Positions 1-64,000 of a DNA stretch of 64,000 nucleotides are shown here, one piece after another (positions within the stretch are counted from its first letter, which is position 1; each line of letters opens with the position of its first letter). Source of the stretch: Anaerolineae bacterium. Lineage in GTDB: Bacteria; Chloroflexota; Anaerolineae; Promineifilales; Promineifilaceae. Below the pieces are notes generated by a model. The model was not told where the DNA came from and did no database searches. It worked only from the letters and a program-made list of their open reading frames with translations. A program made the position numbers and the translations under genes. The stretch is from the NCBI GenBank assembly GCA_019637635.1, contig JAHBVI010000005.1:1-64000 (forward strand), in the 5' to 3' direction.

Positions 1-33
1 AGAGTGGTTCAATCTTCAAGATGGAATCACTCT
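1..33. repeat. Imperfect inverted repeat downstream of the TadG-like gene
   Basis: A 16-bp arm starting AGAGTGGTTCAATCTT is followed by a near-complementary arm. It resembles the perfect inverted repeat at 57465-57497, whose arm is AGATTGGTTCAATCT, so both probably belong to one dispersed family. It lies just beyond the stop codon of the first minus-strand gene and may act as a 3'-end hairpin. Confidence 0.6.
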
Positions 34-44
34 CACCGGTGGCG

Positions 45-1928
45 TTACTTTTCCAGATAGGGCAGGCCATCCACCGTAATGCGCCAGACATACGTGTCCT
101 GATAACCGGCCGTGGCGCGAGCGGTCAGCCGCCCGCCGTAAAAGGGCACACAATCCGGGTCATTTTGCGGGTTGCCATAGTCGCAGTTGGCAATATTGCC
201 CCCCGGGATCGTGATTTTATAAGACGGCGTCACCCAGTTATTGCTGCTGCACCCATGACCGGGGAGACAGGTGCGTACCTGTCCGTCCGGGTCAGTTCCA
301 CCTTGCCCAAACACCATTGACCAGTCGCTCTCGGCAATGGAGTCAAAGAAAAAGGTGACTGTAGTTGGAGCCTGGTCAAGGTCAAACAGGGAAACGTTGA
401 CGTTGCGACCAGCCATTTCCGGCCCCACGTAAATCAGCGGAATGTCTACGGGGAATTGATAATTGGAGTTCAACGGCAAGATGCCGGAAGCAAAGATAGC
501 GACCCCTTTTGAACTGTGTGAGCCGGGGTTATTGAGTACGTGTAAATTCCGGGCATTCACCGCCCCCGGCACCGTGGCGATATAGCTGGGCGGGCCGGCC
601 CACAATTCAAAACCGTTTTCAGATGAGCCGCTGGTGGTGGTCACATCCAGATTCAGGTAACGGATGCCACTGCCTGCTTCTACGACAATGCCGGGCACAC
701 TGCTGCTTAAGTTGATCTCAAAGCTGCCGTTATCGGCCGGTACGGCCGTGGCCCCGGGTATGTTGTAATAGTCAGAGCTCTGTTCAGCGCCAGGGGTAAC
801 CCACTGCATATCGGTTTTATGGTCGCCGGTGTCACGGACGCCATCGCCTACCTGCCCGGTGTAGCTGGCCAGGTTGTTTCTAATGACGGCGCCGCCGGCC
901 TGCTGTTGGAAGTAATACAGTTCGTATAAGGTCTCGGTGTTATACGTGGCCGTGTAACTTTGAGGTTGATTACACTGGCCGGGGGTGGCGCTGCCGCGAT
1001 TTTCATCCATGCGGATGAACCAAAACGGATTGATTGCCGCCAGGGGCAGGGTGCCATTGTCATACAAAGCCAGTTCACCGGTGTTTACCAGGCACGGGTT
1101 TTTGCGATTGTTAGTTGCCTGGCACATACCGCTGCCGGTAGCGCCCAAACCGGCATTTTGCGCGGCCTGGGAGCGGGTGTAGTTAAAGGGGCCGCTGGCA
1201 TTCACGTTGATGGAATCGGGGTCGAGTATTTCCACGCGCAGGATGGAGGTGCCGGCGCGCTGCTCGTAATCCGGCGGGATCATGATGCGGTATTTATAGG
1301 TGTAAGGGCCAGGCGCCCATTGACTGTTAAAAGGAGAATATGGGTCACCATAATCTGTGCAGATATTGGGGCCAAAGATGCCCTGGCTGGAGGTGTTGAT
1401 GATGCCGTTTTCAATGTGGCGGCTGGTGTAGACGTTAGCCAGGGAGAAGACGGCGGACGTTGCTGACCGGGAGAGGTTGATCGGCGCCCGGAAGCCGATT
1501 ACCTTCAGAAAAAATGTCTCCACCGGCCAGGTGCCGGTGATGGCATAGGAGGTCACACCCAGGCCGCTTTGTTCTACATGCAGGTTTTGTGTTTCATTGA
1601 GCGAAAGGGTCACGGACAGGGGCATGCCGTTGGCGTTCAGGAATTGGGCAGATTTGGTGCGGGCGGCAGCTTCTAGCGCCTGATTACCGTCGTTGTTGGG
1701 TGACCAGCCGCTCAGTTCGTTGATGCCGGCCAGGGCGGCAGAGTCAATGGCCGCTTGCAGTTGGGAACCGCGCATGAAGATAAAACCCACGTCCAGGGCA
1801 ATACCCATGAAGGCGACAATACCCACCAGCGCCAGGGCAATAAGGACAATGCTCTGCCCGGCCTGCCGGTGGTTGACGCCGCGCGGCGTTTGCAAAGGCG
1901 TGAATCTCAAATGACGTTGACTGTTCAT
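45..1928 (-). CDS. TadG-like pilus/secreted protein with N-terminal Tad membrane anchor
   Basis: The protein of about 627 residues starts with a short basic stretch and a hydrophobic segment (GQSIVLIALALVGIVAFMG), then the pattern LDVG...RGSQLQAAIDSAALAG. This is typical of the Tad/Flp TadG N-terminal domain. The rest has no obvious catalytic motif and looks like an extracellular beta-rich region with many Asn, Ser and Thr. I chose the ATG at 1928 because AGGAAA lies 8-10 bases upstream; a longer reading to 2012 lacks a ribosome site and runs into palindromic repeats. It is the last gene of a minus-strand group with two TadE-like genes. A role in pilus assembly or surface adhesion is inferred from the anchor only. 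Confidence 0.75.
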   Translation of the reverse strand: MNSQRHLRFTPLQTPRGVNHRQAGQSIVLIALALVGIVAFMGIALDVGFIFMRGSQLQAAIDSAALAGINELSGWSPNNDGNQALEAAARTKSAQFLNANGMPLSVTLSLNETQNLHVEQSGLGVTSYAITGTWPVETFFLKVIGFRAPINLSRSATSAVFSLANVYTSRHIENGIINTSSQGIFGPNICTDYGDPYSPFNSQWAPGPYTYKYRIMIPPDYEQRAGTSILRVEILDPDSINVNASGPFNYTRSQAAQNAGLGATGSGMCQATNNRKNPCLVNTGELALYDNGTLPLAAINPFWFIRMDENRGSATPGQCNQPQSYTATYNTETLYELYYFQQQAGGAVIRNNLASYTGQVGDGVRDTGDHKTDMQWVTPGAEQSSDYYNIPGATAVPADNGSFEINLSSSVPGIVVEAGSGIRYLNLDVTTTSGSSENGFELWAGPPSYIATVPGAVNARNLHVLNNPGSHSSKGVAIFASGILPLNSNYQFPVDIPLIYVGPEMAGRNVNVSLFDLDQAPTTVTFFFDSIAESDWSMVFGQGGTDPDGQVRTCLPGHGCSSNNWVTPSYKITIPGGNIANCDYGNPQNDPDCVPFYGGRLTARATAGYQDTYVWRITVDGLPYLEK

Positions 1929-1947
1929 AACATTTTCCTGTTTTTCT

Positions 1948-2090
1948 TTAGACCCTAAGGGTTTTAGTAAACATTTAGCCCTTCTGAAAGCCTGGCAGGT
2001 TGTTAGTGGCAAAGTTTCAAGTTGAACTGGGAAAAACCTGTCAGGTCTGAACGGCTAAGGGTTCTAGAAAACCCTTAGGGTCTTAACCAC
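1948..2090. repeat. Palindromic intergenic repeats (CCCTAAGGG and CCTGTCAGG families)
   Basis: This spacer between two Tad-like genes holds GACCCTAAGGGTTTT near 1951, AACCTGTCAGGTCTGAAC near 2035, and the palindrome AAGGGTTCTAGAAAACCCTT with flanks near 2057-2084. Both words recur as inverted repeats elsewhere in the window (3430, 7606, 33340, 47857, 60312, 61240, 62493). Confidence 0.75.
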
Positions 2091-2100
2091 CACTCACTGA

Positions 2101-3372
2101 CTAGGGACCGGTAACTGCCTGCCCGCAAGAGTCATCCCAGCGAATGAATTCGGCCAGAATGAAGGAACCTTGCTGGCCATTGGCGCTAAGTTGGAAGCCG
2201 AGTAAGCGGAAGATGGCAAACCCAGTAATTTGATAGCGCAGGTTGCTACCTGTACCATAAGTAGGATGGTACAGAATTAAGCGTAATTGCCGGCCGCCGT
2301 CAATGTGTCCTCTCAATACGGCTCGCGCTTCAGCGGAATTTACTGCGCCAGTGTTGCCCATCACCCAATCGCCAATGTTCATGCTGGTATCAAAATCGTC
2401 TAGGGGATTTATGTAACCATAAACTCTGTGTGGGAATGGGGGATTGGGTGGGGCAGCACCACCTGTGGCTACCGTTGTATAGTCTTTGCTGTTACCCGGC
2501 CATGTCAAACTACCTCCCAACGTTTGAGAGCTGGAACTAACATATTTATTCCATTGCAGCCAGCCAAAACCACCCGATCCCCCACCATTTTGTACCAGGT
2601 AGATATCCCCTTCGTGAGCCTGGCTAAAAGGTTTATCTGGCCTGTGATTGAAAAATGTGATGTAAGCCGGCGCCGGGGCAGGATAGAAGTTTGGCGACCC
2701 CGCTACCACAGCATTATAGTATGCTTCAGTTACCGAACGTTCCCCGTCATAAACAACAATGGGGAAACCATCGCAGCCATCGGTGGCGTTGAGGCCAAAA
2801 CCTAAGACGCGCATGACGGTCAGGTCTTTTACTGAGGTGATGCTGGCAAATTGGGGCAGGGCGTTCAGTCCCAGGATGGAGTCTATGTCATGCATGGCAA
2901 AGGTGCCGACGAACTCGATGTCGGCGGCGAGGCTGATGTTCTGCTCGCCATTTTCGTTGTGCTGCAACTGCTCCAGCACCTCTTGCTTGATGGCATCTTC
3001 GTCCACTGTGTCGAACTGCTGGGTGTTGGAAATGCCATACACGTGGCTGAATTCCCAGGATTCAATGGCGTCGCCTGTCTCGTTAACGGTGCCGCGCACC
3101 ACCCAGACGTCCCAAAATTCCTGGTCGAGTTCCAGCGTTTGGGTGACGGTGTTGAGAACGACGTTTTTGATACCTTCGTTTTCGCCGCCGTCGGCGCCAA
3201 AACGGGCGCCGGCGCGGGTGGCGCTGCTGACCCGGTTTTGGGTGATGATGATGTTGGATATTTCCACCACCCCGGCGAGCATGATGATGAAAATGGGGAA
3301 GAAGAGGGCAACTTCCACCAGGCTTTGGCCGCGTTGGGCCGGTTTATGGGGAACGATGTGTGTGCGTTTCAT
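2101..3372 (-). CDS. TadE-like pilin-related membrane protein
   Basis: The 423-residue protein opens with a charged stretch and the TadE signature (GQSLVEVALFFPIFIIMLAG, then VEISN.....NRVSSATRAGARFGADGG). The family is anchored by this single N-terminal helix and forms minor pseudopilins or assembly factors of Tad pili. Here the C-terminal 350 residues are much longer than the usual TadE (about 150) and probably form an extracellular domain. GAGGT precedes the ATG by 5 bases. The neighbours carry the same anchor type, so the group may build a Tad-like surface structure; the tad ATPase and secretin genes are not in this window. Confidence 0.75.
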   Translation of the reverse strand: MKRTHIVPHKPAQRGQSLVEVALFFPIFIIMLAGVVEISNIIITQNRVSSATRAGARFGADGGENEGIKNVVLNTVTQTLELDQEFWDVWVVRGTVNETGDAIESWEFSHVYGISNTQQFDTVDEDAIKQEVLEQLQHNENGEQNISLAADIEFVGTFAMHDIDSILGLNALPQFASITSVKDLTVMRVLGFGLNATDGCDGFPIVVYDGERSVTEAYYNAVVAGSPNFYPAPAPAYITFFNHRPDKPFSQAHEGDIYLVQNGGGSGGFGWLQWNKYVSSSSQTLGGSLTWPGNSKDYTTVATGGAAPPNPPFPHRVYGYINPLDDFDTSMNIGDWVMGNTGAVNSAEARAVLRGHIDGGRQLRLILYHPTYGTGSNLRYQITGFAIFRLLGFQLSANGQQGSFILAEFIRWDDSCGQAVTGP

Positions 3373-3429
3373 GATTACCTCACTTATGTCTATAAAATTA
3401 CGATACGGTGTAAGTATTCAATTCCTCTG

Positions 3430-3468
3430 GAGACCTGACAGGTTTTTGGAAACCTGTCAGGTCTGAAC
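3430..3468. repeat. Inverted repeat, CCTGACAGG family
   Basis: GACCTGACAGGTTTTTGG is followed directly by the complementary AAACCTGTCAGGTC. It lies between two minus-strand genes, 2-3 bases after the stop of the upstream PepSY-like gene, which suits a 3'-end hairpin or a REP-like element. Confidence 0.85.
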
Positions 3469-3470
3469 AG

Positions 3471-4148
3471 TTATGGTACGGTTATATTTTCTAAAATTTC
3501 GCCAGAAGTGGCGTCAATTCGCATTTTCAGGCCACGGCCGTGTTGGGGAGCGATCAGGTTAATCTGCCATTCCATACGGCCGTCGCCCTCACTATCATCC
3601 AACGATAACATCATGGTTAATGACGCCACGCCGGTCTCGCTGAAGAACTGGCTGCCGCCCGCCGCCAGCAGCGTCGTGATCGCTTCCTGGCTGTCCAGGT
3701 TCCAGCCGGTGGCGTTTAACAGGTTGCCGGTCTGTTGGTATGGCCCCTGGGAAACGATCCGGGCGGCGTCTTCGACCACCGAGATGACGGCGATTTCCTG
3801 CGCGGCCGGGGAGTAAAAGGTAAATCCCCACGTCGTTTTGCCATCGCGCAGTTGCTGACTGTTTGCCAGTTGTGGCCAGGTGGCCTGGGCATTCAGCAGG
3901 TGGGCATCCGGCTGCCAGGCGGCGGCGGCGCTCTGCGCCCGGCCATAGGCCATCAGCGACGTTTCCCCGGCAAAAACGGAGGTGGGGGCAACGACGGCCG
4001 CCTGCCGGGCAATGACGGTGCCAGAATTGGCGGCGGGCTGGAGGATGTTGGTGGCCTGCGGCCGGAACCAAAAGAGCAGCGACAGCGCCGCCACTGCCAG
4101 CAGCAGCACCACCAAAACAATGCCTAAAATCCACTCTAAACGATTCAT
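3471..4148 (-). CDS. Membrane-anchored protein with PepSY-like C-terminus
   Basis: The 225-residue protein has one N-terminal transmembrane helix (about residues 6-28) and a small extracytoplasmic region. The last 40 residues contain W.....IAPQ.GRGLKMRIDATSGEILE, which resembles the end of PepSY domains (strand, then iDa.tGei). No catalytic residues are visible. The ATG at 4148 is preferred; an in-frame TTG at 4187 would place the start inside a perfect hairpin. No strong ribosome site is seen, so translation may depend on coupling with the BNR-repeat gene just upstream. Function unknown. Confidence 0.6.
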   Translation of the reverse strand: MNRLEWILGIVLVVLLLAVAALSLLFWFRPQATNILQPAANSGTVIARQAAVVAPTSVFAGETSLMAYGRAQSAAAAWQPDAHLLNAQATWPQLANSQQLRDGKTTWGFTFYSPAAQEIAVISVVEDAARIVSQGPYQQTGNLLNATGWNLDSQEAITTLLAAGGSQFFSETGVASLTMMLSLDDSEGDGRMEWQINLIAPQHGRGLKMRIDATSGEILENITVP

Positions 4149-4160
4149 ATAGCCAGGGTA

Positions 4161-4190
4161 TAGTTGGGCAATGATGCCATTGCCCAACTA
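4161..4190. other. Perfect hairpin at a gene junction
   Basis: A 13-bp arm TAGTTGGGCAATG, a 4-base loop ATGC and the exact complement CATTGCCCAACTA. The stop codon of the BNR-repeat gene (4188-4190) is inside the outer arm. No T-run follows on the minus strand, so it looks more like an mRNA processing or stabilising hairpin than a classical terminator. Confidence 0.8.
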
Positions 4191-5516
4191 CGGTTTGCGA
4201 ATAATCGGCAGGTAAACGGCCGGATCATTACGCATAAACCAGACGGTGCGTGTGCCGTTGCCTTCCACTTTTTCAAACACCATATAAATAAACCAATTGT
4301 TCTGCGAAATCATTTGCGGGTTAATAGCCGCCTCGTTTGCCGGGGTAACGGTGTCTCGCCCACCGGCGCTCCAGTTGCCGCAGCTGTTAACGCCAAAAAT
4401 TTGTTCATTGTTCAGCGTGGGCGGCACACCGTGAAAGTAGACATAGGTGCAGGCGCCCACTCGTGTTAAGGTGGATTTGACGCTGAATGGATTGATGCTT
4501 CTTTCCTTCAGGGCTGCGCCGGATACCGGATTGGCTGTAGATTGCCAGTTGGCCACATTGGTACAACCGGTTGTGCATTGGATATGATGGACATATTGCT
4601 TGTCAGCATCATTGTCTATCCAGTCGGTGAATGAGACGTGGATGACATTCCCGTCGAGCGCGATTTGTGGCGTCCAGGCCTGTTGCGCGCCGCTGCGGTC
4701 TGAGATGGGTACCGGGGTTGACCAGTTAACCGTATTGCCAGATACCGTGCCTTGCGTGTACATGATGTGCTGCGGGAAAGGGGGAATTCCGCGCTGCCAG
4801 ACCAGATGTACACGGCCGTCGGCGCCAATGACCATGTCCGGTTTCAATGACACATTGAACTGTGGCGAAACCAGGCTGTTTGCCGACCAGGACGTGCCGC
4901 CATTAGTAGAGAAGCGATAATAAATTTCTGCCAGACCCAGGGCCGGCGTCTGGTTGTCTTCCGCCCAGGCAATAAAGACCCGGTTGTTACGGGCGGCAAC
5001 GGCCGGTGTGGTAATGAGCTGCGGGTCTTGAACCGTAGAAAACGGGGTTACGGCCGGCCAGGTATTGTTGTTTTCGCGGGCATAATATATGTTGAGCGTA
5101 TTAGGAGTGCCGGACAGTAGATCCGTCCAGACAGCGTGGGCGACGTTGTTACTATCCACCGCCACGTCCAGTAAGCGGGTCTCAGCCGGCCCGTTGGGGA
5201 TAATGGCTACGGCACTGCCCCAGGTGGCGCCGTTGTTGGTGGATTTGCGGACGTAGGGAACGGTATCGGTGACATCAGCGGACATCTGGCTGATGTAGGC
5301 AACGAGAACGGTACGGCCGTCTGACCCCACTTCAATCACCGGCAATTTGCCACCAAAGGTGGTATGGCTGAGCCGCTCGGCGGGCTGCCACACGGGGCCA
5401 CCGCCGGTTACTTCCGCCGGTTCATCTGGCGTTGCCAGCGCCGGCGCCGTGGCGACAATCAGCCCTGCCAGCAAAGCTATGGCTATCAACAAAACAAGTG
5501 CGCGTTTGCTCATCAT
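4188..5516 (-). CDS. Secreted BNR/Asp-box repeat protein (sialidase-like propeller)
   Basis: The protein begins with a signal peptide (KRALVLLIAIALLAGLIVATAPALA) and contains Asp-box-like motifs, for example STNNGATWGSA and STNGGTSWSAN, which mark bladed beta-propellers of the sialidase/BNR type. The sialidase Arg triad and nucleophile Tyr cannot be assigned by eye, so enzymatic activity is not claimed. It ends in VYLPIIRKP, a short hydrophobic tail similar to LPLI-type motifs in other exported proteins of this group. Its ATG overlaps the stop of the upstream gene as ATGA (5513-5516), with AAGGGA about 9 bases before it, so the two genes are translationally coupled. Confidence 0.7.
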   Translation of the reverse strand: MMSKRALVLLIAIALLAGLIVATAPALATPDEPAEVTGGGPVWQPAERLSHTTFGGKLPVIEVGSDGRTVLVAYISQMSADVTDTVPYVRKSTNNGATWGSAVAIIPNGPAETRLLDVAVDSNNVAHAVWTDLLSGTPNTLNIYYARENNNTWPAVTPFSTVQDPQLITTPAVAARNNRVFIAWAEDNQTPALGLAEIYYRFSTNGGTSWSANSLVSPQFNVSLKPDMVIGADGRVHLVWQRGIPPFPQHIMYTQGTVSGNTVNWSTPVPISDRSGAQQAWTPQIALDGNVIHVSFTDWIDNDADKQYVHHIQCTTGCTNVANWQSTANPVSGAALKERSINPFSVKSTLTRVGACTYVYFHGVPPTLNNEQIFGVNSCGNWSAGGRDTVTPANEAAINPQMISQNNWFIYMVFEKVEGNGTRTVWFMRNDPAVYLPIIRKP

Positions 5517-7603
5517 GGGCAAGGTCCCTTAAACATGACCAGAATGACCATCAGGCTGGGCGGTGCAATGCCATTGCGGAAGCCAAACCAGGTTTCCCCA
5601 TCAATGGTAATACAGCCGGTTACCGTGTAAGTGCTGCCATCGGGCACACCGCCAAATGAAAAGTAACCATACTGGTCGGTTATCGTGGTGGCAATGGTAC
5701 GGCCGTCGGATTCGTCAATAAGCCGCATAAAGGTACGGAATCGGGGAATCAAATCATCCTCAAAGGTGTAAGCCGCGCCGGCGATGGTGTTAGCCCCACC
5801 CGGTGTGGGCGAGGGTGTGGGCGTAGCCGCGGGCGTCACCATCACCCACCGCGCGTCAGTAATGTTGTTGGTTTCATCCGTTTCGGTAATTTGTTCCAAT
5901 GAATCGGCAAAACCATAGACCGCTTGCGGCGTGGGGGTGATCAGGGGGTTAGGAAAGCCCAGGTAGGCTGTAATGGTCACCACGCGGCTTTCACCGGCGC
6001 CCAAGAAGCTGATGGCTGAATAGCCGCCGCTTGCCTCGATGGGAATGGTAGTACTCAAAACAGTGGATGGATCTGGGTCGAGGTAGATGTCCACAAAGAA
6101 CTGGGTGTTGATGTTGACGCCGCCGGTATTGGTGACGGGCAGGCGGAACTGCACCGGCTGGTAAGCGACGATGGGCGGTGTGCTGATCATTACCGGCGGG
6201 CCAAAGACCACCAGGTCGGGCGGGCTGGGGGTGTGGCTGGGCGTGGGCGAGGGCACCGGCGTCTCGTTGCCGCAGGGCGTGATGTATTGGGTGGTGAAAG
6301 AACCGGAGCCGGCGCCGCCGGTAGCCTTTACCGTATAGGTGGTTGCCGTCTGCGGCAAACTACGGGTGTATGTTTTGGAGAAAGTGCCGGAGTGTTGGTT
6401 AGGCAGCCAAAAGTCAATCTGTGTCCCATTCCAGGTTAGCGTCAGGGAGCGATTAATTTGCCAGTTGACGAAGAAGACAGTAAAGGTGACATTGCCGGGG
6501 TTGGATGGTGGCCAGCCACAGTTGGGCTGCAAAACAATGTATTTGCCTGGTGGCGTGGCCGAGGGCAGCGGCGTGAAGGTGGGCGAAGGCGTGGCCGTTG
6601 GCAGCGGTGTGTTGGTAGGCGATGGTGTCTCGGTAGGCGGAGTCCCCAAGACAACGGTGACATCTACGGTGCTGTCGGTCAGGTTTTCCACGACCAATAC
6701 ATGACCAAGAATCAACAAATTGGGATCCACAGGCAACCCGGCAAAACCGGGGCATTGAAAAGAGCCGCCTTCTTCCAGCGTACCGGAAGCGATAATGGGT
6801 TGGCCGCTGACGGACTGGTCCCGCACCACCACATCACTGCCTACCGCACCGGTAATCCAGAGGGTATTGTGGGTATCCAGAACAAACTGCGCAAATTTGA
6901 CTGCGCACGGCGCGGGCGGCTCGTCTGTGGGCATTTGGGAGGGTGTGGGCGTTTCCGTGGGGGGGGCTGGCGTAGGCGAGGGGCCGGGGGTGGGAATCGG
7001 CGGCTGGTCGGGCGGCAGGGCGGCGCCGGTGGTGCTGCTTAACTGCCCAAACGATTCATTGAGCAAGGTTTCCTGGCCGAAGACGGGCAGAGAAGCCAGG
7101 ATGGGGCTGAAGAAGGGGGTGATGATGGGCACGCGGTAGGTGGCGCGCACGATGACGTGGTTGTTGGGTACCCCGGCAAAGTCATATTGCAGCACGCCAA
7201 ATTCATCCACGCCCCACACTTCAATGTTGTAATAGTTGTCGTCCTCGTAGGTGGTGGAGGTTTCGTTGAGGGGTAAACCGGTTAAGGCCTGATGGGCGGT
7301 GGCAATAACGGAGGCCAGGCGTAAATCGTTGCAGACGTAACGGCCGTTTGGTCCTGGCTGTAAAAATTTATCTGGGCCAAAGTTAACGACGCAGTCTGGC
7401 CCTTCCCAGCCGCCGGTGATGGCATAGCGGGCGCCCGTGCGGGCTGCATTTTGCACCGTGTTCCAGGCCCATAAAATGCGCGCGCTTTCAATGATCAGGA
7501 AGATCATCATGAGAACGGCCACAATAACCAGAGCAAATTCGACTAATGCCTGACCGCGTGAATGATGGAGTTTCTGTTTGAAATGATTCATAGTCATTGC
7601 CAT
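5513..7603 (-). CDS. TadE-anchored multidomain surface protein (TadE, Pro/Thr linkers, CARDB, SdrD-B/carboxypeptidase-regulatory-like)
   Basis: The N-terminus has the TadE motif (GQALVEFALVIVAVLMMIFL, ESARILWAWNTVQNAARTGARYA). After about 190 residues come three PT-rich linkers (PTPGPSPTPAPPTETPTPS and similar) separating beta domains. Around residue 460-590 the text PDLVVFGPP...VTNTGGVN....FFVDIYLDP matches CARDB adhesin-type domains. The last 90 residues (IAGAAYTFEDD......DQYGYFSFGGVPDGSTYTV) fit a carboxypeptidase-regulatory-like or SdrD-B fold. The modular layout suggests a pilus-tip or cell-surface adhesin. CAGGAC lies just upstream of the first ATG; ATGs at 7597 and 7591 are alternatives. 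It is the first gene of the group. Confidence 0.75.
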   Translation of the reverse strand: MAMTMNHFKQKLHHSRGQALVEFALVIVAVLMMIFLIIESARILWAWNTVQNAARTGARYAITGGWEGPDCVVNFGPDKFLQPGPNGRYVCNDLRLASVIATAHQALTGLPLNETSTTYEDDNYYNIEVWGVDEFGVLQYDFAGVPNNHVIVRATYRVPIITPFFSPILASLPVFGQETLLNESFGQLSSTTGAALPPDQPPIPTPGPSPTPAPPTETPTPSQMPTDEPPAPCAVKFAQFVLDTHNTLWITGAVGSDVVVRDQSVSGQPIIASGTLEEGGSFQCPGFAGLPVDPNLLILGHVLVVENLTDSTVDVTVVLGTPPTETPSPTNTPLPTATPSPTFTPLPSATPPGKYIVLQPNCGWPPSNPGNVTFTVFFVNWQINRSLTLTWNGTQIDFWLPNQHSGTFSKTYTRSLPQTATTYTVKATGGAGSGSFTTQYITPCGNETPVPSPTPSHTPSPPDLVVFGPPVMISTPPIVAYQPVQFRLPVTNTGGVNINTQFFVDIYLDPDPSTVLSTTIPIEASGGYSAISFLGAGESRVVTITAYLGFPNPLITPTPQAVYGFADSLEQITETDETNNITDARWVMVTPAATPTPSPTPGGANTIAGAAYTFEDDLIPRFRTFMRLIDESDGRTIATTITDQYGYFSFGGVPDGSTYTVTGCITIDGETWFGFRNGIAPPSLMVILVMFKGPCP

Positions 7604-7605
7604 TC

Positions 7606-7640
7606 AGTCCTGACAGGTTTTTGAATACCTGTCAGGTCTT
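7606..7640. repeat. Inverted repeat, CCTGACAGG family
   Basis: TCCTGACAGGTTTTTGAATA is followed by CCTGTCAGGTCTT. It lies in the divergent promoter region between the TadE-type gene (minus) and the SARP regulator (plus), so this copy is not a simple terminator. Confidence 0.8.
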
Positions 7641-7731
7641 TTGTTTTCGGGAACGTGACGATAATGTATACTGATTTCAAGTTTAACCAATACGTTATCC
7701 TTGAATCATACTCGTAGGATGCCAATTAAGT

Positions 7732-7761
7732 GTTGATCAAGCGTTGATCGGCGGTTATTCT
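7732..7761 (+). promoter_or_regulatory. Candidate SARP-type operator and promoter
   Basis: Two identical heptamers GTTGATC at 7732-7738 and 7743-7749 are separated by 4 bases, giving an 11-bp period. SARP (AfsR/ActII-ORF4) regulators are known to bind direct heptamer repeats with this spacing just upstream of the -10 element. A TATTCT hexamer follows 6 bases later (7756-7761), and the SARP gene starts at 7786. Autoregulation is an inference. Confidence 0.5.
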
Positions 7762-7785
7762 GGTCTATTTTGGTAAGACTGGCAC

Positions 7786-9459
7786 ATGACAAAGGTACTA
7801 ACACTCTCGTTATTAGGCCCCCTGGAAGTGGCATTGGATGATATCCCGGTGACGGAACTGGCGTCGGCGAAGGCGCAGGCGTTGTTGTGTTATCTGGCGA
7901 TGAACGGCCGTGCCCATGCGCGGCAGGCGTTAGCCGGACTGTTGTGGGGTGATTTGCCGGAAGCGGACGCGCGCCGCAATTTGCGCGGTGTCTTGATGAA
8001 ACTGCGTGACCTGTTGGATCCCTATTTGCTGATCAATTTTCAAACCGTTGCCTTTAACCGGCAGTCGGCCTACCGGCTGGACGTGGAGCAGTTTCAGGCC
8101 GGGCTGCAAACGCGCGATCTGGCAACGCTGCGCTACTGCGCCGCCCTGTACCGGGGCGATTTTTTAGAGGAGCTATTTGTGCGCCAGGCGCCGGAATTTG
8201 AAACCTGGCAGCAGCAGCAGCGCGCCCAACTGCACCAGCAGGCGGTAGCCGTGTTTACCCTGCTGGCAAACAGGCTGCGTGAGCAGGGGGAATGGGAAGA
8301 AGGGCTGGCGGTGGCCCGCCGCCTGGTGGCGCTCGATTCTACTCGTGAATTGAGCCAGCAATTATTGATGCAGCTGTTGGCGCAAAGCGGGCAGCGGGCC
8401 GCGGCGCTGGCGCAGTTTGAACAATACCGGGCGGAACTGCGGGCGGAATTAGGGGTAGAGGTGTCGGCGGACACGGCCGTACTCGCCGAACAGATTCGCA
8501 ACGGGGAGGTGGCAAGTGGCAAGTGGCAGGTGGCACGTGGCACGTGGCAGGTGGCAGGTGATCGTGTGTCAGGTGGGCAGGTGTCAGGTGTTCACCCTTT
8601 CACCCCTTCACCTGCTCACCCCGGCGCCCTCGCCGTATCGCCCTTCATCGCCGGGCCGCCCATTACGCAGCCGGCGGCCTTTTTCGGCCGGGAGCGGGAG
8701 GTGAAGCGGCTGTTTAATTTGTGGCGGCAACGGCCGTTGCAAAACGCGGCCATTATCGGCCCCCGGCGCAGTGGCAAAACGTCGCTGCTGCATTATTTGA
8801 AGACGATTACCCTGACGCCGCCGGATTTGTTACGGCCGTCGCAAACCCATCACTGGCTGCCTGACCCGGCCATGTACCGCTGGCTGTTTGTGGATTTTCA
8901 GGATGCGCGTTTTGGCAGCGCCCCTTACCTGCTGCGCTACTTGCTGGCGGAAATGGGGCTGCCTGCCCCAGAAGCGTGCCGGTTAGATGATTTTTTAGAG
9001 GCGGTGAGCGGCCAATTGCAAAGCCCCACCATTATCCTCTTTGACGAAATTGGCGTGGCCATGGAGCGGTACCCGGAACTGGACGACGCTTTTTGGGAAA
9101 GCCTGCGCTCCCTGGCGACGAACCAGGTGGGCGGCAATCTGGCCTTTGTCTTGTCCAGCCATGAAGCGCCAGAGGCGCTGGCGCGGCATCGTGGCTGGGG
9201 GTCGCCGTTTTTCAACATTTTTGGGTATACGGCCGTGCTTGGCCCTCTTTCTGAACCGGCGGCCCGTGAACTCATCGCCGCGTCACCTCTGCCTGTGCCC
9301 GACGCCGACGCCGACTGGATGCTGGCAGCCAGCGGCCGCTGGCCCATGCCCCTGCAAATCCTCTGCCGCGAGCGGCTGCTGGCGCTGGAAGATGGCGAGA
9401 CGGGGGATGAGTGGCGGGAAGATGCGCTGCGGCAGGCAGCGCCATTTATGAGTGTTTAG
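7786..9459 (+). CDS. SARP/BTAD transcriptional regulator fused to a P-loop ATPase
   Basis: Residues 1-100 form an OmpR-like winged helix (LSLLGPLEVALDD, then LLCYLAMNGRAHAR....LLWGDLPEADARRNLRGVLMKLR). Residues 100-240 form the bacterial transcriptional activation domain (YRGDFLEELFVRQAPEFETW and ELRAELGVEVSADT). A linker at about 241-290 is encoded by 7-bp repeats. The ATPase follows, with Walker A GPRRSGKTS (325-333) and Walker B IILFDEIG. The family activates nearby genes, and the C-terminal ATPase resembles that of the next gene. There is no clear ribosome site, so a short leader is likely. The stop TAG overlaps the start of a repeat array. Confidence 0.85.
   Translation: MTKVLTLSLLGPLEVALDDIPVTELASAKAQALLCYLAMNGRAHARQALAGLLWGDLPEADARRNLRGVLMKLRDLLDPYLLINFQTVAFNRQSAYRLDVEQFQAGLQTRDLATLRYCAALYRGDFLEELFVRQAPEFETWQQQQRAQLHQQAVAVFTLLANRLREQGEWEEGLAVARRLVALDSTRELSQQLLMQLLAQSGQRAAALAQFEQYRAELRAELGVEVSADTAVLAEQIRNGEVASGKWQVARGTWQVAGDRVSGGQVSGVHPFTPSPAHPGALAVSPFIAGPPITQPAAFFGREREVKRLFNLWRQRPLQNAAIIGPRRSGKTSLLHYLKTITLTPPDLLRPSQTHHWLPDPAMYRWLFVDFQDARFGSAPYLLRYLLAEMGLPAPEACRLDDFLEAVSGQLQSPTIILFDEIGVAMERYPELDDAFWESLRSLATNQVGGNLAFVLSSHEAPEALARHRGWGSPFFNIFGYTAVLGPLSEPAARELIAASPLPVPDADADWMLAASGRWPMPLQILCRERLLALEDGETGDEWREDALRQAAPFMSV
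8507..8620. repeat. In-frame 7-bp repeat array inside the SARP gene
   Basis: Units of the type GTGGCAA, GTGGCAG, GTGGCAC follow one another from about 8512 to 8560, then GTCAGGTGG, GTGTCAGGTG and CACCCTTTCACC-type units to 8620. Translated, they give the low-complexity linker VASGKWQVARGTWQVAG and onwards between two folded domains. Confidence 0.85.
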
Positions 9460-9515
9460 GTGTTCAGGTGTTCAGGTGCTTACGTAACCACGTAGACACC
9501 TGAACACCTGAACAC
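9458..9515. repeat. Inverted array of 8-bp units between SARP and membrane ATPase genes
   Basis: AGGTGTTC repeats twice and is followed by AGGTGCTTACG, a short centre, then the complementary ACACCTGAACACCTGAACAC. It overlaps the SARP stop codon and ends 10 bases before the next ATG, so it may reduce read-through or mask the ribosome site of the next gene. Confidence 0.85.
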
Positions 9516-9524
9516 AATGTTATC

Positions 9525-12260
9525 ATGCACCGCCGTTACACCGACGCGCCCCTTTTACCCCAAAGCCTGTTCCTGGGCAGTATCCGTCTGTTATTCTGGC
9601 TTTTTTTTCATCCGGCGGCCTGGCGCAGCCATCTGGTGCGGCTGGATTTGCGCCTGCCGCCGGATTTTTGCCTGGCGGATCTGGATGGGCGGCACTGGCG
9701 CAGTACGGCCGTGTGGCGCTTCCTGATTCAAACGTACCTGGCCTGGCCGCTGCTGGTTGCCCTGGCGCTGGCGGTGTTGCTGATGGTATGGCGGCTGCCA
9801 ACGGCCGTGATCTTTTTGGGCGTCATGTTGGGCGTGACCTTTGGCCTGGTGGCCAGCCTGGCGGCCAGCCTGGCCGGCAGCGTGGCTATTGGCGTCACTA
9901 TTGGCATTGCCACCGGGCTGGCGGTTGGTCTGGGGGGTGGTTTGATCTTTAACACGCCCGCCGGTCTGGAGATCAACGGCGTACCGTATGGACAGGATAT
10001 GGTGATTGCCGTCCTCATTGGTCTAATGAGTGGGCTGGCCGGGGGGCTGGCTTATGGCGTGGGCATGGGGCTGACCCGTGAAAAACGGGAAGAGGCGTCG
10101 TTTTCGCTGCTGCGGCAGGTCAGCGGCGTGTTTATTGGGATTATGATCGGCATGGGCGCGGGGCAACTGGCGGCGTTGGCGGCCAATGATTGGCTGGCGG
10201 GGTTAGTGTCGGCGGTGCTGTTTGGCACGGCCGTTGGCTGGCGCACGGGCACTATCCGGCGTGGGCTACTGGCGGGGGTTCTGTTAGGCGCGATAGTGGT
10301 TGGCGCCGGTTGGTTTGGCGGCGGTGGGCAGGTCGCCGGTTTGCTGGCATTTGTGGCTGCCGCTTTTGCCTTGCCCTATGCCCTGGCCGAAAAAGTGGCC
10401 GGCGCCTGGGCAGCCGGTTTGGCCGGGGCGCTGGGCGGTGGCGGCGGGCTGTTTCTCTTTGCCTCCGGCAGCGCCTCAATCTGGCCGTTTTTATGGTTTA
10501 GCCTGGCCGGGATTTTGTTGGGGCTGACGTTGGCTTGGTGGCGGCCTGTACTCATGTACCCGTTTTTGCTGGCCTGGAATGCGCTGTTGTACCGGTTGGA
10601 TGAGCGCCGCCTGACCGGGCAGCCAGGCAATCCCCGGCAGCGAACGAAGCAGCCGGCCTTTCGGCTCCATTCCGCCTTTTGGGATGAATTTCAACGACTG
10701 CCCCTGCTGAATCTGGATGATTATTTACTGTTTGTATTACAGAAGGATACGGCTGAAGCCCGCACGGCCATGGCCTACCTGAGCAGTACCCGGCAGCGGT
10801 GGGCGGCGCAGTCGGCGCAAATTGAACTGGATGCGCGCCAGTTGGCGCAATGCGGCAGCGCCGCCGCCATTGCCGCCATGTATCCAGGGCTGGCTGCCAG
10901 TGACCTGACCGGCCCGGCCAGCGCCCTGCTGCGCAGTTTCAGCCGGGTCAGCAGTGACGTGGCCGCCGCCTTGCAGCAGGAAAGCGCCTATAACAGGCGG
11001 CTGGCGCTGCACGCCGTGGAAGACCGGCTGGATGGGCTGCTGCGCGAATTGACGCGCAGTAATGAACCGTATGCTGCTCGCTTTCGCCCCATTGCCGCCG
11101 AGTGGCGGCGCATTATCGGCCAGGAGGTGCAGTTGTTAGCCGCGGAAGCGGAACTGCGCCAGGAGATTGACAGTCCCTACATTATTGGCGTGCCGTTGAC
11201 GGAGAAGCAGGAGATTTTTATCGGCCGCACGGATGTCAGCGCCCGCATTGAACAGCTTTTGCGGGATCGCCGCCAGCCGCCGCTGCTGCTTTATGGGCAG
11301 CGACGGGTGGGCAAAACGTCGCTGCTGAACAATTTGGGGCGGCTGCTGCCGGGCAGCATCGTGCCTATGTTTGTAGATTTGCAGGGGCCGGCGTCGCGGG
11401 CGCAGGATGAGGCGGGTTTCCTTTATAACATGGGGCGAGGCATGGCCCAGTCGGCGCAGCGGCAGCGGGCGGTGGAACTGCCGCCGCTGACGCGGGAGAT
11501 GCTGGCGGTTGACCCGTTTACCCAGTTTGACGAATGGTTGGACGCGGTGGAAACGGCGTTAGGCGACCAGTTGGCGCTGTTGATGCTGGATGAGTTTGAG
11601 GTGCTGGAGCGGGTGTTGGAGCGGGAACGCTTTGACCCGGAAATTGTGTTGGGGATGCTGCGCCATCTGATCCAGCACCGGCCCCGGTTTAAGGTGCTGC
11701 TCTCCGGTTCACATACGTTGGATGAGTTTCAACGCTGGTCGAGTTACCTGATCAATGTGCAGGTGATTCACATTGGCTATCTGAATGAGGCGGAGGCGCG
11801 GCAGTTGATTGAAACGCCGGTGCAGGGGTTTGCCCTGCGCTATGAAGCGGCGGCCAGCCAGCGGGTGCTGGATTTGACACGCGGTCACCCGTTTCTGGTG
11901 CAGTTGCTGTGCGCAGAGATTGTGGCCCTGAAAAATGAGCAGCCCCCTTTGCAAAGGCGGTTGGCGACGGTGGATGATGTGGAAACGGCCGTGCCCGAAG
12001 CCCTACAGCATGGCAGCTTTTTCTTCGCCGACATCAAACAAAACCAGGTGGACACCGCCGGGCTGGATGCCTTGAGCAAACTGGCGGCGGCGGGGGAAGG
12101 GGGGCAACTGACATTGGCGGAATTGGGTGGCGGGTTGGGGCTGGCGGACACATTGCGCGCCCTGTGTCATCGGGAGATTGTGGAGTTGGTGGACGGCCGT
12201 GCTGACGGCCGTTATCGTTTCCAAATTGAACTGGTGCGGCGCTGGCTTCAAGCGAATTGA
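9525..12260 (+). CDS. Polytopic membrane protein fused to a P-loop ATPase
   Basis: The first 350 residues hold about ten Gly/Ala/Leu-rich hydrophobic segments, several with GLA.GLA-like repeats. A helical region follows to about residue 560. The C-terminal 330 residues form an ATPase with Walker A GQRRVGKTS (about 591-599), Walker B LALLMLDEFEVLER (about 682-695) and a winged-helix-like tail. It is related to the ATPase half of the preceding SARP protein, so the two may form a regulator/membrane partner pair. No ribosome site is visible upstream, where an inverted repeat array sits. Function unknown; a membrane-linked signalling STAND-type ATPase is one possibility. Confidence 0.7.
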   Translation: MHRRYTDAPLLPQSLFLGSIRLLFWLFFHPAAWRSHLVRLDLRLPPDFCLADLDGRHWRSTAVWRFLIQTYLAWPLLVALALAVLLMVWRLPTAVIFLGVMLGVTFGLVASLAASLAGSVAIGVTIGIATGLAVGLGGGLIFNTPAGLEINGVPYGQDMVIAVLIGLMSGLAGGLAYGVGMGLTREKREEASFSLLRQVSGVFIGIMIGMGAGQLAALAANDWLAGLVSAVLFGTAVGWRTGTIRRGLLAGVLLGAIVVGAGWFGGGGQVAGLLAFVAAAFALPYALAEKVAGAWAAGLAGALGGGGGLFLFASGSASIWPFLWFSLAGILLGLTLAWWRPVLMYPFLLAWNALLYRLDERRLTGQPGNPRQRTKQPAFRLHSAFWDEFQRLPLLNLDDYLLFVLQKDTAEARTAMAYLSSTRQRWAAQSAQIELDARQLAQCGSAAAIAAMYPGLAASDLTGPASALLRSFSRVSSDVAAALQQESAYNRRLALHAVEDRLDGLLRELTRSNEPYAARFRPIAAEWRRIIGQEVQLLAAEAELRQEIDSPYIIGVPLTEKQEIFIGRTDVSARIEQLLRDRRQPPLLLYGQRRVGKTSLLNNLGRLLPGSIVPMFVDLQGPASRAQDEAGFLYNMGRGMAQSAQRQRAVELPPLTREMLAVDPFTQFDEWLDAVETALGDQLALLMLDEFEVLERVLERERFDPEIVLGMLRHLIQHRPRFKVLLSGSHTLDEFQRWSSYLINVQVIHIGYLNEAEARQLIETPVQGFALRYEAAASQRVLDLTRGHPFLVQLLCAEIVALKNEQPPLQRRLATVDDVETAVPEALQHGSFFFADIKQNQVDTAGLDALSKLAAAGEGGQLTLAELGGGLGLADTLRALCHREIVELVDGRADGRYRFQIELVRRWLQAN

Positions 12261-12313
12261 CGATGTGGCCACATGTGGCTACACTTGGCTTGTCAACCTA
12301 TAGGAGCAGAAAA

Positions 12314-12586
12314 ATGGCAACCCAAATTGGTGTACGAGAACTGAAAAACAATGCTTCTAAAATTGTGCGGGCGGTGCGGGAAGAGGCGGCGGAGTACATT
12401 ATCACGGTGAATGGAGAGCCGGTGGCGGTGTTACGGCCGTTGAGCGAGATAGAATCCTCACAGCAACGATCCGAAAAAGTGGCGGCTTTTCTGGCGGAAT
12501 TAGATGCCCTGGCGCGTGAAATTACGGCAGAATGGCAGTCGGAGAAGACGGCCGTTGAATTGGTTAATGAACAACGGAGGGGGTAG
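12314..12586 (+). CDS. Phd/YefM-family antitoxin
   Basis: The 90-residue protein starts MATQIGVRELKNNASKIVRAV, with the Phd/YefM pattern (IGVRELK...S.I...V....YIITVNGEPVAVLRPL). AGGAG lies 8 bases before the ATG at 12314, which rules out longer readings that begin inside the previous gene. It is followed directly by a PIN-domain toxin gene whose ribosome site (GGAGGGGG) lies in its last codons. The pair is a type II module in which the antitoxin neutralises the RNase and represses the operon. Confidence 0.9.
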   Translation: MATQIGVRELKNNASKIVRAVREEAAEYIITVNGEPVAVLRPLSEIESSQQRSEKVAAFLAELDALAREITAEWQSEKTAVELVNEQRRG

Positions 12587-12588
12587 TG

Positions 12589-12990
12589 ATGGTTATAGAT
12601 GCCAGTGTATTTATGGCTTTGCTGTACCAGGATGAGCCTGGGCATATAATCAGCCGCACCTGGTTTGGAGTCGCGCTTACCTCCGGTCAAATACTGTCTT
12701 CGCCGGTTATTATGCTGGCAGAGGTCGCGGCCGCTATCAGCCGGAGCAAGAGTGATTCTGCCAGAGCAGGCCAGTTTGTGCAGTTGTTGGCTAATGGCGA
12801 CCTCATTTCTTTATACCCTGTGACGTTTGGTCTTGCGGAACGGGCGGCCGAGATTGCGGCTGATTACAAGATTCGGGGTTGTGATGCGGTGTATGTGGCA
12901 TTGGCCGAACAGTTGGGGGAGGAGTTAGTGACGTTGGATAATGAACAATTGAGCAGAGGCACGGACGTGGTCACCACCAGACGGCCGTAG
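12589..12990 (+). CDS. PIN-domain ribonuclease toxin (VapC-like)
   Basis: The protein of about 133 residues has the PIN acidic set: VIDASVF near the N-terminus, E in MLAEVAAAI, D in RGCDAVYVALAEQ and D in LVTLDNEQ. The family cleaves tRNA or other RNA using Mg or Mn ions. Start is ATG 12589 or the adjacent in-frame GTG 12586, which overlaps the antitoxin stop by one base. All catalytic acids are present, unlike the second PIN gene at 22180. Confidence 0.88.
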   Translation: MVIDASVFMALLYQDEPGHIISRTWFGVALTSGQILSSPVIMLAEVAAAISRSKSDSARAGQFVQLLANGDLISLYPVTFGLAERAAEIAADYKIRGCDAVYVALAEQLGEELVTLDNEQLSRGTDVVTTRRP

Positions 12991-12996
12991 GGCTTT

Positions 12997-13800
12997 TCAC
13001 CGTAAACCCGCGCTTTTCAACAGGGCATCAATCCAGGTGGTATCTTTTTCGGCAAAAGGGGGGTCCGGCGCCTGTTTGTAATCTATTCGCAAATCAAAGC
13101 CGGCGCGGTCATACAGCGCGTGCAGAATTTGCCCCAGGTTCACTTCTGGTTCGTCGTCGCCGGGCAAAAGGGGCAGGCGAAAGGCGGGGATGGGCTGCTG
13201 GATGGCAAAGGGGATGAGGGTGGCCGACGGCCGTTGCTCCACCCGGCTGACCAGAATGTAGCAATGGGACAGTTGGGACGTGGGGATGAATTCCGGCGGT
13301 TTCCCGGCGCGCAGCAGATCAATCTCTACCAGATGTGTCTCGCTTTCCAAGACAGCCTGTCGTTTTTCGGCGTAAAGCTGCCGCTCTTTGCCGGTTTGTT
13401 TGTTAGCAGGTGACAATATCTCGATGGCGGTGACAAGACGGCCGTTCTCGACCAGGCGCACTTCCAGAAAACGCTCGCGCACCTCTTCCAGCCGGGGAAT
13501 GGTAATGGTGATTGGCCGGACGGCCGGGAAGGTTTCTGGTGGTGCAGTTACGGCCGTTTCCGGCAACACGGCTTCATAAACCGGCGCGCGCTCCCGGACA
13601 ATGCCTACATCCGGCCGCATGAGTTTATCCATCTCGTCAGATTGCAGCAGGTAGGCACGTTCCTCTACTGAAACGTAATAACGCGGCCGAATTTTAGCTG
13701 CCAGTTCATCGGCCAGAGCCACGATCAAACGTGTGTGAATGTTTGACCAGCGGTGCGCTTTTTCCAGATAAGGGTCCATTCCCGGAAATGGCGTGGGCAT
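12997..13800 (-). CDS. DUF4058 family protein
   Basis: The N-terminus MPTPFPGMDPYLEKAHRWSN and the following IHTRLIVALADELAAKIRPRYYV are hallmark positions of DUF4058, an uncharacterised family common in cyanobacteria, planctomycetes and Chloroflexota. At 267 residues it has full family length. The middle contains AIEILSPANKQTGKER and a later HLVEIDLLRAG, which resembles the acidic core of PD-(D/E)XK-like folds (E...D..N.....V.ID); this comparison is an inference. GGAGAG lies 8 bases upstream of the ATG. It converges with the toxin gene, with only 6 bases between the stops. Confidence 0.85.
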   Translation of the reverse strand: MPTPFPGMDPYLEKAHRWSNIHTRLIVALADELAAKIRPRYYVSVEERAYLLQSDEMDKLMRPDVGIVRERAPVYEAVLPETAVTAPPETFPAVRPITITIPRLEEVRERFLEVRLVENGRLVTAIEILSPANKQTGKERQLYAEKRQAVLESETHLVEIDLLRAGKPPEFIPTSQLSHCYILVSRVEQRPSATLIPFAIQQPIPAFRLPLLPGDDEPEVNLGQILHALYDRAGFDLRIDYKQAPDPPFAEKDTTWIDALLKSAGLR

Positions 13801-13818
13801 ATGTACTCTCCAAAGTGG

Positions 13819-13869
13819 TTTGTAGTGAGCGCTTCAGCGCCGCCAGAAGGCGATAAGTGCCGGCTACAA
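13819..13869. repeat. REP-like hairpin element
   Basis: GTTTGTAG and CTACAAAC flank a region with the small hairpins GCGCTTCAGCGC and CGCCAGAAGGCG. The CTACAAA end is shared with the REP-like cluster at 27950-28095. Confidence 0.65.
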
Positions 13870-13951
13870 ACGATTATAAAGCTATTTCCCCAAAACAGCA
13901 GTTTGTTATACCATTGTGCCCAAAATCCCACAGAAAAACGGACGGAACGAT

Positions 13952-16018
13952 ATGATTCTGAAAACATTGCACCCGGCATTTGATTGGCATGAAGTGGCCC
14001 GGCTGGCCCTGTGTTCGCGCTTGATGGACGAGATGGAGGAGGAGGAATTGACGCCGCAGGGGTTGGTGACCTACCAGTTTTCGGCGCGGGGGCACGAGTT
14101 GGGGCAGTTGCTCCTCAGCCAGTTGCTCGACCGGCCCTATGATGCGGCGAGTGCGTATTACCGCTCACGGCCGTTCCTGCTAGGCAGCGGTCTCACCCTC
14201 ACCGAAGCGTTTGCTTCCGACATGGCGCGGGTGGGCGGTCTGAGCGGCGGGCGCGATGTGGGCGTGGTGTTTAACATGCCCCGCCGCCAACGGGCGCTGG
14301 TGCTGCCCATGTCCGGTGATGTGGGGTCGCAATTTACCCCGGCGGTGGGGTGGGCGCAGGCCATTGTGTACCACAAGACTGTGCTGAAGAACCCAGAGGC
14401 GGGCAACAACATTGCCGTCGTTTTTGGCGGGGATGGCGCGGTAGCCACCAACGGTTTCTGGTCGGCGTTGACCATTGCCACCACCCTGGAACTGCCGCTC
14501 TTGTTTGTGGTGGAAGATAACGAGTATGCCATTTCGGTGCGCAGCCCACTGCAAACGCCGGGCAGCAATATCGCTGACAATCTGGCCTGTTTCAAAAATT
14601 TGACCATTTGGGATGGCAGCGGCACCAATCCGGGGGAAACGGCCGAACTGGTGCATACGGCCGTGCGCCACATGCGCGAATGGAACGGGCCGGGCTTGCT
14701 GCGCCTGACCGTGCCCCGCCTGTCCGGCCATTCCAGTGTGGACAATCAGGCGTATAAAAGCGAGGCCGAACGCGCCGCCGAATGGGAGCGTGACCCGCTG
14801 GCGGGGCTGCACCAATACCTGGTACCGGCGCTGCTGACCCAGGCCGAATGGGAAGGGCTGCGGCAGGAAGCGGCCGAAGCGGTAGCCCAGGCGCGGGATG
14901 AGGCGCTGGCACAGTCGCACGGCGATCCGGCCACAGTGACACGCTTTGTTTTTCATAACCCGGAGAGACCGCCACAGGTAGGTGGGCTGTTGGCGGCGGG
15001 CATTGAACTGCCCACTGGCGCAGACACACCCCAACCGCCGGAGCCGCGCCGCATTAACATGGTGGAAGCCATCCGACGCACGCTGGAAGTGGAACTGGCG
15101 CTGAATGACCGGCTGCTGGTCTTTGGCGAGGATGTGGGATTGAAGGGGGGCGTCCATGCGGCCACGTTGGGGTTACAGACGCGGTTTGGCGACGGCCGTG
15201 TCTTTGATACCAGCCTGAACGAAGAAGGTATCATCGGCCGGTCGGTGGGCATGGCCTATGCCGGCCTCGTCCCGGTGCCGGAAATCCAGTTCCGCAAATA
15301 TGCCGACCCGGCCACGGAGCAGATCAACAATTTGGGCACGGTGCGCTGGCGGACGAACGGCCGTTTTGCCGCCCCGGTGATCATCCGCATCCCCGGCGGC
15401 TACCGCAAAATTGGCGACCCCTGGCACAGTGTCACCAGCGAAGTGACCTTTGCCCACCAGCCCGGCCTGCTCTTTGCCTGCCCGTCGAACGCGGAGGATA
15501 CGGTGGGGCTGTTACGCACGGCGTTGCGCGGCCATGACCCGGTTATCTTTTTTGAACATCGGGCGATGTTGGATGCGGCCTGGGCGCGACGGCCGTACCC
15601 TGGCGACGACTATATGTTGCCCTTTGGTAAGGCGAAGTTTGTCAGTGAGGGGGATGATTTGACAGTGGTGACCTGGGGGGCGATGGTAGAGCGGTGTGAA
15701 CTGGCGGCAGCGGAACTGGCAGCAAGCGTAGAGATTATTGATTTACGCACCTTGTCACCGTGGGATGACACGGCCGTGTTTGCCAGTGTGCAAAAAACGA
15801 GCAAATGCCTGATTGTGCATGAGGACATTCAGTTTGGCGGTTTTGGCGCGGAGATTGCCGCGGCCGTAGCTTCTACCTGTTTTCTCGACCTGGACGCGCC
15901 AGTAGAACGGGTGGCGGCCCCGGCTGTGCCCGTGCCCTTTAGCACCTCGTTGATGGAAGGGGTGGTGCCGACGGTGGCGGCGATTCGGCAGGCGATGGAG
16001 AAGTTGTTGGCGTTTTAG
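13952..16018 (+). CDS. Fused 2-oxoacid dehydrogenase E1 alpha/beta (branched-chain or acetoin type)
   Basis: The alpha half (about residues 1-350) has the thiamine diphosphate motif GGDGAVATNGFW....NEYAIS near residue 160. The beta half begins near residue 365 (INMVEAIRRTLEVEL, FGEDVGLKGGVHAAT, FDTSLNEEGIIGRSVGMA, IPGGYRKIGDPWHS, IDLRTLSPWD). Most E1 enzymes of this family are two-gene heterotetramers; here both are one 688-residue chain, as in some Chloroflexota, Bacteroidetes and Deinococci. It would decarboxylate a 2-oxoacid and pass the acyl group to E2, but no E2 or E3 gene is nearby. The ATG at 13952 follows a weak GGAACG. It contains several copies of ACGGCCGT. Confidence 0.88.
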   Translation: MILKTLHPAFDWHEVARLALCSRLMDEMEEEELTPQGLVTYQFSARGHELGQLLLSQLLDRPYDAASAYYRSRPFLLGSGLTLTEAFASDMARVGGLSGGRDVGVVFNMPRRQRALVLPMSGDVGSQFTPAVGWAQAIVYHKTVLKNPEAGNNIAVVFGGDGAVATNGFWSALTIATTLELPLLFVVEDNEYAISVRSPLQTPGSNIADNLACFKNLTIWDGSGTNPGETAELVHTAVRHMREWNGPGLLRLTVPRLSGHSSVDNQAYKSEAERAAEWERDPLAGLHQYLVPALLTQAEWEGLRQEAAEAVAQARDEALAQSHGDPATVTRFVFHNPERPPQVGGLLAAGIELPTGADTPQPPEPRRINMVEAIRRTLEVELALNDRLLVFGEDVGLKGGVHAATLGLQTRFGDGRVFDTSLNEEGIIGRSVGMAYAGLVPVPEIQFRKYADPATEQINNLGTVRWRTNGRFAAPVIIRIPGGYRKIGDPWHSVTSEVTFAHQPGLLFACPSNAEDTVGLLRTALRGHDPVIFFEHRAMLDAAWARRPYPGDDYMLPFGKAKFVSEGDDLTVVTWGAMVERCELAAAELAASVEIIDLRTLSPWDDTAVFASVQKTSKCLIVHEDIQFGGFGAEIAAAVASTCFLDLDAPVERVAAPAVPVPFSTSLMEGVVPTVAAIRQAMEKLLAF

Positions 16019-16127
16019 GGGGACGGCCGTAAACGATGTGTACATAAACACTATTGACACAGTGGGCGCCCATTGCCTAAACCCGTGACAACTTATTTAT
16101 CAGGTGAGACCATGCCTATTCACAAAG

Positions 16128-16192
16128 CGCCTTGCCGGGTGCCGGGTGATCAATCACCCGGCAAGCAGACGCCCCATGAATGGGGCTAAAGG
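16128..16192. repeat. REP-like double hairpin upstream of the RAYT gene
   Basis: The first hairpin is CTTGCCGGGTG....CACCCGGCAAG with an internal CCGGGTG duplication. The second is GCCCCATGAATGGGGC followed by TAAAGG. RAYT transposases are known to bind REP hairpins that flank their own gene. The ATGAAT/TAAAT-type loops resemble those at 27950-28095. Confidence 0.7.
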
Positions 16193-16229
16193 GCGGAAAA
16201 CCTGAATATGTATGGAACAGGAGGGAAAC

Positions 16230-16736
16230 ATGCCATATTATGAACTGTACTACCATCTTGTTTGGGCCACGAAGAACAGAGAACCACTATTGACCGCTGA
16301 GGTTGAACCTGTTATTTACCAATACATTCGTTACAAAGCCTATGACCTGGAGGCGATTATCCACGCCATGAATGGGACAGAAGATCATACACATGTGGTA
16401 GCCACCATCCCACCCAAACTGGCGGTAGCCAAATTTGTTGGCCAGGTGAAGGGGGTCGCTTCCACCAAATATAACCAGCGTTTTCCCGACAAGCCTGCCT
16501 TTTTCTGGCAGGCGGAATACGCTGCCTTTTCATTTGACAAAAAGCGATTGCCCTATGTGGTTGCTTACGTGGAACGGCAAAAGGAACATCATGCAGCCCG
16601 GACGTTGATTCCGATTTTGGAAAGGACAGAAGGAGAAGCGCAACGGCCGTTCGTCCGCGAATCGGCGACTCCTTACCTGCCCGATTATGATCAATGGTGG
16701 CGACAAATGATGGATGAGGAGGTAGATAGCCCCTAG
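16230..16736 (+). CDS. REP-associated tyrosine transposase (IS200/TnpA-like, RAYT)
   Basis: The 168-residue protein starts MPYYELYYHLVWATKNREPL, typical of the Y1 HUH transposase fold. The HUH pair is H53-T-H55 (EDHTHVVA) and the nucleophile is Tyr113 in VVAYVERQKEHH, with Gln117 on the same helix. It lacks a TnpB partner and IS ends, which fits the single-copy, domesticated RAYT group that moves or maintains REP hairpins. AGGAGGG precedes the ATG at 16230; an upstream in-frame ATG at 16212 is less likely. REP-like hairpins sit directly upstream. Confidence 0.85.
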   Translation: MPYYELYYHLVWATKNREPLLTAEVEPVIYQYIRYKAYDLEAIIHAMNGTEDHTHVVATIPPKLAVAKFVGQVKGVASTKYNQRFPDKPAFFWQAEYAAFSFDKKRLPYVVAYVERQKEHHAARTLIPILERTEGEAQRPFVRESATPYLPDYDQWWRQMMDEEVDSP

Positions 16737-16807
16737 ATGCCAAAGCTGCCGATGATATTGCCGACTATCTGGACAGCGACAGCTTCCCCCTGCTCAAAGG
16801 GCGCGTT

Positions 16808-18979
16808 TCAGGGTAACGGCCGTAACACCAGCAGCCCACCCGCCCCATCCGCCACGTAAATCAGGCCATCGTGCATAACCGCATCTTGGGCATTTCCTGG
16901 TGTCTGTAGCGAGCCAGTTATTAACGGATGAGTGGGATCAGAAACATCCATTAACCATAGGTCACCACCTGTCAGGAGTACCATGTTGTTGTAAAGCGAC
17001 AGCGTGCGAATGGTATCGGCAATAGTCAGGGTTGTAACAAACCTCATTGCTGTTGGATCGGTTACGTCAATAATGCTCAGGGCAGTGCCTTGACAAAGAT
17101 TTTCAGGACGAAAATCACAGTCCGAAAGGACATATAGATAGCCTTGATTTACAAACAACTCTTTGTTTGAAGACGTGCTTTCACCAGGAAGAAAGCCAAT
17201 TTGAATCGGCTGATTGGGATCGGTCATATCAAATGCCCGCAGGCCATCCCCTTCTGATGTGCTTACCCATGTCCACAAAGTATGGTTGTCTACTACAAAT
17301 GAACCATAGTTGCCATATCCCTCTATCGTGTCTCCGCCTATCCATTCAAGGGTAACGGGGTCAAAAGTTCCTAGATTATAGTTTAGCGAGGCGTAAAGCC
17401 GTTCTGCACTGAGAACGAGGTTGTTACTATTTTCAACATGATACTCAGGATTGGTTACGGCCGTTTCGTGTGGATTGGTTGGGTCTGTCATATCAATTTG
17501 GGCAATGCCCGCCCAATAGGTCGCCACATAAATGTGAGAACCATCTACCGCAAAATCATTGACCAGATAATCGTCTTCATATTCCCCCACCAGATGAGGA
17601 TTTGCCGGATCGTCCAGATTAAAACCGAAAACCTTAAAACCATTTCCTTGCCTTCCGATAGTATATAAATCTTCACCTATTGCCAGTTGGTTAACCGGGA
17701 GGACCGTAGGTAATTTACCAAGTAAAATCATACTCGCAGGGTTGCTAATATCCACTATTGACAGCCCACTATTGGTTGCCATATAAAGATAACTGTTAGC
17801 AATAGCTATTTGGGGAATCCCACAGTCAACCGCACCCAATCCGTCTAATTCATTAATATTGTTGATGTCCGCTATATCAAAGGCATAAACTGATGCGGCA
17901 CAGGATCCCGCATCACTAAAAGTAGTAGCAACATAAATGATGTTTTCATTTAACTGGATAGTCTTCACACCAATAAAACCAGAAGGAGAGTTTAAACTAG
18001 TTCCTGTAGGATGGCGCGGATCATCCGTGTTGATAATTGTTAACCAATTGGTCTGAGCCTTGGGTAACATTAAGCCTCCGTCAAATGAGATCATATCACT
18101 GCCAGCTAACTCTGGTACGGCCGTTACCAATTGCAACGAGTCAGCATCGGATACGTCTACAACCCACAAAGTGTCCTCATAATCAGCATGATAGGGATAA
18201 ATGGAGATATACAGATAATCATCGACCATCACCAGTTTGGTTGCTCGGCTAGGCAGACTGAATGTGCTAATTTCCAACGGCTTCATAGGATCAACTACAT
18301 CTACGACACTTAAAATTTGTCCAGGTTCACGGGGACTGGAAGAATCAATAACATAAGCCAGATCATCTTGTAATAAAAATTGTCGGGCTGGTGTTGTCGT
18401 TTGCACTTGCCCAAGCAGAGTCAAAGTGGTGGGATTTGAAATATCGAACACCCACAAACCAGACTCGCCCAACGCCACATAAGCCAATCCATCGCGCAGG
18501 ATAATTTGTTCAACTATGTCTGGTAATATCCCGCTCCAGCTAATCACTTGTGGTTGCGTAGGGTCAGATACATCCGCGACAGCCAAACGGGAGCCAATAC
18601 CCAGGTAAGCCAGGTTGTCTTGCACAGCTACGGCCGTGACCGCTCCCCCTAGTTGATTTACCACTTCCAGATGCACTTCCCCGGCTGTTTCCGTTGCTGG
18701 TGCAGCTATGACCTGATTCATTGGCGGCGTAACGGTGGGCACGGCCGTAGCCGTTTGTGTCGGCACGGCCGTACCCGTTTCCGTCGGCGGCATTGTAGGT
18801 AAGGGGGTGGTGGTAGGGAGTGGTGTCGGTGATGGCGGCACGGCCGTACTCATCATCGTTTGTGTGGGGGCAACAGTGCGCGTGGGGGGTACGGCCGTGA
18901 CCTCCACATCCGGCGGTTTACAGGCCACCAGCCAACACAGGATGCTCACTAAAAAGGCTATCTTCCACCAGCGTTCCAT
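16808..18979 (-). CDS. Lipoprotein with LVIVD-type beta-propeller repeats
   Basis: The N-terminus has a lipobox (SILCWLVAC, Cys about residue 20), followed by 70 residues rich in Pro and Thr (TAVPTQTATAVPT). The rest is made of about 12-14 repeats such as LAVADVSDPTQPQVIS, LWVFDISNPTTLTLLG and LSIVDISNPASMILLG, the LVIVD/YncE-like choice-of-anchor propeller. It should sit outside the membrane. GGAGGG precedes the ATG at 18979. The linker carries several ACGGCCGT words read as TAV. No catalytic motif is visible; LVIVD proteins are usually thought to bind partners at the cell surface. Confidence 0.8.
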   Translation of the reverse strand: MERWWKIAFLVSILCWLVACKPPDVEVTAVPPTRTVAPTQTMMSTAVPPSPTPLPTTTPLPTMPPTETGTAVPTQTATAVPTVTPPMNQVIAAPATETAGEVHLEVVNQLGGAVTAVAVQDNLAYLGIGSRLAVADVSDPTQPQVISWSGILPDIVEQIILRDGLAYVALGESGLWVFDISNPTTLTLLGQVQTTTPARQFLLQDDLAYVIDSSSPREPGQILSVVDVVDPMKPLEISTFSLPSRATKLVMVDDYLYISIYPYHADYEDTLWVVDVSDADSLQLVTAVPELAGSDMISFDGGLMLPKAQTNWLTIINTDDPRHPTGTSLNSPSGFIGVKTIQLNENIIYVATTFSDAGSCAASVYAFDIADINNINELDGLGAVDCGIPQIAIANSYLYMATNSGLSIVDISNPASMILLGKLPTVLPVNQLAIGEDLYTIGRQGNGFKVFGFNLDDPANPHLVGEYEDDYLVNDFAVDGSHIYVATYWAGIAQIDMTDPTNPHETAVTNPEYHVENSNNLVLSAERLYASLNYNLGTFDPVTLEWIGGDTIEGYGNYGSFVVDNHTLWTWVSTSEGDGLRAFDMTDPNQPIQIGFLPGESTSSNKELFVNQGYLYVLSDCDFRPENLCQGTALSIIDVTDPTAMRFVTTLTIADTIRTLSLYNNMVLLTGGDLWLMDVSDPTHPLITGSLQTPGNAQDAVMHDGLIYVADGAGGLLVLRPLP

Positions 18980-19369
18980 AAATCCCTCCAACAACTAACC
19001 GTATAAGCTGTACTATACCCCTTTTTAACGCCCCAACCCGCACCCGCGCAACACGTTTGTCATACGATCCCCCTCACCCCTCACCCCACACCTCATCACC
19101 TGCTCACCTGCTCACTTGATTCACTCAAACACGGCCGTTTACGCCGCCTACGGCCGTTTACGCCGCCAACGGCCGTTTACGCCGCCTACGGCCGTTTACG
19201 CCGCCTTCACGTTGAATTTACGGGGCACATACGGACGCTGTCGGGGGGGTGGCGTATGCTATGCAGCGAAACAACGCCGCGCCAACAATCCGTTTGATTC
19301 CCCCGTTTAGCTGTCTTCGGGAAGCGTTGTTTGCTCCACACCCATGATAGAAATAAGGAATAACCGACA
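18980..19369. other. Divergent intergenic region with repeats
   Basis: About 390 bases between a minus-strand lipoprotein gene and a plus-strand kinase gene. It holds CACCTGCTCACCTGCTCACT-like 7-bp units (19085-19118), four tandem 19-bp units (19131-19206), and a stretch near 19240-19330 without recognisable promoter boxes. I see no coding gene. Confidence 0.6.
19131..19206. repeat. Four tandem 19-bp units each containing ACGGCCGT
   Basis: Units start at 19131, 19150, 19169 and 19188. Each reads ACGGCCGTTTACGCCGCC plus T or A. The copies are identical apart from the last base, which implies recent amplification or strong selection. Confidence 0.95.
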
Positions 19370-20269
19370 ATGGTGGAAGCAGAAACACAATCATCCGTGC
19401 AATTTATCAACCATCTCAAACCGAACATAGCCGATAGGATTGTGCTGTTAGAGGAGCCGAGGATGATTGCTTTCCCCACTGCCGGAGAACAAAAAGAGCG
19501 GGAAGAGATGAGCGAAGCCCTCACCTATACACAGCGGATGGCCGGCATTGGCCTGTTGACAACCAGCATCGGGCACGAAATGAACACGCCGCTGAGTATT
19601 ATTGCCGCCACATGCAGCAATTTGCAGCACGAAATTGAAGAAAACAACCTGAGCATGGAGCAGTTGCTCAAATATGTGACCATGATCGAGCAAAATGCCT
19701 GGCGGGCGGCGCGCATCGTGGAGGTGCTGCGCAATTATTCCTACGACGAAGAAACCCAAACGGCCGTGACCGACCTCAACATGATTATCGAAGACGCGCT
19801 GACGCTGGTTCAGCATCAGCTACACGGCGAATACAACATTCAGGTGGAAACGCAACTGGCGCACAACCTGGGCACCATTGTTTGTGACCACAGCCGCCTG
19901 ACCCAGGTATTGGTCAATTTGCTGCTCAACGCCCGCGACGCCATCGGGCGCAGCGGCGGCAAAATTACCGTCAAATCCTGGCCCGTGCCCCCGCCTACGG
20001 TGTCGCTGTCACGGGTCAATGGGTTGCCCGCTGTCGCTCCCACCCGCGAAGAATACGCCTTCTCCGTCAGCGACAATGGCCCCGGCATTGACCCGGCCAT
20101 TATCGAACAGATATTTGAGCCGTTTTTCTCCACCAAACCCAACGGCAAAGGCGCCGGGTTGGGTTTATTTGTGGCCAGACATATTGTGGAACAGCATCAC
20201 GGCCGTCTCACTGCCGAGAATAACCTGACCGGTGGCGCGACGTTTACGGTGGTTCTTCCCCGACAATAA
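19370..20269 (+). CDS. Short sensor histidine kinase without a membrane sensor
   Basis: The 299-residue protein has a 50-residue leader, an H-box with phospho-acceptor His69 (TTSIGHEMNTPLSII), an N-box (LVNLLLNARDAIGRSGG), a G1 box (SDNGPGIDPAI), an F-box (IFEPFFSTKPNG) and a G2 box (GKGAGLGLFVARHIVEQHHG). There are no transmembrane helices or PAS/GAF domain, so it must take its signal from a cytoplasmic partner or from the N-terminal segment. No response regulator gene is adjacent. AAGGA lies 10 bases before the ATG. Confidence 0.85.
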   Translation: MVEAETQSSVQFINHLKPNIADRIVLLEEPRMIAFPTAGEQKEREEMSEALTYTQRMAGIGLLTTSIGHEMNTPLSIIAATCSNLQHEIEENNLSMEQLLKYVTMIEQNAWRAARIVEVLRNYSYDEETQTAVTDLNMIIEDALTLVQHQLHGEYNIQVETQLAHNLGTIVCDHSRLTQVLVNLLLNARDAIGRSGGKITVKSWPVPPPTVSLSRVNGLPAVAPTREEYAFSVSDNGPGIDPAIIEQIFEPFFSTKPNGKGAGLGLFVARHIVEQHHGRLTAENNLTGGATFTVVLPRQ

Positions 20270-20338
20270 CTCGTAATCCGTGAGCCGTAATCCGTGAACC
20301 GAAGTCGGATTACGGTTCACGGATTACGGTTTACGAAC
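20269..20338. repeat. Inverted array of CGTAATC/CGTGAAC units between convergent genes
   Basis: CTCGTAATCCGTGAGCCG leads into a centre at about 20304, then TTACGGTTCACGGATTACGG. Its right end contains the stop codon of pdxT (TTACGA read on the minus strand), and its left end touches the stop of the kinase gene. It probably folds into one long hairpin serving both genes. Confidence 0.85.
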
Positions 20339-20927
20339 TTCCCTCCGCTAATCGCAAAAAGTGGGCATGAAAACGGCCGTCCCCTGTTAGTTCTGGGTGA
20401 AACGATGTGACCAGCCATTTGCCTTGTTGGGCGGCAACGGCCGTGCCGTCCTGTAACCTCGCCAGCACTTGGGCCGTGCCCTTCACCCCCAGCAGGCGCG
20501 GCGCGCGGATGAAGACGGCCGGGAATGGCTTGACATAACCATTGTTCAGCGCCGGAACATCCAGATCAACCTCAAAACTGTCCACCTGACGGCCAAACGC
20601 ATTCCGCTCCACCACAATGTCCATAATGCCCAACAACGGCTGGTCTTTGCCCGCGCTGACACTGCTGATCTCCTTCGCCATGAAGATCATGCCCGCGCAC
20701 GTGCCCCACAACGCCTTCTCCTGGGCAAAATCCTGTAGCTGCTCCATCAGCCCATAGGTCCGCGCCAGTTTGCCAATGGACGTACTCTCGCCGCCGGGAA
20801 TAATCAGCCCGTTCAACCCATCCAGCTGCTCTGGGAGACGCACGTCAACGGCCGTGACCCCCAACCGTTCCAACATCTTGATATGCTCAATAAACGCGCC
20901 TTGCAGCGCCAGGACTCCGATTTTCAT
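20331..20927 (-). CDS. pdxT: Pyridoxal 5'-phosphate synthase glutaminase subunit PdxT
   Basis: The 198-residue class I glutaminase starts MKIGVLALQGAFIEHI. It has the substrate loop GLIIPGGESTS, the nucleophile Cys in WGTCAGMIFMA, and the catalytic His/Glu in TSFHPELT. It releases ammonia from glutamine and channels it to PdxS. The start at 20927 matches the family N-terminus; the longer reading covers the repeat upstream. It lies 86 bases after pdxS. The last codons and the TAA come from a CGTAA(A/T)C repeat array. Confidence 0.95.
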   Translation of the reverse strand: MKIGVLALQGAFIEHIKMLERLGVTAVDVRLPEQLDGLNGLIIPGGESTSIGKLARTYGLMEQLQDFAQEKALWGTCAGMIFMAKEISSVSAGKDQPLLGIMDIVVERNAFGRQVDSFEVDLDVPALNNGYVKPFPAVFIRAPRLLGVKGTAQVLARLQDGTAVAAQQGKWLVTSFHPELTGDGRFHAHFLRLAEGSS

Positions 20928-20951
20928 GTGCACACTCTTAAAAACGTGTCT

Positions 20952-21008
20952 TGGTGGTTGGGTGTTTGAGTTATCACGTAAGCACCTGAACACTCAAACA
21001 CGCGAACA
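20952..21008. repeat. Short inverted repeat array between pdxS and pdxT
   Basis: GGTGTTTGAGTT and ACACTCAAACACGCGAACAC flank a CACGTAAGCACCTGAA centre that resembles the array at 9458-9515 (which also has ACGTA at its centre). It lies inside the pdxS-pdxT operon and may set the ratio of the two products. Confidence 0.7.
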
Positions 21009-21013
21009 CTAGA

Positions 21014-21928
21014 TCACCACCCCCGCCCCGCCAACTGCTCGCCTTCCGCCAGACTGCTGACAGTACGGCCGACCATCGGTTCACCCAGATTTTCGCTGAC
21101 GCGGGCCAGGATTTCCGGGTTATTGTAATGGGTCGTCGCTTCCACAATGGCGCGGGCGCGGTGGGCCGGGTCGCCGCTCTTGAAAATGCCGGAACCCACA
21201 AACACGCCATCCACGCCAATTTGCATCATCAAAGCGGCGTCGGCCGGGGTAGCCAGACCCCCCGCCGCAAAATTAACCACCGGCAGGCGGCCCAACTCTT
21301 TGGTCTCCTTCACCAGTTGGTACGGTGCGCCGATGTTTTTAGCATAGGTCATCAACTCTTCATCAGGCATCAGTTGTAGACGGCGGATTTCGCCCAACAC
21401 CGTCCGGGCGTGGCGCACCGCTTCCACCACATCGCCCGTGCCCGCTTCCCCTTTGGTGCGGATCATCGCTGCCCCTTCGCCGATGCGCCGCAGCGCCTCG
21501 CCCAGGTTACGGCAGCCGCACACAAACGGGATTTTGAAGTTGTGTTTGTTGATGTGGTGTTCTTCATCAGCCGGGGTCAGCACTTCGCTTTCGTCCACGT
21601 AATCCACGCCGATGGCCTCCAAAATTTGCGCTTCCACAAAGTGCCCGATACGCGCCTTGGCCATGACGGGGATGGTGACAGCGGCCATGATCTCTTTAAT
21701 CAGGCCGGGGTCAGACATGCGGGCCACGCCACCATAAGCGCGGATGTCGGCAGGCACACGCTCCAGCGCCATCACCGCACACGCGCCCGCTTCTTCGGCG
21801 ATGACGGCCTGCTCCGGCGTGACCACATCCATGATGACACCGCCCTTGAGCATTTGCGCCAGGCCCACTTTCACTTTGAAACTGGCTACTTCGGCCTGCC
21901 CATTGGGAGATTTTCCATTTCCGCTCAT
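21014..21928 (-). CDS. pdxS: Pyridoxal 5'-phosphate synthase lyase subunit PdxS
   Basis: The 304-residue protein is close to full identity with the family pattern: [102 protein letters not shown] and [17 protein letters not shown]. It makes PLP from ribose 5-phosphate, glyceraldehyde 3-phosphate and ammonia. The Lys of [10 protein letters not shown] and that of MDV..KARIGH are the catalytic pair in the family. GGAGGT is 7 bases before the ATG at 21928. No ACGGCCGT occurs inside this gene. Confidence 0.97.
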
Positions 21929-22179
21929 CTGTTTACCTCCAAATGATGTGAGTTTCCTGATCCGCGAAGGGCGCAAAGCTCTTGTGGCTGGCGCTGCCGC
22001 GTTTTCAGAAAACTCAAAGTTTTGTTTTGATTTTAGACAGGGGTGAACGGGAAAACAAGGGAATTGGCTCTACACAATATATCTCGAACGGGCAATTGAT
22101 AATGCCAGTTCACAGGTAGGGTACGCTTGCATTGAGCCGGTTCGAAACGGCCGTGCCTGCCCCAATCCCCTGACGGCGA

Positions 22180-22578
22180 TTATGAGGCGACTACCAATGT
22201 GAAGCCCATGACCCGGAAGTGATGGTCAAAGGCGAAAACTTGCGTTAACTCGTGTTGGCGCATAACCACAAAACTGACAGCGTCTACCAGGCTGAAATCC
22301 TGGTCGGCGTATTTTTCCAACAACTGTTCGGCATCCAGTTCTGCCGCTTCATCGGCATAGAGGCGGACGAGGCGTTGGCTCTGCCGCAGACTGCGCAAGA
22401 AGCGCATACCCGGTTCGTGGCCCAACCGGTAGCGAATCAGCGCATAACTCTCGGCGATGACCAGATTGGTGGTGACCAGACGGGGGTGCTGCTGCAACAG
22501 TTGAAGGTACACGGCCGTAGCCACTCCATGATACTTATCCCGCCTATCAGCTAATGCCAGCCAGGCGCCCGTACCCAC
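22180..22578 (-). CDS. PIN-domain protein with first catalytic Asp replaced by Gly
   Basis: The protein reads (VFV)GTGAWLALADRRDKYH, then TTNLVIAESYALI, FSLVDAVSFVVM and FAFDHHFRVMGF. These match the VapC PIN set except that the first acidic residue (normally DTSAW or DTGAW) is Gly. The base change is GAY to GGT. The start is uncertain: a GTG at 22578 is the only candidate in this frame before the antitoxin stop, and it leaves a short first strand. It follows a ribbon-helix-helix antitoxin gene. Either the toxin is inactivated or the start and first strand have decayed. Confidence 0.7.
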   Translation of the reverse strand: MGTGAWLALADRRDKYHGVATAVYLQLLQQHPRLVTTNLVIAESYALIRYRLGHEPGMRFLRSLRQSQRLVRLYADEAAELDAEQLLEKYADQDFSLVDAVSFVVMRQHELTQVFAFDHHFRVMGFTLVVAS

Positions 22579-22589
22579 AAAAACGCCGC

Positions 22590-22847
22590 TTAGCTGTGAC
22601 CCGCTGTTTCCAATTTTGCCAGATGCCGGTCATGATTTTCCGCCAGGTCGCTTAACCCGGAATCGCCCAACCCCATAATGTCCAGCAAAGGGTCCTCTGT
22701 TACCGGCAAAGATATGATCAATTGATCAATACTCTGCCGCACCAACAAGGCGACCGACGTGCCGCGTTCGTCAGCAATACGCCGCAAGGCGCTCAACTGG
22801 TCTTCTCGCAAATAAATCTGGAAAGGTTTTTTGGTTAAAGTTGACAT
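22590..22847 (-). CDS. Ribbon-helix-helix (CopG-like) antitoxin
   Basis: The 85-residue protein starts with a basic strand (KKPFQIYLREDQLSALRRIADERGTSVALLVRQSIDQLI), the classical RHH fold that binds DNA as a dimer. The acidic C-terminus would bind the PIN partner encoded immediately downstream. The pair would be autoregulated in the usual type II manner. The next gene begins 12 bases after its stop. Confidence 0.82.
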   Translation of the reverse strand: MSTLTKKPFQIYLREDQLSALRRIADERGTSVALLVRQSIDQLIISLPVTEDPLLDIMGLGDSGLSDLAENHDRHLAKLETAGHS

Positions 22848-22911
22848 AAATACGCCTGCTTTGCTATATACGTCTATACATCACCTATTGTGCCATATAA
22901 ACAGATGTGTA

Positions 22912-23643
22912 TCAATTTGCTAATTTCTCCAACACCAGCAAATGGGAGATGCCCAGGACGGCGAAGGGGGTTTTTTCGGCGGCGTAGAGGCCGTTTTTGA
23001 TCGTTTTGCCCAGGCGGGGCAGGCGGTACTCGATATTGTCGTAGCCGCCGAAGATGCGAGAGTGGTGAATGATTTTGACCGGCAGGCCGTCAAATAGTTT
23101 GAGCAGGCTGCTTTTGGTGTAGGTGCGCACGTGGGGAGCCAGCCGGTTGCGCAGCGGGTTGGGCAGGTAGTTGACCAAGGGGATATTGCCGAATTTGTAC
23201 TGCCCGCGCCAGTAGATGCCGTGTTGTTCCACCGGGTACCAGCGGTTGGGGCAGAAGATGAGGACACGGCCGTGACCCTTCACCACCCGCACCATTTCCA
23301 CCGCCGCCTGCCGGTCGTCGGTCACATGCTCAATCACCTCATTGCTGAACACAAAATCGAACGAGGCGTCGGCAAACGGCAGCTTTTCCCCGGCGGCTTG
23401 CACAATGCCACAGGCGGTGGGCAGCGCCTGCACCGCCCGGTCATGCTCAATTTCCAGGCCAAACCGGTGGGCGGTATACGGGGCAAAATGGTGGAGATAC
23501 GTACCCAGGCCGCAACCATTATCCAGAATAATGGCTCCGTCCAGGTCAATCCACTGCCGGATCATCGCCAGCCGCCGCTCCTGCCCGGAACGCCAGACGT
23601 AACCCGGTTCGCCACGCTGCGCTGCCTTGTCCGAATGGCTCAT
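22912..23643 (-). CDS. Class I SAM-dependent methyltransferase
   Basis: The SAM-binding core is visible: motif I ILDNGCGLGTYLHHF, acidic residue after strand 2 (FGLEIEHD), motif III-like GEKLPFADASFDFVFSNEVIEHV, and the later VVKGHGRVLIFCPN. At 243 residues it is a Methyltransf_11 type. The C-terminal part (PVEQHGIYWRGQYKFGN and onwards) is like that of methyltransferases acting near glycosyltransferases, but the substrate cannot be told. No ribosome site is visible because a repeat array lies directly upstream of the ATG. Confidence 0.82.
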   Translation of the reverse strand: MSHSDKAAQRGEPGYVWRSGQERRLAMIRQWIDLDGAIILDNGCGLGTYLHHFAPYTAHRFGLEIEHDRAVQALPTACGIVQAAGEKLPFADASFDFVFSNEVIEHVTDDRQAAVEMVRVVKGHGRVLIFCPNRWYPVEQHGIYWRGQYKFGNIPLVNYLPNPLRNRLAPHVRTYTKSSLLKLFDGLPVKIIHHSRIFGGYDNIEYRLPRLGKTIKNGLYAAEKTPFAVLGISHLLVLEKLAN

Positions 23644-23644
23644 G

Positions 23645-23702
23645 TGGTAATCGGTAATCGGTAATCGGTAATCGGTTGACCGATTACCGATTACCGATTA
23701 CC
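23645..23702. repeat. Inverted array of GGTAATC units
   Basis: GGTAATC occurs four times in a row (about 23646-23674), then a TTG centre, then three GATTACC units to 23702. The right arm encodes the last residues (VIGNR) and the TAA stop of the uracil-DNA glycosylase gene, while the left arm begins 2 bases before the methyltransferase start codon. Confidence 0.95.
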
Positions 23703-24313
23703 TCATCATACTTCCGCCGCACTTCCTGGATGTCTTGCCAGGTGAGGGCCTTGGGGCTGCCGGGGGTACGCACCGGGTTACGCAGCAGGTAGGAGGGGTG
23801 GAAGATGGGCATGACGGCCCGGCCCTGCCATTCAAACCACTGCCCCCGCAGCTTGGTAATCCCCGTCTGCCCCAAAATAGACTGGGTGGCTACATTACCC
23901 GTCAGCAGCATAATCACCGGGTCCACCAGCCGGATAATTTCCAGCACATATGGCTTGTACGCCTCAATTTCGTCAGTGGTCGGTTTGCGAAAATTGGCCC
24001 CATCCTCCCCCGGCGGCATCCGAAACACGGAATTGGTGATAAACACATCCTGCTCCGGGTCAAACTGTACCGCCTGCAAAATTTGATCCAGCAGTTGCCC
24101 GGCCCGCCCCACAAACGGTTTGCCCACCTTGTTTTCTTCCGGCCCCGGCGCTTCACCCACAATCATCAACTTGGCTTTGGGATTACCGCGATAGATGACC
24201 ACATTCGTACCGGCGTTTGCCAGCGGGTCATCCGTCATCTGCATCATCTTTTGCACCAATTCATCCAGCGATGTGTTATAAGTGGGACGCTTTTCAAACA
24301 AACCAGGCTGCAT
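23684..24313 (-). CDS. Family-4-like uracil-DNA glycosylase lacking all Fe-S cysteines
   Basis: The fold signature is clear: motif [25 protein letters not shown] (residues 49-72), [11 protein letters not shown] (91-101), [13 protein letters not shown], and the motif B loop [10 protein letters not shown] (171-180). Family 4 enzymes hold a 4Fe-4S cluster with four Cys: two in a CxxC near the N-terminus, one in NVVKCRPP and one in EI.aCrPYL. Here these positions are [16 protein letters not shown] and EIEAYKPYV, and the 209-residue protein has no Cys at all. It should still remove uracil from DNA if the fold is stable without the cluster. AGGAGG precedes the ATG. The C-terminus is encoded by a GGTAATC array. 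Confidence 0.88.
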
Positions 24314-24424
24314 GATTATTCCTCCTCACTAAAAATTGACGCAAAGGGGCAAAGAGATAAAGGAAAAGGGCTTGACGGGGTAAATTGCCCTGCCGCCAAT
24401 GCGTGATGTGCTTATACTACAGGC

Positions 24425-24588
24425 GGAAGTTTACCTCAAACAGACCCGGTTTTGTAATCTCAGGAGATCGAAATCAGACATCCGATTTCTTGGAGAAATT
24501 GGATGTCTTTCGGTGGATGGTAGTGCCAGGCAAGGGGCTGTTCGGCTCTGGTAATCCAGGTTGGTTTTGCTCCTTGCCTGGCACTGCT
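24425..24588. repeat. Two inverted repeats between the glycosylase and MacB-like genes
   Basis: AGACATCCGATTT and AAATTGGATGTCT (about 24475-24511) form one hairpin. AGTGCCAGGCAAGG (about 24521) and CCTTGCCTGGCACT (about 24573-24586) form a longer-range one ending near the stop of the transporter gene. No coding gene is seen here. Confidence 0.75.
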
Positions 24589-24590
24589 TT

Positions 24591-26648
24591 TCACTCGTGC
24601 CGCAGGGCGGAGACCGGGTCGAGGCGGGCGGCGCGGGCGGCGGGGTACAGGCCGGCCAGAATGCCGATGAGGGCGGCAAAGGCCAGCGCCCCCAACGCCA
24701 GCCAGGGCGGAATGACGGAGAGTAAGCCAACGCCGGTGACGCCTTCTTCAATCAGGTAGCGATGGGCGATGTAATCTACTAATCGTCCCAACAGCGCCCC
24801 CAAAATCAGTCCCACAAAACCACCGATCAGGCCAATCAGCCCGGCTTCGACCATGAACAGCAGCCGGATTTCACGGCGGGACGCGCCCAACGCTTTCAAC
24901 ACGCCAATCTCCCGCGTGCGCTCATAAATGGCCATGAGCATGGTGTTGGCGACGCCCAATGCGGCGACCAGTAGCGCCAGCGCCCCCACCGACCCCAACA
25001 AGGCTTGCAGCAGCGCCAACACCTGATTGGCCGCGTCCAGAATGGCCTCAAAGGATTGGGGGGAGAAGTTCATGTCTTCAATGGCGGCGATCACGGCCGT
25101 AACACTGCCCAAACTCTCCGCGCGCACAATCAGCCGGTTATACCCCTCCGTCTCCAGCAGGTCGGGCTGGCCGAACCACCAGGTGGTAATCGCCGCCCGC
25201 TCCGCCAGACCCAGGTCTATGGTGCGGCGGCCAAAACTCTGGCGCACGCCGACGATGCGGCTGGGGAATTCCTGGCTTTCGCCGCGTGGCAGTTCCGCCC
25301 GCAGCGCCACCGGCTGCCCGATCAGGTCGGTGTAACGCTGCTCTGGCCCCAACAGCGTGTCGGCCAGTTGGTTGGAGAGGACAATGCCCTGGGTTTCGCC
25401 TTCGTCTATACCTTGCCCGGCCAAAACCTCGTTTGTGCCGCCAAAACTGAAACGCCCTTCGCCGCCTTCGCTGACGCGCACGGGGATGCTTTCACCGGCA
25501 GCGGTGAGCAGGGCGATGTTGGCGCCACGCGGCAAATCGAGGATGGGGGTGACGACTTTGACGCCGGGCAGTTGAGCAATTTCGCGCACGGCCGTAGGCG
25601 TCAACGCCCGTTCTGGTTTTGGTGTGGCAAAGGGGTCAAAGGCGTCCGTCTCGGCATAACGTGGGTTGACAAAGATGTTTTCCAGCCCAATCGTCTCAAA
25701 GTTGCGCTGGACTTCCTTTTGCACGCCCACGCCAAAGGAGACCATGGCCACCAGGGTGATAATGCCGATGACCACCCCCGCCGCCGTCAGCACGTTGCGT
25801 ACCGGGCGGCGGCGCAGGTTGCCCAACGCGCTGCGGAGGATGTCGCTGAAGCGGAGATGGGGTGAGGATGGCGAGGACGCCGGGGTGAGGGCGGCGGGGA
25901 CGCCGGGGTGAGCCTCTGTCACCTGCTTACCCTTCCGCCTGCTCACCTGCTCATCCCTACCCCTGCTCACCTGCTCACTCTCCACACGGCCGTCGCGCAA
26001 CTTCACGATACGGTCAGCGTAGGCGGCCACTTCTTCGTCGTGGGTGACGACGATGAGGGTGATGGATTGGTCCTGGTTTAGTTGTTGCAGCAGGGCCATG
26101 ACCTCCGCGCCGGTGGCGCTGTCCAGGTTGCCGGTGGGTTCGTCGGCCAGGATGAGCGCCGGGTTGTGAATGAGGGCGCGGGCAATGGCTACCCGCTGCT
26201 GTTCACCGCCGGACAGTTCGGTGGGGTAGTGGTGCAGCCGGTGGCCCAACCCCACCTTTTCCAGCAGGGCGGCGGCCTGGCCCTCACGTTCGGTTTTGGG
26301 TACGCCGTTGAGCATCAGGGGCACGGCCGTATTCTCCAGCGCCGTCAATTTGGGCAGCAAATTAAAGCTCTGGAAGATAAAACCAAGCTGCTGGCGGCGG
26401 TGGCGGGTGCGCTGTTTGTCGTCGGCGCTGTGCAGCGCCAGGCTGTTCAGCCACAGTTCGCCGCCGCTGGGCCGGTCCAGCCCGCCCAGCAAATTGAGCA
26501 GCGTAGATTTGCCGGAACCGGAAGGGCCAACCAGGGCCACAAATTCGCCCGGTTGGATGGTCAGGTCAACGCCGTGCAGGGCATACACGGCCGTTTCGCC
26601 ACGCATAAAGTGGCGTTCCAGGTTGGAAAGTCGGATGGGGTTGGGCAT
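24591..26648 (-). CDS. MacB-like ABC transporter, ATPase and FtsX permease in one chain
   Basis: The ATPase half (1-225) has Walker A GPSGSGKSTLLNLLGGLD, Q-loop FIFQSFNLLP, signature LSGGEQQRVAIARAL, Walker B LILADEPTGNLD and the switch His in VVTHDEEVA. A 40-residue linker (about 235-275) is encoded by 7-bp repeats. The permease half has one helix near 285-310, a periplasmic MacB_PCD-like domain (330-540) and three helices (about 545-675) with the FtsX motif YERTREIGVLKALGASRREI. MacB proteins work by mechanotransmission on periplasmic partners; the adjacent LolA-like gene could be such a partner. No ribosome site is evident. Confidence 0.9.
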   Translation of the reverse strand: MPNPIRLSNLERHFMRGETAVYALHGVDLTIQPGEFVALVGPSGSGKSTLLNLLGGLDRPSGGELWLNSLALHSADDKQRTRHRRQQLGFIFQSFNLLPKLTALENTAVPLMLNGVPKTEREGQAAALLEKVGLGHRLHHYPTELSGGEQQRVAIARALIHNPALILADEPTGNLDSATGAEVMALLQQLNQDQSITLIVVTHDEEVAAYADRIVKLRDGRVESEQVSRGRDEQVSRRKGKQVTEAHPGVPAALTPASSPSSPHLRFSDILRSALGNLRRRPVRNVLTAAGVVIGIITLVAMVSFGVGVQKEVQRNFETIGLENIFVNPRYAETDAFDPFATPKPERALTPTAVREIAQLPGVKVVTPILDLPRGANIALLTAAGESIPVRVSEGGEGRFSFGGTNEVLAGQGIDEGETQGIVLSNQLADTLLGPEQRYTDLIGQPVALRAELPRGESQEFPSRIVGVRQSFGRRTIDLGLAERAAITTWWFGQPDLLETEGYNRLIVRAESLGSVTAVIAAIEDMNFSPQSFEAILDAANQVLALLQALLGSVGALALLVAALGVANTMLMAIYERTREIGVLKALGASRREIRLLFMVEAGLIGLIGGFVGLILGALLGRLVDYIAHRYLIEEGVTGVGLLSVIPPWLALGALAFAALIGILAGLYPAARAARLDPVSALRHE
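25915..25985. repeat. In-frame CACCTGCT repeat array inside the MacB-like gene
   Basis: CTCACCTGCT-type units recur four times (GTCACCTGCTTACC, GCTCACCTGCTCATCC, GCTCACCTGCTCACTC). They encode the repeat-like linker EQVSRGRDEQVSRRKGKQV between ATPase and permease. Confidence 0.85.
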
Positions 26649-26649
26649 G

Positions 26650-26728
26650 GGGGAGACGGAGATTGGGAGATTGCGAGATTGAGAGACTGGTAAATTCCAA
26701 TCTCCTAATCTCTTAATCTCCCAATCTC
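26650..26728. repeat. Inverted array of GAGATTG units between LolA-like and MacB-like genes
   Basis: GGAGATTGGGAGATTGCGAG-type units (26657-26690) face CCAATCTCCTAATCTC and CTTAATCTCCCAATCTC (26697-26728). The array ends next to the TAA of the LolA-like gene and begins at the transporter start. Confidence 0.9.
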
Positions 26729-26730
26729 AT

Positions 26731-27888
26731 TTACTGCAAAGAGTTGGCTATCGCCACCGCCTGTTCCGCCGTCAGGTCGCCGCCGATCCAGAATTGGATG
26801 TCCCCTTCCGTCCAGGTGAGCAGGGCGCGGGTGGCGCTGTCGCTGGCAAAAAGCTGTCCCGTTACACCACGCACGGTCACGGCCGTGCTCTCACCCTCAG
26901 TTGGCGTAAAGCGGTCGGTGACCGGCCCCTGGGCGATGGTGAAGCTGGCCCCGCCCGGCAGCCGATACTGCTGCACGACGGCGCCGCGCATCACGGCCGT
27001 GTCCACCAGCGTGGCGTTCTCCGGCAAAGTGGTGGGCGTCAACAGCACCATGTCCGCCGCCGCTAACGCTTCGTCCAACGAAACCGCTTCTTTTTCCGGC
27101 AGTTGCAGGTCGGCAATGTGAATCACTTCCGCCCCGTCAGGAATGGCAAAAGTGAAGAGCGCCTCGTCTACCCCCTGGTTGATTTCCAGCGTGGTAGCCA
27201 TGATTTTGCCGTACCCGGCGCTGCTTTGCGCCAGTTCGGCCCCTACCAGGGCGCGGTCTTCCGGGCGCAGCCAGATGTTGACATAACCACCAGCAGCTTT
27301 CACCTCCGCCGGCATCTGAGCGGGAATGGGGATGAGGCGCAGCGCAATGGTCCGCCCGCCATCCAGGTTGACATAACCCTGGCGTTCGGCCGTAAAGTAG
27401 GTGAGCAGTTTGTCTACCGCTTCGGCGGCCGTTTGGGGAACGTCCTCTTTGTTGAAGTCGTGGTCGCGGGGTGCAAACTCTTTACCGGCCATATAATCGG
27501 CCAGCAGAATGGCCACTTCGTCAGACGTGCCGGTGAGGACGGTGTTTTGCTGCGGGTGGTAGAGCCAGAAGGTGTAGCCGTCGGTCACGGCCGTGATCCC
27601 CACAAATTCACCCAGGCTGGCGTCCAACACTTCGGCGCGGAAGGCGGGTTCCCCGTTTGGCCCCACGCCCAACTTGCCCCACACCTCTACCGTGCCGCTG
27701 CCCTTTTCACCCTGGGCGTCAAACTCAAAACTGGCGATGGCGTGGCCGTCGGTGATGGTTTCGGTCAAGGTGGCCGCTTCCACCAGCAGGTCACGGGCGG
27801 AGGGCTGCAAGGCAATGGCGGCGACGGCCGTGCCGGCCAGAATAAGCAGCACTGCCAATACAATAAGGATTTTGCGATTTCGTTTCAT
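26731..27888 (-). CDS. Membrane-anchored LolA-like protein with DUF4367-like C-terminal domain
   Basis: The protein of about 385 residues has an N-terminal membrane anchor (KILIVLAVLLILAGTAVAAIAL). The middle resembles LolA/DUF2092 (GKLGVGPNGEPAFRAEVLDA, GYTFWLYHPQQNTVLTGTSDE), folds that bind acyl chains. The last 130 residues (SLDEALAAADMVLLTPTTLPENATL.....QQYRLPGGASFTIAQG) look like DUF4367. It would act outside the membrane, perhaps with the MacB-like transporter encoded just downstream. AAGGAGA precedes the ATG at 27888. Confidence 0.75.
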   Translation of the reverse strand: MKRNRKILIVLAVLLILAGTAVAAIALQPSARDLLVEAATLTETITDGHAIASFEFDAQGEKGSGTVEVWGKLGVGPNGEPAFRAEVLDASLGEFVGITAVTDGYTFWLYHPQQNTVLTGTSDEVAILLADYMAGKEFAPRDHDFNKEDVPQTAAEAVDKLLTYFTAERQGYVNLDGGRTIALRLIPIPAQMPAEVKAAGGYVNIWLRPEDRALVGAELAQSSAGYGKIMATTLEINQGVDEALFTFAIPDGAEVIHIADLQLPEKEAVSLDEALAAADMVLLTPTTLPENATLVDTAVMRGAVVQQYRLPGGASFTIAQGPVTDRFTPTEGESTAVTVRGVTGQLFASDSATRALLTWTEGDIQFWIGGDLTAEQAVAIANSLQ

Positions 27889-28715
27889 GGGTTCTCCTTT
27901 TTTAGTAACGCAAATTGCCAATAGGTTTGTTTCAAATGAGTTGAGCGTTTGCCCGAACCGCCCGATGATAAATCATCGGGCTACAAAACAACGCCCGGTA
28001 AACCGGGCTGAACCGGTCAGTCAGGCGCGTCAGCCGGATTTATCCGGCGTCAGTGACTGGCCTGGTCATTTATGACCGGGCCAGTCACTGTTCAACTGAA
28101 ATGAAACACACCCTTTGCCAAATTGCCAATTCCACCCCTCTAAACACCACCTTTATCCTTTTTGTGACAATTGTAGTGTGGGAAGTACGGCCGTGAACAA
28201 AATCTCATCCCGCTCCCATGCGCGGTCGCCTGGGAAGGCAATTCCCAGGCTGGCACAAGAAGTGCGCTTTAGCGCACTGGAAAAATGCGCCGCGCCAAAC
28301 AACCCGTTTTACAACGTCCTTTCAGGGCGTTTGTGCATCTCAGACGCCGGATTGCATCTGGTGGCCTGACGGCCGTGACAAGGTGTGCCCGGTACTGCCC
28401 CCAAAGCGGCCAGGTATGAACGAGACGGCCGTCCCCACCTCAACCAGGTCATTCCGAACCCCCCGCATGGGGGTGAGGAATCTTTCACCTGGCCAGGATG
28501 AAAGATTCCTCGCTCCGAAGACTACGCTCGGAATGACAGTTAGCAATCCCAAATGAGTCGTGGATTGAGGAGAGGCTTTAGCCGATGCGCGTTTCGCCTA
28601 AAGACTCTCCTTCGACTGTCCACATTTTCTGCTATATTAGCCCTGCCATCGTTGCCACGAGTCCGGCTGTTTTCCGTGAAAATCTGTTTTATCCGCCAAA
28701 TCCGTGGCCCCATTC
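27889..28715. repeat. Gene-free 0.8-kb region packed with REP-like hairpins and inverted repeats
   Basis: At 27952-28095 there are five successive hairpins: CCCGATGATAAATCATCGGG, GCCCGGTAAACCGGGC, GCCGGATTTATCCGGC, and CAGTGACTGGCC..GGCCAGTCACTG around GGTCATTTATGACC. At 28220-28280 there are GCCTGGGAAGGCAATTCCCAGGC and GTGCGCTTTAGCGCAC. At 28430-28545 a TCATTCCGA...CGGAATGACA inverted repeat is present, and at 28553-28640 a copy of a 90-bp dispersed repeat. I see no convincing coding sequence. Confidence 0.85.
28553..28640. repeat. Dispersed ~90-bp repeat, copy 1
   Basis: Key words in order: ATGAGTCGTGGATTGAGG, AGAGGCTTTAGCCGATG, TTCGCCTAAAGACTCTCC, CGACTGTCCACATTTTC. Copies 2 and 3 are at 39850-39935 and 50472-50562. 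Confidence 0.85.
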
Positions 28716-30365
28716 TTAAAATGTGCGGTGTTTGAAACGGCCGTCCACCAGCGTTGCGTCAATCGTTATGTCTAGTAATTCGTCAGGCGGGGTGGTGAAG
28801 GGGTCGGCGCTGTAAATGGTCAGGTCGGCCAGTTTACCCGGCGCAATGGCGCCCAGGCGGTCGGCCTGCCCGCTGGTGAGGGCGGCGGCGGTGGTGAAGG
28901 CGAAGATTGTTTCGTGCATGGTCAATTTTTGTTCGGGATACCAACCGTCGGGGCCGGGGGAACCGTCGGCGCGGCGGCGGCTGACGGCCGCATAAATACC
29001 CGGCAGGGGGTCAATCTTCTCTATCGGCGCGTCGGAGCCAAAGACGACTAATGCGCCGCTGTCCAGCATCGTCCGCCAGGCGTAGCTGTGGCGGGCACGG
29101 TCGCCCCAGTGTGTATCGGCCATTTCCATGTCCGAGGTGGCGTGGGTGGGCTGCATGGAGGCGATGATGCCCAACTGCGCCAGCCGGGGCTGGTCGGCGG
29201 GGTGGATGATTTGCACGTGTTCGATGCGGTGGCGGAGAAGAGGAGATTGGGAGATTGGAGATTGGGAGATTGAATCTCTTAATCTCCCAATCTCTAATCT
29301 CTTCTTCTCTTCAGCGCGGACGGCTTCGTACACATCGAGTACGTCGTGGTTGGCGCGGTCGCCGATGGCGTGGATGGTGACGCTGAGACCGGCGGCGCTG
29401 GCGGCGCTGACCTTTTCCATCATCTCTTCTTTGTCGGTGACAACGATGCCGGTGTTGGTGGGGTCGTTTTCGTAGGGTTGTAACATGGCGGCGGTGCGCG
29501 GGCCAAGCGCGCCGTCGGCAAAAATTTTGACGCTGCCGATGCACAGCCAGTCGTCGCCAAAACCGGAGCGCAGTCCGACGCCGATGGCGTGTTCCAGCCG
29601 GTAGACGGGCACGTTTTTGACGATGCGCAGCCCTAATTCCCCCTGTTCGCGCAACATTTGTAGGGCCAGGAAACAGTCACGGCCGTCAAAATCATGCAGT
29701 CCCGTCAACCCCACCTGCCAGCAATACTGCTGCGCCGACTGCATGGCCGCGGCAATCTGGGCCGGCGTCTCGCGGGGGATGTGCCGGGACACCAGTTCCA
29801 TGGCGTCTTCAAAGAGGATGCCGGTGGCCTGCCCGGTGGCGTCACGTTGAATCTGGCCGCCGGGTGGGTCGGGCGTGTGATCGTCAATACCGGCGATGCG
29901 CAGGGCACGGCCGTTCACCCAGGCGGCATGTCCCGATTTGTCACGCAAACAAACGGGGCGGTCGGGCACAATATGATCCAGGTCGGCGGCGGTGGGAAAT
30001 GCACGGGTAGGCCAGTCGTCTATGCGCCAGCCGCGGCCCTGGAGCCAGTGAGCGGTGAGCGGTGAGCGGTGAGCAGTGTGGATGCGGGAGAGGGCGTCGT
30101 CGAGGGAGGTGGCGCCGTCCAGGTTGACGAGTTGCAGCCCAAGGGCGAAATGTTGGAAGTGGACATGGGCGTCTACCAGGCCGGGGGTGAGGGCACGGCC
30201 GTCTAAATCCACCCATTCGCCGCCAGTCCCTAATAAGGCGCGCATGGCGTCATCGCTGCCGACGGCCAGGATGTGGTTATGGCGAATGGCGACGGCCGTT
30301 GCCTGGGGCTGCCGGGGGTTCATGGTGTGGATACGGCCGTTGCTGAGGACAAGAGTTGCGGACAT
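28716..30365 (-). CDS. YtcJ-like amidohydrolase
   Basis: The 549-residue protein starts VLSNGRIHTMNPRQPQATAVAI. It has the metal HxH in GLVDAHVHFQHFALG, a YtcJ-type insert (CLRDKSGHAAWVNGRAL), later metal His residues in VTIHAIGDRANHDVLD and RIEHVQIIHP, and the final Asp in VFGSDAPIEKIDPLPGIYAAV. The family hydrolyses amides or imides; the substrate is unknown. Two in-frame stretches come from repeats: SPLTAHRSPLTAH (about residues 98-110) and RLRDSISQSPISQSP (about 365-380). AGGAG precedes the ATG. Confidence 0.88.
   Translation of the reverse strand: MSATLVLSNGRIHTMNPRQPQATAVAIRHNHILAVGSDDAMRALLGTGGEWVDLDGRALTPGLVDAHVHFQHFALGLQLVNLDGATSLDDALSRIHTAHRSPLTAHWLQGRGWRIDDWPTRAFPTAADLDHIVPDRPVCLRDKSGHAAWVNGRALRIAGIDDHTPDPPGGQIQRDATGQATGILFEDAMELVSRHIPRETPAQIAAAMQSAQQYCWQVGLTGLHDFDGRDCFLALQMLREQGELGLRIVKNVPVYRLEHAIGVGLRSGFGDDWLCIGSVKIFADGALGPRTAAMLQPYENDPTNTGIVVTDKEEMMEKVSAASAAGLSVTIHAIGDRANHDVLDVYEAVRAEEKKRLEIGRLRDSISQSPISQSPLLRHRIEHVQIIHPADQPRLAQLGIIASMQPTHATSDMEMADTHWGDRARHSYAWRTMLDSGALVVFGSDAPIEKIDPLPGIYAAVSRRRADGSPGPDGWYPEQKLTMHETIFAFTTAAALTSGQADRLGAIAPGKLADLTIYSADPFTTPPDELLDITIDATLVDGRFKHRTF
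29236..29305. repeat. In-frame inverted GAGATTG array inside the amidohydrolase gene
   Basis: GAGATTGGGAGATTGGAGATTGG-type units are followed by AATCTCTTAATCTCCCAATC units. The same words form the intergenic arrays at 26650, 51236, 55150, 56089 and 63495. A second in-frame array of GGTGAGC units is at 30048-30080. Confidence 0.9.
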
Positions 30366-30376
30366 GGGGTTCTCCT

Positions 30377-30440
30377 TTATTCGGTAATCGGTGAACGGTT
30401 ATCGGTAATTGCCAATTGATAATTGTCAATTGGCAATTGG
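30377..30440. repeat. Repeat array upstream of the amidohydrolase gene
   Basis: CGGTAATCGGTGAACGG is followed by GGTAATTGCCAATTGATAA and TTGTCAATTGGCAATTGGCA, an inverted array of 7-bp units centred near 30423. Confidence 0.8.
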
Positions 30441-30522
30441 CATAAGTTTAGCGTGGTTACGGCCGTTTGCGCCTGCGCAAACTAGCTGTGACCGGCGTTT
30501 CTGTTACGGCATTATCGCCTCA

Positions 30523-31521
30523 TCAGGACACCGTTGCCACCAGCACCCCCGGATTGAACTGGATGGAGACGGTACGGCCGTGCCACAGCAGCGGTAGGGG
30601 CAACACCTGGTCAGGGTCAAAGGAGACGGCCGTGCGCAAAACCAGTTCATGCCCGGCCACGCCAATGGGGTACGGCCGTGCCCACTCCGCCGTGCCGCAC
30701 ATAAAGTTAAAGGCGCGCCGCGCGGGCCAGTTTACGTCCAGCCGGAAGTCGTCGGCGGTGGGAATGGGGTGGTAAGAGCCAGATTCGGATTGAGGATGGC
30801 GGGGCAAACGGCCGTCGGCCAACTGCCGGATCGCTTCGAGCAATAGCCGCCCGCCCCGTTCTGCTGCCATCTGCTCGGTCTGAGCGCCGCTGATGCCGTC
30901 CGGCAGCGTCAGGTGGGCTTGCAGGGCGATGTCGCCGGTATCTATGCCCGCGTCCATGAAGTGTACGGTCACGGCCGTTTCCGGCTGCCCCTCGTGGAAT
31001 ACCCAGAACAACGGCGAAGGGCCGCGAAAATGGGGCAGCCGCGAAGGGTGTACATTCAGACACCCTAAACGAGGCAGCGCCAGCAGTGGCGGCGGGAAAA
31101 TCTGGTTAAAGCAGGAAACGCAGATCAGGTCGGGGGCTACGGCCGTGAGCATCTCCATCGTCTCGGCCTCTTTCAAGCGGCCCACCGGGTAAACGGGCAG
31201 TTGGTGCTGCGCCGCCAATTCCAGGATGCCGGGGATGATAATGGGGTGAGGAGGCGAGGAGGTGAGGGGGCGACCCTCTTCATAATTCCTGATTCCTGAT
31301 TCATAATTCCCCCGAAGCGGCGTCGGGGTGAGGGGGTGACGGCCGTGTTTGGGTAAGATGTAGGGCGGCAGTACCGAGGCAGGCACGGCCACGCCGCACA
31401 CATTCACGCCGCCGTTCAACAAGATCGCCAGCGGAATGCGCGATAACATGCCCGTCATGCCAAAAAACAGCACCCGCACTTCCGAGAGTTGCTCCGGCTT
31501 GCCTGTGGTTTCCATCAGCAT
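30523..31521 (-). CDS. Formyltransferase-fold protein (methionyl-tRNA formyltransferase-like)
   Basis: The protein of about 332 residues has the formyltransferase signature LNVHPSRLPHFRGPSPLFWVFHEG, with catalytic Asn and His, followed by AVTVHFMDAGIDTGDI with the catalytic Asp. The N-terminal Rossmann part (VRVLFFGMTGMLSRIPL) is interrupted by a repeat-encoded stretch (about residues 60-95, LTPTPLRGNYESGIRNYEEG). The C-terminal region is shorter and less like the Fmt tRNA-binding domain, so the formyl acceptor may be something other than Met-tRNA. GGGAG is 7 bases before the ATG at 31521; an ATG at 31533 is also in frame. Confidence 0.8.
   Translation of the reverse strand: MLMETTGKPEQLSEVRVLFFGMTGMLSRIPLAILLNGGVNVCGVAVPASVLPPYILPKHGRHPLTPTPLRGNYESGIRNYEEGRPLTSSPPHPIIIPGILELAAQHQLPVYPVGRLKEAETMEMLTAVAPDLICVSCFNQIFPPPLLALPRLGCLNVHPSRLPHFRGPSPLFWVFHEGQPETAVTVHFMDAGIDTGDIALQAHLTLPDGISGAQTEQMAAERGGRLLLEAIRQLADGRLPRHPQSESGSYHPIPTADDFRLDVNWPARRAFNFMCGTAEWARPYPIGVAGHELVLRTAVSFDPDQVLPLPLLWHGRTVSIQFNPGVLVATVS
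31235..31335. repeat. In-frame repeats inside the formyltransferase gene
   Basis: Units GGTGAGGAGGCGAGGA, TAATTCCTGATTCCTGATTC and GTCGGGGTGAGGGGGTG lie in a row. The TAATTCCTGATTC unit also occurs in other intergenic arrays (for example ATTAGGAATTATGAATTAGG at 51665). Confidence 0.75.
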
Positions 31522-31582
31522 ATAATCTCCCATGTGGCAATTGCTGGCAAAGTGATTGCCGGATTGTCACACGGAGATAACC

Positions 31583-31888
31583 ATGGCAAGAAGAGAAAAA
31601 ACCATCTGGGTCGTAGATTGTGTCAAATTAGGCCGCGAGGCGGAGGCATTGCCCCGGCCGCCGTTCCCCGGCGAAATGGGGCAGCGTGTGTTTAACGAAA
31701 TTTCCAAACAAGCCTGGGAGTTGTGGCAACAGCAGTCCACCATTCTCATCAACCATTACGGTCTGAACCTGGCCGACCCCCGCGCCCAGGAATTTTTGTT
31801 TGAGCAAATGGAAGAGTTCTTCTTTGGCGAAGGCGCGCAAATGCCAGAAGATTGGACGCCGCCCTCGGCCGCGCCACGGAAGAAGTAA
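31583..31888 (+). CDS. yggX: YggX-like Fe(II)-trafficking / oxidative damage protection protein
   Basis: The 101-residue protein aligns along its length with YggX: a Cys in VVDCVKLGREAEALPRPP (REAEGL region), PFPGEMGQRVFNEISKQAWELW, QQSTILINHYGLNL and FLFEQMEEFFFGEG. YggX protects Fe-S proteins and supports iron transfer under oxidative stress through the conserved Cys, which is present. GGAG is 6 bases before the ATG at 31583. YggX is best known from proteobacteria. The stop codon lies inside a GTAATCGG-type repeat. Confidence 0.88.
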   Translation: MARREKTIWVVDCVKLGREAEALPRPPFPGEMGQRVFNEISKQAWELWQQQSTILINHYGLNLADPRAQEFLFEQMEEFFFGEGAQMPEDWTPPSAAPRKK

Positions 31889-31961
31889 TCGGTGAACGGT
31901 AATCGGTTATAATTCCCTTGTTATATTATTCACAATCTGATAGTGCAAGAAGGAGGCGTCT

Positions 31962-32312
31962 ATGTCCGTGATGAATGAGGAAGATAGCCCGTTTGTGGCG
32001 ATTTTGGCCGGAGAGGAGCCGGGCGCGATTTTGGCTCGTGATGAGATCCGGCGGTTTGCGTTGGTGAAAAGTTTGCACCCGGAAGGGGCCATTCACTGGC
32101 TGGCCATTCCCTATGAACCCATCGCCAGCATTGAAGAGCTAGAAATGACAGACCGGGCGCGGTTCCTGGAATTGATGGAGTTTGCCATTACGCAGACCCA
32201 GGCGCTGGCCGCGCAGTACCCGCTGCTTGAACGTGGGTTCACCATCAAGTTCCACTTTGGCGGCTACGAAACAGTGCCCCATGCAAAGCTGCATGTGTTG
32301 TCGGTAGAGTAG
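31962..32312 (+). CDS. HIT-like protein with altered histidine triad
   Basis: The 116-residue protein has the HIT fold pattern: PFVAILAGEEPGAILARDEIRRFALV, HPEGAIHWLAIPYEPIASIEEL and the C-terminal strand TVPHAKLHVLSVE. In HIT hydrolases the motif is H-x-H-x-H, with the middle His as nucleophile. Here the sequence is H-A-K-L-H, so the middle position is Lys. The Cys-x-x-C near the N-terminus of some HIT proteins is also absent. It may bind nucleotides without hydrolysing them. AAGGAGG is 6 bases before the ATG. Confidence 0.78.
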   Translation: MSVMNEEDSPFVAILAGEEPGAILARDEIRRFALVKSLHPEGAIHWLAIPYEPIASIEELEMTDRARFLELMEFAITQTQALAAQYPLLERGFTIKFHFGGYETVPHAKLHVLSVE

Positions 32313-32321
32313 TGGGGGGTG

Positions 32322-32368
32322 ATACGTGATGCGTGAACAATTTTAACGCATCACGCATCACGCATCAT
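32322..32368. repeat. Inverted array of GCATCAC units between convergent genes
   Basis: ATACGTGATGCGTGAAC faces TTTTAACGCATCACGCATC with a further ACGCATCATGC. It lies between the stops of the HIT-like and DUF4230 genes. Confidence 0.85.
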
Positions 32369-32373
32369 GCTTT

Positions 32374-33105
32374 CTAAGGTCCTGGGGTGGGGGTGACAAG
32401 CACATACCCCTTGGGTACTTCTTGGGTGTATGGCATGGGCGTGGGCGGAATGGCGTCTGTGAAGATAACCTGGGTAAACCCCAATCCTTCCAGGAAACCA
32501 CGCATGTAATTTTGGGCGTTGAGGTTGGCTGTGGGCAGCAGGCCGGTAGCCAATGCTTCCTCCCGCAGGCGGGCTTCGGCCACGCGGCGGACTTCTGTTT
32601 CCATCTGGGCATCAGCGCCGGCCAGCAAGCCGGTACTCCGGTGAGCGACATACGATTTTTCAGTGTTCAGCGCCGGCAGGTCGTCAAAGATTTTGGCCGG
32701 CGGCAGGTAAACCATGACGGTTTGGGGGTCAACTACCTGCACGTTGTCCGGCGTCATCTCGGCAAAATCTACCCCGGCGACCACCTTGCCATGGGCCACA
32801 AAAATCAGGCTTTCGCTCATCACGCCCCACAAAAGATTGGTATCGCCGCGTTCGGCCGTGACCACTTTTTCCATTTCGATGGAGGCGGTTTCTAAACGGG
32901 CCAGATTGTTGATTTCGCGGACGATGGTGGTGTTGCTGGGCAGGATGACGGGGGTGGCGGGCACTATCAACTGCCGGAACATATCACCCAGCGGCTCGGT
33001 GACGGTTTTGTCTACCTTGTTGACGGTGACGATGACAGTGTAGGCGGCAAAGGAGGCCAGCGCAAAAAAGACGATGAAAAATAAGTACATTAGTTTGCGT
33101 AACAT
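32374..33105 (-). CDS. Membrane-anchored DUF4230 protein
   Basis: The 243-residue protein has one N-terminal helix (RKLMYLFFIVFFALASFAAYTV). The body has the DUF4230 pattern: ARLETASIEMEKVV, SLIFVAHGKVVAGVDFAEM, VDPQTVMVYLPPAKIFDDLPALN, and a helix rich in Arg and Glu (VRRVAEARLREEALATGLL). The ATG at 33105 follows AGGAG; an in-frame ATG at 33162 would add 19 residues. Function of the family is unknown. Confidence 0.82.
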   Translation of the reverse strand: MLRKLMYLFFIVFFALASFAAYTVIVTVNKVDKTVTEPLGDMFRQLIVPATPVILPSNTTIVREINNLARLETASIEMEKVVTAERGDTNLLWGVMSESLIFVAHGKVVAGVDFAEMTPDNVQVVDPQTVMVYLPPAKIFDDLPALNTEKSYVAHRSTGLLAGADAQMETEVRRVAEARLREEALATGLLPTANLNAQNYMRGFLEGLGFTQVIFTDAIPPTPMPYTQEVPKGYVLVTPTPGP

Positions 33106-33339
33106 CGAAGCTCCTGTGTTTCGCGGTTCACGTTCAGATTTGATGATAGATTCTCCAGACATAAAAAATACCTCATGCAGTGTGTAACGCCAACGGCCGT
33201 AACCCGTTGCGTTTGTTTATCAATACCTCATGTTCAATTGTCCGTTAAATCTGGAAGCGGCTCCTACACACGGCAGCATTATAAAGCAAAGGCAGCGCCA
33301 GCGGCGGCCCATTCATAAATTTCTCAAAATGGCAAAAGA

Positions 33340-33372
33340 CCTGACAGGTTTGGAAAACCTGTCAGGTCTAAA
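33340..33372. repeat. Inverted repeat, CCTGACAGG family
   Basis: GACCTGACAGGTTTGG followed by AAAACCTGTCAGGTC, 6 bases after the stop of the flavin reductase gene (minus strand). Placement suits a 3'-end hairpin. Confidence 0.85.
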
Positions 33373-33377
33373 ATCAT

Positions 33378-33869
33378 TTAGCCGGCGTAGCTCCAACCCA
33401 CATGGGGGAGCGATAGGGTGTCGGTCACTTCGCCTGCTTTGAGGACGCCGCCGCCCACGATTTCGCCCACCAGCAAATCATGGTCGCCGCCCACGTCCAC
33501 TATCTGCACGACGCGACATTCCAGGTAAGCGGCTGCGCCCTGTAAAATGGGGCAGCCGGTTTCTGGCGCGGGTGTGTAGGCGGCTTCAGCCATTTTATCC
33601 GGTCTTTTGGCGCGCCCTTTGGTGAAGGGCATCATCGCTTCCTGGTCTTCTTTGCGGAAGATGTTGATAGCGAACACGCCGCCTTCGCCGATGACCTGAT
33701 GGGAATACGCCTTTTTTTGCAGGCCCATAACCATCAGGCGGGGGGTGAAGGAGGCCTGCATCACCCAATTGGCGACCATGGCGTTCACCTCGTCGCCATT
33801 GCGTGAGGTGATGCTGTAGAATCCATAGGGCATCAAGTGTAAGGCATCTTTTATAGGATCGGTTGACAT
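33378..33869 (-). CDS. Flavin reductase-like FMN-binding protein
   Basis: The 163-residue protein has the flavin reductase-like split-barrel pattern: LHLMPYGFYSITSRNGDEVNAMVANWVMQASFTPRLMVMGL, then FAINIFRKEDQE and a central AYLECRVVQIVDVGGDHDLLVGEIVGG. The family binds FMN and passes electrons from NAD(P)H or from another protein. AGGAGAA precedes the ATG at 33869. It is read toward the DUF4230 gene but separated by a palindromic spacer. Confidence 0.85.
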   Translation of the reverse strand: MSTDPIKDALHLMPYGFYSITSRNGDEVNAMVANWVMQASFTPRLMVMGLQKKAYSHQVIGEGGVFAINIFRKEDQEAMMPFTKGRAKRPDKMAEAAYTPAPETGCPILQGAAAYLECRVVQIVDVGGDHDLLVGEIVGGGVLKAGEVTDTLSLPHVGWSYAG

Positions 33870-33985
33870 AACATTTCTCCTCGTAGGGCGATTTTCCAAA
33901 TCGCCCCACAACTTCTCTTTTTATTTGAGAGTAGCACAAATTCTGTGATGGTAACTGGACAATAGTCCAGTTTAGGGAAGACCGT

Positions 33986-34399
33986 ATGCAGATTCCGGCA
34001 AAATTGCCCGGTTTGAAGTGGCTGACCATTGGGTGGGCGGTGTATGGTGTGGTGTGGATTGCGCCGGAGGGGGTGTTGTGGCAGGCGGTATTGCTGGGCG
34101 GGCTGACAACGGCCGTCCTGCTCGGCTATCTTCTGCAAAAGGTGGTCGGGGGGCGGCTGGTGGCTGGTGGTTGGTGGTTAGGGGGCACGGCCGTGACCGG
34201 CGCATTGTTTGGTTTACTCACCGGCTTACTCACCCTCTTCTTCATGGCCCTCAAAACCGGCCTGCACGCCCATGGCCCCGAATTCTCCCCCGCCGAGATC
34301 AACTGGGTACTGGCGCAAATGCCGTTGTGGACGGCCGTTGGTCTGCTCACCGGCGCCGGCCTGGGGTTGGTGGGGCTGGGTGCAACCAGTAAGCGGTAA
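33986..34399 (+). CDS. Small integral membrane protein of unknown function
   Basis: The 137-residue protein has four predicted helices (WLTIGWAVYGVVWIAPEG, AVLLGGLTTAVLLGYLL, TAVTGALFGLLTGLLTLFFMAL, AVGLLTGAGLGLVGLG). A Trp/Gly-rich stretch (GGRLVAGGWWLGG) is encoded by GTGGCTGGTGGTTGGTGG-type units. The last three codons and the TAA fall in a GGTAAGC repeat array. It is the first plus-strand gene before the respiratory island. I do not recognise the family. Confidence 0.6.
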   Translation: MQIPAKLPGLKWLTIGWAVYGVVWIAPEGVLWQAVLLGGLTTAVLLGYLLQKVVGGRLVAGGWWLGGTAVTGALFGLLTGLLTLFFMALKTGLHAHGPEFSPAEINWVLAQMPLWTAVGLLTGAGLGLVGLGATSKR

Positions 34400-34445
34400 G
34401 CGGTAAGCAGTAAGCGGTAAGCAGCAAGCAGTGAGCGGTTAGCCA
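34388..34445. repeat. Direct array of GGTAAGC/AGTAAGC units
   Basis: About seven consecutive 7-bp units from 34388, for example AAGCGGTAAGCGGTAAGCAG. The stop codon of the preceding gene is in the second unit. Further AGTAATT units are at 34520-34560, and GCCACGAATTTCAC with ATTCGTGGC flank 34588-34642. Confidence 0.9.
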
Positions 34446-34660
34446 TAAGTGACCCGGCCCAAACAATTTGCACCAGATCAAAGACAACCGGTTCCATATC
34501 GGGTGTGCTGGCTTTAGTGACCGGGTAATTAGGTAATGAGTAATTGAGTAATTGCCCAATTGCCGCGCGGTCACGATAAATGCAAGTAAGCCACGAATTT
34601 CACAAATAACACTAATTCGGGAAATTGGCGCCATTCGTGGCTATTTACGCAGGAGTACCT

Positions 34661-34941
34661 ATGCCTCCTCTGAATCGCTGGTATATCAAATCTGCTCTCG
34701 TTTACCTGGCAACCGCACTCTCGCTGGCAGTGGTATTGGCCTTGCCCCCCAGCGCCAGCCTGCCCCTCTTCATCCGCTACCTGAACCCCGCTTATTTCCA
34801 CCTCTTCCTGGTGGGTTGGGTGACGCAAATGATCTTTGGCGTCATCTACTGGCCGTTTCCGCGCTGCTGCAATGGCTGGCAGCCGTTAAATTTGTGATCC
34901 TGGCCTGGCCGCGCGTCAAAGAGAAGTATCGGTGGGAATGA
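34661..34941 (+). pseudogene. COX1-like membrane protein gene broken by an internal frameshifting deletion
   Basis: The 5' part encodes MPPLNRWYIKSALVYLATAL....FHLFLVGWVTQMIFGVIYWPFPR, then runs out of frame and stops at 34897. A second frame continues with LLAVSALLQWLAAVKFVILAW and PRVKEKYRWE to a TGA at 34939-34941. Compared with the paralogue just downstream (136 residues), about 38 residues are missing between the halves, with a net shift. AGGAG precedes the ATG at 34661, so the gene was once normal. A sequencing error alone would not explain the missing segment. Confidence 0.7.
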
Positions 34942-34942
34942 G

Positions 34943-35353
34943 ATGCCACGTTTGAGCCAATGGGCCGTGCGCGCCGCCTTCATCTACCTGCTGTTGGGGT
35001 TTACCGTTGGCGTGCTGCTGCTGGCGCACAAGGGGCTGCCGCTGCATCCCGCCTTGTGGCGCTGGCTGCTGGCGCACATTGAATTCCTGTTGTTTGGCTG
35101 GGTGGTGCAGTTGACCATGGGCATGGCCTTTTGGATTTTGCCCCGCTACTGGCAGCGGTCACGCCGCTCTAAACCAGGATATGCCTTTATCGCTTTTATT
35201 CTGCTTAACCTGGGCATCTGGCTGGTGGTGGCCGGAACGACGTTCCGCGCCGGGGCTTGGGTTGTGCTGGCCGGCCGGTTGGTTGAAGTAGGCGCCGTGC
35301 TCCTTTTTGCCCTACACACCTGGAAACGCATTATTTCCCGAGAGGGCGCCTGA
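34943..35353 (+). CDS. Small four-helix membrane protein, heme-copper oxidase subunit I/NnrS-like
   Basis: The 136-residue protein has four helices. The second contains LAHIEFLLFGWVVQLTMGMAFWILPRY, similar to single bundles of cytochrome oxidase subunit I-like and NnrS-like proteins, where the His may bind heme. It is the intact paralogue of the broken gene directly upstream. It sits at the start of the molybdenum enzyme island, which suggests a role in electron transfer or assembly. GGGAATGAG lies before the ATG. Confidence 0.6.
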   Translation: MPRLSQWAVRAAFIYLLLGFTVGVLLLAHKGLPLHPALWRWLLAHIEFLLFGWVVQLTMGMAFWILPRYWQRSRRSKPGYAFIAFILLNLGIWLVVAGTTFRAGAWVVLAGRLVEVGAVLLFALHTWKRIISREGA

Positions 35354-35476
35354 GGTGGTATTCAGCCAGGAATTATTCGTTTCACCCCTTCTTTCCGCAA
35401 AAAATCACTCTTTTTTCATCCTTTGTGCCTTTTGTGACGGATAGAAAAAACCGGCGCAGAAAGCTACCCTTCAACT

Positions 35477-35824
35477 ATGATGGAAGAGGATGCCTGCCGG
35501 GTTTTTTTGATTGGCGATTCCCTGTTCACCGAATCGTTGGCGCAAATGCTGTCCGAGGCGGAGAAGGTGCAGGTGGTGGGCACGGCCGTATTCCCCCAAG
35601 ATAATTTCACGGCCGTGACCCAAACCCATCCCCAGGTCATCATCCTGGCCAACGCCGGGCAGCACCAGAACGCGGCCACCGCCCTGCTCAGCCAATTCCC
35701 CGACATACCCATTATCCAGGCCGACCTGAACCGGGATTACGTGCAGGTCATTACCAGCCGCCGTGTCCATGCCCGGCGCACCGATTTGTTGGCGGCAATT
35801 CACGAATTAGCAACTGCTGTCTAG
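35477..35824 (+). CDS. Stand-alone degenerate receiver-like protein
   Basis: The 115-residue protein has the receiver fold pattern of LuxR-type regulators (CRVFLIGDSLFTESLAQMLSEAEKVQVVGTAV, then THPQVIILANAG). The phospho-acceptor Asp after strand 3 (normally LLD) is replaced by ILANAG, and there is no DNA-binding domain. It could be a protein-protein adaptor. It precedes the nxrA-like gene by 60 bases and may belong to the same transcript. Confidence 0.55.
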   Translation: MMEEDACRVFLIGDSLFTESLAQMLSEAEKVQVVGTAVFPQDNFTAVTQTHPQVIILANAGQHQNAATALLSQFPDIPIIQADLNRDYVQVITSRRVHARRTDLLAAIHELATAV

Positions 35825-35883
35825 CGACCCTTCACGAAGAATGAGATTCATCCTTCATCATTCATAATTTTAAGGAGTTCCCT

Positions 35884-38800
35884 ATGAACCTATCCCGACG
35901 AGACTTCCTGAAACTGAGCGGCGCGACCGTGGGCGGCGCCGCGCTGGCCCGTTACCTGCATTTGCAGCTGTTAGAACCGGTGAACGTGACCAACCCGTTG
36001 GCCGCCTATCCTGACCGGGGCTGGGAACAGATTTACCGCAACCAATACGCCTATGACTCCACCTTCACCTACGTCTGTTCGCCCAACGACACCCACGCTT
36101 GCCGCCTGCGCGCCTTTGTGCGTAACGGGGTCATTTTGCGTTCGGAGACGAATTACGACGTAGGTCATTACAGCGACCTGGACGGCCGTACCGCTACCGC
36201 CCACTGGAATCCCCGCGGCTGCAAAAAGGGGCAAACCTTCCATCGCCGCGTCTACGGCCCCCACCGGCTCAAAGGCCCCATCATGCGCCAGGGCTGGAAA
36301 AATTGGGCCGACGATGGCTACCCCTACCTGGACGCCGCCAACCGGGACAAATACAAGTTCACCGCGCGCGGCAGCGACGTCATGATCCCCATCTCTTGGG
36401 AGGAAGCCTACCGCTACATTGCCCGGGGCATGATCGCCATTGCCACCCATTACTCTGGGGCCGAAGGGGTGGCCCGCCTGCGCGCCGACGGCTACCCAGA
36501 AGAGATGATTGCCGCCATGCAGGGGGCCGGCACGCGCACGTTCAAGTGTCGCGGCGGTATGGGGCTGCTGGGCGTGATTGGCAAATATGGCATGTACCGC
36601 TTTGCCAATACGCTGGCGCTGCTGGACGCCAATGTGCGCGGCACAGACGAGGAAACGGCGCTGGGTGGCCGCCGCTGGTCTAACTACACCTGGCACGGCG
36701 ACCAGGCCCCCGGCCATCCTTTCACCACCGGTTTGCAAACGTCAGATTGTGACTTTAACGACCTGCGCAACACCCGGCTGCACATTCAATGCGGCAAAAA
36801 TCTGGTGGAAAACAAGATGGCCGAGTCCCACTTTTTCATCGAGACGATGGAGCGCGGGGCCAAAATTTACACCATCACCCCGGAGTATTCACCGCCGGCC
36901 ACTAAAGCGGATACCTGGATTCCAATACGGCCGTCTACCGACACCGCCCTCTTCCTGGGCATCACCAAATGGATCATGGACAACAACCGGTATGACGAAA
37001 CCTTCGTCAAGCAGTTCACCGACTTCCCCCTGGTGGTGCGCTTGGACACGCTCAAACGGCTGCATCCCCACGAAATCTTCCCGGACTACGAACCCGGTCT
37101 CACGGCCGATGGCCCCAGCTTCCAACTGCACGGCCTCAGCCAGGAGCAATATGACCAGTTGGGTGATTACGTCGTCTTTGACGAAAGCAAAGGGGAACTG
37201 GTCCCCCTCACCCGCGACGACGTGGGCGAACGCATGGCCGCCAAACGGATTAACCCCCGCCTTTCCTGGTCCGGCAAAGTGACGCTGCTGCCCACCGAAG
37301 AGGGCAGTGAGGGCGAAGAGATAGAGGTGATGACCCTCTGGGCCATGTACCAGGAGCATTTACAAGAGTATGATCTGAACACGGTGGCCGACATCACCCA
37401 CGCCCCCAAACATCTCATCCAGGAAATGGCCGAGGATATAGTGACCATGGGGCCGGTGGCCATCCACATTGGTGAGGGGATCAACCACTGGTTCCATGCC
37501 ACCCTGGCCAACCGTGCCCAATTCCTGCCGCTGATGCTGACGGGCAACATCGGCAAGCCGGGCGCTGGTTGTTACACCTGGGCCGGGAATTACAAGGCCG
37601 CCCTCTTTCAGGGTTCGCCCTGGGCCGGGCCGGGCTTCAAGGGGTGGGTGGCCGAAGACCCGTTCCACCCCAGTCTGGATGATGCGCTGGATGGTAAGGA
37701 CGTCCATGCCCACAGCTATGCTATGGATGAGGAACCGGCCTACTGGAATCATGGCGACCGGCCGTTGATTGTGGATACGCCGAAGTACGGCCGTAAAAAC
37801 TTCACCGGCGCCACCCACATGCCCACCCCCACCAAGGTCATCTTCCACACCAACGTCAACCTGCTCAACAACGCCAAACACCATTACGACATGATCAAAA
37901 ACGTCAACCCCCTCATTGACCTGATCATCGCCGTAGACATCGAAATGAATTCCAGCGTGGAGTACGCCGATTTTGGTCTGGCGGCCAACTCCTGGGCCGA
38001 ATTCACCGTGCCCGAAATCACCGCCTCTTGCTCCAACCCCTTCCTGCAAATCTGGAAAGGGGGCATCCCGCCCATTTACGACACACGGGACGACGCGGTC
38101 ATTCTGGCGGAAGTGGCGGCGGCTATTGGGGACGAGATTGGCGATGCAAGATTTAGAGATTACTGGAAGTTTGTCCTGGAAGGGCGACCGGAAGTGTATA
38201 TCCAACGGCTGCTAGACATGTCCGTGCCCACACGCGGCTACAAATACGAAGAGATCATGGCCGGCAAATATGGCGAACCGGGCGCGGCGCTGATGCTCTT
38301 CCGCACCTACCCGCGCATCCCCTTCTGGGAACAGGTGCATGATTCGGAGCCGTTTTTCACAGACTGCGGCCGTTTAGCCGCCTACTGTGACATTCCCGAA
38401 GCCATCGAATACGGCGAGAACATCATCACCCACCGCGAAGGGCCGGAAGCAACCCCCTACCTGCCCAACGTGATCGTCACCGGCAGCCGTTTTGTGCGCC
38501 CGGAGGATTACGGCATCCCCGAAGACGAAATGGGCTGGGACGAGCGCACTATCCGCAACATTGCCAGACCGTGGGCGCAGGTGAAGCAGACCACCAACCC
38601 CCTCTGGGAGCAGGGTTTCCACTTCTACTGCCTCACGCCCAAAACTCGCCACCGTGTCCACTCCTCCTGGAGTACGGTGGATTGGACCATTATCCTGGAC
38701 AGCAATTTTGGCGACCCGTACCGCGTGGACAAACGGCTGCCCGGTGTGGGCGACCACCAACTGCACATGCACCCCCAGGCGGCCAAAGACCTGGGCATTG

Positions 38801-39354
38801 AGGATGGGGATTATGTGTATGTGGATGCCAACCCGGCCGATCGGCCGTATCGTGGCTGGCAGGCGGACGACCCCTTCTACAAGGTCTCCCGCCTGATGCT
38901 GCGCGTTAAGTACAACCCGGCCTACCCCTACCACATCATCATGCTCAAACACGGGCCATTTATGGCCACGGAAAAATCGGTGCTGGCCCATGAGACGCGC
39001 CCCGACGGCCTGGCGAAATCGGAAGGCACCGGCTACCAGGCCAACCTGCGCTACGGTTCGCAGCAGTCGCTCACCCGTGACTGGTCTATGCCCATGCACC
39101 AGACCGATACCCTGTTCCACAAGCAGAAGGCATACACCGGCTTCATGTTTGGCGGCGAGGCAGATAACCATGCCCTGAACACGGTGCCCAAAGAGACGCT
39201 GGTAAAGGTAGAAAAGGCCGAACCGGGTGGACTGAATGGCGTGGGCGTGTGGGAACCGGTCAATTCCGGGTTTACGCCCGGCCATGAAAATGCGTTTATG
39301 GAGAAATATATGGCCGGGAATGTGGTCACCGTTTCTGGCGTGGACGAAGGCTAA
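35884..39354 (+). CDS. nxrA: Type II DMSO-reductase-family molybdopterin subunit, NxrA/NarG-like
   Basis: The 1156-residue protein has a Tat signal (SRRDFLKLSGATVGGAAL). An FS0 motif follows: C65-x3-D69-x3-C73 and C113 (FTYVCSPNDTHAC, NPRGCKKG), so one ligand position is Asp. The molybdenum ligand is Asp273 in YTWHGDQAPGHPF, the type II hallmark shared with NarG. The wording HGDQAPGHPF..GLQTSDCDFNDLR and GKNLVENKMAESH is like the periplasmic NxrA of Nitrospira, Nitrospina and anammox bacteria, as I recall it. It should interconvert nitrite and nitrate outside the membrane, but other substrates (chlorate, selenate) remain possible. AAGGAG is 6 bases before the ATG. Two small genes and a Fe-S subunit follow. 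Confidence 0.85.
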   Translation: MNLSRRDFLKLSGATVGGAALARYLHLQLLEPVNVTNPLAAYPDRGWEQIYRNQYAYDSTFTYVCSPNDTHACRLRAFVRNGVILRSETNYDVGHYSDLDGRTATAHWNPRGCKKGQTFHRRVYGPHRLKGPIMRQGWKNWADDGYPYLDAANRDKYKFTARGSDVMIPISWEEAYRYIARGMIAIATHYSGAEGVARLRADGYPEEMIAAMQGAGTRTFKCRGGMGLLGVIGKYGMYRFANTLALLDANVRGTDEETALGGRRWSNYTWHGDQAPGHPFTTGLQTSDCDFNDLRNTRLHIQCGKNLVENKMAESHFFIETMERGAKIYTITPEYSPPATKADTWIPIRPSTDTALFLGITKWIMDNNRYDETFVKQFTDFPLVVRLDTLKRLHPHEIFPDYEPGLTADGPSFQLHGLSQEQYDQLGDYVVFDESKGELVPLTRDDVGERMAAKRINPRLSWSGKVTLLPTEEGSEGEEIEVMTLWAMYQEHLQEYDLNTVADITHAPKHLIQEMAEDIVTMGPVAIHIGEGINHWFHATLANRAQFLPLMLTGNIGKPGAGCYTWAGNYKAALFQGSPWAGPGFKGWVAEDPFHPSLDDALDGKDVHAHSYAMDEEPAYWNHGDRPLIVDTPKYGRKNFTGATHMPTPTKVIFHTNVNLLNNAKHHYDMIKNVNPLIDLIIAVDIEMNSSVEYADFGLAANSWAEFTVPEITASCSNPFLQIWKGGIPPIYDTRDDAVILAEVAAAIGDEIGDARFRDYWKFVLEGRPEVYIQRLLDMSVPTRGYKYEEIMAGKYGEPGAALMLFRTYPRIPFWEQVHDSEPFFTDCGRLAAYCDIPEAIEYGENIITHREGPEATPYLPNVIVTGSRFVRPEDYGIPEDEMGWDERTIRNIARPWAQVKQTTNPLWEQGFHFYCLTPKTRHRVHSSWSTVDWTIILDSNFGDPYRVDKRLPGVGDHQLHMHPQAAKDLGIEDGDYVYVDANPADRPYRGWQADDPFYKVSRLMLRVKYNPAYPYHIIMLKHGPFMATEKSVLAHETRPDGLAKSEGTGYQANLRYGSQQSLTRDWSMPMHQTDTLFHKQKAYTGFMFGGEADNHALNTVPKETLVKVEKAEPGGLNGVGVWEPVNSGFTPGHENAFMEKYMAGNVVTVSGVDEG

Positions 39355-39358
39355 GACA

Positions 39359-39550
39359 ATGACAGCCCAAAAGACGCCGCAAACCTGTTTTAACTGTAGC
39401 CGGACGGATGAGGTGATTCCTCTGGTGGTGTGGTCTTATCGGGAACGGCCGTTGCCCGTGTGTTCCGCCTGTATGCCCCTGCTCATTCACAAGTGGGAAC
39501 AGGTGACCGCTCAATTGGACGCCCGGTTCATGGGAGAAAATGATGAATAG
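39359..39550 (+). CDS. 63-residue zinc-ribbon-like protein
   Basis: The protein has two CxxC pairs, CFNC (residues 10-13) and CSAC (35-38), with a beta segment between them (VIPLVVWSYRERPLPV). It begins 4 bases after the nxrA-like stop with GAAGG upstream. It overlaps the next gene. Location inside the operon suggests help in cofactor insertion or maturation, but this is only inferred. Confidence 0.7.
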   Translation: MTAQKTPQTCFNCSRTDEVIPLVVWSYRERPLPVCSACMPLLIHKWEQVTAQLDARFMGENDE

Positions 39551-39857
39551 CATTCCCTTACCCATGCTTGACCAACCCATAGACCTGGGTGTGCCCCTGC
39601 CCGCGCATGAAGAAGACCCCTACGAACTGGTGGGCATGGTCATCCCTGGCGAAGAAGGGCAAACCGAAGCGATGGCACGGGCATTGGTTGAAGAGTTCAT
39701 CCTGCTCGGCTGGAAGGAAAAGCAACTGATGACCCTCTTTACCAGCCCACTCTACCTGGGCACCCACCGCATCTATCAGGAAAAAGGGGCCGCCTGGGTC
39801 CAGGCGTTGATTCAGGATGTTTACACACAGTGGGGTTTACATAGCAGTCCTAAATAA
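39540..39857 (+). CDS. Small protein of unknown function in the nxr-like operon
   Basis: The 105-residue protein (MMNSIPLPMLDQPIDLG...DPYELVGMVIPGEEGQTEAMARALVEEFILLGWKEKQLMTLF) overlaps the zinc-ribbon gene by 11 bases and has GGGAGA just upstream. It has no Cys and no membrane helix. The mid region is helical and acidic. A small soluble factor specific to this enzyme is plausible; I do not recognise the family. Confidence 0.65.
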   Translation: MMNSIPLPMLDQPIDLGVPLPAHEEDPYELVGMVIPGEEGQTEAMARALVEEFILLGWKEKQLMTLFTSPLYLGTHRIYQEKGAAWVQALIQDVYTQWGLHSSPK

Positions 39858-39935
39858 GTAGTGATTGGAGGAGAGGCTTCAGCCGATGTTCGCCTAAAGG
39901 CTCTCCTCCGACTCTCCACATTTCAGATAGGGTCG
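39850..39935. repeat. Dispersed ~90-bp repeat, copy 2
   Basis: Key words in order: AATAAGTAGTGATTGGAGG, AGAGGCTTCAGCCGATG, TTCGCCTAAAGGCTCTCC, CGACTCTCCACATTTCAG, ATAGGGTCGCT. It sits between the last small gene and the end of the broken hicA gene. Confidence 0.9.
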
Positions 39936-40149
39936 CTATAGGAGATCGAGCAATTCTTCAGGCGTCATATGGGCCTGACGAAGAATGGAATGCAAAACAT
40001 CGGGCGGCAAATCGCCGGGATGGACGGGTACAGTGACAGAGAGATTTCCCCTCCGCAATCGCAGATGGCTCCCTTTTTGGCGTACTCTCACAAAACCAGC
40101 CCAGAGCAGCAATCACCTGGCGAGGCTTCAAAGTAGGAAGGCTAGGCAT
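39936..40149 (-). pseudogene. hicA: hicA toxin gene with a frameshift
   Basis: The first 17 codons read MPSLPTLKPRQVIAALG. The rest of a HicA protein continues in another frame as AGFVRVRQKGSHLRLRR, then NLSVTVPVHPGDLPPDVLHS and ILRQAHMTPEELLDLL to TAG at 39936-39938. The catalytic GSH is present in the shifted part. Between VIAAL and AGF only one base is found where two codons are usual, so about five bases are missing. In its own frame the product would be 63 residues without the active His. The partner antitoxin gene upstream is intact. Confidence 0.82.
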
Positions 40150-40414
40150 AAGTATGAACGGCTACATCAACCTTAAAGCGAAACACCTCAACGATCCTAT
40201 TCGGGGTAAGTTGGCGGGGATCGTCATCATGGGGCACAGGGCGGAGGTAAGGAAGCCCATCTTCAATGGAACCTTCCATGTGCAACGTAGCCGCTTCCAG
40301 CAGCATCGCTTTCGCCTCTTGCGGAGTAGTACCCATTGAGGCTACATCCAGCTCTGGGCATAGTGAACTGTATCCATGATCTTCTTTCAAGATTAAACCG
40401 GTAAAGGTAAACAT
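40142..40414 (-). CDS. hicB: HicB antitoxin
   Basis: The 90-residue protein has the HicB fold: FTGLILKEDHGYSSLCPELDVASMGTTPQEAKAMLLEAATLHM, close to the family pattern y.a.cPel....s.G.T.eEA. It lacks a long DNA-binding tail, as do many short HicB proteins. It overlaps hicA by 8 bases, with hicB first. AAAGGTGG precedes the ATG. It lies on the strand opposite to the respiratory operon and separates nxrA-like from nxrB-like genes. Confidence 0.85.
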   Translation of the reverse strand: MFTFTGLILKEDHGYSSLCPELDVASMGTTPQEAKAMLLEAATLHMEGSIEDGLPYLRPVPHDDDPRQLTPNRIVEVFRFKVDVAVHTYA

Positions 40415-40503
40415 GAAACCACCTTTATTAACTCTTTCACCATCACCAATAATCGTGTGGATAGTAAGTATAACACACCCACACTCGTTGCACGGAGGTT
40501 CTT

Positions 40504-41772
40504 ATGGCAGAAGTGTATAACTGGCAACTCGGCCGGCCGATGGAATATGTATATGAAGAAGCGCACCCGAACAGGCAGTTTGCGGCGATTTTTAACATCA
40601 ATCGCTGTATTGGCTGCCAGACCTGCACAGGGGCATGCAAAGCCACCTGGACTTTTTCCAAAGGGCAGGAGTACATGTGGTGGAACAATGTGGAGAGCAA
40701 ACCTTACGGCAGTTATCCCAAGTATTGGGACGTGAAAATTTTGCAGCAGTTGGATGAGGCGCATCAGGCGGTGGGCCAAACGGCCGTATGGGACCCCACC
40801 CAAACAGGCGAGCAATCCCCCTACGGTGTCTACAATGGCATGACCATTACCGAAGCGGCCGGCCAGACGCAAAACGGCAACCAGGCGCTCGGCTATCTGC
40901 CCACCGACCATGAATGGCAGGCGCCCAACTTCTACGAAGACACCGCCACCAAATATCAGGGGGATAGGCTGGGCATCTCCACGGAAGGGGCCGCCCTGCC
41001 CGTTCACCAGACCTGGTTCTTTTATTTGCAACGCATTTGTAACCATTGCACCTATCCGGCCTGCGCCGCCGCCTGCCCGCGCAAAGCGATCTACAAACGG
41101 GAAGAAGATGGTATTGTGCTGATTGACCAGAGCCGCTGCCGCGGCTACCGCAAATGCGTGGAGCAGTGCCCTTACAAAAAATCCATGTATCGGGGCACCA
41201 CCCACACCAGCGAAAAATGCGTCGGCTGTTACCCCCGCGTGGAAGGCAATGACCCGCTGAGTGATGGCGTACCCATGGAGACGCGCTGCATGGCTGTCTG
41301 CCCCGGCAAAATCCGGTTGAATGGGCTGGTGGATATTGCTGAAGACGGCACGTGGGCCGAAGACCCACAAAATCCGCTCTACTACCTGATCCGGGTGGAG
41401 CAGATCGCCCTGCCGCTCTATCCGCAGTTTGGCACGGAGCCGAATATCTATTACATCCCGCCACGGTGGGCGACACGGCCGTATCTGCGACAGATGTTTG
41501 GCCCCGGCGTTGACCAGGCCATTGAACGGTATAGCAATCCCTCACGCACCGTGCTGGCGCTGATGCAGCTATTCCGCGCCTCGCAAAAGATGGTTTTCCG
41601 CTTTGAAATTGAAGAAGGTCCTCTGGTACGCGAGGTGGAAAAGAACGGACAACCCTGGCAAATGTATGATGATACCGTGATCGGCTTTGACGCCCAGGGG
41701 CGCGAAATCGCCCGCCTGAGCGTGGTGGAGCCGATGATTGAGCGAGGGGCAGAGCGGTTGAATTCGATTTAG
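40504..41772 (+). CDS. nxrB: Iron-sulfur subunit, NxrB/NarH-like
   Basis: The 422-residue protein has four cluster motifs: C35-x2-C38-x2-C41-x3-C45, C179-x2-C182-x4-C187-x3-C191, C212-x5-C218-x3-C222 with Tyr215 (CRGYRKC) where a fourth Cys would be, and C239-x2-C242...C262-x3-C266. This 3x[4Fe-4S] plus [3Fe-4S] pattern is standard in NarH and NxrB. It carries no signal peptide, so it would be exported with the Tat-bearing alpha subunit. GGAGG is 6 bases before the ATG. ACGGCCGT occurs at two places in the gene. Confidence 0.92.
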   Translation: MAEVYNWQLGRPMEYVYEEAHPNRQFAAIFNINRCIGCQTCTGACKATWTFSKGQEYMWWNNVESKPYGSYPKYWDVKILQQLDEAHQAVGQTAVWDPTQTGEQSPYGVYNGMTITEAAGQTQNGNQALGYLPTDHEWQAPNFYEDTATKYQGDRLGISTEGAALPVHQTWFFYLQRICNHCTYPACAAACPRKAIYKREEDGIVLIDQSRCRGYRKCVEQCPYKKSMYRGTTHTSEKCVGCYPRVEGNDPLSDGVPMETRCMAVCPGKIRLNGLVDIAEDGTWAEDPQNPLYYLIRVEQIALPLYPQFGTEPNIYYIPPRWATRPYLRQMFGPGVDQAIERYSNPSRTVLALMQLFRASQKMVFRFEIEEGPLVREVEKNGQPWQMYDDTVIGFDAQGREIARLSVVEPMIERGAERLNSI

Positions 41773-41829
41773 TGGTAGGTGGCAGGTGGCAAGTGGCAGG
41801 TAAAACTGGTCACAACAATGGAGAGTAAA

Positions 41830-42576
41830 ATGAACAAAGAAAACGCAATTCGCCGGGCGCAGGTGTATGGCTTTCTGACCGAGGCCTTTTTGTACCCACG
41901 TGAAAACTGGACGGAAGACATCGCCTTGTTAACTGAAATTGTGCAGACACTAACTGACAACAACGAATTACCGATCACCGATTACCGATTCCCGATCACC
42001 GATTACCGCCTCCCCGACCTGCAAGCCGCCCATCGCCACACCTTTGGCATTGCCGGTTCGCTCTGTTACGAAACGGAATATGGCCTGCCGCACGAATATC
42101 GCCAGAGCCAGGAAATGGCTGACATTGCCGGTTTCTACCGCGCCTTTGGTTTTAACCTGGGCGGCGCGAAGCGGGAACGGCCGGATCACATCGCTGTGGA
42201 ACTGGAATTTATGCACATCCTGGCGCTGAAAGAAGCGTATGCCCTGGAGACCGGCATTCCTGAACATCTGGAGATTTGCCAGGCAGCGCAGGCCAGATTC
42301 CTGCAAGACCATGTAGGGCGCTGGATTGGCCTGTTTGCCCAAAGCGTGGCCCACAATGCCCCTGATTCACCCTATGCGACGCTGGCTAACTTTGCCGCGG
42401 CCTTCGCCCGGGCAGACGTGGCGCGGCTGGGTGTGCGATTGGATGCGCCGCAATTAAGCGACGTGCAACATACACCTTTTGACCCGGACTTTTCCTGCGC
42501 GGAGTGCGCCGTTGCCGGGTTGGGGGAGCAGGGGTTTGTGCGGGCGGAGATGATTGGCGTGATGCGTGACGAGTGA
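41830..42576 (+). CDS. TorD/NarJ-family maturation chaperone
   Basis: The protein of about 248 residues is all-helical. It starts MNKENAIRRAQVYGFLTEAFLYP and carries CYETEYGLPH and EMADIAGFYRAFGFN, the TorD/DmsD pattern for binding Tat signals and inserting the Mo cofactor. Residues about 42-57 ([16 protein letters not shown]) come from ACCGATTACCGATT repeats. The ATG at 41830 follows GGAGAG. The C-terminus and stop fall in another repeat array. The C-terminal part has CAEC. Confidence 0.85.
   Translation: MNKENAIRRAQVYGFLTEAFLYPRENWTEDIALLTEIVQTLTDNNELPITDYRFPITDYRLPDLQAAHRHTFGIAGSLCYETEYGLPHEYRQSQEMADIAGFYRAFGFNLGGAKRERPDHIAVELEFMHILALKEAYALETGIPEHLEICQAAQARFLQDHVGRWIGLFAQSVAHNAPDSPYATLANFAAAFARADVARLGVRLDAPQLSDVQHTPFDPDFSCAECAVAGLGEQGFVRAEMIGVMRDE
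41966..42012. repeat. In-frame ATTACCG array inside the torD-like gene
   Basis: Seven-base units of the type ACCGATT and ACCGATC follow in a direct row of about six. The same unit forms the inverted array at 23645-23702. It adds the sequence PITDYRFPITDYR to the chaperone. Confidence 0.9.
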
Positions 42577-42625
42577 CGTGTGACGAGTAATCTCACGCAT
42601 CACTCGCCACGCATCACGGCCGTAA
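42560..42625. repeat. Inverted array at the torD-like 3' end
   Basis: GTGATGCGTGACGAGTGACG faces CTCACGCATCACTCGCCACG and ends at ATCACGGCCGT. The array encodes VMRDE and the TGA stop of the chaperone gene. Confidence 0.9.
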
Positions 42626-42637
42626 AGGAAGTGAACC

Positions 42638-43702
42638 ATGATGACACGATCTCGACTTTTACTCCTCACCCTGCTGGCAGTGGCCGGGGTGTTGACCTTT
42701 TTTAAGATTCCGTTGGCCAGCAGCCAGGGGGTGACGATTGCGGCGGCAAAGGTGGAAGGGGCGCTGCCGGTGGCTGATGTGACGGCCGTAGAATGGCAGA
42801 GCGCCACGGCCGTTTCCGTTCCCCTCAGCGCCCAAATTGTGGCCAAACCGATGTTCCCGCAGGCCAATGTGAAGGCGGTGGATGTGCGCGCCCTGTACAA
42901 TGATGGGCAGATCGCTTTCCTGGTGGAATGGGCCGATGGCACGATGGATGACACGGCCGTGCGCGTGCAGGATTTTGCCGATGCGGTAGCCATTCAATTT
43001 CCTCTGGTGGAGGGCCAGCCCTTTTTCTGCATGGGGCAGCAGGGCGGTAACGTCAACATCTGGCATTGGAAAGCGGACTGGCAGGCGGGCATGGACGGCC
43101 GTCAGGACGTGGACGACGTCTACCCCAATATGTACGTGGACGATTACCCCTTCGCTGACATGGAAGCCGGCGCAGCCGCGCCTGTCTCCTCCTACACCGA
43201 CATCAACTATCTGCCGGCCATGGCCGCCGACAACCTGTTTGCCGCCCCCACCTATACCTCGCCGGTAGAAGATTTGATCGCCGGCAGCTTTGGCTCGCTC
43301 ACTTCCAAACCGGCGGAGATGCAAAACGTGCAGGGGCATGGGGCCTACGCCGATGGCAAATGGCGGGTCATTTTTACCCGCGACCTGGTTTCACCAGAAG
43401 CGGAGGATGCCCAATTCAGGGCGGGGCAGGTTTATTCGCTGGCTTTTGCTGCCTGGGATGGCGCTAACGAGGAGCGCAATGGGCAAAAATCTACGTCGCA
43501 ATGGGTCTCCCTGCAATTAGGTAGCGTTACCAGCAGCCCAGGCACAACCGGGGCCGCCCCTGCCGCTGGCAGCAGAGGTTCGTCAGCTAACGCCCTGGAA
43601 GGGGTGCCTTACCTGCTCGTGCCCATGTTCCTGGTGTTTGGCCTGGTGGTGCTGGCCGGGGTTGGCTTCTGGCTGCTTTCCAAGCTGCCGGAGAAGAAGT
43701 GA
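42638..43702 (+). CDS. Heme-b gamma subunit, NxrC/EbdC/DdhC-like
   Basis: The 354-residue protein has a signal peptide (RSRLLLLTLLAVAGVLTFFKI), the ethylbenzene-dehydrogenase-type heme domain, and a C-terminal membrane anchor (LLVPMFLVFGLVVLAGVGFWLL). The axial Met is likely in FFCMGQQGGNVNIWHWKADWQ, where EbdC has M....G....W.W. The other ligand is usually Lys and cannot be pinned down by eye. It would pass electrons between the alpha/beta subunits and the quinone pool or a cytochrome c. Confidence 0.82.
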   Translation: MMTRSRLLLLTLLAVAGVLTFFKIPLASSQGVTIAAAKVEGALPVADVTAVEWQSATAVSVPLSAQIVAKPMFPQANVKAVDVRALYNDGQIAFLVEWADGTMDDTAVRVQDFADAVAIQFPLVEGQPFFCMGQQGGNVNIWHWKADWQAGMDGRQDVDDVYPNMYVDDYPFADMEAGAAAPVSSYTDINYLPAMAADNLFAAPTYTSPVEDLIAGSFGSLTSKPAEMQNVQGHGAYADGKWRVIFTRDLVSPEAEDAQFRAGQVYSLAFAAWDGANEERNGQKSTSQWVSLQLGSVTSSPGTTGAAPAAGSRGSSANALEGVPYLLVPMFLVFGLVVLAGVGFWLLSKLPEKK

Positions 43703-43704
43703 AC

Positions 43705-44667
43705 ATGGAAAAGCAACAACTCTTGTTTAAGTGGCTGGCGCTGACGGCCGTTGCCGAGTGGCTGATATTGCGCACGGCGACACGGGCGGCCATTCACGTG
43801 CCCAAATCGCCGGCTTTTATCACCGTTTACCAGGGTCTTAACAGCCTGGGGCAGGTGGCGGCGACGTTTGTGGCCCTGCTGGCGATGGTGTTGCTGGTGG
43901 GGATTGCCTGGCACGGCCGTCAGCAAATCTGGCTCTCCCTCACATTGGTCGGGCTGGCCTTGTTGAGCGTCTTATTTTTGTTTATTGTGCCGCCGACGTG
44001 GTTGGCGTTGTTGTACCAGGTATTGGCAGTTACGGCCGTACTGTTGATTGGCGTTTGTCTGTTTTGGGGGCAGGGCACGGCAGGAGGGAAGAGGGTCTGG
44101 CAGGGGGCAGCGGCCTGGCTGTTCCCTGCCCTTGCCCTGCTTTGCGGGTTGCTGGTGCAGCTGTTGCCCAATGTGTACGCGCTGGCAGGTCGGCCCGGCC
44201 CACCGCCCCTGACCGGCGTGTTGTTTAATCTGGGTGAATTGTTAATTGTGATCACTGTTTTCCTCTGGTGGTGGAGTTACGGCCGTACGCATTCCTGGCA
44301 GTATTGGTTGTTAGCCGCCATCCCTGCCCTGCTTTTTGCCCTCAGCTTCTGGCGCGACCCGGCCATGACCGGCATCCTCACCATCTGGTCTACCGGGCTG
44401 ACGCTTTTCCTGCCCTGGCCGGTGTATGCCCTGGCCCTCTGGCTGGTTGGCGTGACGGTGCTGGCAACCTGGCGCGCCGCCCCCCTCACGGCCTACGCCA
44501 TCCTGCTCCTCATGGCCGCCGGCTACACGCCCCAGTTGAGTTCTCAGCTATTTTGTGCGATGATCGGGCTGTGGTTGCTGGCACGGCCCGAAGCGGCTTC
44601 GAGTTCGCCGTTGCCCTCCCCGCTGCCACCTTCGTCCACCACCGGCAACCCGTTGATCAGCCACTAG
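43705..44667 (+). CDS. Polytopic membrane protein of the nxr-like operon
   Basis: The 320-residue protein has eight to ten hydrophobic helices and few charges. It overlaps or abuts the gamma subunit gene (an in-frame GTG at 43699 overlaps its stop by 4 bases). It lacks visible heme or Cys ligands except occasional His and Tyr residues. A C-terminal Pro/Ser-rich tail follows the last helix. It could be a membrane anchor or quinone-binding partner for the complex. I do not recognise the family. Confidence 0.6.
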   Translation: MEKQQLLFKWLALTAVAEWLILRTATRAAIHVPKSPAFITVYQGLNSLGQVAATFVALLAMVLLVGIAWHGRQQIWLSLTLVGLALLSVLFLFIVPPTWLALLYQVLAVTAVLLIGVCLFWGQGTAGGKRVWQGAAAWLFPALALLCGLLVQLLPNVYALAGRPGPPPLTGVLFNLGELLIVITVFLWWWSYGRTHSWQYWLLAAIPALLFALSFWRDPAMTGILTIWSTGLTLFLPWPVYALALWLVGVTVLATWRAAPLTAYAILLLMAAGYTPQLSSQLFCAMIGLWLLARPEAASSSPLPSPLPPSSTTGNPLISH

Positions 44668-44679
44668 AAAATAAACTGA

Positions 44680-44790
44680 TAACTGATTACCGATGAACTT
44701 ACTGAAACAACCACAGAGGCACAGAGACACGGAGAATTTTGACAGAGAAAACTCTGTGCCTCTGTGCCTCTGTGGTGAGTTTTTTCGGCA
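44680..44790. repeat. CACAGAGGCACAGAG inverted array
   Basis: ACCACAGAGGCACAGAGACACGG at 44710 faces CTCTGTGCCTCTGTGCCTCTGTGGT near 44750-44773, followed by GAGTTTTTTCGG. The T-run means it can act as a terminator on the plus strand for the preceding operon. Flanking ACTGATTACCGATG units belong to the GGTAATC group. (Words split here for length: ACCACAGAGGCACAGAG and CTGTGCCTCTGTGG.). Confidence 0.8.
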
Positions 44791-44820
44791 GATTCACCGA
44801 CCACCGATAACAGATTACTG

Positions 44821-45447
44821 ATGACCGATTACCTCACCCCCCTCCTGGATCAATCCGCCGCCCTGCACCACCATCTCTGTCCCCGGCAGGTATTGGGTGT
44901 GCGCATGGGCATCCTGGCGGGCAAACTGCTGGCGCTGGAATTGCCCCAAACCAACAAACGGCTGCTGACCATTGTGGAAACGGATGGCTGTTTTACCGAT
45001 GGCGTCTCCGTGGCCACCAACTGTTGGGTGGGGCGGCGCACCCTGCGCGTGGAAGATTTGGGCAAGGTAGCCGCCACCTTTGTAGACACACGGACGGAAA
45101 CGGCCGTGCGCCTCTTCCCCTCGCCCCAGGCCCGCCAACTGGCCCCGGCCTATGCCCCCGAAGCCCGCAACCGGTGGGAAGGCTACCTGCTCGGCTACCA
45201 ACGACTACCGGATGAAGAACTTTTCCTTTTCCAACCGGTGCAGCTCAACGTGCCGATCAGCCAGCTCATCAGCCGCGCCGGGGCGCGCGTTCTTTGTGAC
45301 CGGTGCGGCGAAGAGATCATCAACGAGCGCCAGGTAGTCCAGGGCACAAAGCTGTTATGCCGCGCCTGCGTAGGAGGAGGATATTATGCAGCAGTAGAGG
45401 GAAGCCAGACGCAGACTGCGGTTCTTCTTCCGGCGGATCTAATCTGA
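44821..45447 (+). CDS. FmdE-domain protein with C-terminal zinc ribbon
   Basis: The 208-residue protein has the FmdE pattern HHHLCPRQVLGVRMGILAG and VETDGCFTDGVSVATNCWVGRRTLRVEDLGKVAATFVDT, plus a C-terminal ribbon (CDRCGEEIINER....CRAC). FmdE-like proteins occur in methanogens and in many bacteria near molybdenum enzymes, where they are suspected to help in cofactor or metal handling. The first residues MTDYL come from the repeat ATGACCGATTACC, so the start lies within an array and has no normal ribosome site. Confidence 0.8.
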   Translation: MTDYLTPLLDQSAALHHHLCPRQVLGVRMGILAGKLLALELPQTNKRLLTIVETDGCFTDGVSVATNCWVGRRTLRVEDLGKVAATFVDTRTETAVRLFPSPQARQLAPAYAPEARNRWEGYLLGYQRLPDEELFLFQPVQLNVPISQLISRAGARVLCDRCGEEIINERQVVQGTKLLCRACVGGGYYAAVEGSQTQTAVLLPADLI

Positions 45448-45483
45448 TGCGGCGTTTACGATTGGTTTGTGTGTGGGAGAATG

Positions 45484-45870
45484 ATGACACTATCTGGCGC
45501 TGAAGATGAGAAGAACCCGTTTGGGCAGTTAATCGGTCTGCATTTTGCCAGTTGGGGAGATGGGGAGAGCGTCTGCCACCTGGAGGTAGCACCGGCTTTG
45601 CTCAACCCCAATGGTGTGTTGCATGGGGCGGCCGTCTACACGATGGCTGATACGGGCATGGGCGGCGCGCTGGTCTCGGCGCTGGATGCCGGGCAGGTCT
45701 GCACCACAGTGGAGATCAAAATCTCCTACTTTCGGGCCGTGGCTGCCGGTACGCTGCGCTGCCACGCCCGCGTGGTTCACCGGGGCAAACGCATCGCCTT
45801 TCTGGAAGCGCTGGTGTATCACGAAGAGGCCCTCATCGCCCAGGCAACGGGCACATTTGCTATCAGGTAA
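45484..45870 (+). CDS. PaaI-like hotdog thioesterase
   Basis: The 128-residue protein has the hotdog pattern of PaaI/YdiI: LLNPNGVLHGAAVYTMADTGMGGAL, with the conserved N...HGG-like core (here NGVLHGA and D in MADTG), then TVEIKISYFRAVAAGTLRCHARVVHRGKR. It would hydrolyse aryl or acyl-CoA thioesters. The start may be ATG 45481 or 45484, with GGGAGA just upstream. Its link to the respiratory genes is positional only. Confidence 0.85.
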   Translation: MTLSGAEDEKNPFGQLIGLHFASWGDGESVCHLEVAPALLNPNGVLHGAAVYTMADTGMGGALVSALDAGQVCTTVEIKISYFRAVAAGTLRCHARVVHRGKRIAFLEALVYHEEALIAQATGTFAIR

Positions 45871-46012
45871 TGGTTCTCTATATCGTTGAACCAAACGGCC
45901 GTGTTTTTTTACCGGCTACAAAATTTCCCCTACTTTGCGCTGGTGCAAAGACAACCACAACCCGCCATGCCACAATACCCAGGTGACAAAGCATATCTGG
46001 AGGCAACGCTTG

Positions 46013-47854
46013 ATGAAACGAAAGTTGACGATAGTTTCTATTCTGTTGAGTGGGTTAGGGCTGGTCTGGCTCATTTTTCTGGCGCTGGTGGGCCGAACGC
46101 AAGCAGGAACAGGCAGCACGGCCTTTCTGCCGCTTATCTTTTCCCCTTTGAATTATGACATCTTGTTAAACGGGGACGCCTTTACGCCTCATGTGTTGGC
46201 CGTGCAAACGGGCACGGCCGTCACCTGGAAAAATGGCGAATCCACCCCGCAAACCATAGTGGCCGGTTTGGGCGCGTTTACCTCACCGGAACTGCCACCG
46301 AACGGTTTATTTGACTGGTCGGCCACGGCCGCTGGCATTTACACCTACACCACCGCTGCTGATGGCTCCATCGAGGGCGCGCTGGTTGTTTCCGAAAATG
46401 GGATGGCTGACTGGTTTAACGGCCGTACTCCCGCCCAGGCATATGCCGACTCCTGCGCTGGCTGCCACGGCGCTGACCGCAGCGGCGGCATCGGCCCCGC
46501 CCTGCTGCCCGGCGCACTGGCCGAAAATGACGCTTTTTACGTGGAGGTGATCAAGAACGGCCGTCCCGGTACTATCATGCCTCCCTGGGGCAATTTAGGA
46601 TTGCGCGACGAAGAAATCTGGCTGCTGCTGGGGTTCCTGCGCAGCGAACCGGAAGATACCAGCGTGACCTGGGACATGGACGACATCCAGGCCAGCCATA
46701 CCGTCCTGATTGACGAAAGCACCCTGCCCATCACCCCCACCCACAGCGGCAACCTGGATAACCTGATGCTGGTCACCGAGCGGGAAGCGGAGCGCATTGC
46801 CGTTTTTGATGGCGACACGCATGCCCTCTTGGGGCGCATCCCTGCCAGCTACCGGGCACATGGGTATGCCTTTGACCCTACCAATGACCGTTGGGTCTAT
46901 AACATCGGCCGCGATGGCTGGCTGTTTAAGATGGATTTGTATACCTTGCAGCCGGTGATTAAAGTGCGCGTGGGGCTGGATTCACGCGGGCTGGCGATTT
47001 CTGATGATGGTCATTACCTGATTGCCGGGAATTTTGCCCCGTACACGGCCGTCATCCTGGACGCCCACACCCTGCAACCGCTGCAACTGATTGCCACCGA
47101 GGGGTATGACCCGGACGGCCGTTGGGTCAAATCCCGCGTGGCCATCACCAGCGACGTAGCCCCCAGCCTGGTTGGCCCCTACTTCATCATCGCCCTCAAA
47201 GAAGCCGGGCAGGTGTGGCGCATTGATTACAGCCAGCCCGGCTTCCCCATCACCAAATTAGAAAACGTGGGCCGTGTTTTGCACGATGGTTTCCTCAGCC
47301 CGGACAACGGCCGTTTCTACCTGGCCTCCCAGGAAGATGACCTCATGGCCGTTATTGACGTAGCCAACTGGACACTGGTCACCCAGATTGAAACCGGCGA
47401 CACCCCCCATCCTGGCTCCGGCGCTGTCTGGGAAGCCAACGGGCAGGAGTACGGGGCCACCGTTCACGCGGGCGAAGGGTTGGTGACCATCTGGAACTTG
47501 GCCGACAACCAGATTGCCGCCCAAATTCCCACCAGCGGCCCCGGCCTCTTCATCCGCGCCCACGAACAAAACCCATACGTCTGGGCGGATACGATGTTTG
47601 CCGCTTCCCCCAACCAGATCTATGTGATTGATAAGGAAACGCTCACCGTGACCCATGTCATCACCGATGGGCTGATGACGCTGCACCCGGAATTGACCGC
47701 TGACGGCCAGTTTGTCTACATTAGCGACTGGCAGGGGGAGGTAGTGCGGGTATACAACGCCCACACCTTTGCCCTGGTGGCTGAGTTGAGCGGCCTGACC
47801 ACACCCACCGGCATCTTCAACACCTCCCGCCGCTATGAAATGTTGGGGCATTAA
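46013..47854 (+). CDS. Cytochrome cd1-type protein (NirS/NirN-like) with N-terminal cupredoxin-like domain
   Basis: The 613-residue protein has a signal/anchor (about 5-28). A cupredoxin-like domain follows at 45-127 (GDAFTPHVLAVQTGTAVTWKN...GIYTYTTAADGSIEGALVVS) without Cu ligands. A cytochrome c domain has C148-AG-C151-H152 and Met189 in GTIMPPWG. A heme d1 propeller runs from about 225 to the end, with His283 (SYRAHGYAF), His424 (RVLHDGF) and His466 (GDTPHPGSG), which correspond to the proximal and two distal His of NirS, and KEAGQVWRIDY. Nitrite reduction to NO is likely; a NirN-type maturation role is the alternative. GGAGG precedes the ATG at 46013. Confidence 0.83.
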   Translation: MKRKLTIVSILLSGLGLVWLIFLALVGRTQAGTGSTAFLPLIFSPLNYDILLNGDAFTPHVLAVQTGTAVTWKNGESTPQTIVAGLGAFTSPELPPNGLFDWSATAAGIYTYTTAADGSIEGALVVSENGMADWFNGRTPAQAYADSCAGCHGADRSGGIGPALLPGALAENDAFYVEVIKNGRPGTIMPPWGNLGLRDEEIWLLLGFLRSEPEDTSVTWDMDDIQASHTVLIDESTLPITPTHSGNLDNLMLVTEREAERIAVFDGDTHALLGRIPASYRAHGYAFDPTNDRWVYNIGRDGWLFKMDLYTLQPVIKVRVGLDSRGLAISDDGHYLIAGNFAPYTAVILDAHTLQPLQLIATEGYDPDGRWVKSRVAITSDVAPSLVGPYFIIALKEAGQVWRIDYSQPGFPITKLENVGRVLHDGFLSPDNGRFYLASQEDDLMAVIDVANWTLVTQIETGDTPHPGSGAVWEANGQEYGATVHAGEGLVTIWNLADNQIAAQIPTSGPGLFIRAHEQNPYVWADTMFAASPNQIYVIDKETLTVTHVITDGLMTLHPELTADGQFVYISDWQGEVVRVYNAHTFALVAELSGLTTPTGIFNTSRRYEMLGH

Positions 47855-47856
47855 CA

Positions 47857-47892
47857 GACATGACAGGTTTTCAGAAACCTGTCATGTCTTGA
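47857..47892. repeat. Inverted repeat, CCTGACAGG family variant
   Basis: AGACATGACAGGTTTTCAG and AAACCTGTCATGTCTTG. Both arms carry the same change (CATGACAGG), which keeps pairing, so the hairpin rather than the sequence seems to be conserved. It lies between the cytochrome cd1 gene and the NarX-like gene. Confidence 0.85.
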
Positions 47893-47898
47893 ATTGGG

Positions 47899-49803
47899 AT
47901 GAAAAATCGCTCGTTGCGGACGCAGTTAGGCATTATTTTTTGGGGGTTTCTGCTGCTGGTTATCAGCTCCGTCGGGGTGACGTTCTGGCTGGTGCAGACG
48001 CAGCAAAACGACGCCGCCATCATCAATCTGGCCGGGCGGCAGCGCATGTTGGCGCAGCAAATGACACGGCTGGCGCTGACGGACCCGGCCAACCCGGAAT
48101 TGGGTGAAACCATTACCCGCTTTGACCAGACACTGCGGGTGCTGCTGGATGGGGGGGCAGTGGTGAATGGCTACGGCGAACCCGAAGCGGCTTCGGGCCG
48201 TACCCTCCTTTTGTCTCCTACCACCGATCCAACGATCCGGCGACATCTCCAGGACGTGGCAGACTTCTGGCCTCTCTTTCGAACTGATTTGACGCCGCCC
48301 GTCAATAGCCGCCTGCTGGAATCAGAAACGGCCGTGCTGCTCACCCGGCTCGACGCTGTCGTCAGCGCCTATGAGGCCCAGGCGCAGGCAAAAATTGGCT
48401 GGCTGCGCGGGGTACAGATCACCTTCCTGGTTGCTGCTTCCTTGCTGCTGGCGTGGGGCTACCGCATCGTCCGCCGCCAGTTGCTGCAACCCTTAGCGGC
48501 CCTGGGGCAGGCGGTGCAGGAAATTGGCGCCGGTAAACGAGAGGCCCCGCTGCCAGCCTTGTCGGCCAATGAACTGGGGCAACTGGCAGAGGCCATGGAA
48601 ACGATGCGCGGTGAGATCACCGTTTATCAAACTGCGCTGGAACAGCAGGTGAACCAGCGCACACAGGAATTAACCACCGCCTTTGAATTCAGCCAGGAAA
48701 TCGTGCGCCAGTTGGATACCGATGCCCTATTACACTCCGTGGCTCAGCGGTCGCGTGACCTGATGCAAGGAAAAGCGGCTTCAGTATGTGTATTAGATGG
48801 CGATGGGCACACGCTGGAACTGATCGCTGGCAGCGGCGCAGGCAATGAGTATCTTGGCCTGCGCCAATCCACCCGGCGGGGCATCGCCCTGCCCGTTATC
48901 CAACAACATCAAACGGTGATCACCGAAGGGGGCTGCGCAAAATGCGCTTTTCTGCATCATTTTCCAGGTACGTCATGTATGGCTGCCCCTTTACAGGCTG
49001 GGGAGCGGACGTTGGGCGCGCTGTGTGTGGTACGGCCGCAGCCCCCTTTTGACGCCGCCGAGAGCCGCGCCCTGACGCTGCTGGCCAATGCAGCGGCTGT
49101 TGCGCTGGAAAATGCCCGGCTGATTGCCGCCGGTAAAAAGCAGGCTGAGGAAAATGCCTCGTTTTCTGAGCGGCAACGGTTGGCGGCCGAATTGCATGAT
49201 AACCTGGCGCAAACCCTGGGGGCCATCAATTTGCGGGTGGGGTTAACGGCTGAATTGATCCACAGAGGGCAAAGCGACACGGCCGTGACCCGCCTGAAAG
49301 AGATGCAAACGAGCCTGCAAAGCGCCTATGCCCAGGTGCGCATGGCCCTGACCGGGCTGCGTGACCCCTTACCAGAAACGGGGGACTTGCTGCCAGAGGT
49401 ACAATCGTTATTAGCTGACTTTGAAGCCCGATCGGGCTTGCCGGTTGAACTGGTTGTTACCGGGAAAGAAGGGATTGCGTTAACGGCCGTTAGCCAAAAA
49501 CAGGCCCTGCACATCCTCCGCGAAGCCCTCACCAACATCCACCGCCACGCCCAGGCTTCCCAGGTGCAGATCACCATTGCCAGAGAAAACGGCTCCGTCA
49601 TTTTCCAGGTTAAAGATGATGGCAAAGGGTTTGATCCCGGCCAGGTGCACAGCGCCAATCATTTGGGGCTGACCATCATGCACACCCGCGCCGAACGCAG
49701 CCGGGGACAATTAACCGTTTATTCTATGCCGGGACAGGGGACGCAGGTTACGGCCGTGTTCCCAGCCAAACCAGGCGCAAATCATCAGGTGGAGGTCAGA
49801 TAA
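47899..49803 (+). CDS. narX: NarX-like nitrate/nitrite sensor kinase
   Basis: The 634-residue protein has TM helices at about 10-32 and 171-188. The periplasmic domain between them starts with a P-box-like helix, AAIINLAGRQRMLAQQMTRLAL (39-60), the nitrate-binding element of NarX/NarQ. A HAMP domain follows, then a GAF-like domain with a Cys group (C346, C349, C360), a HisKA_3 dimerisation helix with His433 (AELHDNLAQTL) and an HATPase with DDGKGFDPGQ. The next gene overlaps by one base and encodes a NarL-type regulator. Start at 47899 has only a weak GGG upstream. Confidence 0.87.
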   Translation: MKNRSLRTQLGIIFWGFLLLVISSVGVTFWLVQTQQNDAAIINLAGRQRMLAQQMTRLALTDPANPELGETITRFDQTLRVLLDGGAVVNGYGEPEAASGRTLLLSPTTDPTIRRHLQDVADFWPLFRTDLTPPVNSRLLESETAVLLTRLDAVVSAYEAQAQAKIGWLRGVQITFLVAASLLLAWGYRIVRRQLLQPLAALGQAVQEIGAGKREAPLPALSANELGQLAEAMETMRGEITVYQTALEQQVNQRTQELTTAFEFSQEIVRQLDTDALLHSVAQRSRDLMQGKAASVCVLDGDGHTLELIAGSGAGNEYLGLRQSTRRGIALPVIQQHQTVITEGGCAKCAFLHHFPGTSCMAAPLQAGERTLGALCVVRPQPPFDAAESRALTLLANAAAVALENARLIAAGKKQAEENASFSERQRLAAELHDNLAQTLGAINLRVGLTAELIHRGQSDTAVTRLKEMQTSLQSAYAQVRMALTGLRDPLPETGDLLPEVQSLLADFEARSGLPVELVVTGKEGIALTAVSQKQALHILREALTNIHRHAQASQVQITIARENGSVIFQVKDDGKGFDPGQVHSANHLGLTIMHTRAERSRGQLTVYSMPGQGTQVTAVFPAKPGANHQVEVR

Positions 49804-50465
49804 TGCCCACTTCCCCCGCCCGTATTTTGTTGGTTGACGACCACGAACTGTTCCGCGAAGGGTTGGCCGGGCTGGTCAATGTCCAGCCGGATCTGGCCGT
49901 CGTGGGGCAGGCGGGTGATGGCCTGGAAGCATTGACAATGGTGCGTGATTTGCAACCAGATTTGATTGTCATGGACATCAACATGCCCATTTGTGATGGC
50001 CTGGAAGCGACCCGACTCATCCGGGAGGCGCTGCCAGAGGTTCGCATCGTCATGCTGACCGTGCATGATAAAGACGAGAAACTATTTGCGGCCATCAAGG
50101 CCGGGGCCAACGGCTATATGCTCAAAGACACCAGTGCGGCCGATTTTCTGCGCGGGGTTCGTGGTGCGTTGGGCGGCGAAGCCACGCTGCCGCCTAAACT
50201 GGCAGCCAGCCTGGTGGAAGCGTATGCCCGGCTGGCCGCCCAACCGACCCACCCCCTGCCTACCGAAGATGATCCTGACCTGACCGGCCGTGAATTGGAA
50301 GTATTGAACCTGATCGCTACTGGTGCATCCAATCAGGAAATTGCCGCACAACTTTCTATCAGTTTGCATACTACCAAGAGCCATGTGCGGAATATCCTGG
50401 CTAAACTTCATGCTGTCAACCGCCGCCAGGCGGCCCGGCTGGCCGCCCGGCGTGGTTTGCTATAG
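49803..50465 (+). CDS. narL: NarL-family response regulator
   Basis: The 220-residue protein has a receiver domain (ILLVDDHELFREGLAGL, phospho-Asp in DLIVMDINMPICDG, Lys in GANGYMLKDT) and a LuxR-type helix-turn-helix (DLTGRELEVLNLIATGASNQEIAAQLSISLHTTKSHVRNI). TAATG overlap with the kinase gene shows translational coupling. It probably controls the nxr-like and cytochrome cd1 genes upstream in response to nitrate or nitrite; no NarL-box was identified by eye. Confidence 0.92.
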   Translation: MPTSPARILLVDDHELFREGLAGLVNVQPDLAVVGQAGDGLEALTMVRDLQPDLIVMDINMPICDGLEATRLIREALPEVRIVMLTVHDKDEKLFAAIKAGANGYMLKDTSAADFLRGVRGALGGEATLPPKLAASLVEAYARLAAQPTHPLPTEDDPDLTGRELEVLNLIATGASNQEIAAQLSISLHTTKSHVRNILAKLHAVNRRQAARLAARRGLL

Positions 50466-50471
50466 CCTCCC

Positions 50472-50562
50472 TAAATGAGTTGTGAATGGAGGGGGGGTAG
50501 CCGATGCGGGATTCGCCTAAAGGCTCTCCTCCGACGGCCCACAATTCAGATAGGGTCACTGG
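50472..50562. repeat. Dispersed ~90-bp repeat, copy 3
   Basis: Key words in order: AATGAGTTGTGAATGGAGG, GTAGCCGATGCGGGATTCG, CCTAAAGGCTCTCCTCCGAC, CCACAATTCAGATAGGGTC. It is the last element of the respiratory island, placed between narL and the convergent translin-like gene. Confidence 0.9.
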
Positions 50563-50579
50563 CGGAAAATGACATCTGA

Positions 50580-51221
50580 TTATGGCAAAGAGCTGCCCAA
50601 TTTTGTTTCTAATGCTTTCAGCGCCTGTTCTAGGTCAGACTGGCGCAGGCTGGTGGTCACGTCGCCGCGGGTGCGTTCCAGGACGGCGCGCACGGTGTCG
50701 GTGCGGCGGCGCAGGCCACCGGTAATGCTATCGTTAAAGTCAAACGTGACCAGCAGGCTGTAAATCTGATCCATCTCATCCAGCAGCCGTTCGGCCTCGT
50801 CGCTGTGGCCGTGGCGGATGATGTCCAGAATGCGGCGGCGCAGTTCGGTGGCGGCTTCGGCCAGCCCGTTCAGCCAGGTGGTGCCATCGGCAGCCAACGC
50901 TTCCGGCGTGGGCAGGGGGCGGTTGCGCACCAGGGCATAGGTGAGGTGAGCCTCCACAAACTCTTTCACGGCGTCCTGGGTGTAACCGGCGTAGTAGAGA
51001 TTGGGATACGGCCGTACACAATCCGTCAGCCCATTGGTGGCTGCCTGCGCTTCAGCAATCAGGCTTTCCGCTTTGTCCCACTCTTCCCGATGAATGGCCC
51101 GAATGGCGCGGGCGCAAATGCTGATCAACTGCCGCGATTGTTCATACGCCTGGTTGCGGGCGTCATTCATCCGCTCCATTTCCTGGCGGATAGTGTCGGT
51201 GATGTTTTCTAATTGTTCCAT
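50580..51221 (-). CDS. Translin-family protein
   Basis: The 213-residue, all-helical protein has translin features: an N-terminal coiled region with the helix EQSRQLISICARAIRAIHREEWDKAESLI, DAVKEFVEAHLTYALV, a GLAEAATELRRRILDIIRHG helix and the C-terminal GLRRRTDTVRAVLERTRGDV. Translin binds RNA or DNA as a ring-shaped oligomer. Prokaryotic homologues are known in archaea and Chloroflexota. AAGGGA is 6 bases upstream of the ATG. Confidence 0.82.
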   Translation of the reverse strand: MEQLENITDTIRQEMERMNDARNQAYEQSRQLISICARAIRAIHREEWDKAESLIAEAQAATNGLTDCVRPYPNLYYAGYTQDAVKEFVEAHLTYALVRNRPLPTPEALAADGTTWLNGLAEAATELRRRILDIIRHGHSDEAERLLDEMDQIYSLLVTFDFNDSITGGLRRRTDTVRAVLERTRGDVTTSLRQSDLEQALKALETKLGSSLP

Positions 51222-51235
51222 ATTATTCCCTTATA

Positions 51236-51302
51236 AGAGACTGGAGATTGGAGATTAGAGATTGCCCAATCTCTAATCTCTAATCTCCAATTTCCAATTT
51301 CT
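51236..51302. repeat. Inverted GAGATTG array
   Basis: GGAGATTGGAGATTAGAGA, then CCAATCTCTAATCTCTAATC and CCAATTTCCAATTTC. It lies between the DUF3467 and translin-like genes on the minus strand. Confidence 0.9.
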
Positions 51303-51652
51303 CACTCCTCTTTCTCTCCCCCCTCCGGCGGTGGAAAGCGGAAAAATTGCTCGGCCAGATTGGTGGGCAGGCGGATGGGGCCAAACTGCTGTTCATACGT
51401 CGCCAGGCTTTGGGCCAGAGCGGTGTGCAGCATCTTGGCGTGCATGGGGGACATGATGATGCGCGACAAAATTTTGCCACGGGGGGTGCGCGGCAGCACC
51501 TGGGCAAAATCAATGATCACTTCCGCCGGGGTGTGGCTGATGAAGGCAACGTTGGCGTAAACGGCCGTTAACTCTTTGGGCATATCAATGGTAATTTTCT
51601 GCGGTGCGGGCGTGGGTGGTTGCGGTGTTTCAGGAGCAGGTTGTTCTGACAT
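51302..51652 (-). CDS. DUF3467 family protein
   Basis: The 116-residue protein begins with a Pro-rich stretch (EQPAPETPQPPTPAPQ), then KELTAVYANVAFISHTPAEVIIDFAQVLPRTPRGKILSRIIMSPMHAKMLHTALAQSLATYEQQFG, the classic DUF3467 pattern. The family is small, cytosolic and of unknown function. AGGAGA is 6 bases before the ATG. The C-terminus is charged (GGEKEE). Confidence 0.88.
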   Translation of the reverse strand: MSEQPAPETPQPPTPAPQKITIDMPKELTAVYANVAFISHTPAEVIIDFAQVLPRTPRGKILSRIIMSPMHAKMLHTALAQSLATYEQQFGPIRLPTNLAEQFFRFPPPEGGEKEE

Positions 51653-51870
51653 GGGTGTCTCCTATGGAATTAGGAATTATGAATTAGGAAGGATGAATGA
51701 TGAATTTTATCCCTCCCACTAAAGATACTCCATCTGCACTTTTTTGAAAAATGGGCGGGCATGTTACAATGTGCCCATTCTCTTGTAAATGTACACCGTA
51801 GTATGACAAAGTTGATTTGATGGGGTGGTAGTTCGTTTTGGAAACGACTGCCATAAAAAGGGGAATGACC

Positions 51871-52494
51871 ATGCGCAACGCCACAGTTTGGGGTTGGTTA
51901 GCTGTTGGTTTCTTTTTAGGTATTGTTGTAGGGGTAGGCGCCTTGGCCATGCTCAAACGGGTGCAGCCGGCGGCCATTGTTATTCAGCCGCCGCCGCCAA
52001 CCGTCACGCCTGCGCCGACAGGGACGCCTGCCCCCATTCGTATTCATGTGAATGGGCAGGTGGTGGCTCCGGCCGTCTATACACTGCCGCCGGACAGTAT
52101 TGTGCAGGCAGCGGTAGCCGCTGCTGGTGGGTTTACGGGGCAGGCAAATACAGCCGTTGTAAATCTGGCGCAACCGCTGGCCGATGGAATGCAAATTTAC
52201 GTCCCGGCGGTGGGGGAAACGGTGGCGCCGCCGCCCGTTGTTGCCGGGCCGGCAGCCAGCGACAGCGGCACAGTCGGCATGGCTGCGGCTACGGGCAACC
52301 TGATCAACATAAATTTTGCCACGCTGGACCAACTGGATACATTGCCCGGCATTGGCCCCAGCACAGCTGCCAACATCATCCAATACCGCGAAAACAATGG
52401 CCCATTCGCCTCCATTGAAGCCATTATGGATGTCACCGGCATTGGCCCCGCCAAATTCGGCCAGATCAAAGACTTGATCACCGTTGACAATTGA
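51871..52494 (+). CDS. ComEA-like helix-hairpin-helix protein with SLBB domain
   Basis: The 207-residue protein has an N-terminal membrane helix (VWGWLAVGFFLGIVVGVGALAML), a Pro-rich spacer, an SLBB domain (IRIHVNGQVVAPAVYTLPPDSIVQAAVAAAGG) and two HhH motifs (FATLDQLDTLPGIGPSTAANIIQYRENNG and DVTGIGPAKFGQI). ComEA is the DNA receptor in competence systems; this protein has the same domain order. A ComEC gene is not in the window. AAGGGG precedes the ATG at 51871 by 7 bases. The stop codon is inside an ACAATTG array. Confidence 0.85.
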   Translation: MRNATVWGWLAVGFFLGIVVGVGALAMLKRVQPAAIVIQPPPPTVTPAPTGTPAPIRIHVNGQVVAPAVYTLPPDSIVQAAVAAAGGFTGQANTAVVNLAQPLADGMQIYVPAVGETVAPPPVVAGPAASDSGTVGMAAATGNLININFATLDQLDTLPGIGPSTAANIIQYRENNGPFASIEAIMDVTGIGPAKFGQIKDLITVDN

Positions 52495-52530
52495 CAATTG
52501 ATAATTATCAATTGTCAATTATCAGGGGTC
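52490..52530. repeat. Inverted array of ACAATTG units
   Basis: GTTGACAATTGACAATTGAT and ATTATCAATTGTCAATTATC. The comEA-like TGA lies in the first unit. Confidence 0.9.
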
Positions 52531-52551
52531 TTGCGCTAGAATTAGGGGTCT

Positions 52552-53673
52552 ATGCCCCAAGAGAATGTAGTAACGACACTGGTGGCGCGCGTAGCGTCTG
52601 TTCCCTTTCGGTTGGCGCGCCGCGCGCCGTTTCAATCGCCACGGAAAGCCCTCATCTTACACCCCTGCTGCATTAGCCAGGTGATGCTGGCCACGCCGCT
52701 GCTGGCCGTGCTGAAGCGAGCCTATCCGCTGGCGCGTTTTGATTGGGCGGTCAGCGACTGGGCGCGACCGGCCATTGCCGGGAATCCGCATTTGACGGAA
52801 TTGGTCGGCACGGGGGAAACGACCGTGTCCCAACTATCCTGGCCGCAACTTCACACCCTCATTCAACAACTGCGTCAGGAACAGTACGACACTTGTTTCA
52901 TTCCCAGCCGCTCTAGCCTGCTGTCTTACGTGGCCTGGCGGGCCGGTATTCCGCAGCGGGTGGGCATCAATGTGCGGGGGCGCGGTTTTGCCCACACCGT
53001 ACCCGTGCCGCCGCCCCCCGGCGAACGGCACGCTGCCATGGTTTACCTGGCGTTGGCGAAGGCCGTGGGCATAGATACCGGCCGGGAGGGGCGGCTGCCG
53101 ATGGCTTTTTATCCGTCAGATGGGGCGCGCACGGCCGTAACCAAACGGCTGATTGATGAGATGGAATGGTTGGGGGATGTGCCCCTGGTTATCCTGCACC
53201 CCGGCGGCGGCGCAGGGCCAGGCCACGCCGACAAAAACAAACAATGGCCGGTGGAACGATTTGTCCGGCTGGGCAATTACCTGGTGCGCAAACACAAAGC
53301 GCGTTTGTTATTGGTGGGCAGCCGGCAAGAAGAGGCGCTGGCGGCCGATATTGTGGGCATGATGCCCGTACCGGTGGCCGACTGGACGGGGCGCGTGAGC
53401 CTGAGCGAGATCGGCGCATTGGGTGAAATGGCCGACCTGTACGTGGGCAATGACACCGGCCCCACGCACATTGCCGCCGCCGTCGGCTGCCCCACCTTAG
53501 CCATCTTTGGCCCCAGCGATCCGGCCCTATCCGCCCCCTACGGCGCGGAAGGGAAAGTGATCACCTTGTGGAAAGAATGGGAAGGGGGCGGACGGCCGTT
53601 TTCCTGGGAAAACGGCGTCAGCGTCAGCGAGGCCCAAAAGGCCGCCGACAAACTATTGGCCCGCAAAGCCTGA
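52552..53673 (+). CDS. Glycosyltransferase family 9 (heptosyltransferase-like)
   Basis: The 373-residue protein has the GT9 pattern: ALILHPCCISQVMLATPLLAVLKRAYP, AGIPQRVGIN, PLVILHPGGGAG, KQWPVERFVRLGNYLV, and the C-terminal donor loop LYVGNDTGPTHIAAAVGCPTLAIFGPSDP. The family transfers heptose or related sugars onto a lipid or glycan. It may serve cell-surface glycans in this organism; Chloroflexota mostly lack LPS, so the acceptor is uncertain. Confidence 0.88.
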   Translation: MPQENVVTTLVARVASVPFRLARRAPFQSPRKALILHPCCISQVMLATPLLAVLKRAYPLARFDWAVSDWARPAIAGNPHLTELVGTGETTVSQLSWPQLHTLIQQLRQEQYDTCFIPSRSSLLSYVAWRAGIPQRVGINVRGRGFAHTVPVPPPPGERHAAMVYLALAKAVGIDTGREGRLPMAFYPSDGARTAVTKRLIDEMEWLGDVPLVILHPGGGAGPGHADKNKQWPVERFVRLGNYLVRKHKARLLLVGSRQEEALAADIVGMMPVPVADWTGRVSLSEIGALGEMADLYVGNDTGPTHIAAAVGCPTLAIFGPSDPALSAPYGAEGKVITLWKEWEGGGRPFSWENGVSVSEAQKAADKLLARKA

Positions 53674-53721
53674 GGGACCGTTAAATTTTTTGGGTCTTCA
53701 GGAATTCAGGGGGTTGACAAC

Positions 53722-53785
53722 CCGTGAAGCGTGAAACGTGACCAGAGAGACATCACGTTTCACGCCTCACGTTTCACGCCAAACC
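53722..53785. repeat. Inverted array of CACGTTT/CACGCC units
   Basis: GTGAAGCGTGAAACGTGACC, a short centre, then ATCACGTTTCACGCCTCACG and TTTCACGCC. It lies between convergent GT9 and DUF3048 genes, so it can serve both. Confidence 0.9.
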
Positions 53786-53811
53786 CCACGAAACCCCAAA
53801 GAGCCAAATTT

Positions 53812-55041
53812 TTATTCAATCACCACCGGATTGCGCAGCCAGGTGGGTACAAGCTGCACCCAGGTGTTGCCAATTTGCAGGGGGAAGGGGTTGCCGCTGG
53901 CGTCGGTGAAGGTGAGCATGTCGTGACGGCCGTCACGATGCCACGTCACATCATACACCTGCCCATCGCGCAGCACGACGCCCTGCCCGCTGCCCCATAT
54001 TTGAATTTGCACTGTCAGCGCCGTGCAGACGCCGTTGTTAATTTGCTCGCAGATGGTGGGGTCTTCCACGTGGAAGGGGGCAATGATGACCACATTGGCC
54101 GCGCTCACCTGCTCACCGTCCAGGGCGTCAATGATGTCTTCATTGTCGGCGCGGCGCAGATAGCGGTTGGTGTCCGGGTCATACGTCCATTCGACAAAGG
54201 TGGACTGGTAGTTGACGCTGGCGTAACTGGCGGGGCGACCGCCGGCGGGTGGTTCGCTGCCAAAGGCGACCTGCGTTTGGAAGTCGGGCGGGTTATTGCG
54301 CCCACTGGCTTCCAGTCCGGCCCAAATCTGGTCAGGGCGGGCATAGAGGGTGTGTTCAAACGGTTTGCTGGTGTCGCCGGTGCGGTAGTAGCCGGGTTCG
54401 TTGCTGCGCACCAGTTGGTTGGCAATATCTGACTGTAACATGCGGTTACCCACACCGGCGCTGGTGCCGGAAAATACCAGGGCGGCGTCATACATGGCGG
54501 GCAGTTCCAGGTCAATGAGGCGGGCGCTGCGGATGGGGCCAACCGTTTCCGGCGTCTGGCTGTACATGAGCAAGGTGAAGCGCGTAACCGCGCCTTCGGC
54601 GGTGTGTTCAAAGACCCAATCGGCGGAATTCAAACCGGATTGGGGGCGCACGTAAAAGGCGGGGGCGTTGGAGATTTTGATGGCTAACGGCCGTCGTTCC
54701 AACACGCTGGGGTCAGCCAAAACCTCTCCTGTCAACGGGTTGCGGTCGGGGGCAAAATCTTCCGGTTTCAGCAGCAAGATGCTTTCCGGCGGGGCGGGGG
54801 TGGGCGTTTGGATGGGGGTGGGGGTGGCCGGGGGCGGGGCCAATGTGGGCGGTGGCGGCAGGGTGTTGGTGGCGGCAGGCAAAACGACGGCCGTAGTCGC
54901 CGTGGCTTCTGGCGTGGGTGTGGTGTTTTCGGCGACGGCCGTAGCCGGGGGCGCTATCAGGGTGGGCGGGGCCTCTTCTTGCCCGCCACAGCCCGCCAAA
55001 ACCCACAGGCAAATCAAAACAATCAGCAGCTTTTTATTCAT
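53812..55041 (-). CDS. DUF3048 lipoprotein (YerB-like)
   Basis: The 409-residue protein has a lipobox (LICLWVLAGCGG, Cys about 19), a Pro/Thr-rich spacer, and a DUF3048 body: RRPLAIKISNAPAFYVRPQSGLNSADWVFEHTAEGAVTRFTLLMYSQTPETVGPIRSARLIDLEL. YerB in Bacillus is its best-known relative; function is not settled. The start at 55041 gives a normal lipoprotein signal; an in-frame ATG at 55068 adds nine residues. Confidence 0.88.
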   Translation of the reverse strand: MNKKLLIVLICLWVLAGCGGQEEAPPTLIAPPATAVAENTTPTPEATATTAVVLPAATNTLPPPPTLAPPPATPTPIQTPTPAPPESILLLKPEDFAPDRNPLTGEVLADPSVLERRPLAIKISNAPAFYVRPQSGLNSADWVFEHTAEGAVTRFTLLMYSQTPETVGPIRSARLIDLELPAMYDAALVFSGTSAGVGNRMLQSDIANQLVRSNEPGYYRTGDTSKPFEHTLYARPDQIWAGLEASGRNNPPDFQTQVAFGSEPPAGGRPASYASVNYQSTFVEWTYDPDTNRYLRRADNEDIIDALDGEQVSAANVVIIAPFHVEDPTICEQINNGVCTALTVQIQIWGSGQGVVLRDGQVYDVTWHRDGRHDMLTFTDASGNPFPLQIGNTWVQLVPTWLRNPVVIE

Positions 55042-55147
55042 ATGCGTCTCTCTTCTCTCTTCGCGCAATGTTCGCGTCCTTCGCGGATAGGTGTCAAAAA
55101 ATACGCGGTATTCTGGCGAGGGGCTGCTGGTTTGTCAAGAAGTGATG

Positions 55148-55212
55148 GGGATTGGAGATTGAGAGATCAGGAGATTGCCCAATCTCCTGATCTCTCAATC
55201 TCCTAATCTCTT
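55148..55212. repeat. Inverted GAGATTG array at the sigma gene 3' end
   Basis: ATTGGAGATTGAGAGATCAG, then CCCAATCTCCTGATCTCTC and AATCTCCTAATCTC. The right arm encodes KRLGD and the TGA stop of the ECF41 gene. Confidence 0.93.
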
Positions 55213-56067
55213 GATATGCCGCAATTTATCGGGGTTGACGATGTTGTAAATGCGTTGGATACGGCCGTTGCCAATATCCAGGATCGTCACGTTAATCGGT
55301 TCGCCGTCGAGATAAGAGAGGATGGCCGGACGGCCGTTGGCAATGGCCAGCTTGTAGGCCAGCGTGTCCGGCAATTTTTTCATCAGCCCCAGGAAGAAGC
55401 GGGCTACCTTGTCTGCGCCGTGTACCGGTTTGATGGCCGCCACCACTTTGCCGCCGCCATCCGAGTATTCCACCACATCCTCGGCCAGCAGCGCCAGCAG
55501 CCCGGCCATATCTCCCTGCACACACGCCTGGGCAAACTGGTACACGATGTGCTGCTGCTCTTCGGGGGTGGATTGGAAACGGGGACGGCCGTCGGCCAGG
55601 TGTTGTCGGGCGCGGCGGACCATCTGGCGGCAGTTGGCCTCGCTCTTACCCACCATCTCCGCAATCTCGGCGTACTCATAATCGAACACTTCGCGCAGCA
55701 AGAAGGCGGCGCGCTCGGTGGGGGAAAGCGTTTCCAACAGCACCAAAAAGGCGATGGAGAGGGTATCAGCTAAAGCAGCCATATCTTCCTGGGGGGGCAT
55801 GGGATCCAATAACAGCGGTTCGGGCAGCCATTCGCCCATATAGGTTTCGCGCTGCACTTTGGCCGAGCACAAATGGTCAATGCACAGCCGGGTAATGATG
55901 GCCGCCAGGTATGATTTAGGTGACTCAATCGTGGCGGCATCACTGTTTTGCCAGCGCAGGTAACTCTCTTGCACCATATCTTCGGCGTCCATCACACTGC
56001 CCAACATGCGGTAAGCAATGGCATAGAGGTAGGCGCGGTAGCTGTTGAAGGTATCCGTTTGCTGCAT
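55195..56067 (-). CDS. ECF41-type RNA polymerase sigma factor with SnoaL-like domain
   Basis: Sigma region 2 (YRAYLYAIAYRMLGSVMDAEDMVQESYLRW) and region 4 (LSPTERAAFLLREVFDYEYAEIAEMVGKSEANCRQMVRRAR) are followed by a SnoaL-like C-terminal extension. The two marks of ECF41 are present: WLPEPL (80-85) between the regions and DGGGKV in the extension, with NPDKL near the end. The extension controls activity without an anti-sigma factor. ECF41 genes are usually next to an oxidoreductase or carboxymuconolactone decarboxylase gene, as here. Confidence 0.92.
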   Translation of the reverse strand: MQQTDTFNSYRAYLYAIAYRMLGSVMDAEDMVQESYLRWQNSDAATIESPKSYLAAIITRLCIDHLCSAKVQRETYMGEWLPEPLLLDPMPPQEDMAALADTLSIAFLVLLETLSPTERAAFLLREVFDYEYAEIAEMVGKSEANCRQMVRRARQHLADGRPRFQSTPEEQQHIVYQFAQACVQGDMAGLLALLAEDVVEYSDGGGKVVAAIKPVHGADKVARFFLGLMKKLPDTLAYKLAIANGRPAILSYLDGEPINVTILDIGNGRIQRIYNIVNPDKLRHIKRLGD

Positions 56068-56084
56068 AACGGTGATTATAGCGG

Positions 56085-56165
56085 ATAGAGATCGGAGATT
56101 AGAGATTGGAGATTAGAGATTGGAGATTGCCCCCATCTCTAATTCTCCCATCTCCAATCTCTCTT
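56085..56165. repeat. Inverted GAGATTG array at the FAD oxidoreductase 3' end
   Basis: ATCGGAGATTAGAGATTGGA and continuing units, then CCCCATCTCTAATTCTCCCA and TCTCCAATCTCTCTTC. It encodes the last 18 residues and the TAA of the oxidoreductase. Confidence 0.93.
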
Positions 56166-57450
56166 CTAACGCCAATTCCGCCGCCTGTTTGCCGCTGCTC
56201 AGGGCGGCATCGGCCAGCCAGCCTTGCGGGCCAACCCAGTCACCGGCCAGGTAGAGGCGCTGGCTGTGGGGTAGGGCATATCCGGGACGGCCGTGCAGTC
56301 CCCCATTTTCTGCCCGCGCCAGATCGTTCACCACCGTCATGTGTGGCAAAAAGCGGCGTGCGAGCAGTTCGGCGCGCCAGCCCGGCTGCACCAGGTCGAG
56401 CATGGCTTCCAGTTCGGCTTCATCCTGGGCGGCATCCGCAGCGCCGGGGGTCAGGTATTTGGCCACGTGGATGACGCTGCCGCCGTCCGGCCCAAAACGG
56501 GCCACGGCCGAATGGTTGGAAAAGTACAGCGGCTGATCCAACCCCAAGACGTAGCGCCGGTCGGGATGGGGAACGCGGCGTAAAACCACATCTAAACAGG
56601 CGGCCCGGACGGGCACGGCCGTAGCCGCCCACTGCCGCAGTTGGGTATGTTCCGGCAATAGCTGGCTGGCGGTTTGGGGATCAACGGCCAGGATGACGGC
56701 CGTTGCCTGAATGGTTTGCCCGTCGGCCAGGAAGATGGTGGCGTGGCCGGGATGCTCATGCACAGACATGACCCGCGCCCCGGTGTGAATGGTGACACCG
56801 GCCGTTTCCGCGGCGGCGCGCAGCCCATCCACCAGTGTTTGCCAGCCGCCGTCCAGGTAGCGCACATTGTGGCGATAAGCCAGTTGGAACTGGTGCAGGA
56901 AGATGTCGGCGCTGGAGATTTCTGGCGCATTGGCGTAGGTAGATGTGCGCGCCAGCAGGTGCAGGAAATGGCGCAGCGGCATGGATGGGGTTTGTCCGTT
57001 GATCCAATCGGCCAGGGAGATGCCGGCGACGGATTCCGGGGACGTTTGGCTAATGCGCCACAGCAGGCGCATCATGGCTGCTTTTTCGGCCAGCGTCAGC
57101 CAGTTGGTGGCTAACAAATCCTGGGGTGCGCCGGGCATGGGCACGAGGTGGTTCTGGTACACGGCCGTGCCGCGCAAGTTTGGTTTGTGCCCCGTCCAGG
57201 CGACGCCCAATTCGGCCAGGATGTCCGACGCGCCGCCGCCGATGTACAGGGCATGTGGCCCCAGGTTCAGGGTAAAATCGCCGCGCTGCTGGCTGATGGC
57301 CCGGCCACCGATGAGCCGCGCTTTTTCTAGCAGCAGCACGCTTTTCCCGGCGCGGGCCAGGGTGGCCGCGGCCGTTAAACCGGCCAGGCCACCGCCGATA
57401 ACGGCCGTATGCACAGCCGTATGTACAGTGGTAGTTGTCAATTGGTTCAT
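56113..57450 (-). CDS. FAD-dependent oxidoreductase (phytoene desaturase/amine oxidase-like)
   Basis: The 445-residue protein starts with a dinucleotide-binding loop (AVIGGGLAGLTAAATLARAGKSVLLLEK) and GGRAISQQRGDFTLNLGPHALY, as in phytoene desaturase-like enzymes. The C-terminal FAD contact is LYLAGDWVGPQGWLADAALSSGKQAAE. Ahead of the loop, THTAVHTAV comes from ACGGCCGTATG-type words. The last 18 residues (LEERLEMGELEMGAISNL) are encoded by a repeat array and are probably not part of the fold. It lies directly upstream of the ECF41 gene and is its likely partner or target. AGGAGA precedes the ATG. Confidence 0.85.
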   Translation of the reverse strand: MNQLTTTTVHTAVHTAVIGGGLAGLTAAATLARAGKSVLLLEKARLIGGRAISQQRGDFTLNLGPHALYIGGGASDILAELGVAWTGHKPNLRGTAVYQNHLVPMPGAPQDLLATNWLTLAEKAAMMRLLWRISQTSPESVAGISLADWINGQTPSMPLRHFLHLLARTSTYANAPEISSADIFLHQFQLAYRHNVRYLDGGWQTLVDGLRAAAETAGVTIHTGARVMSVHEHPGHATIFLADGQTIQATAVILAVDPQTASQLLPEHTQLRQWAATAVPVRAACLDVVLRRVPHPDRRYVLGLDQPLYFSNHSAVARFGPDGGSVIHVAKYLTPGAADAAQDEAELEAMLDLVQPGWRAELLARRFLPHMTVVNDLARAENGGLHGRPGYALPHSQRLYLAGDWVGPQGWLADAALSSGKQAAELALEERLEMGELEMGAISNL

Positions 57451-57464
57451 GTTTTGTCTCCTGT

Positions 57465-57497
57465 AGATTGGTTCAATCTTCGAGATTGAACCAATCT
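57465..57497. repeat. Perfect inverted repeat AGATTGGTTCAATCT
   Basis: Two 15-bp complementary arms around TCG, 15 bases upstream of the FAD oxidoreductase start. The related copy at 1-33 is imperfect. Confidence 0.9.
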
Positions 57498-57589
57498 TTG
57501 ATGTGTTACAAACAGAAGACGAAGGGCACGGCCGTTTTGTGACACCCCCCGCGTAAATATGTTAAAATGCCGCCAACAATTGGGAATCC

Positions 57590-57640
57590 ACAGATGACAC
57601 AGATAAAAAATCTGCGTAATCTGTGAAATCTGTGGATCAT
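57590..57640. repeat. ATCTGTG repeat upstream of the BI-1 gene
   Basis: ATCCACAGATGACACAGATA and ATCTGCGTAATCTGTGAAAT with CTGTGGAT form an inverted array of 7-8-bp units of the CCACAGATTACAC type. Confidence 0.85.
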
Positions 57641-57661
57641 CTTCAGAGGAGGTTGATGACC

Positions 57662-58399
57662 ATGTATGAATCAGATTTTGGGCAAAGTGAGCCTGTGCCG
57701 GTGCAGGTTTCCGAAGAGAAATTGGCGGAAATGTTTAATGCCGTCATGGTGCGGGTGTATGGATGGATGACGTTAGGGCTGTTTGTCACGGCCGTTGCCA
57801 GCCTGTTCACCCTGATGAGTCCGGCGCTGTTGAATTTCATCTACAGCAGTGGGCTGGTCTATTTTGGTTTTATGATTGGCATGTTTGCCCTGATATTTGC
57901 CATCGGCCGCTCGGCCCGCAAGATGGCGTCCGGGCAGGCGCTGGCGCTGTTTATGGTGTTTGCCGCGTTAATGGGGGTGTGGCTGTCGGCCATATTTATC
58001 ATCTATACCGGCGATTCCATATTTTTCACGTTTGGCATAACGGCCGTCATCTTCGTGCTGCTAACGGTGGTGGGGCTGACCACCAAACAAGACCTGACGC
58101 GCTGGGGGCCGATTTTGCTCTTTAGTCTGTTGGGGCTGATTCTGGCTTCGATTGTCAATATCTTTTTCTTCAGCGAGACGCTCTATTGGATCATCACCTA
58201 TGCCGGGGTGCTGATTTTCATGGGGCTGATTGCCTATGACAGCCAGAAGATTAAGAAGATGACCTATGCCACGGCCGTGTCCGGCCAACCGGAAAACAAA
58301 GTGGTCAGTTCCGTCGGTGTAATGGGCGCGTTAACCCTGTATCTGGATTTTATTAACCTGTTCCTCTTCCTGCTCCGTATTTTTGGGCGGAGACGCTGA
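57662..58399 (+). CDS. Bax inhibitor-1/YccA-family membrane protein
   Basis: The protein of about 245 residues has seven helices. The pattern FNAVMVRVYGWMTLGLFVTAVASL and ALFMVFAALMGVWLSAIFIIYTG, with a C-terminal ALTLYLDFINLFLFLLRIFG, is the BI-1/YccA signature. Family members are pH-sensitive calcium leak channels. GGAGG at 57648-57652 is 9 bases from the ATG at 57662; the ATG at 57656 is too close. Confidence 0.9.
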   Translation: MYESDFGQSEPVPVQVSEEKLAEMFNAVMVRVYGWMTLGLFVTAVASLFTLMSPALLNFIYSSGLVYFGFMIGMFALIFAIGRSARKMASGQALALFMVFAALMGVWLSAIFIIYTGDSIFFTFGITAVIFVLLTVVGLTTKQDLTRWGPILLFSLLGLILASIVNIFFFSETLYWIITYAGVLIFMGLIAYDSQKIKKMTYATAVSGQPENKVVSSVGVMGALTLYLDFINLFLFLLRIFGRRR

Positions 58400-58424
58400 G
58401 TTTAACAATTTCGTTACTAAGCAA

Positions 58425-58532
58425 GTGTCATTCCGAGGTCTTCCGAGGAATCCCTTTGTGATGACAATTACCAGGGATTCCTCCTCGAAGACTAGCCCGC
58501 CCTGAGGCATCGAAGGGCCGGAATGACAGATG
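58425..58532. repeat. TCATTCC-GGAATGACA inverted repeat
   Basis: GTCATTCCGAGGTCTTCCGA at the left and CATCGAAGGGCCGGAATGACA at the right, with inner arms GAGGAATCCC and GGGATTCCTC. The same outer and inner words occur at 28430-28545. (Right arm: AAGGGCCGGAATGACA.). Confidence 0.85.
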
Positions 58533-58636
58533 GCAAGGCAGCTTTCTAGTAGCCTGAGTTATCCTGGCTAATTTTCCAACTTACAAGACATGCCACTGGC
58601 AACCTGCGACCGGCAACTCAAACATTGAGGTAAACT

Positions 58637-58819
58637 ATGAACTGGAAAGTTTTATTATTTCTCGCGATTGGGGCGGCTTTGGGCACGGTTATTTTTGGGG
58701 TGATCAGCGGAATACTTGATTTCGGCACGGGTTGGATGCCGGGATTGGGCGGCGGGTTAGGAGCGATGATTGGGTATCTGGCTGGATATAAATACTATAC
58801 ATCCAATCCGCCCCAATGA
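58637..58819 (+). CDS. 60-residue membrane protein
   Basis: The protein (MNWKVLLFLAIGAALGTVIFG and onwards) has two Gly-rich hydrophobic segments separated by a short turn, ending in YKYYTSNPPQ. GAGGT lies 7 bases before the ATG. The family is not recognised; it may be a small regulator of a membrane complex. Confidence 0.6.
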   Translation: MNWKVLLFLAIGAALGTVIFGVISGILDFGTGWMPGLGGGLGAMIGYLAGYKYYTSNPPQ

Positions 58820-59373
58820 ATGGAATGGGCACTTGTATTTGCTGGCAATCTGGCGGAATGTGTTGGCGAAGTTAGTGGGCGTCTGATCAATCTTTTACTG
58901 TAAACGGCCGTCAAAACCCTCGCCCCATCTTTACCTCCTCAAACCAAAGCGCAGGGTTGACGGCCGTACTCCCCCCACCTATCTACCCCACCTCAACAAC
59001 AAATGTTTTGGGATAACGGCCGTTGACGTTATCCTGTTCGTGAATCCCCTGGTATAATATGCTTGATGTCTGCATCTAATAGCCTCCCGCACTTGATCCA
59101 GCAGGTTTTTTGTCTATCAATGCAGGGTAGTCAGCTTATAGCAGGTGTTTACCTTGCTATTTATCGCAGGGTAAACATCTGAAATGAAACAGTTGTACTC
59201 CTATGATTGCGGGGTATCCTTCCGAAAAAGAATACCCTGCAATGGATGCAGGGTAATAAATAGTTAGGCCTCTCCGATAAATATTTGAACTCGCTAAAAA
59301 GCAATGACAGTCGTTGTTCAAGCTTATACTGGGCACAGCTAGACAAAGCAGTGTTCCAATCTCAGGTGAAGAA
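58820..59373. other. Low-GC intergenic region with GCAGGGTA repeats
   Basis: This 550-base stretch holds three ACGGCCGT words (58908, 58960, 59017), a TATAAT (59054) without a clear -35, and four occurrences of the word GCAGGGTA or its complement at 59124-59252, of which GGGGTATCC...AATACCCTGC forms a hairpin. Base composition falls from 59090 onward. GTTAGGC at 59263-59269 matches an integron core site. No gene is seen before 59374. Confidence 0.6.
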
Positions 59374-59810
59374 ATGGCTCCCTCTTCAGTCATCCTTCGA
59401 AATGAAAAACGGGAAAATGATTCCAGGTATTTAGCCGCATCTTACAACACCGATGGTGATTTGATAATTGAAGGCCAGGATTTAGGCGAAAATGTTCAAT
59501 CATTCTTTGGATGTATCGAATATGAGTGGACCTGGACTATTCGTGCAACCAACCTACCGTCTCTAAAGCAGGCTTTGGGAAATTCGGACAACGTATTGGA
59601 ATCTCTAAAAACAAGATTCAGTAATGAAAATGCTGCTGGTTTGATAACTTTTTTGACTGACAACAAAATTGTTTTTGAATCGTGGAGCAGAATTGGCGAT
59701 TAGTTTCACTTATAAGAACCAAGAGCAAGGTATCTTCTGGCATAGAAACGGCCTAACACCGGCTCCAGCGGACGGCTTCGCCTGCGGCTCGCCGCCGCTG
59801 AGCCATACCG
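59264..59810 (+). mobile_element. Candidate integron gene cassette
   Basis: Bounded on the left by GTTAGGC (fits GTTRRRY) and on the right by the attC-like site at 59751-59816. It carries one low-GC gene in the standard orientation, with its stop 48 bases before the attC site. No integrase gene is within the window. Confidence 0.5.
59374..59703 (+). CDS. Hypothetical protein in a candidate gene cassette
   Basis: The 109-residue protein (MAPSSVILRNEKRENDSRYL..., EGQDLGENVQSFFGCIEYEWTWTIRATNLPSLKQALGN) has AGGTGA just upstream of the ATG. Its base composition is clearly lower in GC than all neighbours and it has no ACGGCCGT, both of which suggest recent transfer. The acidic body and central WTW resemble small immunity-type proteins, but I do not recognise the family. 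A longer reading from 59314 is possible. Confidence 0.65.
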   Translation: MAPSSVILRNEKRENDSRYLAASYNTDGDLIIEGQDLGENVQSFFGCIEYEWTWTIRATNLPSLKQALGNSDNVLESLKTRFSNENAAGLITFLTDNKIVFESWSRIGD

Positions 59811-59816
59811 TTATAC
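59751..59816 (+). other. Candidate integron attC site
   Basis: R'' GCCTAAC (59751) and R' GTTATAC (59810) enclose L'' GGCTCCAGCGG (59761-59771) and L' CCGCTGAGCC (59795-59804). The two L arms pair except for one extra C in L'', which is the extrahelical base typical of attC. The inner GACGGCTTCGCC..GCGGC segment folds into a variable loop. R' differs slightly from GTTRRRY. Confidence 0.6.
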
Positions 59817-59879
59817 GGCCGTATCCCTTCTCCCCTTCTGATCTTCACCCATAAACCCATCCAGCTATTCAAACGCCTC

Positions 59880-59945
59880 CAATCACCATGATCCGGGTCG
59901 CGGCGATTAAAAAAGCTCTCGGATCATGTTGATCCGGGTCGCGTG
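59880..59945. repeat. Direct repeat TGATCCGGGTCGCG
   Basis: Two copies of TGATCCGGGTCGCG at about 59889 and 59930, separated by an AAAAAAGCTCTCGGATCATG stretch. They lie between the attC-like site and the RibD-C remnant; I see no gene here. Confidence 0.6.
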
Positions 59946-59949
59946 GATA

Positions 59950-60222
59950 TTCACGGCCGTCAGATCACGTCAATGACATCGCCAGCGCGAAGTACACACG
60001 GAAACACGCACCGCCGAAGCCCAAATGGACGGCAGCAGCGTCCTGGCCCAAACCCTGGCCCAACACGACCTGATTGATGAATATCGCCTGCACGTCTACC
60101 CCCTGGTACTCGGCAGCGGCAAGCGATTGTACCCCACAGGCAAACGCCTCAATTTCACATTGGTAGAAGCATCCCCACTGCCCACCGGCGTCGTCTACAT
60201 GCGCTACCGCCACACCGCCTGA
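59950..60222 (+). pseudogene. Remnant of a dihydrofolate reductase/RibD-C family gene
   Basis: The last 65 codons read MDGSSVLAQTLAQHDLIDEY and RLHVYPLVLGSGKRLYP, then PLPTGVVYMRYRHTA, the C-terminal third of RibD-C-like reductases (GS..L...L...GLIDEyrl.v.PvvlG.GkrLF). The NADPH-binding N-terminal part is missing. Upstream in frame is REVHTETRTAEAQ with no start or recognisable domain. A terminator follows. The 5' part was probably lost when the neighbouring mobile material came in. Confidence 0.75.
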
Positions 60223-60255
60223 TTTTGCCCCGATGTCCCCCGCCGTGTCACCGGT

Positions 60256-60300
60256 TAAAAAAAAAGAGCCTGATGTCTGGCACATCAGGCTCTTTTTTTA
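60256..60300. terminator. Bidirectional Rho-independent terminator
   Basis: An A-run, GAGCCTGATGT, loop CTGGC, ACATCAGGCTC and a T-run. It can end transcripts in both directions: the RibD-C remnant on plus and the hydrolase gene on minus. Confidence 0.95.
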
Positions 60301-60311
60301 GCGTAACCGTT

Positions 60312-60378
60312 CAGACCTGACAGGTTTTTCACCAGTTCAACCTGGAACTTCGCAGGTCAAAAACCTGTCAGGTCTCCA
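60312..60378. repeat. Inverted repeat, CCTGACAGG family, long-spaced copy
   Basis: AGACCTGACAGGTTTTT at 60312 and AAAAACCTGTCAGGTCT at 60358, with a 28-base AGTTCAACCTGGAACTT-like middle that forms its own hairpin. Confidence 0.85.
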
Positions 60379-60399
60379 GAGGGACTGAACGCTTGCTTT

Positions 60400-61158
60400 T
60401 TAGCCTACCTGTTGCAAGAAACTGTCCAAAATCTCGTTAAAACCGTGCGGATTGTCCAATTGCAGCCAGTGACCAACACCTTCCATTCTGGTAACGGGCA
60501 ATGAGGGGTAAAGCTGGTGCAGGCTGGTGGGGTCATCATTGGCCGGGGTGATGATGGTCTGCATAGGCCCCGGGTAGCGTTGCAAGGCGGTCAATGGGTC
60601 ATATTGGCGCAGCGCCAGCAGCGCCCCCACCACTGTTTCCCTGGGTGTTTGCCGCAAATCGGCCAGTAATTGGGTCTGCACGGCCGTGTCATCCCCAACC
60701 ATCACCGATTGCCAATACCCTTCAATAACGGGCGCATACGTCTCCGACGCCAGCCCGGCAAAAAAGGGGGCGATCATCTCCTCTGGCACCTGGCGAAAAT
60801 CGCCAGAAGGGTCCACCAACAGCAGCCCGGCCACCTGCGCCGGATTCTGGGCGGCCACTTCTAAAGCCACAATAGCCCCCAGACTGTGCCCCACCAATAC
60901 ATAGCGCTCCAGCCCTACGGCCGTTGCGGTGGCCGCCACTTCCGCCGCCAACGTGCTGATGGCAAAATCGGCATTATCAGATGTGTGGGAACGGCCGTGC
61001 CCCCGCCAATCCATGGCTATCGTGCGGCGGGACGGCCGTAAATGCGCCAGTTGCGCCTGCCAGTGCTCGCTGTGCCCGGCCAACGAATGTAAAAAAACCA
61101 CCGGCAGCTGCCTCTGCTCCACCCCGCCATCATCCACAAAAAGATTTGCTTCCATCAT
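60400..61158 (-). CDS. Alpha/beta hydrolase
   Basis: The 252-residue protein has the fold signature: oxyanion strand PVVFLHSLAGHSEHW, nucleophile Ser in LVGHSLGAIVAL, acid region near TIITPANDDPTS and the catalytic His in VTRMEGVGHWLQLDNP. It is like BphD/esterase-type enzymes of broad range. AAGGAGATGG lies 10 bases upstream of the tandem ATG. ACGGCCGT occurs four times. Confidence 0.87.
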   Translation of the reverse strand: MMEANLFVDDGGVEQRQLPVVFLHSLAGHSEHWQAQLAHLRPSRRTIAMDWRGHGRSHTSDNADFAISTLAAEVAATATAVGLERYVLVGHSLGAIVALEVAAQNPAQVAGLLLVDPSGDFRQVPEEMIAPFFAGLASETYAPVIEGYWQSVMVGDDTAVQTQLLADLRQTPRETVVGALLALRQYDPLTALQRYPGPMQTIITPANDDPTSLHQLYPSLPVTRMEGVGHWLQLDNPHGFNEILDSFLQQVG

Positions 61159-61239
61159 CGCGTTTATCCATCTCCTTTGGTGTATGTGTCAATATACGTA
61201 GTTTAAGATGTAAACCTGACGGGAAGTGTCATATATTTC

Positions 61240-61276
61240 TACAGACCTGACAGGTCTGCCAGACCTGTCAGGTCTT
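61240..61276. repeat. Inverted repeat, CCTGACAGG family
   Basis: AGACCTGACAGGTCTGCC and AGACCTGTCAGGTCTTTT, located 4 bases after the stop of the aminotransferase gene (minus strand). Confidence 0.9.
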
Positions 61277-61280
61277 TTCA

Positions 61281-62474
61281 TTACGGTATCATCAACACCG
61301 GCTCCACCTGCTCCAAAGCCCAATCTATTTCCTCTTTGCTGATCACTAGCGGCGGCGCAAAGCGGATGACGTTTTCATGCGTTTCCTTGCACAACACGCC
61401 CCGTTCCTGCAACGCTTCACAAAAACGGCGCGCCTTCGTGTTCAACTCTACGCCAATAAACAGCCCTTTTCCGCGCACTTCTTTGATGTGGTCACTTTCA
61501 ATCCGTTCCAGCCGCCCCTTGAAATATGCACCCAATTCGGCCGACTGCGCCACCAGATTTTCTTCCACCAACACCGCCAGCGCGGCGCGGGCAATGGCCG
61601 CGCCCAACGGATTGCCGCCAAAGGTGCTGCCATGATCGCCCGGATGGAACAGCCCCAAAATGTCCCGGTCTGACAACACGGCCGATACCGGGTAAAAACC
61701 GCCGCTGAGCGCCTTGCCCACAATGGTCATGTCCGCCTTCACCCCTTCATGGTGGCAGGCAAACAGTTTCCCGGTACGGCCGAAGCCGGTCTGAATCTCA
61801 TCGGCCACAAACAAGACGTTTTGCTCCTGGCACAAATCATAGGCGGCGCGAATGTAACCGGCGGGCGGCATGACCACGCCGCCTTCGCCCTGAATGGGTT
61901 CCACCAGGAAGGCGACGGTATGGGGGGTGATGGCCTGGCGCAGGGCCTCGATGTGGCCATAGGGGATCAATTTGAAGCCGGGGGTGAAGGGGCCAAAGTG
62001 CTGCTTATAGGCCGGTTCGCTGGAAAAGCCGACGACAGTGGTGGTACGGCCGTGAAAATTCCCCTCACACACAATAATCTCCGCTTCGCCATCGGGCACA
62101 CCCTTAATCTCATACCCCCATTTGCGGGCCGCTTTGATAGCCGTCTCCACCGCTTCCGCGCCTGTATTCATCGGCAGCGCCATGTCATACCCCGTCAGTT
62201 CGCACATCTCCTTCAGGAATGGCCCCATCTGGTCATTGCGAAACGCGCGGGACGTCAGCGTCACTTTGTGCATCTGGGATACGGCCGCGTCCATGATTTT
62301 GGGATGGCAGTGCCCCTGGTTCACGGCCGAATACGCCGCCAGACAATCCAGGTACTTCTTGCCGTCCACGTCATACACCCACACCCCCTCCGCCTTTTCT
62401 ACCACTACATCCAGCGGGTGATAATTGTGGGCGCTGTAGGTTTCATCCAGTTCAATATAATGTTGGCTTTTCAT
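61281..62474 (-). CDS. rocD: Ornithine aminotransferase (RocD-like)
   Basis: The 397-residue class III aminotransferase has [44 protein letters not shown], the PLP-site Lys in [45 protein letters not shown] and [15 protein letters not shown]. The N-terminal Tyr/His pattern and length match OAT rather than ArgD. It converts ornithine and 2-oxoglutarate to glutamate semialdehyde and glutamate. AAAGGAG is 8 bases before the ATG. Confidence 0.92.
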
Positions 62475-62492
62475 AGTACAAACTCCTTTGGC

Positions 62493-62527
62493 AAAGACCC
62501 TAAGGGTTTTGAAAACCCTTAGGGTCT
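62493..62527. repeat. Inverted repeat, CCCTAAGGG family
   Basis: AGACCCTAAGGGTTTTG and AAAACCCTTAGGGTCTAAG. Perfect pairing. It lies between the aminotransferase gene and the terminator of uppP. Confidence 0.92.
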
Positions 62528-62552
62528 AAGCAATTAACCTGTCAAATTTAGT

Positions 62553-62590
62553 CAAAAAAAGCCTGACCATGTGGATGATCAGGCTTTGCT
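62553..62590 (-). terminator. Terminator of the uppP gene
   Basis: Read on the minus strand: AAGCCTGATCAT, loop CCAC, ATGGTCAGGCTT, then a T-run. One mismatch in a 13-bp stem. It follows the uppP stop by about 80 bases. Confidence 0.8.
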
Positions 62591-62671
62591 CAGACCCAGG
62601 CCGGGTACGGCCGTTGGTCATCTTTTTAAGTTGAAGTTGCTGTTAATTATATGAAGATCGGGGCAAGCTGT

Positions 62672-63487
62672 CTATGATGAGCCAAGTAACGAAACAAGCA
62701 AATACCCGCCTCCTACAATGGCGCAATAAACAGCAAAGATGTAGAGCGTATGGCTGCGCACCCAGCGCAGCAAGAAGGCAATGCACAGATACCCGGTCAC
62801 GGCCGCAGCCACAAACCCGGCGGCATAAACAATGGCGGCTTCGCTGGCCTGGGCGCTGACAATATCCAACAGCGACAGCAGCCCGGCGCCCATGATGGCG
62901 GGCACACCCAACAAAAAGCTAAAGCGCGTCGCCGTGGGCCGATCCAGGCCGCGTATCAAGCCGCCCACGATGGTGCTGCCGCTGCGGGAGATGCCGGGCA
63001 GCAGGGCAAACGCCTGGAAGGAGCCAATGATCAGCGTATCGGCCCAACGCATCTGCGCCACGCTTTTTTGGCCGGACATCATGCGTTCGCCAATGACCAG
63101 GAGTACGGCCGTGATCAGCAAAAAAAACGCGGCCGCTTCCGGCTGGCTGAATATCTCCTCCAGCTTGCTTTCAAACAGCAGCCCCAAGACCACCGCCGGG
63201 ATGGAACCAACCACAATCAGCCAGCCCAACCGCGCTTCCGTAGAGGCCAGGGGTTGTTTGCGGCGCAGGTCACGCAGCACGGCCGTGAGGATTCCCCACA
63301 AATCGCGCCAGAAATAAACCAGCACCGCCAGCAGTGTCCCCAGATGCAGCACGCCAATCATCGTCAGATCGGCCGGTGGCATATCTACCACCGCCGGAAT
63401 AATTACCAGATGTCCCGAACTAGAAATGGGCAAAAACTCCGTCGCCCCTTGCAAAATACCTAAAAAGATCGCTTCGATGATGCTCAT
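62672..63487 (-). CDS. uppP: Undecaprenyl-diphosphate phosphatase UppP (BacA)
   Basis: The 271-residue protein has eight helices. The active-site motifs are LQGATEFLPISSSGHLVI near the N-terminus and LLPGISRSGSTIVGGLIRGLDR in the second half. It recycles undecaprenyl pyrophosphate for peptidoglycan and other wall polymers. No strong ribosome site is visible because an array lies just upstream. Confidence 0.95.
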   Translation of the reverse strand: MSIIEAIFLGILQGATEFLPISSSGHLVIIPAVVDMPPADLTMIGVLHLGTLLAVLVYFWRDLWGILTAVLRDLRRKQPLASTEARLGWLIVVGSIPAVVLGLLFESKLEEIFSQPEAAAFFLLITAVLLVIGERMMSGQKSVAQMRWADTLIIGSFQAFALLPGISRSGSTIVGGLIRGLDRPTATRFSFLLGVPAIMGAGLLSLLDIVSAQASEAAIVYAAGFVAAAVTGYLCIAFLLRWVRSHTLYIFAVYCAIVGGGYLLVSLLGSS

Positions 63488-63494
63488 GGTTTTT

Positions 63495-64000
<506 letters not shown>

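Follow-up and report, generated by a model that had tools for sequence, protein, structure and literature searches.

The window, by which we mean the whole 64,000 nucleotide stretch of DNA analysed (part of contig C245 of an assembly of 7.49 Mb in 299 contigs), carries a gene for a Y1 transposase whose motifs assign it to subclass 1.2 of TnpA_Y1 and, immediately upstream, a repeat composed of two hairpins. It is probable, in our judgement, that the two belong to a REPtron-like system that combines a class 1 enzyme with a repeat of two hairpins, in which the module next to the gene would be the substrate of the enzyme. The same module is found beside subclass 1.2 genes in Chloroflexota and Cyanobacteria. 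The nearest named relatives of the genome belong to the Anaerolineae, and one of these bears the label Promineifilum.

The Y1 transposase of the window

The tnpA_Y1 gene (16230..16736, forward strand) encodes a 168 amino acid protein and was annotated from Pfam, NCBIfam, an alignment of 19 homologues and an AlphaFold2 model compared by Foldseek. The enclosing ORF spans 16212-16736 (stop codon 16734-16736), and 16230 is the likely translation start, because a GGAGGG is present at 16220-16225 and the homologues begin at this position. The ORF matches Y1_Tnp (Pfam PF01797) at 1.8e-28 and the protein matches the NCBIfam IS200/IS605 transposase at 4.9e-24. The catalytic histidine pair is H53 and H55 (16386-16394) and the catalytic tyrosine Y113 (16566-16568); the layout of the protein is DHTH at residues 52-55, W93-Q94, Y113---Q117--H120-H121 and then a C-terminal tail. 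For the AlphaFold2 model (pLDDT 85.6) the top PDB structure matches are the TnpA proteins of IS608 and ISDra2 (Foldseek to 2vjv 1.8e-9), and the RAYT structure 4er8 appears only at rank 30. With two histidines, the tyrosine and a predicted HUH fold, the protein would qualify as an HUH Y1 single-strand nuclease. The initial annotation described an intact HUH pair and Tyr; H53, H55 and Y113 of this Y1_Tnp ORF are indeed intact, but the "U" residue is a threonine (DHTH), where relatives have V, L, I or A and none Thr. Since this position is otherwise hydrophobic, the window copy may be weakened.

The pN/pS of 0.27 against the best homologue (68% identical, synonymous sites saturated) indicates purifying selection on tnpA. 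The GC content is 0.50 for the gene and 0.57 for the window. The only paralogue in the genome is a second subclass 1.2 gene (L002, C90:42575-42970), which is 42% identical, and these two copies conform to the low copy number with a divergent paralogue that is a trait of subclass 1.2. The same gene is present downstream of L002 and of L035 (G004 C79), which are from two species of the genus; an upstream hairpin array, AGTCGGCgcagGCCGACT, is also common to these two loci and differs from the hairpins of the window gene. No TnpB-like ORF was recognised by eye among the ORFs neighbouring the window tnpA. In plasmid and phage collections only distant IS200/IS605-type matches to TnpA were found, with approximately 26-35% identity among the matches listed.

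In the classification of TnpA_Y1 proteins by Quentin et al. (2018, PMC6006769), class 2 (RAYT/TnpA_REP) has the motif Y---NP and the signature of subclass 1.2 is DH[IV]H, WQ and Y---Q--HH. Subclass 1.2 is there described as lacking REPs and, in general, terminal structures of the IS200 type, and as mostly restricted to Cyanobacteria and Bacteroidetes (PMC6006769). The window protein has FWQ and YVERQKEHH, which match the signature and place it, by sequence, in subclass 1.2; WQ and Y---Q--HH are present, and the remaining motif is DHTH here versus DHVH, DHIH, DHLH or DHAH in most relatives. The Y, the Q and the HH are invariant in 19/19 aligned homologues and in 80/80 loci fetched from public genomes. 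The gene had initially been called a RAYT, which is the wrong family: the protein is of class 1, subclass 1.2 (Y---Q--HH, WQ), and a class 2 RAYT/TnpA_REP identity is contradicted by a Y motif that reads YVERQKEHH and not Y---NP. Likewise, the identity of a subclass 1.1 IS200 was rejected, as the HH is present and the genome contains no near-identical copy. The class 2 genes of the same genome are on contigs C237, C58 and C227.

The bipartite hairpin module

The interval that separates the upstream gene from the tnpA ORF contains two perfect hairpins, at 16140-16163 (11-bp stem) and at 16171-16186 (7-bp stem), which confirms the earlier remark that two hairpins adjoin the gene. They form the gene-side module (16141..16186, forward strand), which is composed of the outer hairpin GCCGGGTGATcaATCACCCGGC (16141-16162), a shortened linker and the inner hairpin GCCCCATgaATGGGGC (16171-16186), and which ends 44 nt before the likely ATG. 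In the general design of the module, a linker of 10-12 nt (about 11), which starts with TA, joins an outer hairpin some 22 nt long to an inner one of some 16 nt. The two hairpins have the same orientation, and TNAA is the usual loop of each when read on the same strand. The stems vary freely and compensating changes are seen, a covariation count which carries no independent weight as perfect hairpins were chosen for the alignment. Unpaired positions are also kept in both phyla, namely the T after the inner hairpin (96/98 modules) and CC before the outer hairpin, and these positions were not used in any module selection step.

An exact-pattern search for the short hairpin of the gene-side module gave only 3 matches. 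Because the repeats keep structure and not sequence, a covariance model was needed, and this model, R1, was trained on 36 modules, none of them from the window. It matches the gene-side module with 43.1 bits (E 1.7e-10). About 41 modules are present in the assembly at E <= 0.01, and with this number in 7.49 Mb the chance of a module within 300 nt of a given gene is p ~0.003. No downstream partner module was found by R1 at the window gene, which has the upstream module only.

Similar hairpins had been indicated at 27952-28280, and R1 detects three modules there, at 27960-28277. These are GCCCGATGATaaATCATCGGGC-TACAAAACAAC-GCCCGGTaaACCGGGC on the forward strand (27960..28008, 61.4 bits, E 1.1e-15), its inverted partner at a distance of 24 nt on the reverse strand (28033..28081, 45.2 bits, E 4.5e-11), and, on the forward strand, a module that represents a second family of this genome, with outer hairpin GCCTGGGAA.. 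and inner hairpin AGTGCGCT.. (28228..28277, 36.1 bits, E 1.6e-8), copies related to which are found on C22, C13, C232 and C244.

The hairpin adjoining the window gene has no GTAG foot, and the opposite-strand foot of related modules is [G/T/A]TA(G), with a variable first base. The automatic REP search of Quentin et al. (PMC6006769) required GTAG or GTGG 0-2 nt 5' of the hairpin, a requirement that would miss most of the modules found here. No Rfam family matched the modules at gathering score, the only matches being sub-threshold ones to microRNA precursors, and the literature searched contained no paper on this double-hairpin repeat in these taxa.

Modules beside subclass 1.2 genes

Within 300 nt of subclass 1.2 genes tight hairpins occur at 6.8/kb, versus 1.05/kb in shuffles of the same flanks. 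As background, the same loci have 1.18 hairpins/kb at more than 600 nt from the gene, and for distal DNA that is non-coding the density is 2.7-3.0/kb; the excess around the genes decays over about 400 nt. R1 gives a match at 73 or more of the 80 subclass 1.2 loci that were fetched, some two dozen of which supplied training modules for the model, and at none of 36 other or unassigned Y1_Tnp loci in related Chloroflexota genomes, most of these recognisable as subclass 1.1 or class 2. For seven cyanobacterial genomes, most of them module-rich, 30 loci were fetched in a separate search, and the module was present at all six subclass 1.2 loci and at one of the 24 other Y1 loci. It was absent from subclass 1.1 loci and from the class 2 genes of the window genome and of related genomes. 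Because the control Y1 loci of Cyanobacteria and Chloroflexota are nearly all without the module, its association is specific to subclass 1.2 and is not a by-product of module-rich genomes.

Modules are found both upstream and downstream of subclass 1.2 genes and in both orientations. When tnpA was tested for a position in the middle of a module pair, the nearest upstream module was in plus orientation in 16 versus 12 cases and the nearest downstream module in minus orientation in 22 versus 12, which is not significant (p = 0.12).

The frequency of the module at these loci contradicts the published "no REPs" for subclass 1.2; the membership of the window protein rests on the protein and stays. 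As the pairing of module and gene recurs across two phyla, it is likely that this group of enzymes does have repeats as partners. At one locus (L187, G085 C1:1719223) the subclass 1.2 gene lies in a tandem GCGTCCC(A/G)TAGGGACGC hairpin array and not among R1 modules, of which the same genome has at least 60 elsewhere; this array is a possible second repeat type for subclass 1.2.

Dispersal of the modules

At least 8 of the module sites in the assembly are convergent pairs 14-24 nt apart. In the window, the inverted pair described above is enclosed in an element delimited by copy comparison (27924..28119) with the terminal inverted repeats (TIRs) GTTTGTTTCA.. / ..TGAAACACACCC. Comparison of this element with C275:20305-20504 gives 95% identity across 200 nt, while the flanks of the two are unrelated; among further copies, on C79, C99 and C221, the identity is 90-98% over 233-266 nt. 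The same-genome copies are bounded by the TIRs GTGTGTTTCA..TGAAACACAC and CATTGnTTACAAGTTAAG, where homology ends. The repeat is thus short, non-coding and dispersed in sharp-ended copies, and because the units end in TIRs it is MITE-like. Across the family the GTGTGTTTCA TIR is frequent, and it often stands there with no module. A sequence upstream of the window gene, GTGACAACTTAT near 16086, is similar to the TIR of the C36 copy and was considered as a degenerate TIR; it was rejected as the motif scan did not single it out.

TIR-bounded units with different TIRs are also present in the genomes G085, G394 and G391, those of G085 being elements of about 255 nt with an imperfect TIR of about 30 bp. 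In some G085 copies (L255-L260) the bases immediately flanking the TIR on one side are inverted on the other (CGACT..AGTCG), which looks as if the element had entered the loop of a palindrome. The cyanobacterial genome G393 (Microseira wollei record) has at least 150 modules, and its dispersed units are bare module pairs of about 125 nt with unrelated flanks, at which homology stops; no TIR was seen around these pairs.

The gene-side module of the window has dispersed counterparts in its own genome, which match it at 79-84% identity over 50-70 nt (80% over 70 nt for C256, 79% for C36). Such a recurrence of the gene-side stems in dispersed same-genome copies is seen in the window genome, in G023 (by inspection) and more weakly, at module level, in G037. 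No such resemblance to the surroundings of the genome's own tnpA is seen for the dispersed modules of G085 and G069.

Presence of modules and enzyme in related genomes

The earlier suggestion that the repeats might occur only in genomes with the enzyme fails in this strict form and holds in a looser one. Among 98 related genomes, modules are present in 33 of the 35 with a subclass 1.2 gene and also in 39 of the 63 without it, including G027 (92% complete), in which at least 61 modules were counted but no Y1_Tnp gene was detected. The median module count is 10 in genomes with the gene versus 1 in those without (p = 2.6e-4 in a rank test that ignores phylogeny); counts above about 60 or 150 are lower bounds. 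In G012 (L291, C25:187000-189500, at about 1220-1480) tnpA has an in-frame deletion of the HUH region and modules are retained downstream. Because modules persist beside this deleted gene, the repeats can outlast the enzyme, and absence of the gene where modules are present does not refute an enzymatic origin.

Other repeats in the window

The hairpin at 13819 had been grouped with those next to the gene, and it is of a different type. The site (13819-13870) is a hairpin pair bounded by GTAG...CTAC, for which the genome yields 5 matches when up to 3 mismatches are allowed; it is not matched by R1 and resembles the double-foot REPs that are described for class 2 enzymes. Long foldbacks consist of (GAGATTGG)n-like tandem units which meet their own reverse complement (26659-26728, 29240-29312, 51236-51302, 55154-55203, 56096-56167 and 63500-63565), and R1 gave no match to them. 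A hairpin family AGACCTGACAGGTTT..AAACCTGTCAGGTCT, with 15 half-site matches versus 0.09 expected, is found at 3431-3464, 7606-7639, 33337-33369, 47856-47889, 60313-60375 and 61243-61275, likewise with no match by R1. The palindrome ACGGCCGT has 144 occurrences versus 1.4 expected over the whole window, inside and outside genes, and is similar to the HIP1 octamer of Cyanobacteria. The tandem foldbacks make the window look rich in palindromes, and the tie to the enzyme does not extend to them. The proposal that the enzyme is tied to hairpins is thereby narrowed: it stands for one bipartite module, across phyla, and falls for the 13819 site and the tandem foldbacks.

Relationship to known systems

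The window protein shares with the published members of subclass 1.2 (PMC6006769) the DH-x-H, WQ and Y---Q--HH motifs, the short C-terminal tail, the low copy number and the occurrence of the group in Cyanobacteria. The paper gives "REP: no", whereas most members here, from Chloroflexota and Cyanobacteria, lie among the two-hairpin repeat. The REPtrons (RAYT, REPs and REPINs of E. coli, Pseudomonas and Stenotrophomonas) have the same arrangement of a single Y1 gene flanked by dispersed hairpins, often in inverted pairs; here, in contrast, the enzyme is of class 1 and the unit is two tandem TNAA-looped hairpins with a TA linker instead of one GTAG-tagged hairpin. The IS200/IS605 elements IS608 and ISDra2 share the fold, the catalytic residues and the same-orientation end hairpins recognised as single-stranded DNA, and differ in that the hairpins here are about 11 nt apart and repeat without the gene, which is not a multi-copy IS. 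GTAG-15 of Anabaena variabilis is described as GTAG dimers within palindromes (Di Nocera 2013, PMC3733652). Like the repeats studied here these are hairpin dimers inside longer inverted repeats; they differ in that the description concerns single-hairpin GTAG REPs with loops of 9-15 nt.

The main rival reading is that the modules are passengers in TIR-bounded MITEs of an unrelated DDE transposase, with TnpA binding or trimming them or merely sitting among them. The end of homology at the TIRs in the window genome, and the bounding of the copied unit by TIRs there and in other genomes, suggest a DDE-type transposase, as do the 255-nt elements of G085 with their long imperfect TIR; TIR sequence that is often free of the module across the family and modules in genomes without the gene agree with this as well. 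However, several unrelated TIR families enclose the same module design, the units of G393 have no TIR, and such hitch-hiking would leave unexplained why modules cluster at subclass 1.2 genes and not at other Y1 genes, so that we consider it unlikely. The hairpins, short, GC-rich and intergenic as they are, could also be transcription terminators or RNA-processing sites that lie near the gene by chance. This is very improbable, since the two-hairpin spacing, the loop sequence and the flanking T are kept over two phyla, modules are on both sides of the genes in both orientations and no Rfam family covers them at gathering score.

Two further explanations concern the enzyme. That the gene belongs to an ordinary IS200-type IS of subclass 1.1, whose left and right ends would be the hairpins, is in keeping with the NCBIfam name and with IS200/IS605 transposases as the closest solved relatives. 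We give it very little credence, as the genome has one copy of the sequence and one divergent paralogue (42%), by eye no TnpB-like ORF was recognised nearby, some 40 places have the hairpins but not the gene, and subclass 1.1 loci are without the module. A canonical class 2 RAYT (TnpA_REP) with GTAG REPs can hardly be the answer: the single-copy style of the gene beside hairpins and a GTAG preceding the outer hairpin of the 27960 module on the opposite strand are reminiscent of it, but the motif is YVERQKEHH and not Y---NP, the nearest folds are the TnpA of IS608 and ISDra2 with 4er8 at rank 30, true class 2 genes of the window genome and its relatives lack the module, and the foot reads TA(G) after a first base that varies.

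A REPtron-like partnership of a class 1 enzyme with the two-hairpin repeat is the reading we prefer. IS200/IS605 enzymes such as those of IS608 and ISDra2 act as dimers, each subunit of which binds one end hairpin of single-stranded DNA. Cutting by these enzymes is guided by short sequences 5' of the hairpins, and a T of the loop is recognised (PMC8266576). As two hairpins on the same strand 11 nt apart look like a joined pair of such ends, we propose that one TnpA dimer acts per module. The module would become single-stranded, for example on the lagging-strand template, and one dimer would grip its outer and inner hairpins as an IS200/IS605 enzyme grips left and right ends. Y113 would then cut near the feet of the hairpins and rejoin the ends, and modules or inverted module pairs could be excised, circularised or copied elsewhere. 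The analysis establishes the subclass, the module, its specific placement by subclass 1.2 genes in two phyla and the dispersal of module pairs to unrelated sites, and from the analogy we infer that TnpA would bind and cut the modules, choose the strand and move them. TIR transposases and TnpA may both act on the repeats.

In its most specific form the proposal is that subclass 1.2 TnpA has a cognate class of TNAA-looped double hairpins, each a minimal left-end/right-end pair for one dimer, that number hundreds in Cyanobacteria and dozens in Chloroflexota, and we see the arguments for and against this form as evenly balanced. If true, it would be a third enzyme-repeat partnership beside the IS200 ends and the class 2 REPtrons. 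Subclass 1.2 has been described so far as an orphan group, transposase-like, low in copy number, and with no IS ends, no REPs and no role; with a repeat partner specific to it, its function becomes open to testing. Such a partnership would also offer a likely source for the small hairpin repeats that number hundreds in genomes of Cyanobacteria and Chloroflexota, and it suggests that Y1 transposases have undergone REP-type domestication in class 1 as well as in class 2.

Follow-up and report, generated by a model that had tools for sequence, protein, structure and literature searches.

Family-4 uracil-DNA glycosylases (UDGs; UdgA), of which structures have been solved from T. thermophilus (TthUDG; 1ui0), T. 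maritima (1vk2) and S. tokodaii (4zbx), combine a common fold and the motifs GE(A/G)PG and HP(A/S)YLLRNP with active-site Glu, Phe, Asn and His residues and four cysteines that hold a [4Fe–4S] cluster. The cluster has been described as a loop stabiliser, and Cys-to-Ser mutants of the P. furiosus and A. fulgidus enzymes lost only ~40% of dU removal (PMC5295032), a mild effect that makes a working cluster-free enzyme plausible. It has also been proposed that clusters of repair enzymes, those of family 4 among them, detect damage through DNA charge transport (review PMC9266487).

Metal sites are known to disappear from other DNA glycosylases. Clusterless MutY homologues (Trasvina-Arenas et al. 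2016, FEBS J, as cited in PMC5295032 and PMC11078426) are likewise a natural case of [4Fe–4S] ligand loss, in the unrelated HhH fold, and the zincless finger of NEIL1 (PMC9266487) is a metal-supported element, here a zinc hairpin in another superfamily, that has outlived its ligands. UdgX of M. smegmatis (6ail), a family-4 derivative of similar fold, keeps its cluster and carries GEQPG and KRRIH. For a natural cluster-free family-4 UDG, our full-text literature search, outside which most subscription papers lie, found no report. Here we describe a candidate for such an enzyme, encoded within a 64,000-nucleotide stretch of Chloroflexota DNA (the window, meaning the whole stretch analysed).

Family assignment

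A UDG homologue of 209 residues is encoded on the minus strand at positions 23684–24313, as delimited by its open reading frame and identified by PF03167, TIGR00758, its match to 1ui0 and its fold relative to 1ui1. The Pfam UDG model PF03167 matches it with an E value of 1.9e-31, the NCBIfam family-4 model TIGR00758 scores it at 133.4 bits, above the cut-off of 125.3, and the nearest solved structure is the T. thermophilus family-4 enzyme 1ui0 (E 1e-49; ~50% identity to TthUDG). Its AlphaFold model is confident (pLDDT 92.4), also around the former cluster site, and superimposes on TthUDG 1ui1 over 186 residues at 1.2 Å (Z 30.1), as expected for the family-4 fold. Family-4 motif A, GE(A/G)PG, appears as GEAPG at residues 53–57 (24143–24157, minus strand) and motif B, HP(A/S)xxLR, as HPSYLLRNP at residues 172–180 (23774–23800, minus strand). 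An earlier note on this DNA had read the gene as a family-4 UDG with both catalytic motifs intact and without any cysteine; its coordinates, strand and length are exact, the motifs are where it placed them and the translation contains 0 Cys.

Other assignments fit less well. The archaeal equivalog model NF040953 gives 121 against a cut-off of 250. UdgX, although similar in fold (Z ~25), is ruled out by GEAPG, by the lack of a KRRIH R-loop and by a TIGR03914 score of 115.7 bits versus a cut-off of 189.95; family 5 (UdgB), whose motifs are defined as GLAPA and HPSPLN (PMC10359453), is ruled out by the absence of both. What the protein lacks is the defining four-cysteine cluster site of family 4, its place being taken by M26, D29, R98 and Y119. 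Because that site was looked for and is missing, we classify the protein, by its sequence, as a putative cluster-free derivative of family 4 rather than an ordinary member.

Fixed replacement of the cluster ligands

Ligand positions were assigned by alignment to 1ui0, where the cysteines lie in CTAC, KCR and ICT. Met26 (codon 24236–24238) occupies the place of ligand 1 in the CxxC pair and Asp29 (24227–24229) that of ligand 2; Arg98 (24020–24022) replaces ligand 3, KCRPP having become FRMPP, and Tyr119 (23957–23959) replaces ligand 4, all codons being on the minus strand. The claim that all four Fe–S ligands have been substituted is thus borne out residue by residue. The complete absence of cysteine is in itself weak evidence, as 0 Cys in 209 residues has a probability of ~0.16 at the cysteine frequency of the window (0.89%); the fixed replacement of four ligands exceeds chance.

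That fixation became apparent in a survey of 59 related genomes and 396 genomes of the class, which placed orthologues of 54–98% identity in four families of the class: f1, to which the host belongs, f23, f26 and f121. All 61 distinct orthologues read [M/L/W]-D-R-[Y/F] at the ligand sites (MDRY in 41, LDRY in 16, LDRF in 3, WDRY in 1), with Asp29 and Arg98 each in 61/61 and position 119 being Tyr in 58/61 and Phe in 3/61. The earlier note had proposed looking for the same change in relatives, and there it is. The 61-sequence set was chosen by its D–R pair; the corresponding clade as defined by the tree, of 45 rows, consists of exactly the 45 D–R rows and no others, so the invariance of the pair is not a selection effect. 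Roughly half of the orthologues do have stray cysteines, scattered over positions other than the ligand sites (41, 143, 39 and 19) and none of them conserved, and 'no cysteine at all' is therefore incidental, the trait being 'no ligands'. Loss of the cluster ligands is a property of the lineage rather than a quirk of one metagenome-assembled genome (MAG).

With Asp, Tyr and Met as ligands, the site might still hold a cofactor, be it a different metal or a cluster shared between subunits. The invariance of Asp29 and near-invariance of Tyr119 would fit this, as would the CCDC, CCHC or CCSC sets of some Chloroflexota family-4 UDGs, in which iron may be coordinated by Asp or His. Against this, the Arg98 that invariably takes the place of ligand 3 would coordinate a metal very poorly, position 1 varies among Met, Leu and Trp, and no conserved cysteine is left; we consider such binding very improbable, and infer that the window UDG carries no metal.

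In this group (group 1), the residue following ligand 3 is mostly Met or Leu, Arg being confined to basal members; in A. fulgidus UDG, the Arg at that position reportedly helps to contact DNA, so its replacement counts against an unaltered function. Basal members have a short RRPPNNR loop, and the insert of 4–5 residues in the ligand 3–4 loop, a further departure from family-4 enzymes besides MDRY in place of the four cysteines, is confined to derived members, which places the ligand loss before the insert.

Active site and selection

The catalytic roles of active-site residues we take from what is known of TthUDG: Glu54 within motif A sits in the catalytic pocket, Asn94 (24032–24034, minus strand) is the uracil-recognition Asn of the family, and His172 is the catalytic His of the second motif. 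E54, E60, N94, H172, R178 and N179 are kept in 61/61 distinct orthologues and F67 in 59/61. The gene is under purifying selection, with pairwise dN/dS among orthologues of 0.03–0.10 in the closest pairs and a median of ~0.15; values of 0.4–0.5 in pairs with one sequence (L145) are read as affected by saturation. A decaying gene or an assembly artefact might have been suspected, the host MAG having an estimated contamination of 8%, but this is refuted by the strength of that selection and by the recurrence of the replacements in dozens of independent assemblies, among them one of a single contig (G063) and one of three contigs (G028), leaving it a negligible probability.

Copy number and Fe–S context

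Among the host-family genomes examined, none holds a four-cysteine family-4 UDG, so the cysteine-free protein, where present, is usually the only family-4 enzyme. One genome of the family (G014) has both kinds of cysteine-free gene described here and another (G009) has only the second kind. In f23, some genomes have the cysteine-free gene alone and others, judged by scores to a native query, apparently also a native four-cysteine gene; there, the cysteine-free enzyme is not always the sole one.

The earlier note had held that a second, cysteine-containing copy, together with inactivity of the present one, would refute its reading. No cysteine-bearing family-4 copy was found in the host genome, where the only other candidate is a distant PF03167 paralogue, C237 (L002, 1441–2157; G000:C237), with four cysteines. 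Its motifs GQAPG and HPSG (HPSGASLWPN) and its score of 60 bits, where the family-4 cut-off is 125, place it outside family 4 and rule it out as a spare enzyme of that kind. Short matches resembling this paralogue occur in most relatives, and it exceeds the cut-off of no NCBIfam UDG model.

These observations bear on whether the protein has taken on another role, namely binding uracil or AP sites or excising a base other than uracil, for which the cluster would be dispensable. UdgX shows that the chemistry of a family-4 derivative can change (PMC10359453), cysteine-free and four-cysteine copies apparently occur together in some genomes, and the conserved catalytic residues would fit uracil binding equally well. 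Yet the known family-4 active-site positions are kept in nearly all of the 61 sequences, neither of the UdgX hallmarks, GEQPG and KRRIH, is present and, in the host family, the gene is the sole family-4 gene where present, bar the one genome with a second cysteine-free copy. We regard a changed role as unlikely, and favour retained UDG function.

The host has not abandoned Fe–S clusters in general. Its EndoIII and MutY keep C-X6-C-X2-C-X5-C, the latter in contrast to the clusterless MutY homologues, and SufB/D are present, which makes the cluster loss specific to the UDG.

Phylogeny and independent losses

In a tree of 101 sequences, from which L053 (VACC) and L091 were left out because they look like mis-called N-termini, the group-1 clade that includes the window protein (support 100/99) is sister to cyanobacterial family-4 UDGs (100/97), such as those of Gloeomargarita (L043) and Laspinema (L046), which share 52–60% identity with it and have their four cysteines intact. 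It lies far from the native Chloroflexota family-4 UDGs, which have HPAAALH and are mostly CCCC. The placement suggests that the ancestral group-1 gene was acquired from a cyanobacterium-like donor; a donor already free of cysteines is ruled out among the cyanobacterial sequences read, all ~20 of which are CCCC. Among phage and plasmid records, none reaches 60% identity to the window UDG; among the matches listed, the top plasmid records, which are cyanobacterial, have 39–43% and the top phage records ≤38%.

A second cysteine-free clade (L068, L069, L083, L084 and L087–L089; 100/100) lies inside the native Chloroflexota family-4 UDGs and reads L/A-S-D-Y at the ligand sites. Its members come from three families of the class, namely from genomes G014 (L068), G009 (L069), G057 (L083 and L084, with L086), G395 (L087), G224 (L088) and G254 (L089), and have the motif HPAVALY or HPAAVFY.

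Parsimony counts two ligand losses. A single ancient cysteine-free lineage would account for the similar replacements in both groups (hydrophobic-x-x-[D/S]-P-L, with Tyr at site 4), and the AU test against one clade (p = 0.024) is not overwhelming, with long branches in some group-2 rows. Group 1, however, falls by the UDGs of cyanobacteria and Thermus and group 2 by native Chloroflexota enzymes, the branch dividing them has 100/100 support, joining them in one clade costs even the best tree 76 log units, and the two groups remain separate splits when the ligand stretches are removed. A single origin is accordingly improbable: the two groups arose independently, through at least two losses. 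The trait thus goes beyond what the earlier note had described, spanning families and having arisen at least twice.

Native Chloroflexota family-4 UDGs in which the third ligand alone has changed, to CCDC (L097, L099), CCHC (L092, L093, L094, L098, L102, L113) or CCSC (L100, L105, L106, L108, L110, L111), suggest that ligand loss can proceed stepwise through ligand 3; these sets may hold the cluster in a different way or be stages on the path to its loss. A UdgX-like sequence (L146/L179; G145:C4:58695–59348) with 0 Cys and no KRRIH was treated apart from the main groups, and its relatives L180 and L184 keep, among the ligands, only the KCR cysteine. That branch is possibly a third cluster loss.

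We give even odds to the broader proposition that the family-4 cluster has been lost repeatedly within one phylum, in two clear clades and perhaps a UdgX-like third, each converging on a hydrophobic residue, Asp or Ser, a charged residue and Tyr. If true, this would mean that a replacement for a structural cluster, made of protein alone, has been reached independently in hosts whose other glycosylases are still supplied with clusters, and would provide a natural control for the hypothesis that repair-enzyme clusters act in DNA charge signalling.

Proposed mechanism and significance

Our preferred reading, to which we assign a probability of roughly 80%, is that the window gene encodes a functional UDG descended from [4Fe–4S] family-4 enzymes that has permanently lost the cluster, with replacement side-chain packing in its stead. 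The earlier note had suggested a natural cluster-free form, and clade-wide fixation, an intact active site, purifying selection and a confidently predicted fold all favour it. In family 4, the cluster would serve only to brace the N-terminal helix against the DNA-touching ligand 3–4 loop, catalysis taking place elsewhere through Glu, Asn, Phe and His. Side chains of the four substituted residues may fill the cluster cavity and take over this bracing, Met/Leu26 and Tyr/Phe119 as a hydrophobic fill and Asp29 with Arg98 as a probable salt bridge, while uracil flipping and glycosidic-bond cleavage would proceed as in other family-4 enzymes.

A UDG lineage without the cluster, in a host whose EndoIII and MutY motifs are retained, constitutes a natural test of structural versus signalling roles of the cluster. 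It may also offer biotechnology a family-4 UDG scaffold that needs no cofactor and is stable to oxygen.

Genomic neighbourhood

The UDG gene adjoins a Methyltransf_11 gene (22912–23643, minus strand), an arrangement kept through the host family, in most of its genomes and down to ~50% UDG identity. The pairing was not seen in other families, and the neighbour is not needed to explain the cluster loss. Tandem short copies of ggtaatc type (23645–23703 in the window) surround the 3′ end of the gene; as the repeat spans the gene end, the last residues of the UDG (VIGNR) are read from it.

Follow-up and report, generated by a model that had tools for sequence, protein, structure and literature searches.

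The window, the whole 64,000-nucleotide stretch of DNA analysed here, encodes a cytochrome cd1-like protein whose start codon is backed by the alignment with its relative at locus L011, which begins at L011's own ATG. The ORF and its parts are as follows, residues being counted from the first Met:

46013..47854, + strand: cd1-like protein, whole ORF, 613 aa (ATG at 46013, stop at 47852-47854)
46013..46105, + strand: putative signal peptide or membrane anchor, residues 1-31 (hydrophobic stretch; model helix 2-29)
46145..46393, + strand: copper-free cupredoxin domain, residues 45-127 (PDB match, relatives' profile, AlphaFold model)
46421..46639, + strand: cytochrome c domain, residues 137-209, with CAGCH at 148-152 and Met189 (PF13442)
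46751..47830, + strand: D1 beta-propeller, residues 247-606 (PF02239, model)

In a Pfam search of the window protein, residues 137-209 matched PF13442 (E 3e-11) and residues 247-606 matched Cytochrom_D1, PF02239 (E 6.7e-76), and both ligands of the c-type haem, H152 and M189, are retained. The nearest solved proteins by sequence in the PDB are NirN (6rtd, 251 bits), followed by NirS (164 bits), and fold comparison of the full-length AlphaFold model (pLDDT 80, with low confidence in the linker and the c-domain loops) likewise placed NirN structures first and NirS next. An earlier sequence-only reading had claimed an unusual order of cupredoxin-like domain, cytochrome c and D1 propeller, and this order is upheld, with the domains at residues 45-127, 137-209 and 247-606 of a protein that, from its N-terminal sequence and modelled helix, is probably exported. 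A search for this order, as that reading had proposed, showed it in independent MAGs as well, which rules out an assembly chimera as the source of the fusion.

An NXR-type operon around the cd1-like gene

The cd1-like ORF stands in a group of genes for an NXR-type complex and a two-component pair:

35884..39354, + strand: NxrA-like molybdopterin subunit with Tat signal (1697.7 bits to 7b04 subunit A; TAT_signal)
40504..41772, + strand: NxrB-like iron-sulfur subunit (585.9 bits to 7b04 subunit B)
41779..42576, + strand: NarJ/TorD-type chaperone (PF02613, TIGR03482)
42638..43702, + strand: NxrC-like haem b subunit (PF09459; 113 bits to 7b04 subunit C)
43699-44667: membrane protein, 322 aa, without Pfam or NCBIfam match (conserved in the NXR-cd1 operon)
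47899..49803, + strand: sensor kinase, PilJ-HAMP-GAF-HisKA_3-HATPase (Pfam)
49803..50465, + strand: response regulator, receiver and LuxR-type DNA-binding domain (Pfam)

FmdE-like and thioesterase-like proteins are encoded between the membrane protein and the cd1-like protein. We take PDB 7b04 to be the nitrite oxidoreductase of Kuenenia, and the kinase and the regulator to be NarX-like and NarL-like, respectively. NxrABC is here an operon partner, separate from the cd1 protein. The order nxrA-orf-nxrB-chaperone-nxrC-membrane protein-FmdE-cd1-NarX-NarL is conserved in L011, L012 and L013; in L073 the part from the beta subunit through FmdE is conserved, with L073's own cd1 gene at the same locus, and in L016 NarX/NarL alone adjoin cd1. 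Elsewhere, in L018, the gene of an HAO-like multihaem cytochrome is found ~2.6 kb downstream of cd1, and L094 has a different multihaem cytochrome gene near cd1. In L020, which is from Planctomycetota and is the closest relative outside Chloroflexota, nirJ, nirF and a gene for a fused siroheme decarboxylase (AhbA/AhbB) come after cd1. Since the window's cd1 gene is found beside NXR genes and a NarX/NarL-like pair, reduction of nitrite to NO is its likely activity.

Two further observations concern these neighbourhoods. The operon at 35884-43702 places a 7b04-type NxrABC with its chaperone in a Chloroflexota genome, where it may work as nitrite oxidation or as nitrate reduction. Small COX1-like ORFs are found near cd1 in three genomes (window ~34661-35350, L018 2261-3083 and L021 12145-12564), arranged in tandem in L018 and apparently also in the window.

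The first domain and its copper columns

No Pfam cupredoxin match was obtained for the window protein itself. When its N-terminal 100 aa alone were searched against PDB sequences, blue copper protein 5fc9 was found (E 0.00067), and a profile built from seven relatives matched the C-terminal cupredoxin of NirK, amicyanin and plastocyanin, with a best E of 1.7e-15. The AlphaFold model of residues 32-131 (pLDDT 85) superposed on 5fc9 at Z 12.6, with 1.4 A over 81 residues, and matched plastocyanin 1bxu at Z 12.0. Taken together, the PDB match, the relatives' profile and the model match show that the fold of the first domain is that of a cupredoxin, so that structure prediction bears out the fold first read from the sequence, and the model matches to 5fc9 and 1bxu rule out a different fold for residues 45-127.

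The ligand set of a blue (type 1) copper cupredoxin is His-Cys-His-Met. Its columns were defined by relative L017, in which the set is intact, and transferred by alignment; in the window protein they are occupied as follows (alignment to copper-intact relatives):

46250..46252, + strand: Q80, column of the first copper His
46352..46354, + strand: T114, column of the copper Cys
46361..46363, + strand: D117, column of the second copper His
46370..46372, + strand: I120, column of the copper Met

The absence of the copper set, also claimed earlier, is thereby confirmed. Among 13 cupredoxin-bearing proteins, two have the full set (HCHM in L017 and L077), two have part of it (HSHT in L073, HSSI in L016) and nine have none of the ligands, the columns reading QTDI in the window, L011 and L012. 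The window protein belongs to a nine-member clade (100/97 and 97/74 in two trees) without a single full copper set, and the copper-intact L017 and L077 branch off elsewhere. The simplest reading of this distribution is that copper was lost after the fusion, although the small branches are poorly resolved in their order. As L018, L074 and L094, three of the 16 Chloroflexota proteins in the alignment, lack the whole domain, it is dispensable for the enzyme.

Selection was estimated as dN/dS by the Nei-Gojobori count for the three pairs with unsaturated silent sites:

window/L011: copper-free domain 0.158, c-domain 0.246, D1 0.059
window/L012: copper-free domain 0.160, c-domain 0.088, D1 0.072
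L011/L012: copper-free domain 0.143, c-domain 0.067, D1 0.078

The copper-free domain is thus under purifying selection, with a constraint weaker than that on the propeller. Against the two copper-intact relatives its dN/dS was 0.75 and 0.51, with silent sites near saturation, suggesting that change at the time of copper loss was fast or relaxed. One explanation would be that the enzyme is as we propose below but that its cupredoxin domain plays no part in docking and drifts as a passive relic or linker. The loss of all copper ligands in 9 of the 13 domains, the lack of the domain in 3 of the 16 relatives, and a dN/dS that in the closest pairs is roughly double the value for D1 would agree with such drift; however, values of 0.14-0.16 are far below 1, and the residues that determine the fold are retained, so we consider a drifting relic rather unlikely. 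Purifying selection on the copper-free domain lends indirect support to the idea of docking put forward in the sequence-only reading, and the domain may serve in that role.

Pocket residues, phylogeny and known relatives

Three His of the D1 propeller correspond to pocket residues of NirS by alignment:

46859..46861, + strand: H283, equivalent of NirS His182 (haem d1 ligand)
47282..47284, + strand: H424, equivalent of NirS His327
47408..47410, + strand: H466, equivalent of NirS His369

The three haem d1 pocket His that had been claimed are therefore present; PMC8756737 describes His182 of NirS as the haem d1 ligand and His327 and His369 as binding nitrite. All three are found in 16 of 16 aligned Chloroflexota proteins, the window's included, and in L020. 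The window protein shares with NirS of P. aeruginosa and Paracoccus the c-haem domain, the D1 propeller and the equivalents of His182/327/369, but its D1 part is shorter (about 1080 vs about 1172 bases), it carries the extra cupredoxin, and no haem d1 genes adjoin it. NirN (6rtd) has a c-d1 core of similar length, but the two NirN references have Asp in the column of H424; NirF differs from the window protein both in the c-haem domain, which the latter has, and in that same column, which is Tyr in three NirF references.

In the class to which the window belongs, 36 of 396 genomes encode a D1 protein at E <= 1e-20. Scores to PF02239 fall at 400-464 bits in 26 of these genomes and at 239-272 bits in the other 10, the window's included, and the two types occur together in none of the 36, up to four candidates having been scored per genome. 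Within the window's own family, D1 proteins are encoded in 9 of 52 genomes, every one of the low-scoring type. In D1 trees, L020 groups with the window protein and its Chloroflexota relatives in a single clade (100/99 with 33 rows, 99/96 with 43 rows), and this clade lies outside NirS+NirN (91/82 and 89/83, respectively); the NirS clade itself is supported at 100/100, on a branch of 1.55, in the 43-row tree. A piece of a Natrinema D1 gene joins the window's clade (96/86) on a long branch. These trees took in seven of the 26 class NirS loci and the one in-frame piece of the broken Natrinema gene; L021, whose frame is in three pieces, was excluded from alignments and trees, L019 was used just as far as its frame break, and L014, at the end of a contig, starts partway through the cupredoxin domain. 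Because long branches meet at the join of NirS and NirN, we place more trust in the separation of the three lineages than in their precise branching order. The term cytochrome cd1-type in the sequence-only reading thus holds for the c-haem, the D1 domain and the pocket His, but both trees place the protein outside the NirS+NirN clade, and by its sequence it is best described not as NirS proper but as a lineage sister to NirS/NirN.

Among 392 genomes of the phylum of L020, this type was found in L020's own genome alone (825 bits). The next 17 genomes scored 238-314 bits, and nine of these 17 Planctomycetota proteins, when included in the tree, all grouped with NirS. No such protein was found in the viral contigs searched.

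Fusions of a related kind are already known. Schwartz et al. 2022 (PMC8756737) describe C1-C2-NirS in Chloroflexi, with a cupredoxin ahead of C1-C2-NirS in several ORFs, and state that no evidence was seen for C2-NirS without C1 in Chloroflexi. These fusions share with the window protein the phylum, an N-terminal electron-carrier domain on a c-d1 core, and the lack of a surrounding nir operon. The window protein differs from them in having no C1 (its single CxxCH is at residues 148-152), in the loss of the copper set, and in a D1 domain from another clade (239-272 bits, against 400-464 bits in 26 genomes of the class). The full-NirS locus L040 is also without an upstream CxxCH, and so is L030, the frame of which looks broken. 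A literature search, with little coverage of subscription journals, returned neither a copper-free cupredoxin on a cd1 protein nor a cd1 gene in a Chloroflexi NXR operon. The fusion of a cupredoxin with NirS in Chloroflexi is thus prior knowledge; the present analysis adds the form without C1 and its clade, together with the loss of copper and the NXR surroundings.

Outside these phyla, PMC10999283 uses as outgroup a cytochrome d protein of Halobacteriota that has no c-domain. We would assign the Natrinema relative, a D1-only protein in which no signal, cupredoxin or haem c was seen, to the same family; its gene lies on a plasmid (L066 6001-7193), is unannotated and frame-broken, and is related to the window's clade. 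The description of NirS Clade 5 in PMC10999283 (thermophiles, wastewater, Planctomycetota) fits the Thermus-side branch of the tree better than it fits the window's clade. The Thermus nirS gene (L067 7902-10721) lies directly 5' of a TIGR04053 radical SAM gene, and no siroheme decarboxylase was found on that L067 plasmid.

Haem d1 supply and probable function

The synthesis of haem d1, as outlined in PMC13168839, proceeds through siroheme, NirDLGH, NirJ, NirF with NirC, and NirN. In the window's genome, which is 100% complete and 8% contaminated, siroheme decarboxylase PF17805 had no match, and no second D1 protein passed the cut-off, hence neither NirF nor NirN is encoded. NirJ gave 140 bits at its best place and 195.7 for the whole protein against a cut-off of 515, and the best protein by the NirJ profile is AhbD-like (457 bits, cut-off 500) and adjoins hem genes. 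As positive controls, the genomes of P. mandelii and P. aminovorans each gave four places matching PF17805 and that of L020 gave two, and five NirF, NirN and NirS references scored 218-514 bits to PF02239. Genes of haem d1 synthesis, whose absence the sequence-only reading had named as evidence against itself, are thus largely missing (decarboxylase, NirF and NirN absent, NirJ below cut-off), while SUMT is present.

This absence extends to most cd1 genomes of the class. PF17805 was at cut-off in 1 of 16 distinct Chloroflexota genomes of the low-scoring type, duplicate genomes being merged and G758 (which holds L094) left out. That genome is G748, which holds L019, and there PF17805 clusters with SUMT/HemD, a precorrin-2 dehydrogenase-like gene and hem genes; G103 had a match below cut-off. 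None of the 26 full-NirS genomes had PF17805 at cut-off, one match in G199 lying below it, and SUMT was found in 12 of 38 cd1 genomes. Three one-contig genomes (G027, G213 and G228) have a full NirS and neither SUMT nor siroheme decarboxylase at the thresholds used. As the lack of PF17805 is general in the class, the window protein is not singled out, and since the full-NirS Chloroflexota are likewise without the decarboxylase, the missing genes are no disproof of haem d1; they weaken the case for haem d1 in the pocket but do not refute it.

The AhbD-like radical SAM gene is not claimed as a haem d1 enzyme, its class-wide link to cd1 being weak: it was found in 18 of 36 cd1 genomes and in 115 of 360 without cd1 (Fisher p 0.04, up to five candidates per genome). 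At L079 2989-15861 (G000:C245, about 67-80 kb), such a gene stands at one end of a cluster of hemL, hemH, hemE, hemB, hemD, hemC, hemA and protoporphyrinogen oxidase, though the ordinary haem b route looks complete.

With a genome lacking siroheme decarboxylase, NirF and NirN, a complete-looking haem b gene set and the AhbD-like gene 20-30 kb downstream, and the HAO-like gene beside cd1 in L018, one could suppose that the propeller holds a non-d1 haem (e.g. haem b) and that NO or hydroxylamine is the substrate, or that the protein is a sensor. We regard this as improbable, as both nitrite-binding His are invariant, as in NirS, relative L020 lies within a haem d1 operon, and the Chloroflexota relative L019 has the decarboxylase in its genome. 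That the protein is a NirN-like enzyme of haem d1 maturation, as its top PDB match by sequence and fold (6rtd) might suggest, is highly improbable, given His for the Asp of NirN in the H424 column, a position outside NirS+NirN in the trees (91/82, 89/83), and its being the sole D1 protein over cut-off in the genome, which leaves no NirS to mature.

The computations establish the cupredoxin fold, the loss of ligands, the retained pocket residues, a clade apart from NirS, the operon setting and purifying selection. We think it somewhat probable that this is an exported nitrite reductase which forms NO, has a d1-type haem and uses its copper-free N-terminal domain in a non-redox role. Nitrite as the substrate, haem d1 in the pocket and docking as the role of that domain are inferences. 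The c-type haem would receive the electrons and hand them on to the d1-type haem of the propeller, where H283 would bind the haem iron and H424 and H466 nitrite. The enzyme would act beside an extracytoplasmic NXR-type complex that interchanges nitrate and nitrite, under the control of a NarX/NarL-like nitrate/nitrite sensor. Cupredoxins can also act as electron donors to NirS, and for that reason the fused domain is read as a former donor. Cytochrome c551 is the donor to NirS named in PMC8756737. On the reading as a nitrite reductase, the N-terminal domain would derive from a fused blue-copper electron donor, copper would have been lost in the clade, and the domain would have been kept, its likeliest use being to hold the c-haem in position as a scaffold or to dock an external donor. 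More tentatively, the protein could represent a fourth cd1 branch beside NirS, NirN and NirF, a nitrite reducer of NXR operons that gains d1 by a route free of decarboxylase and NirF or from neighbours, and in which a blue-copper donor has turned into a partner-binding domain.

One protein family thus offers a graded series, from an intact blue-copper domain through partial sites to a domain that is copper-free but selected. It shows a fused electron-carrier domain changing into a domain of another kind, and what becomes of an electron donor after fusion can be tested in it directly. The wider gap concerns Chloroflexota that have NirS-type sites without siroheme-dependent genes at the thresholds used. 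It implies that their haem d1 is made or obtained otherwise, or that their pockets hold something else, and the NirS genes of such genomes are commonly scored as denitrification genes.
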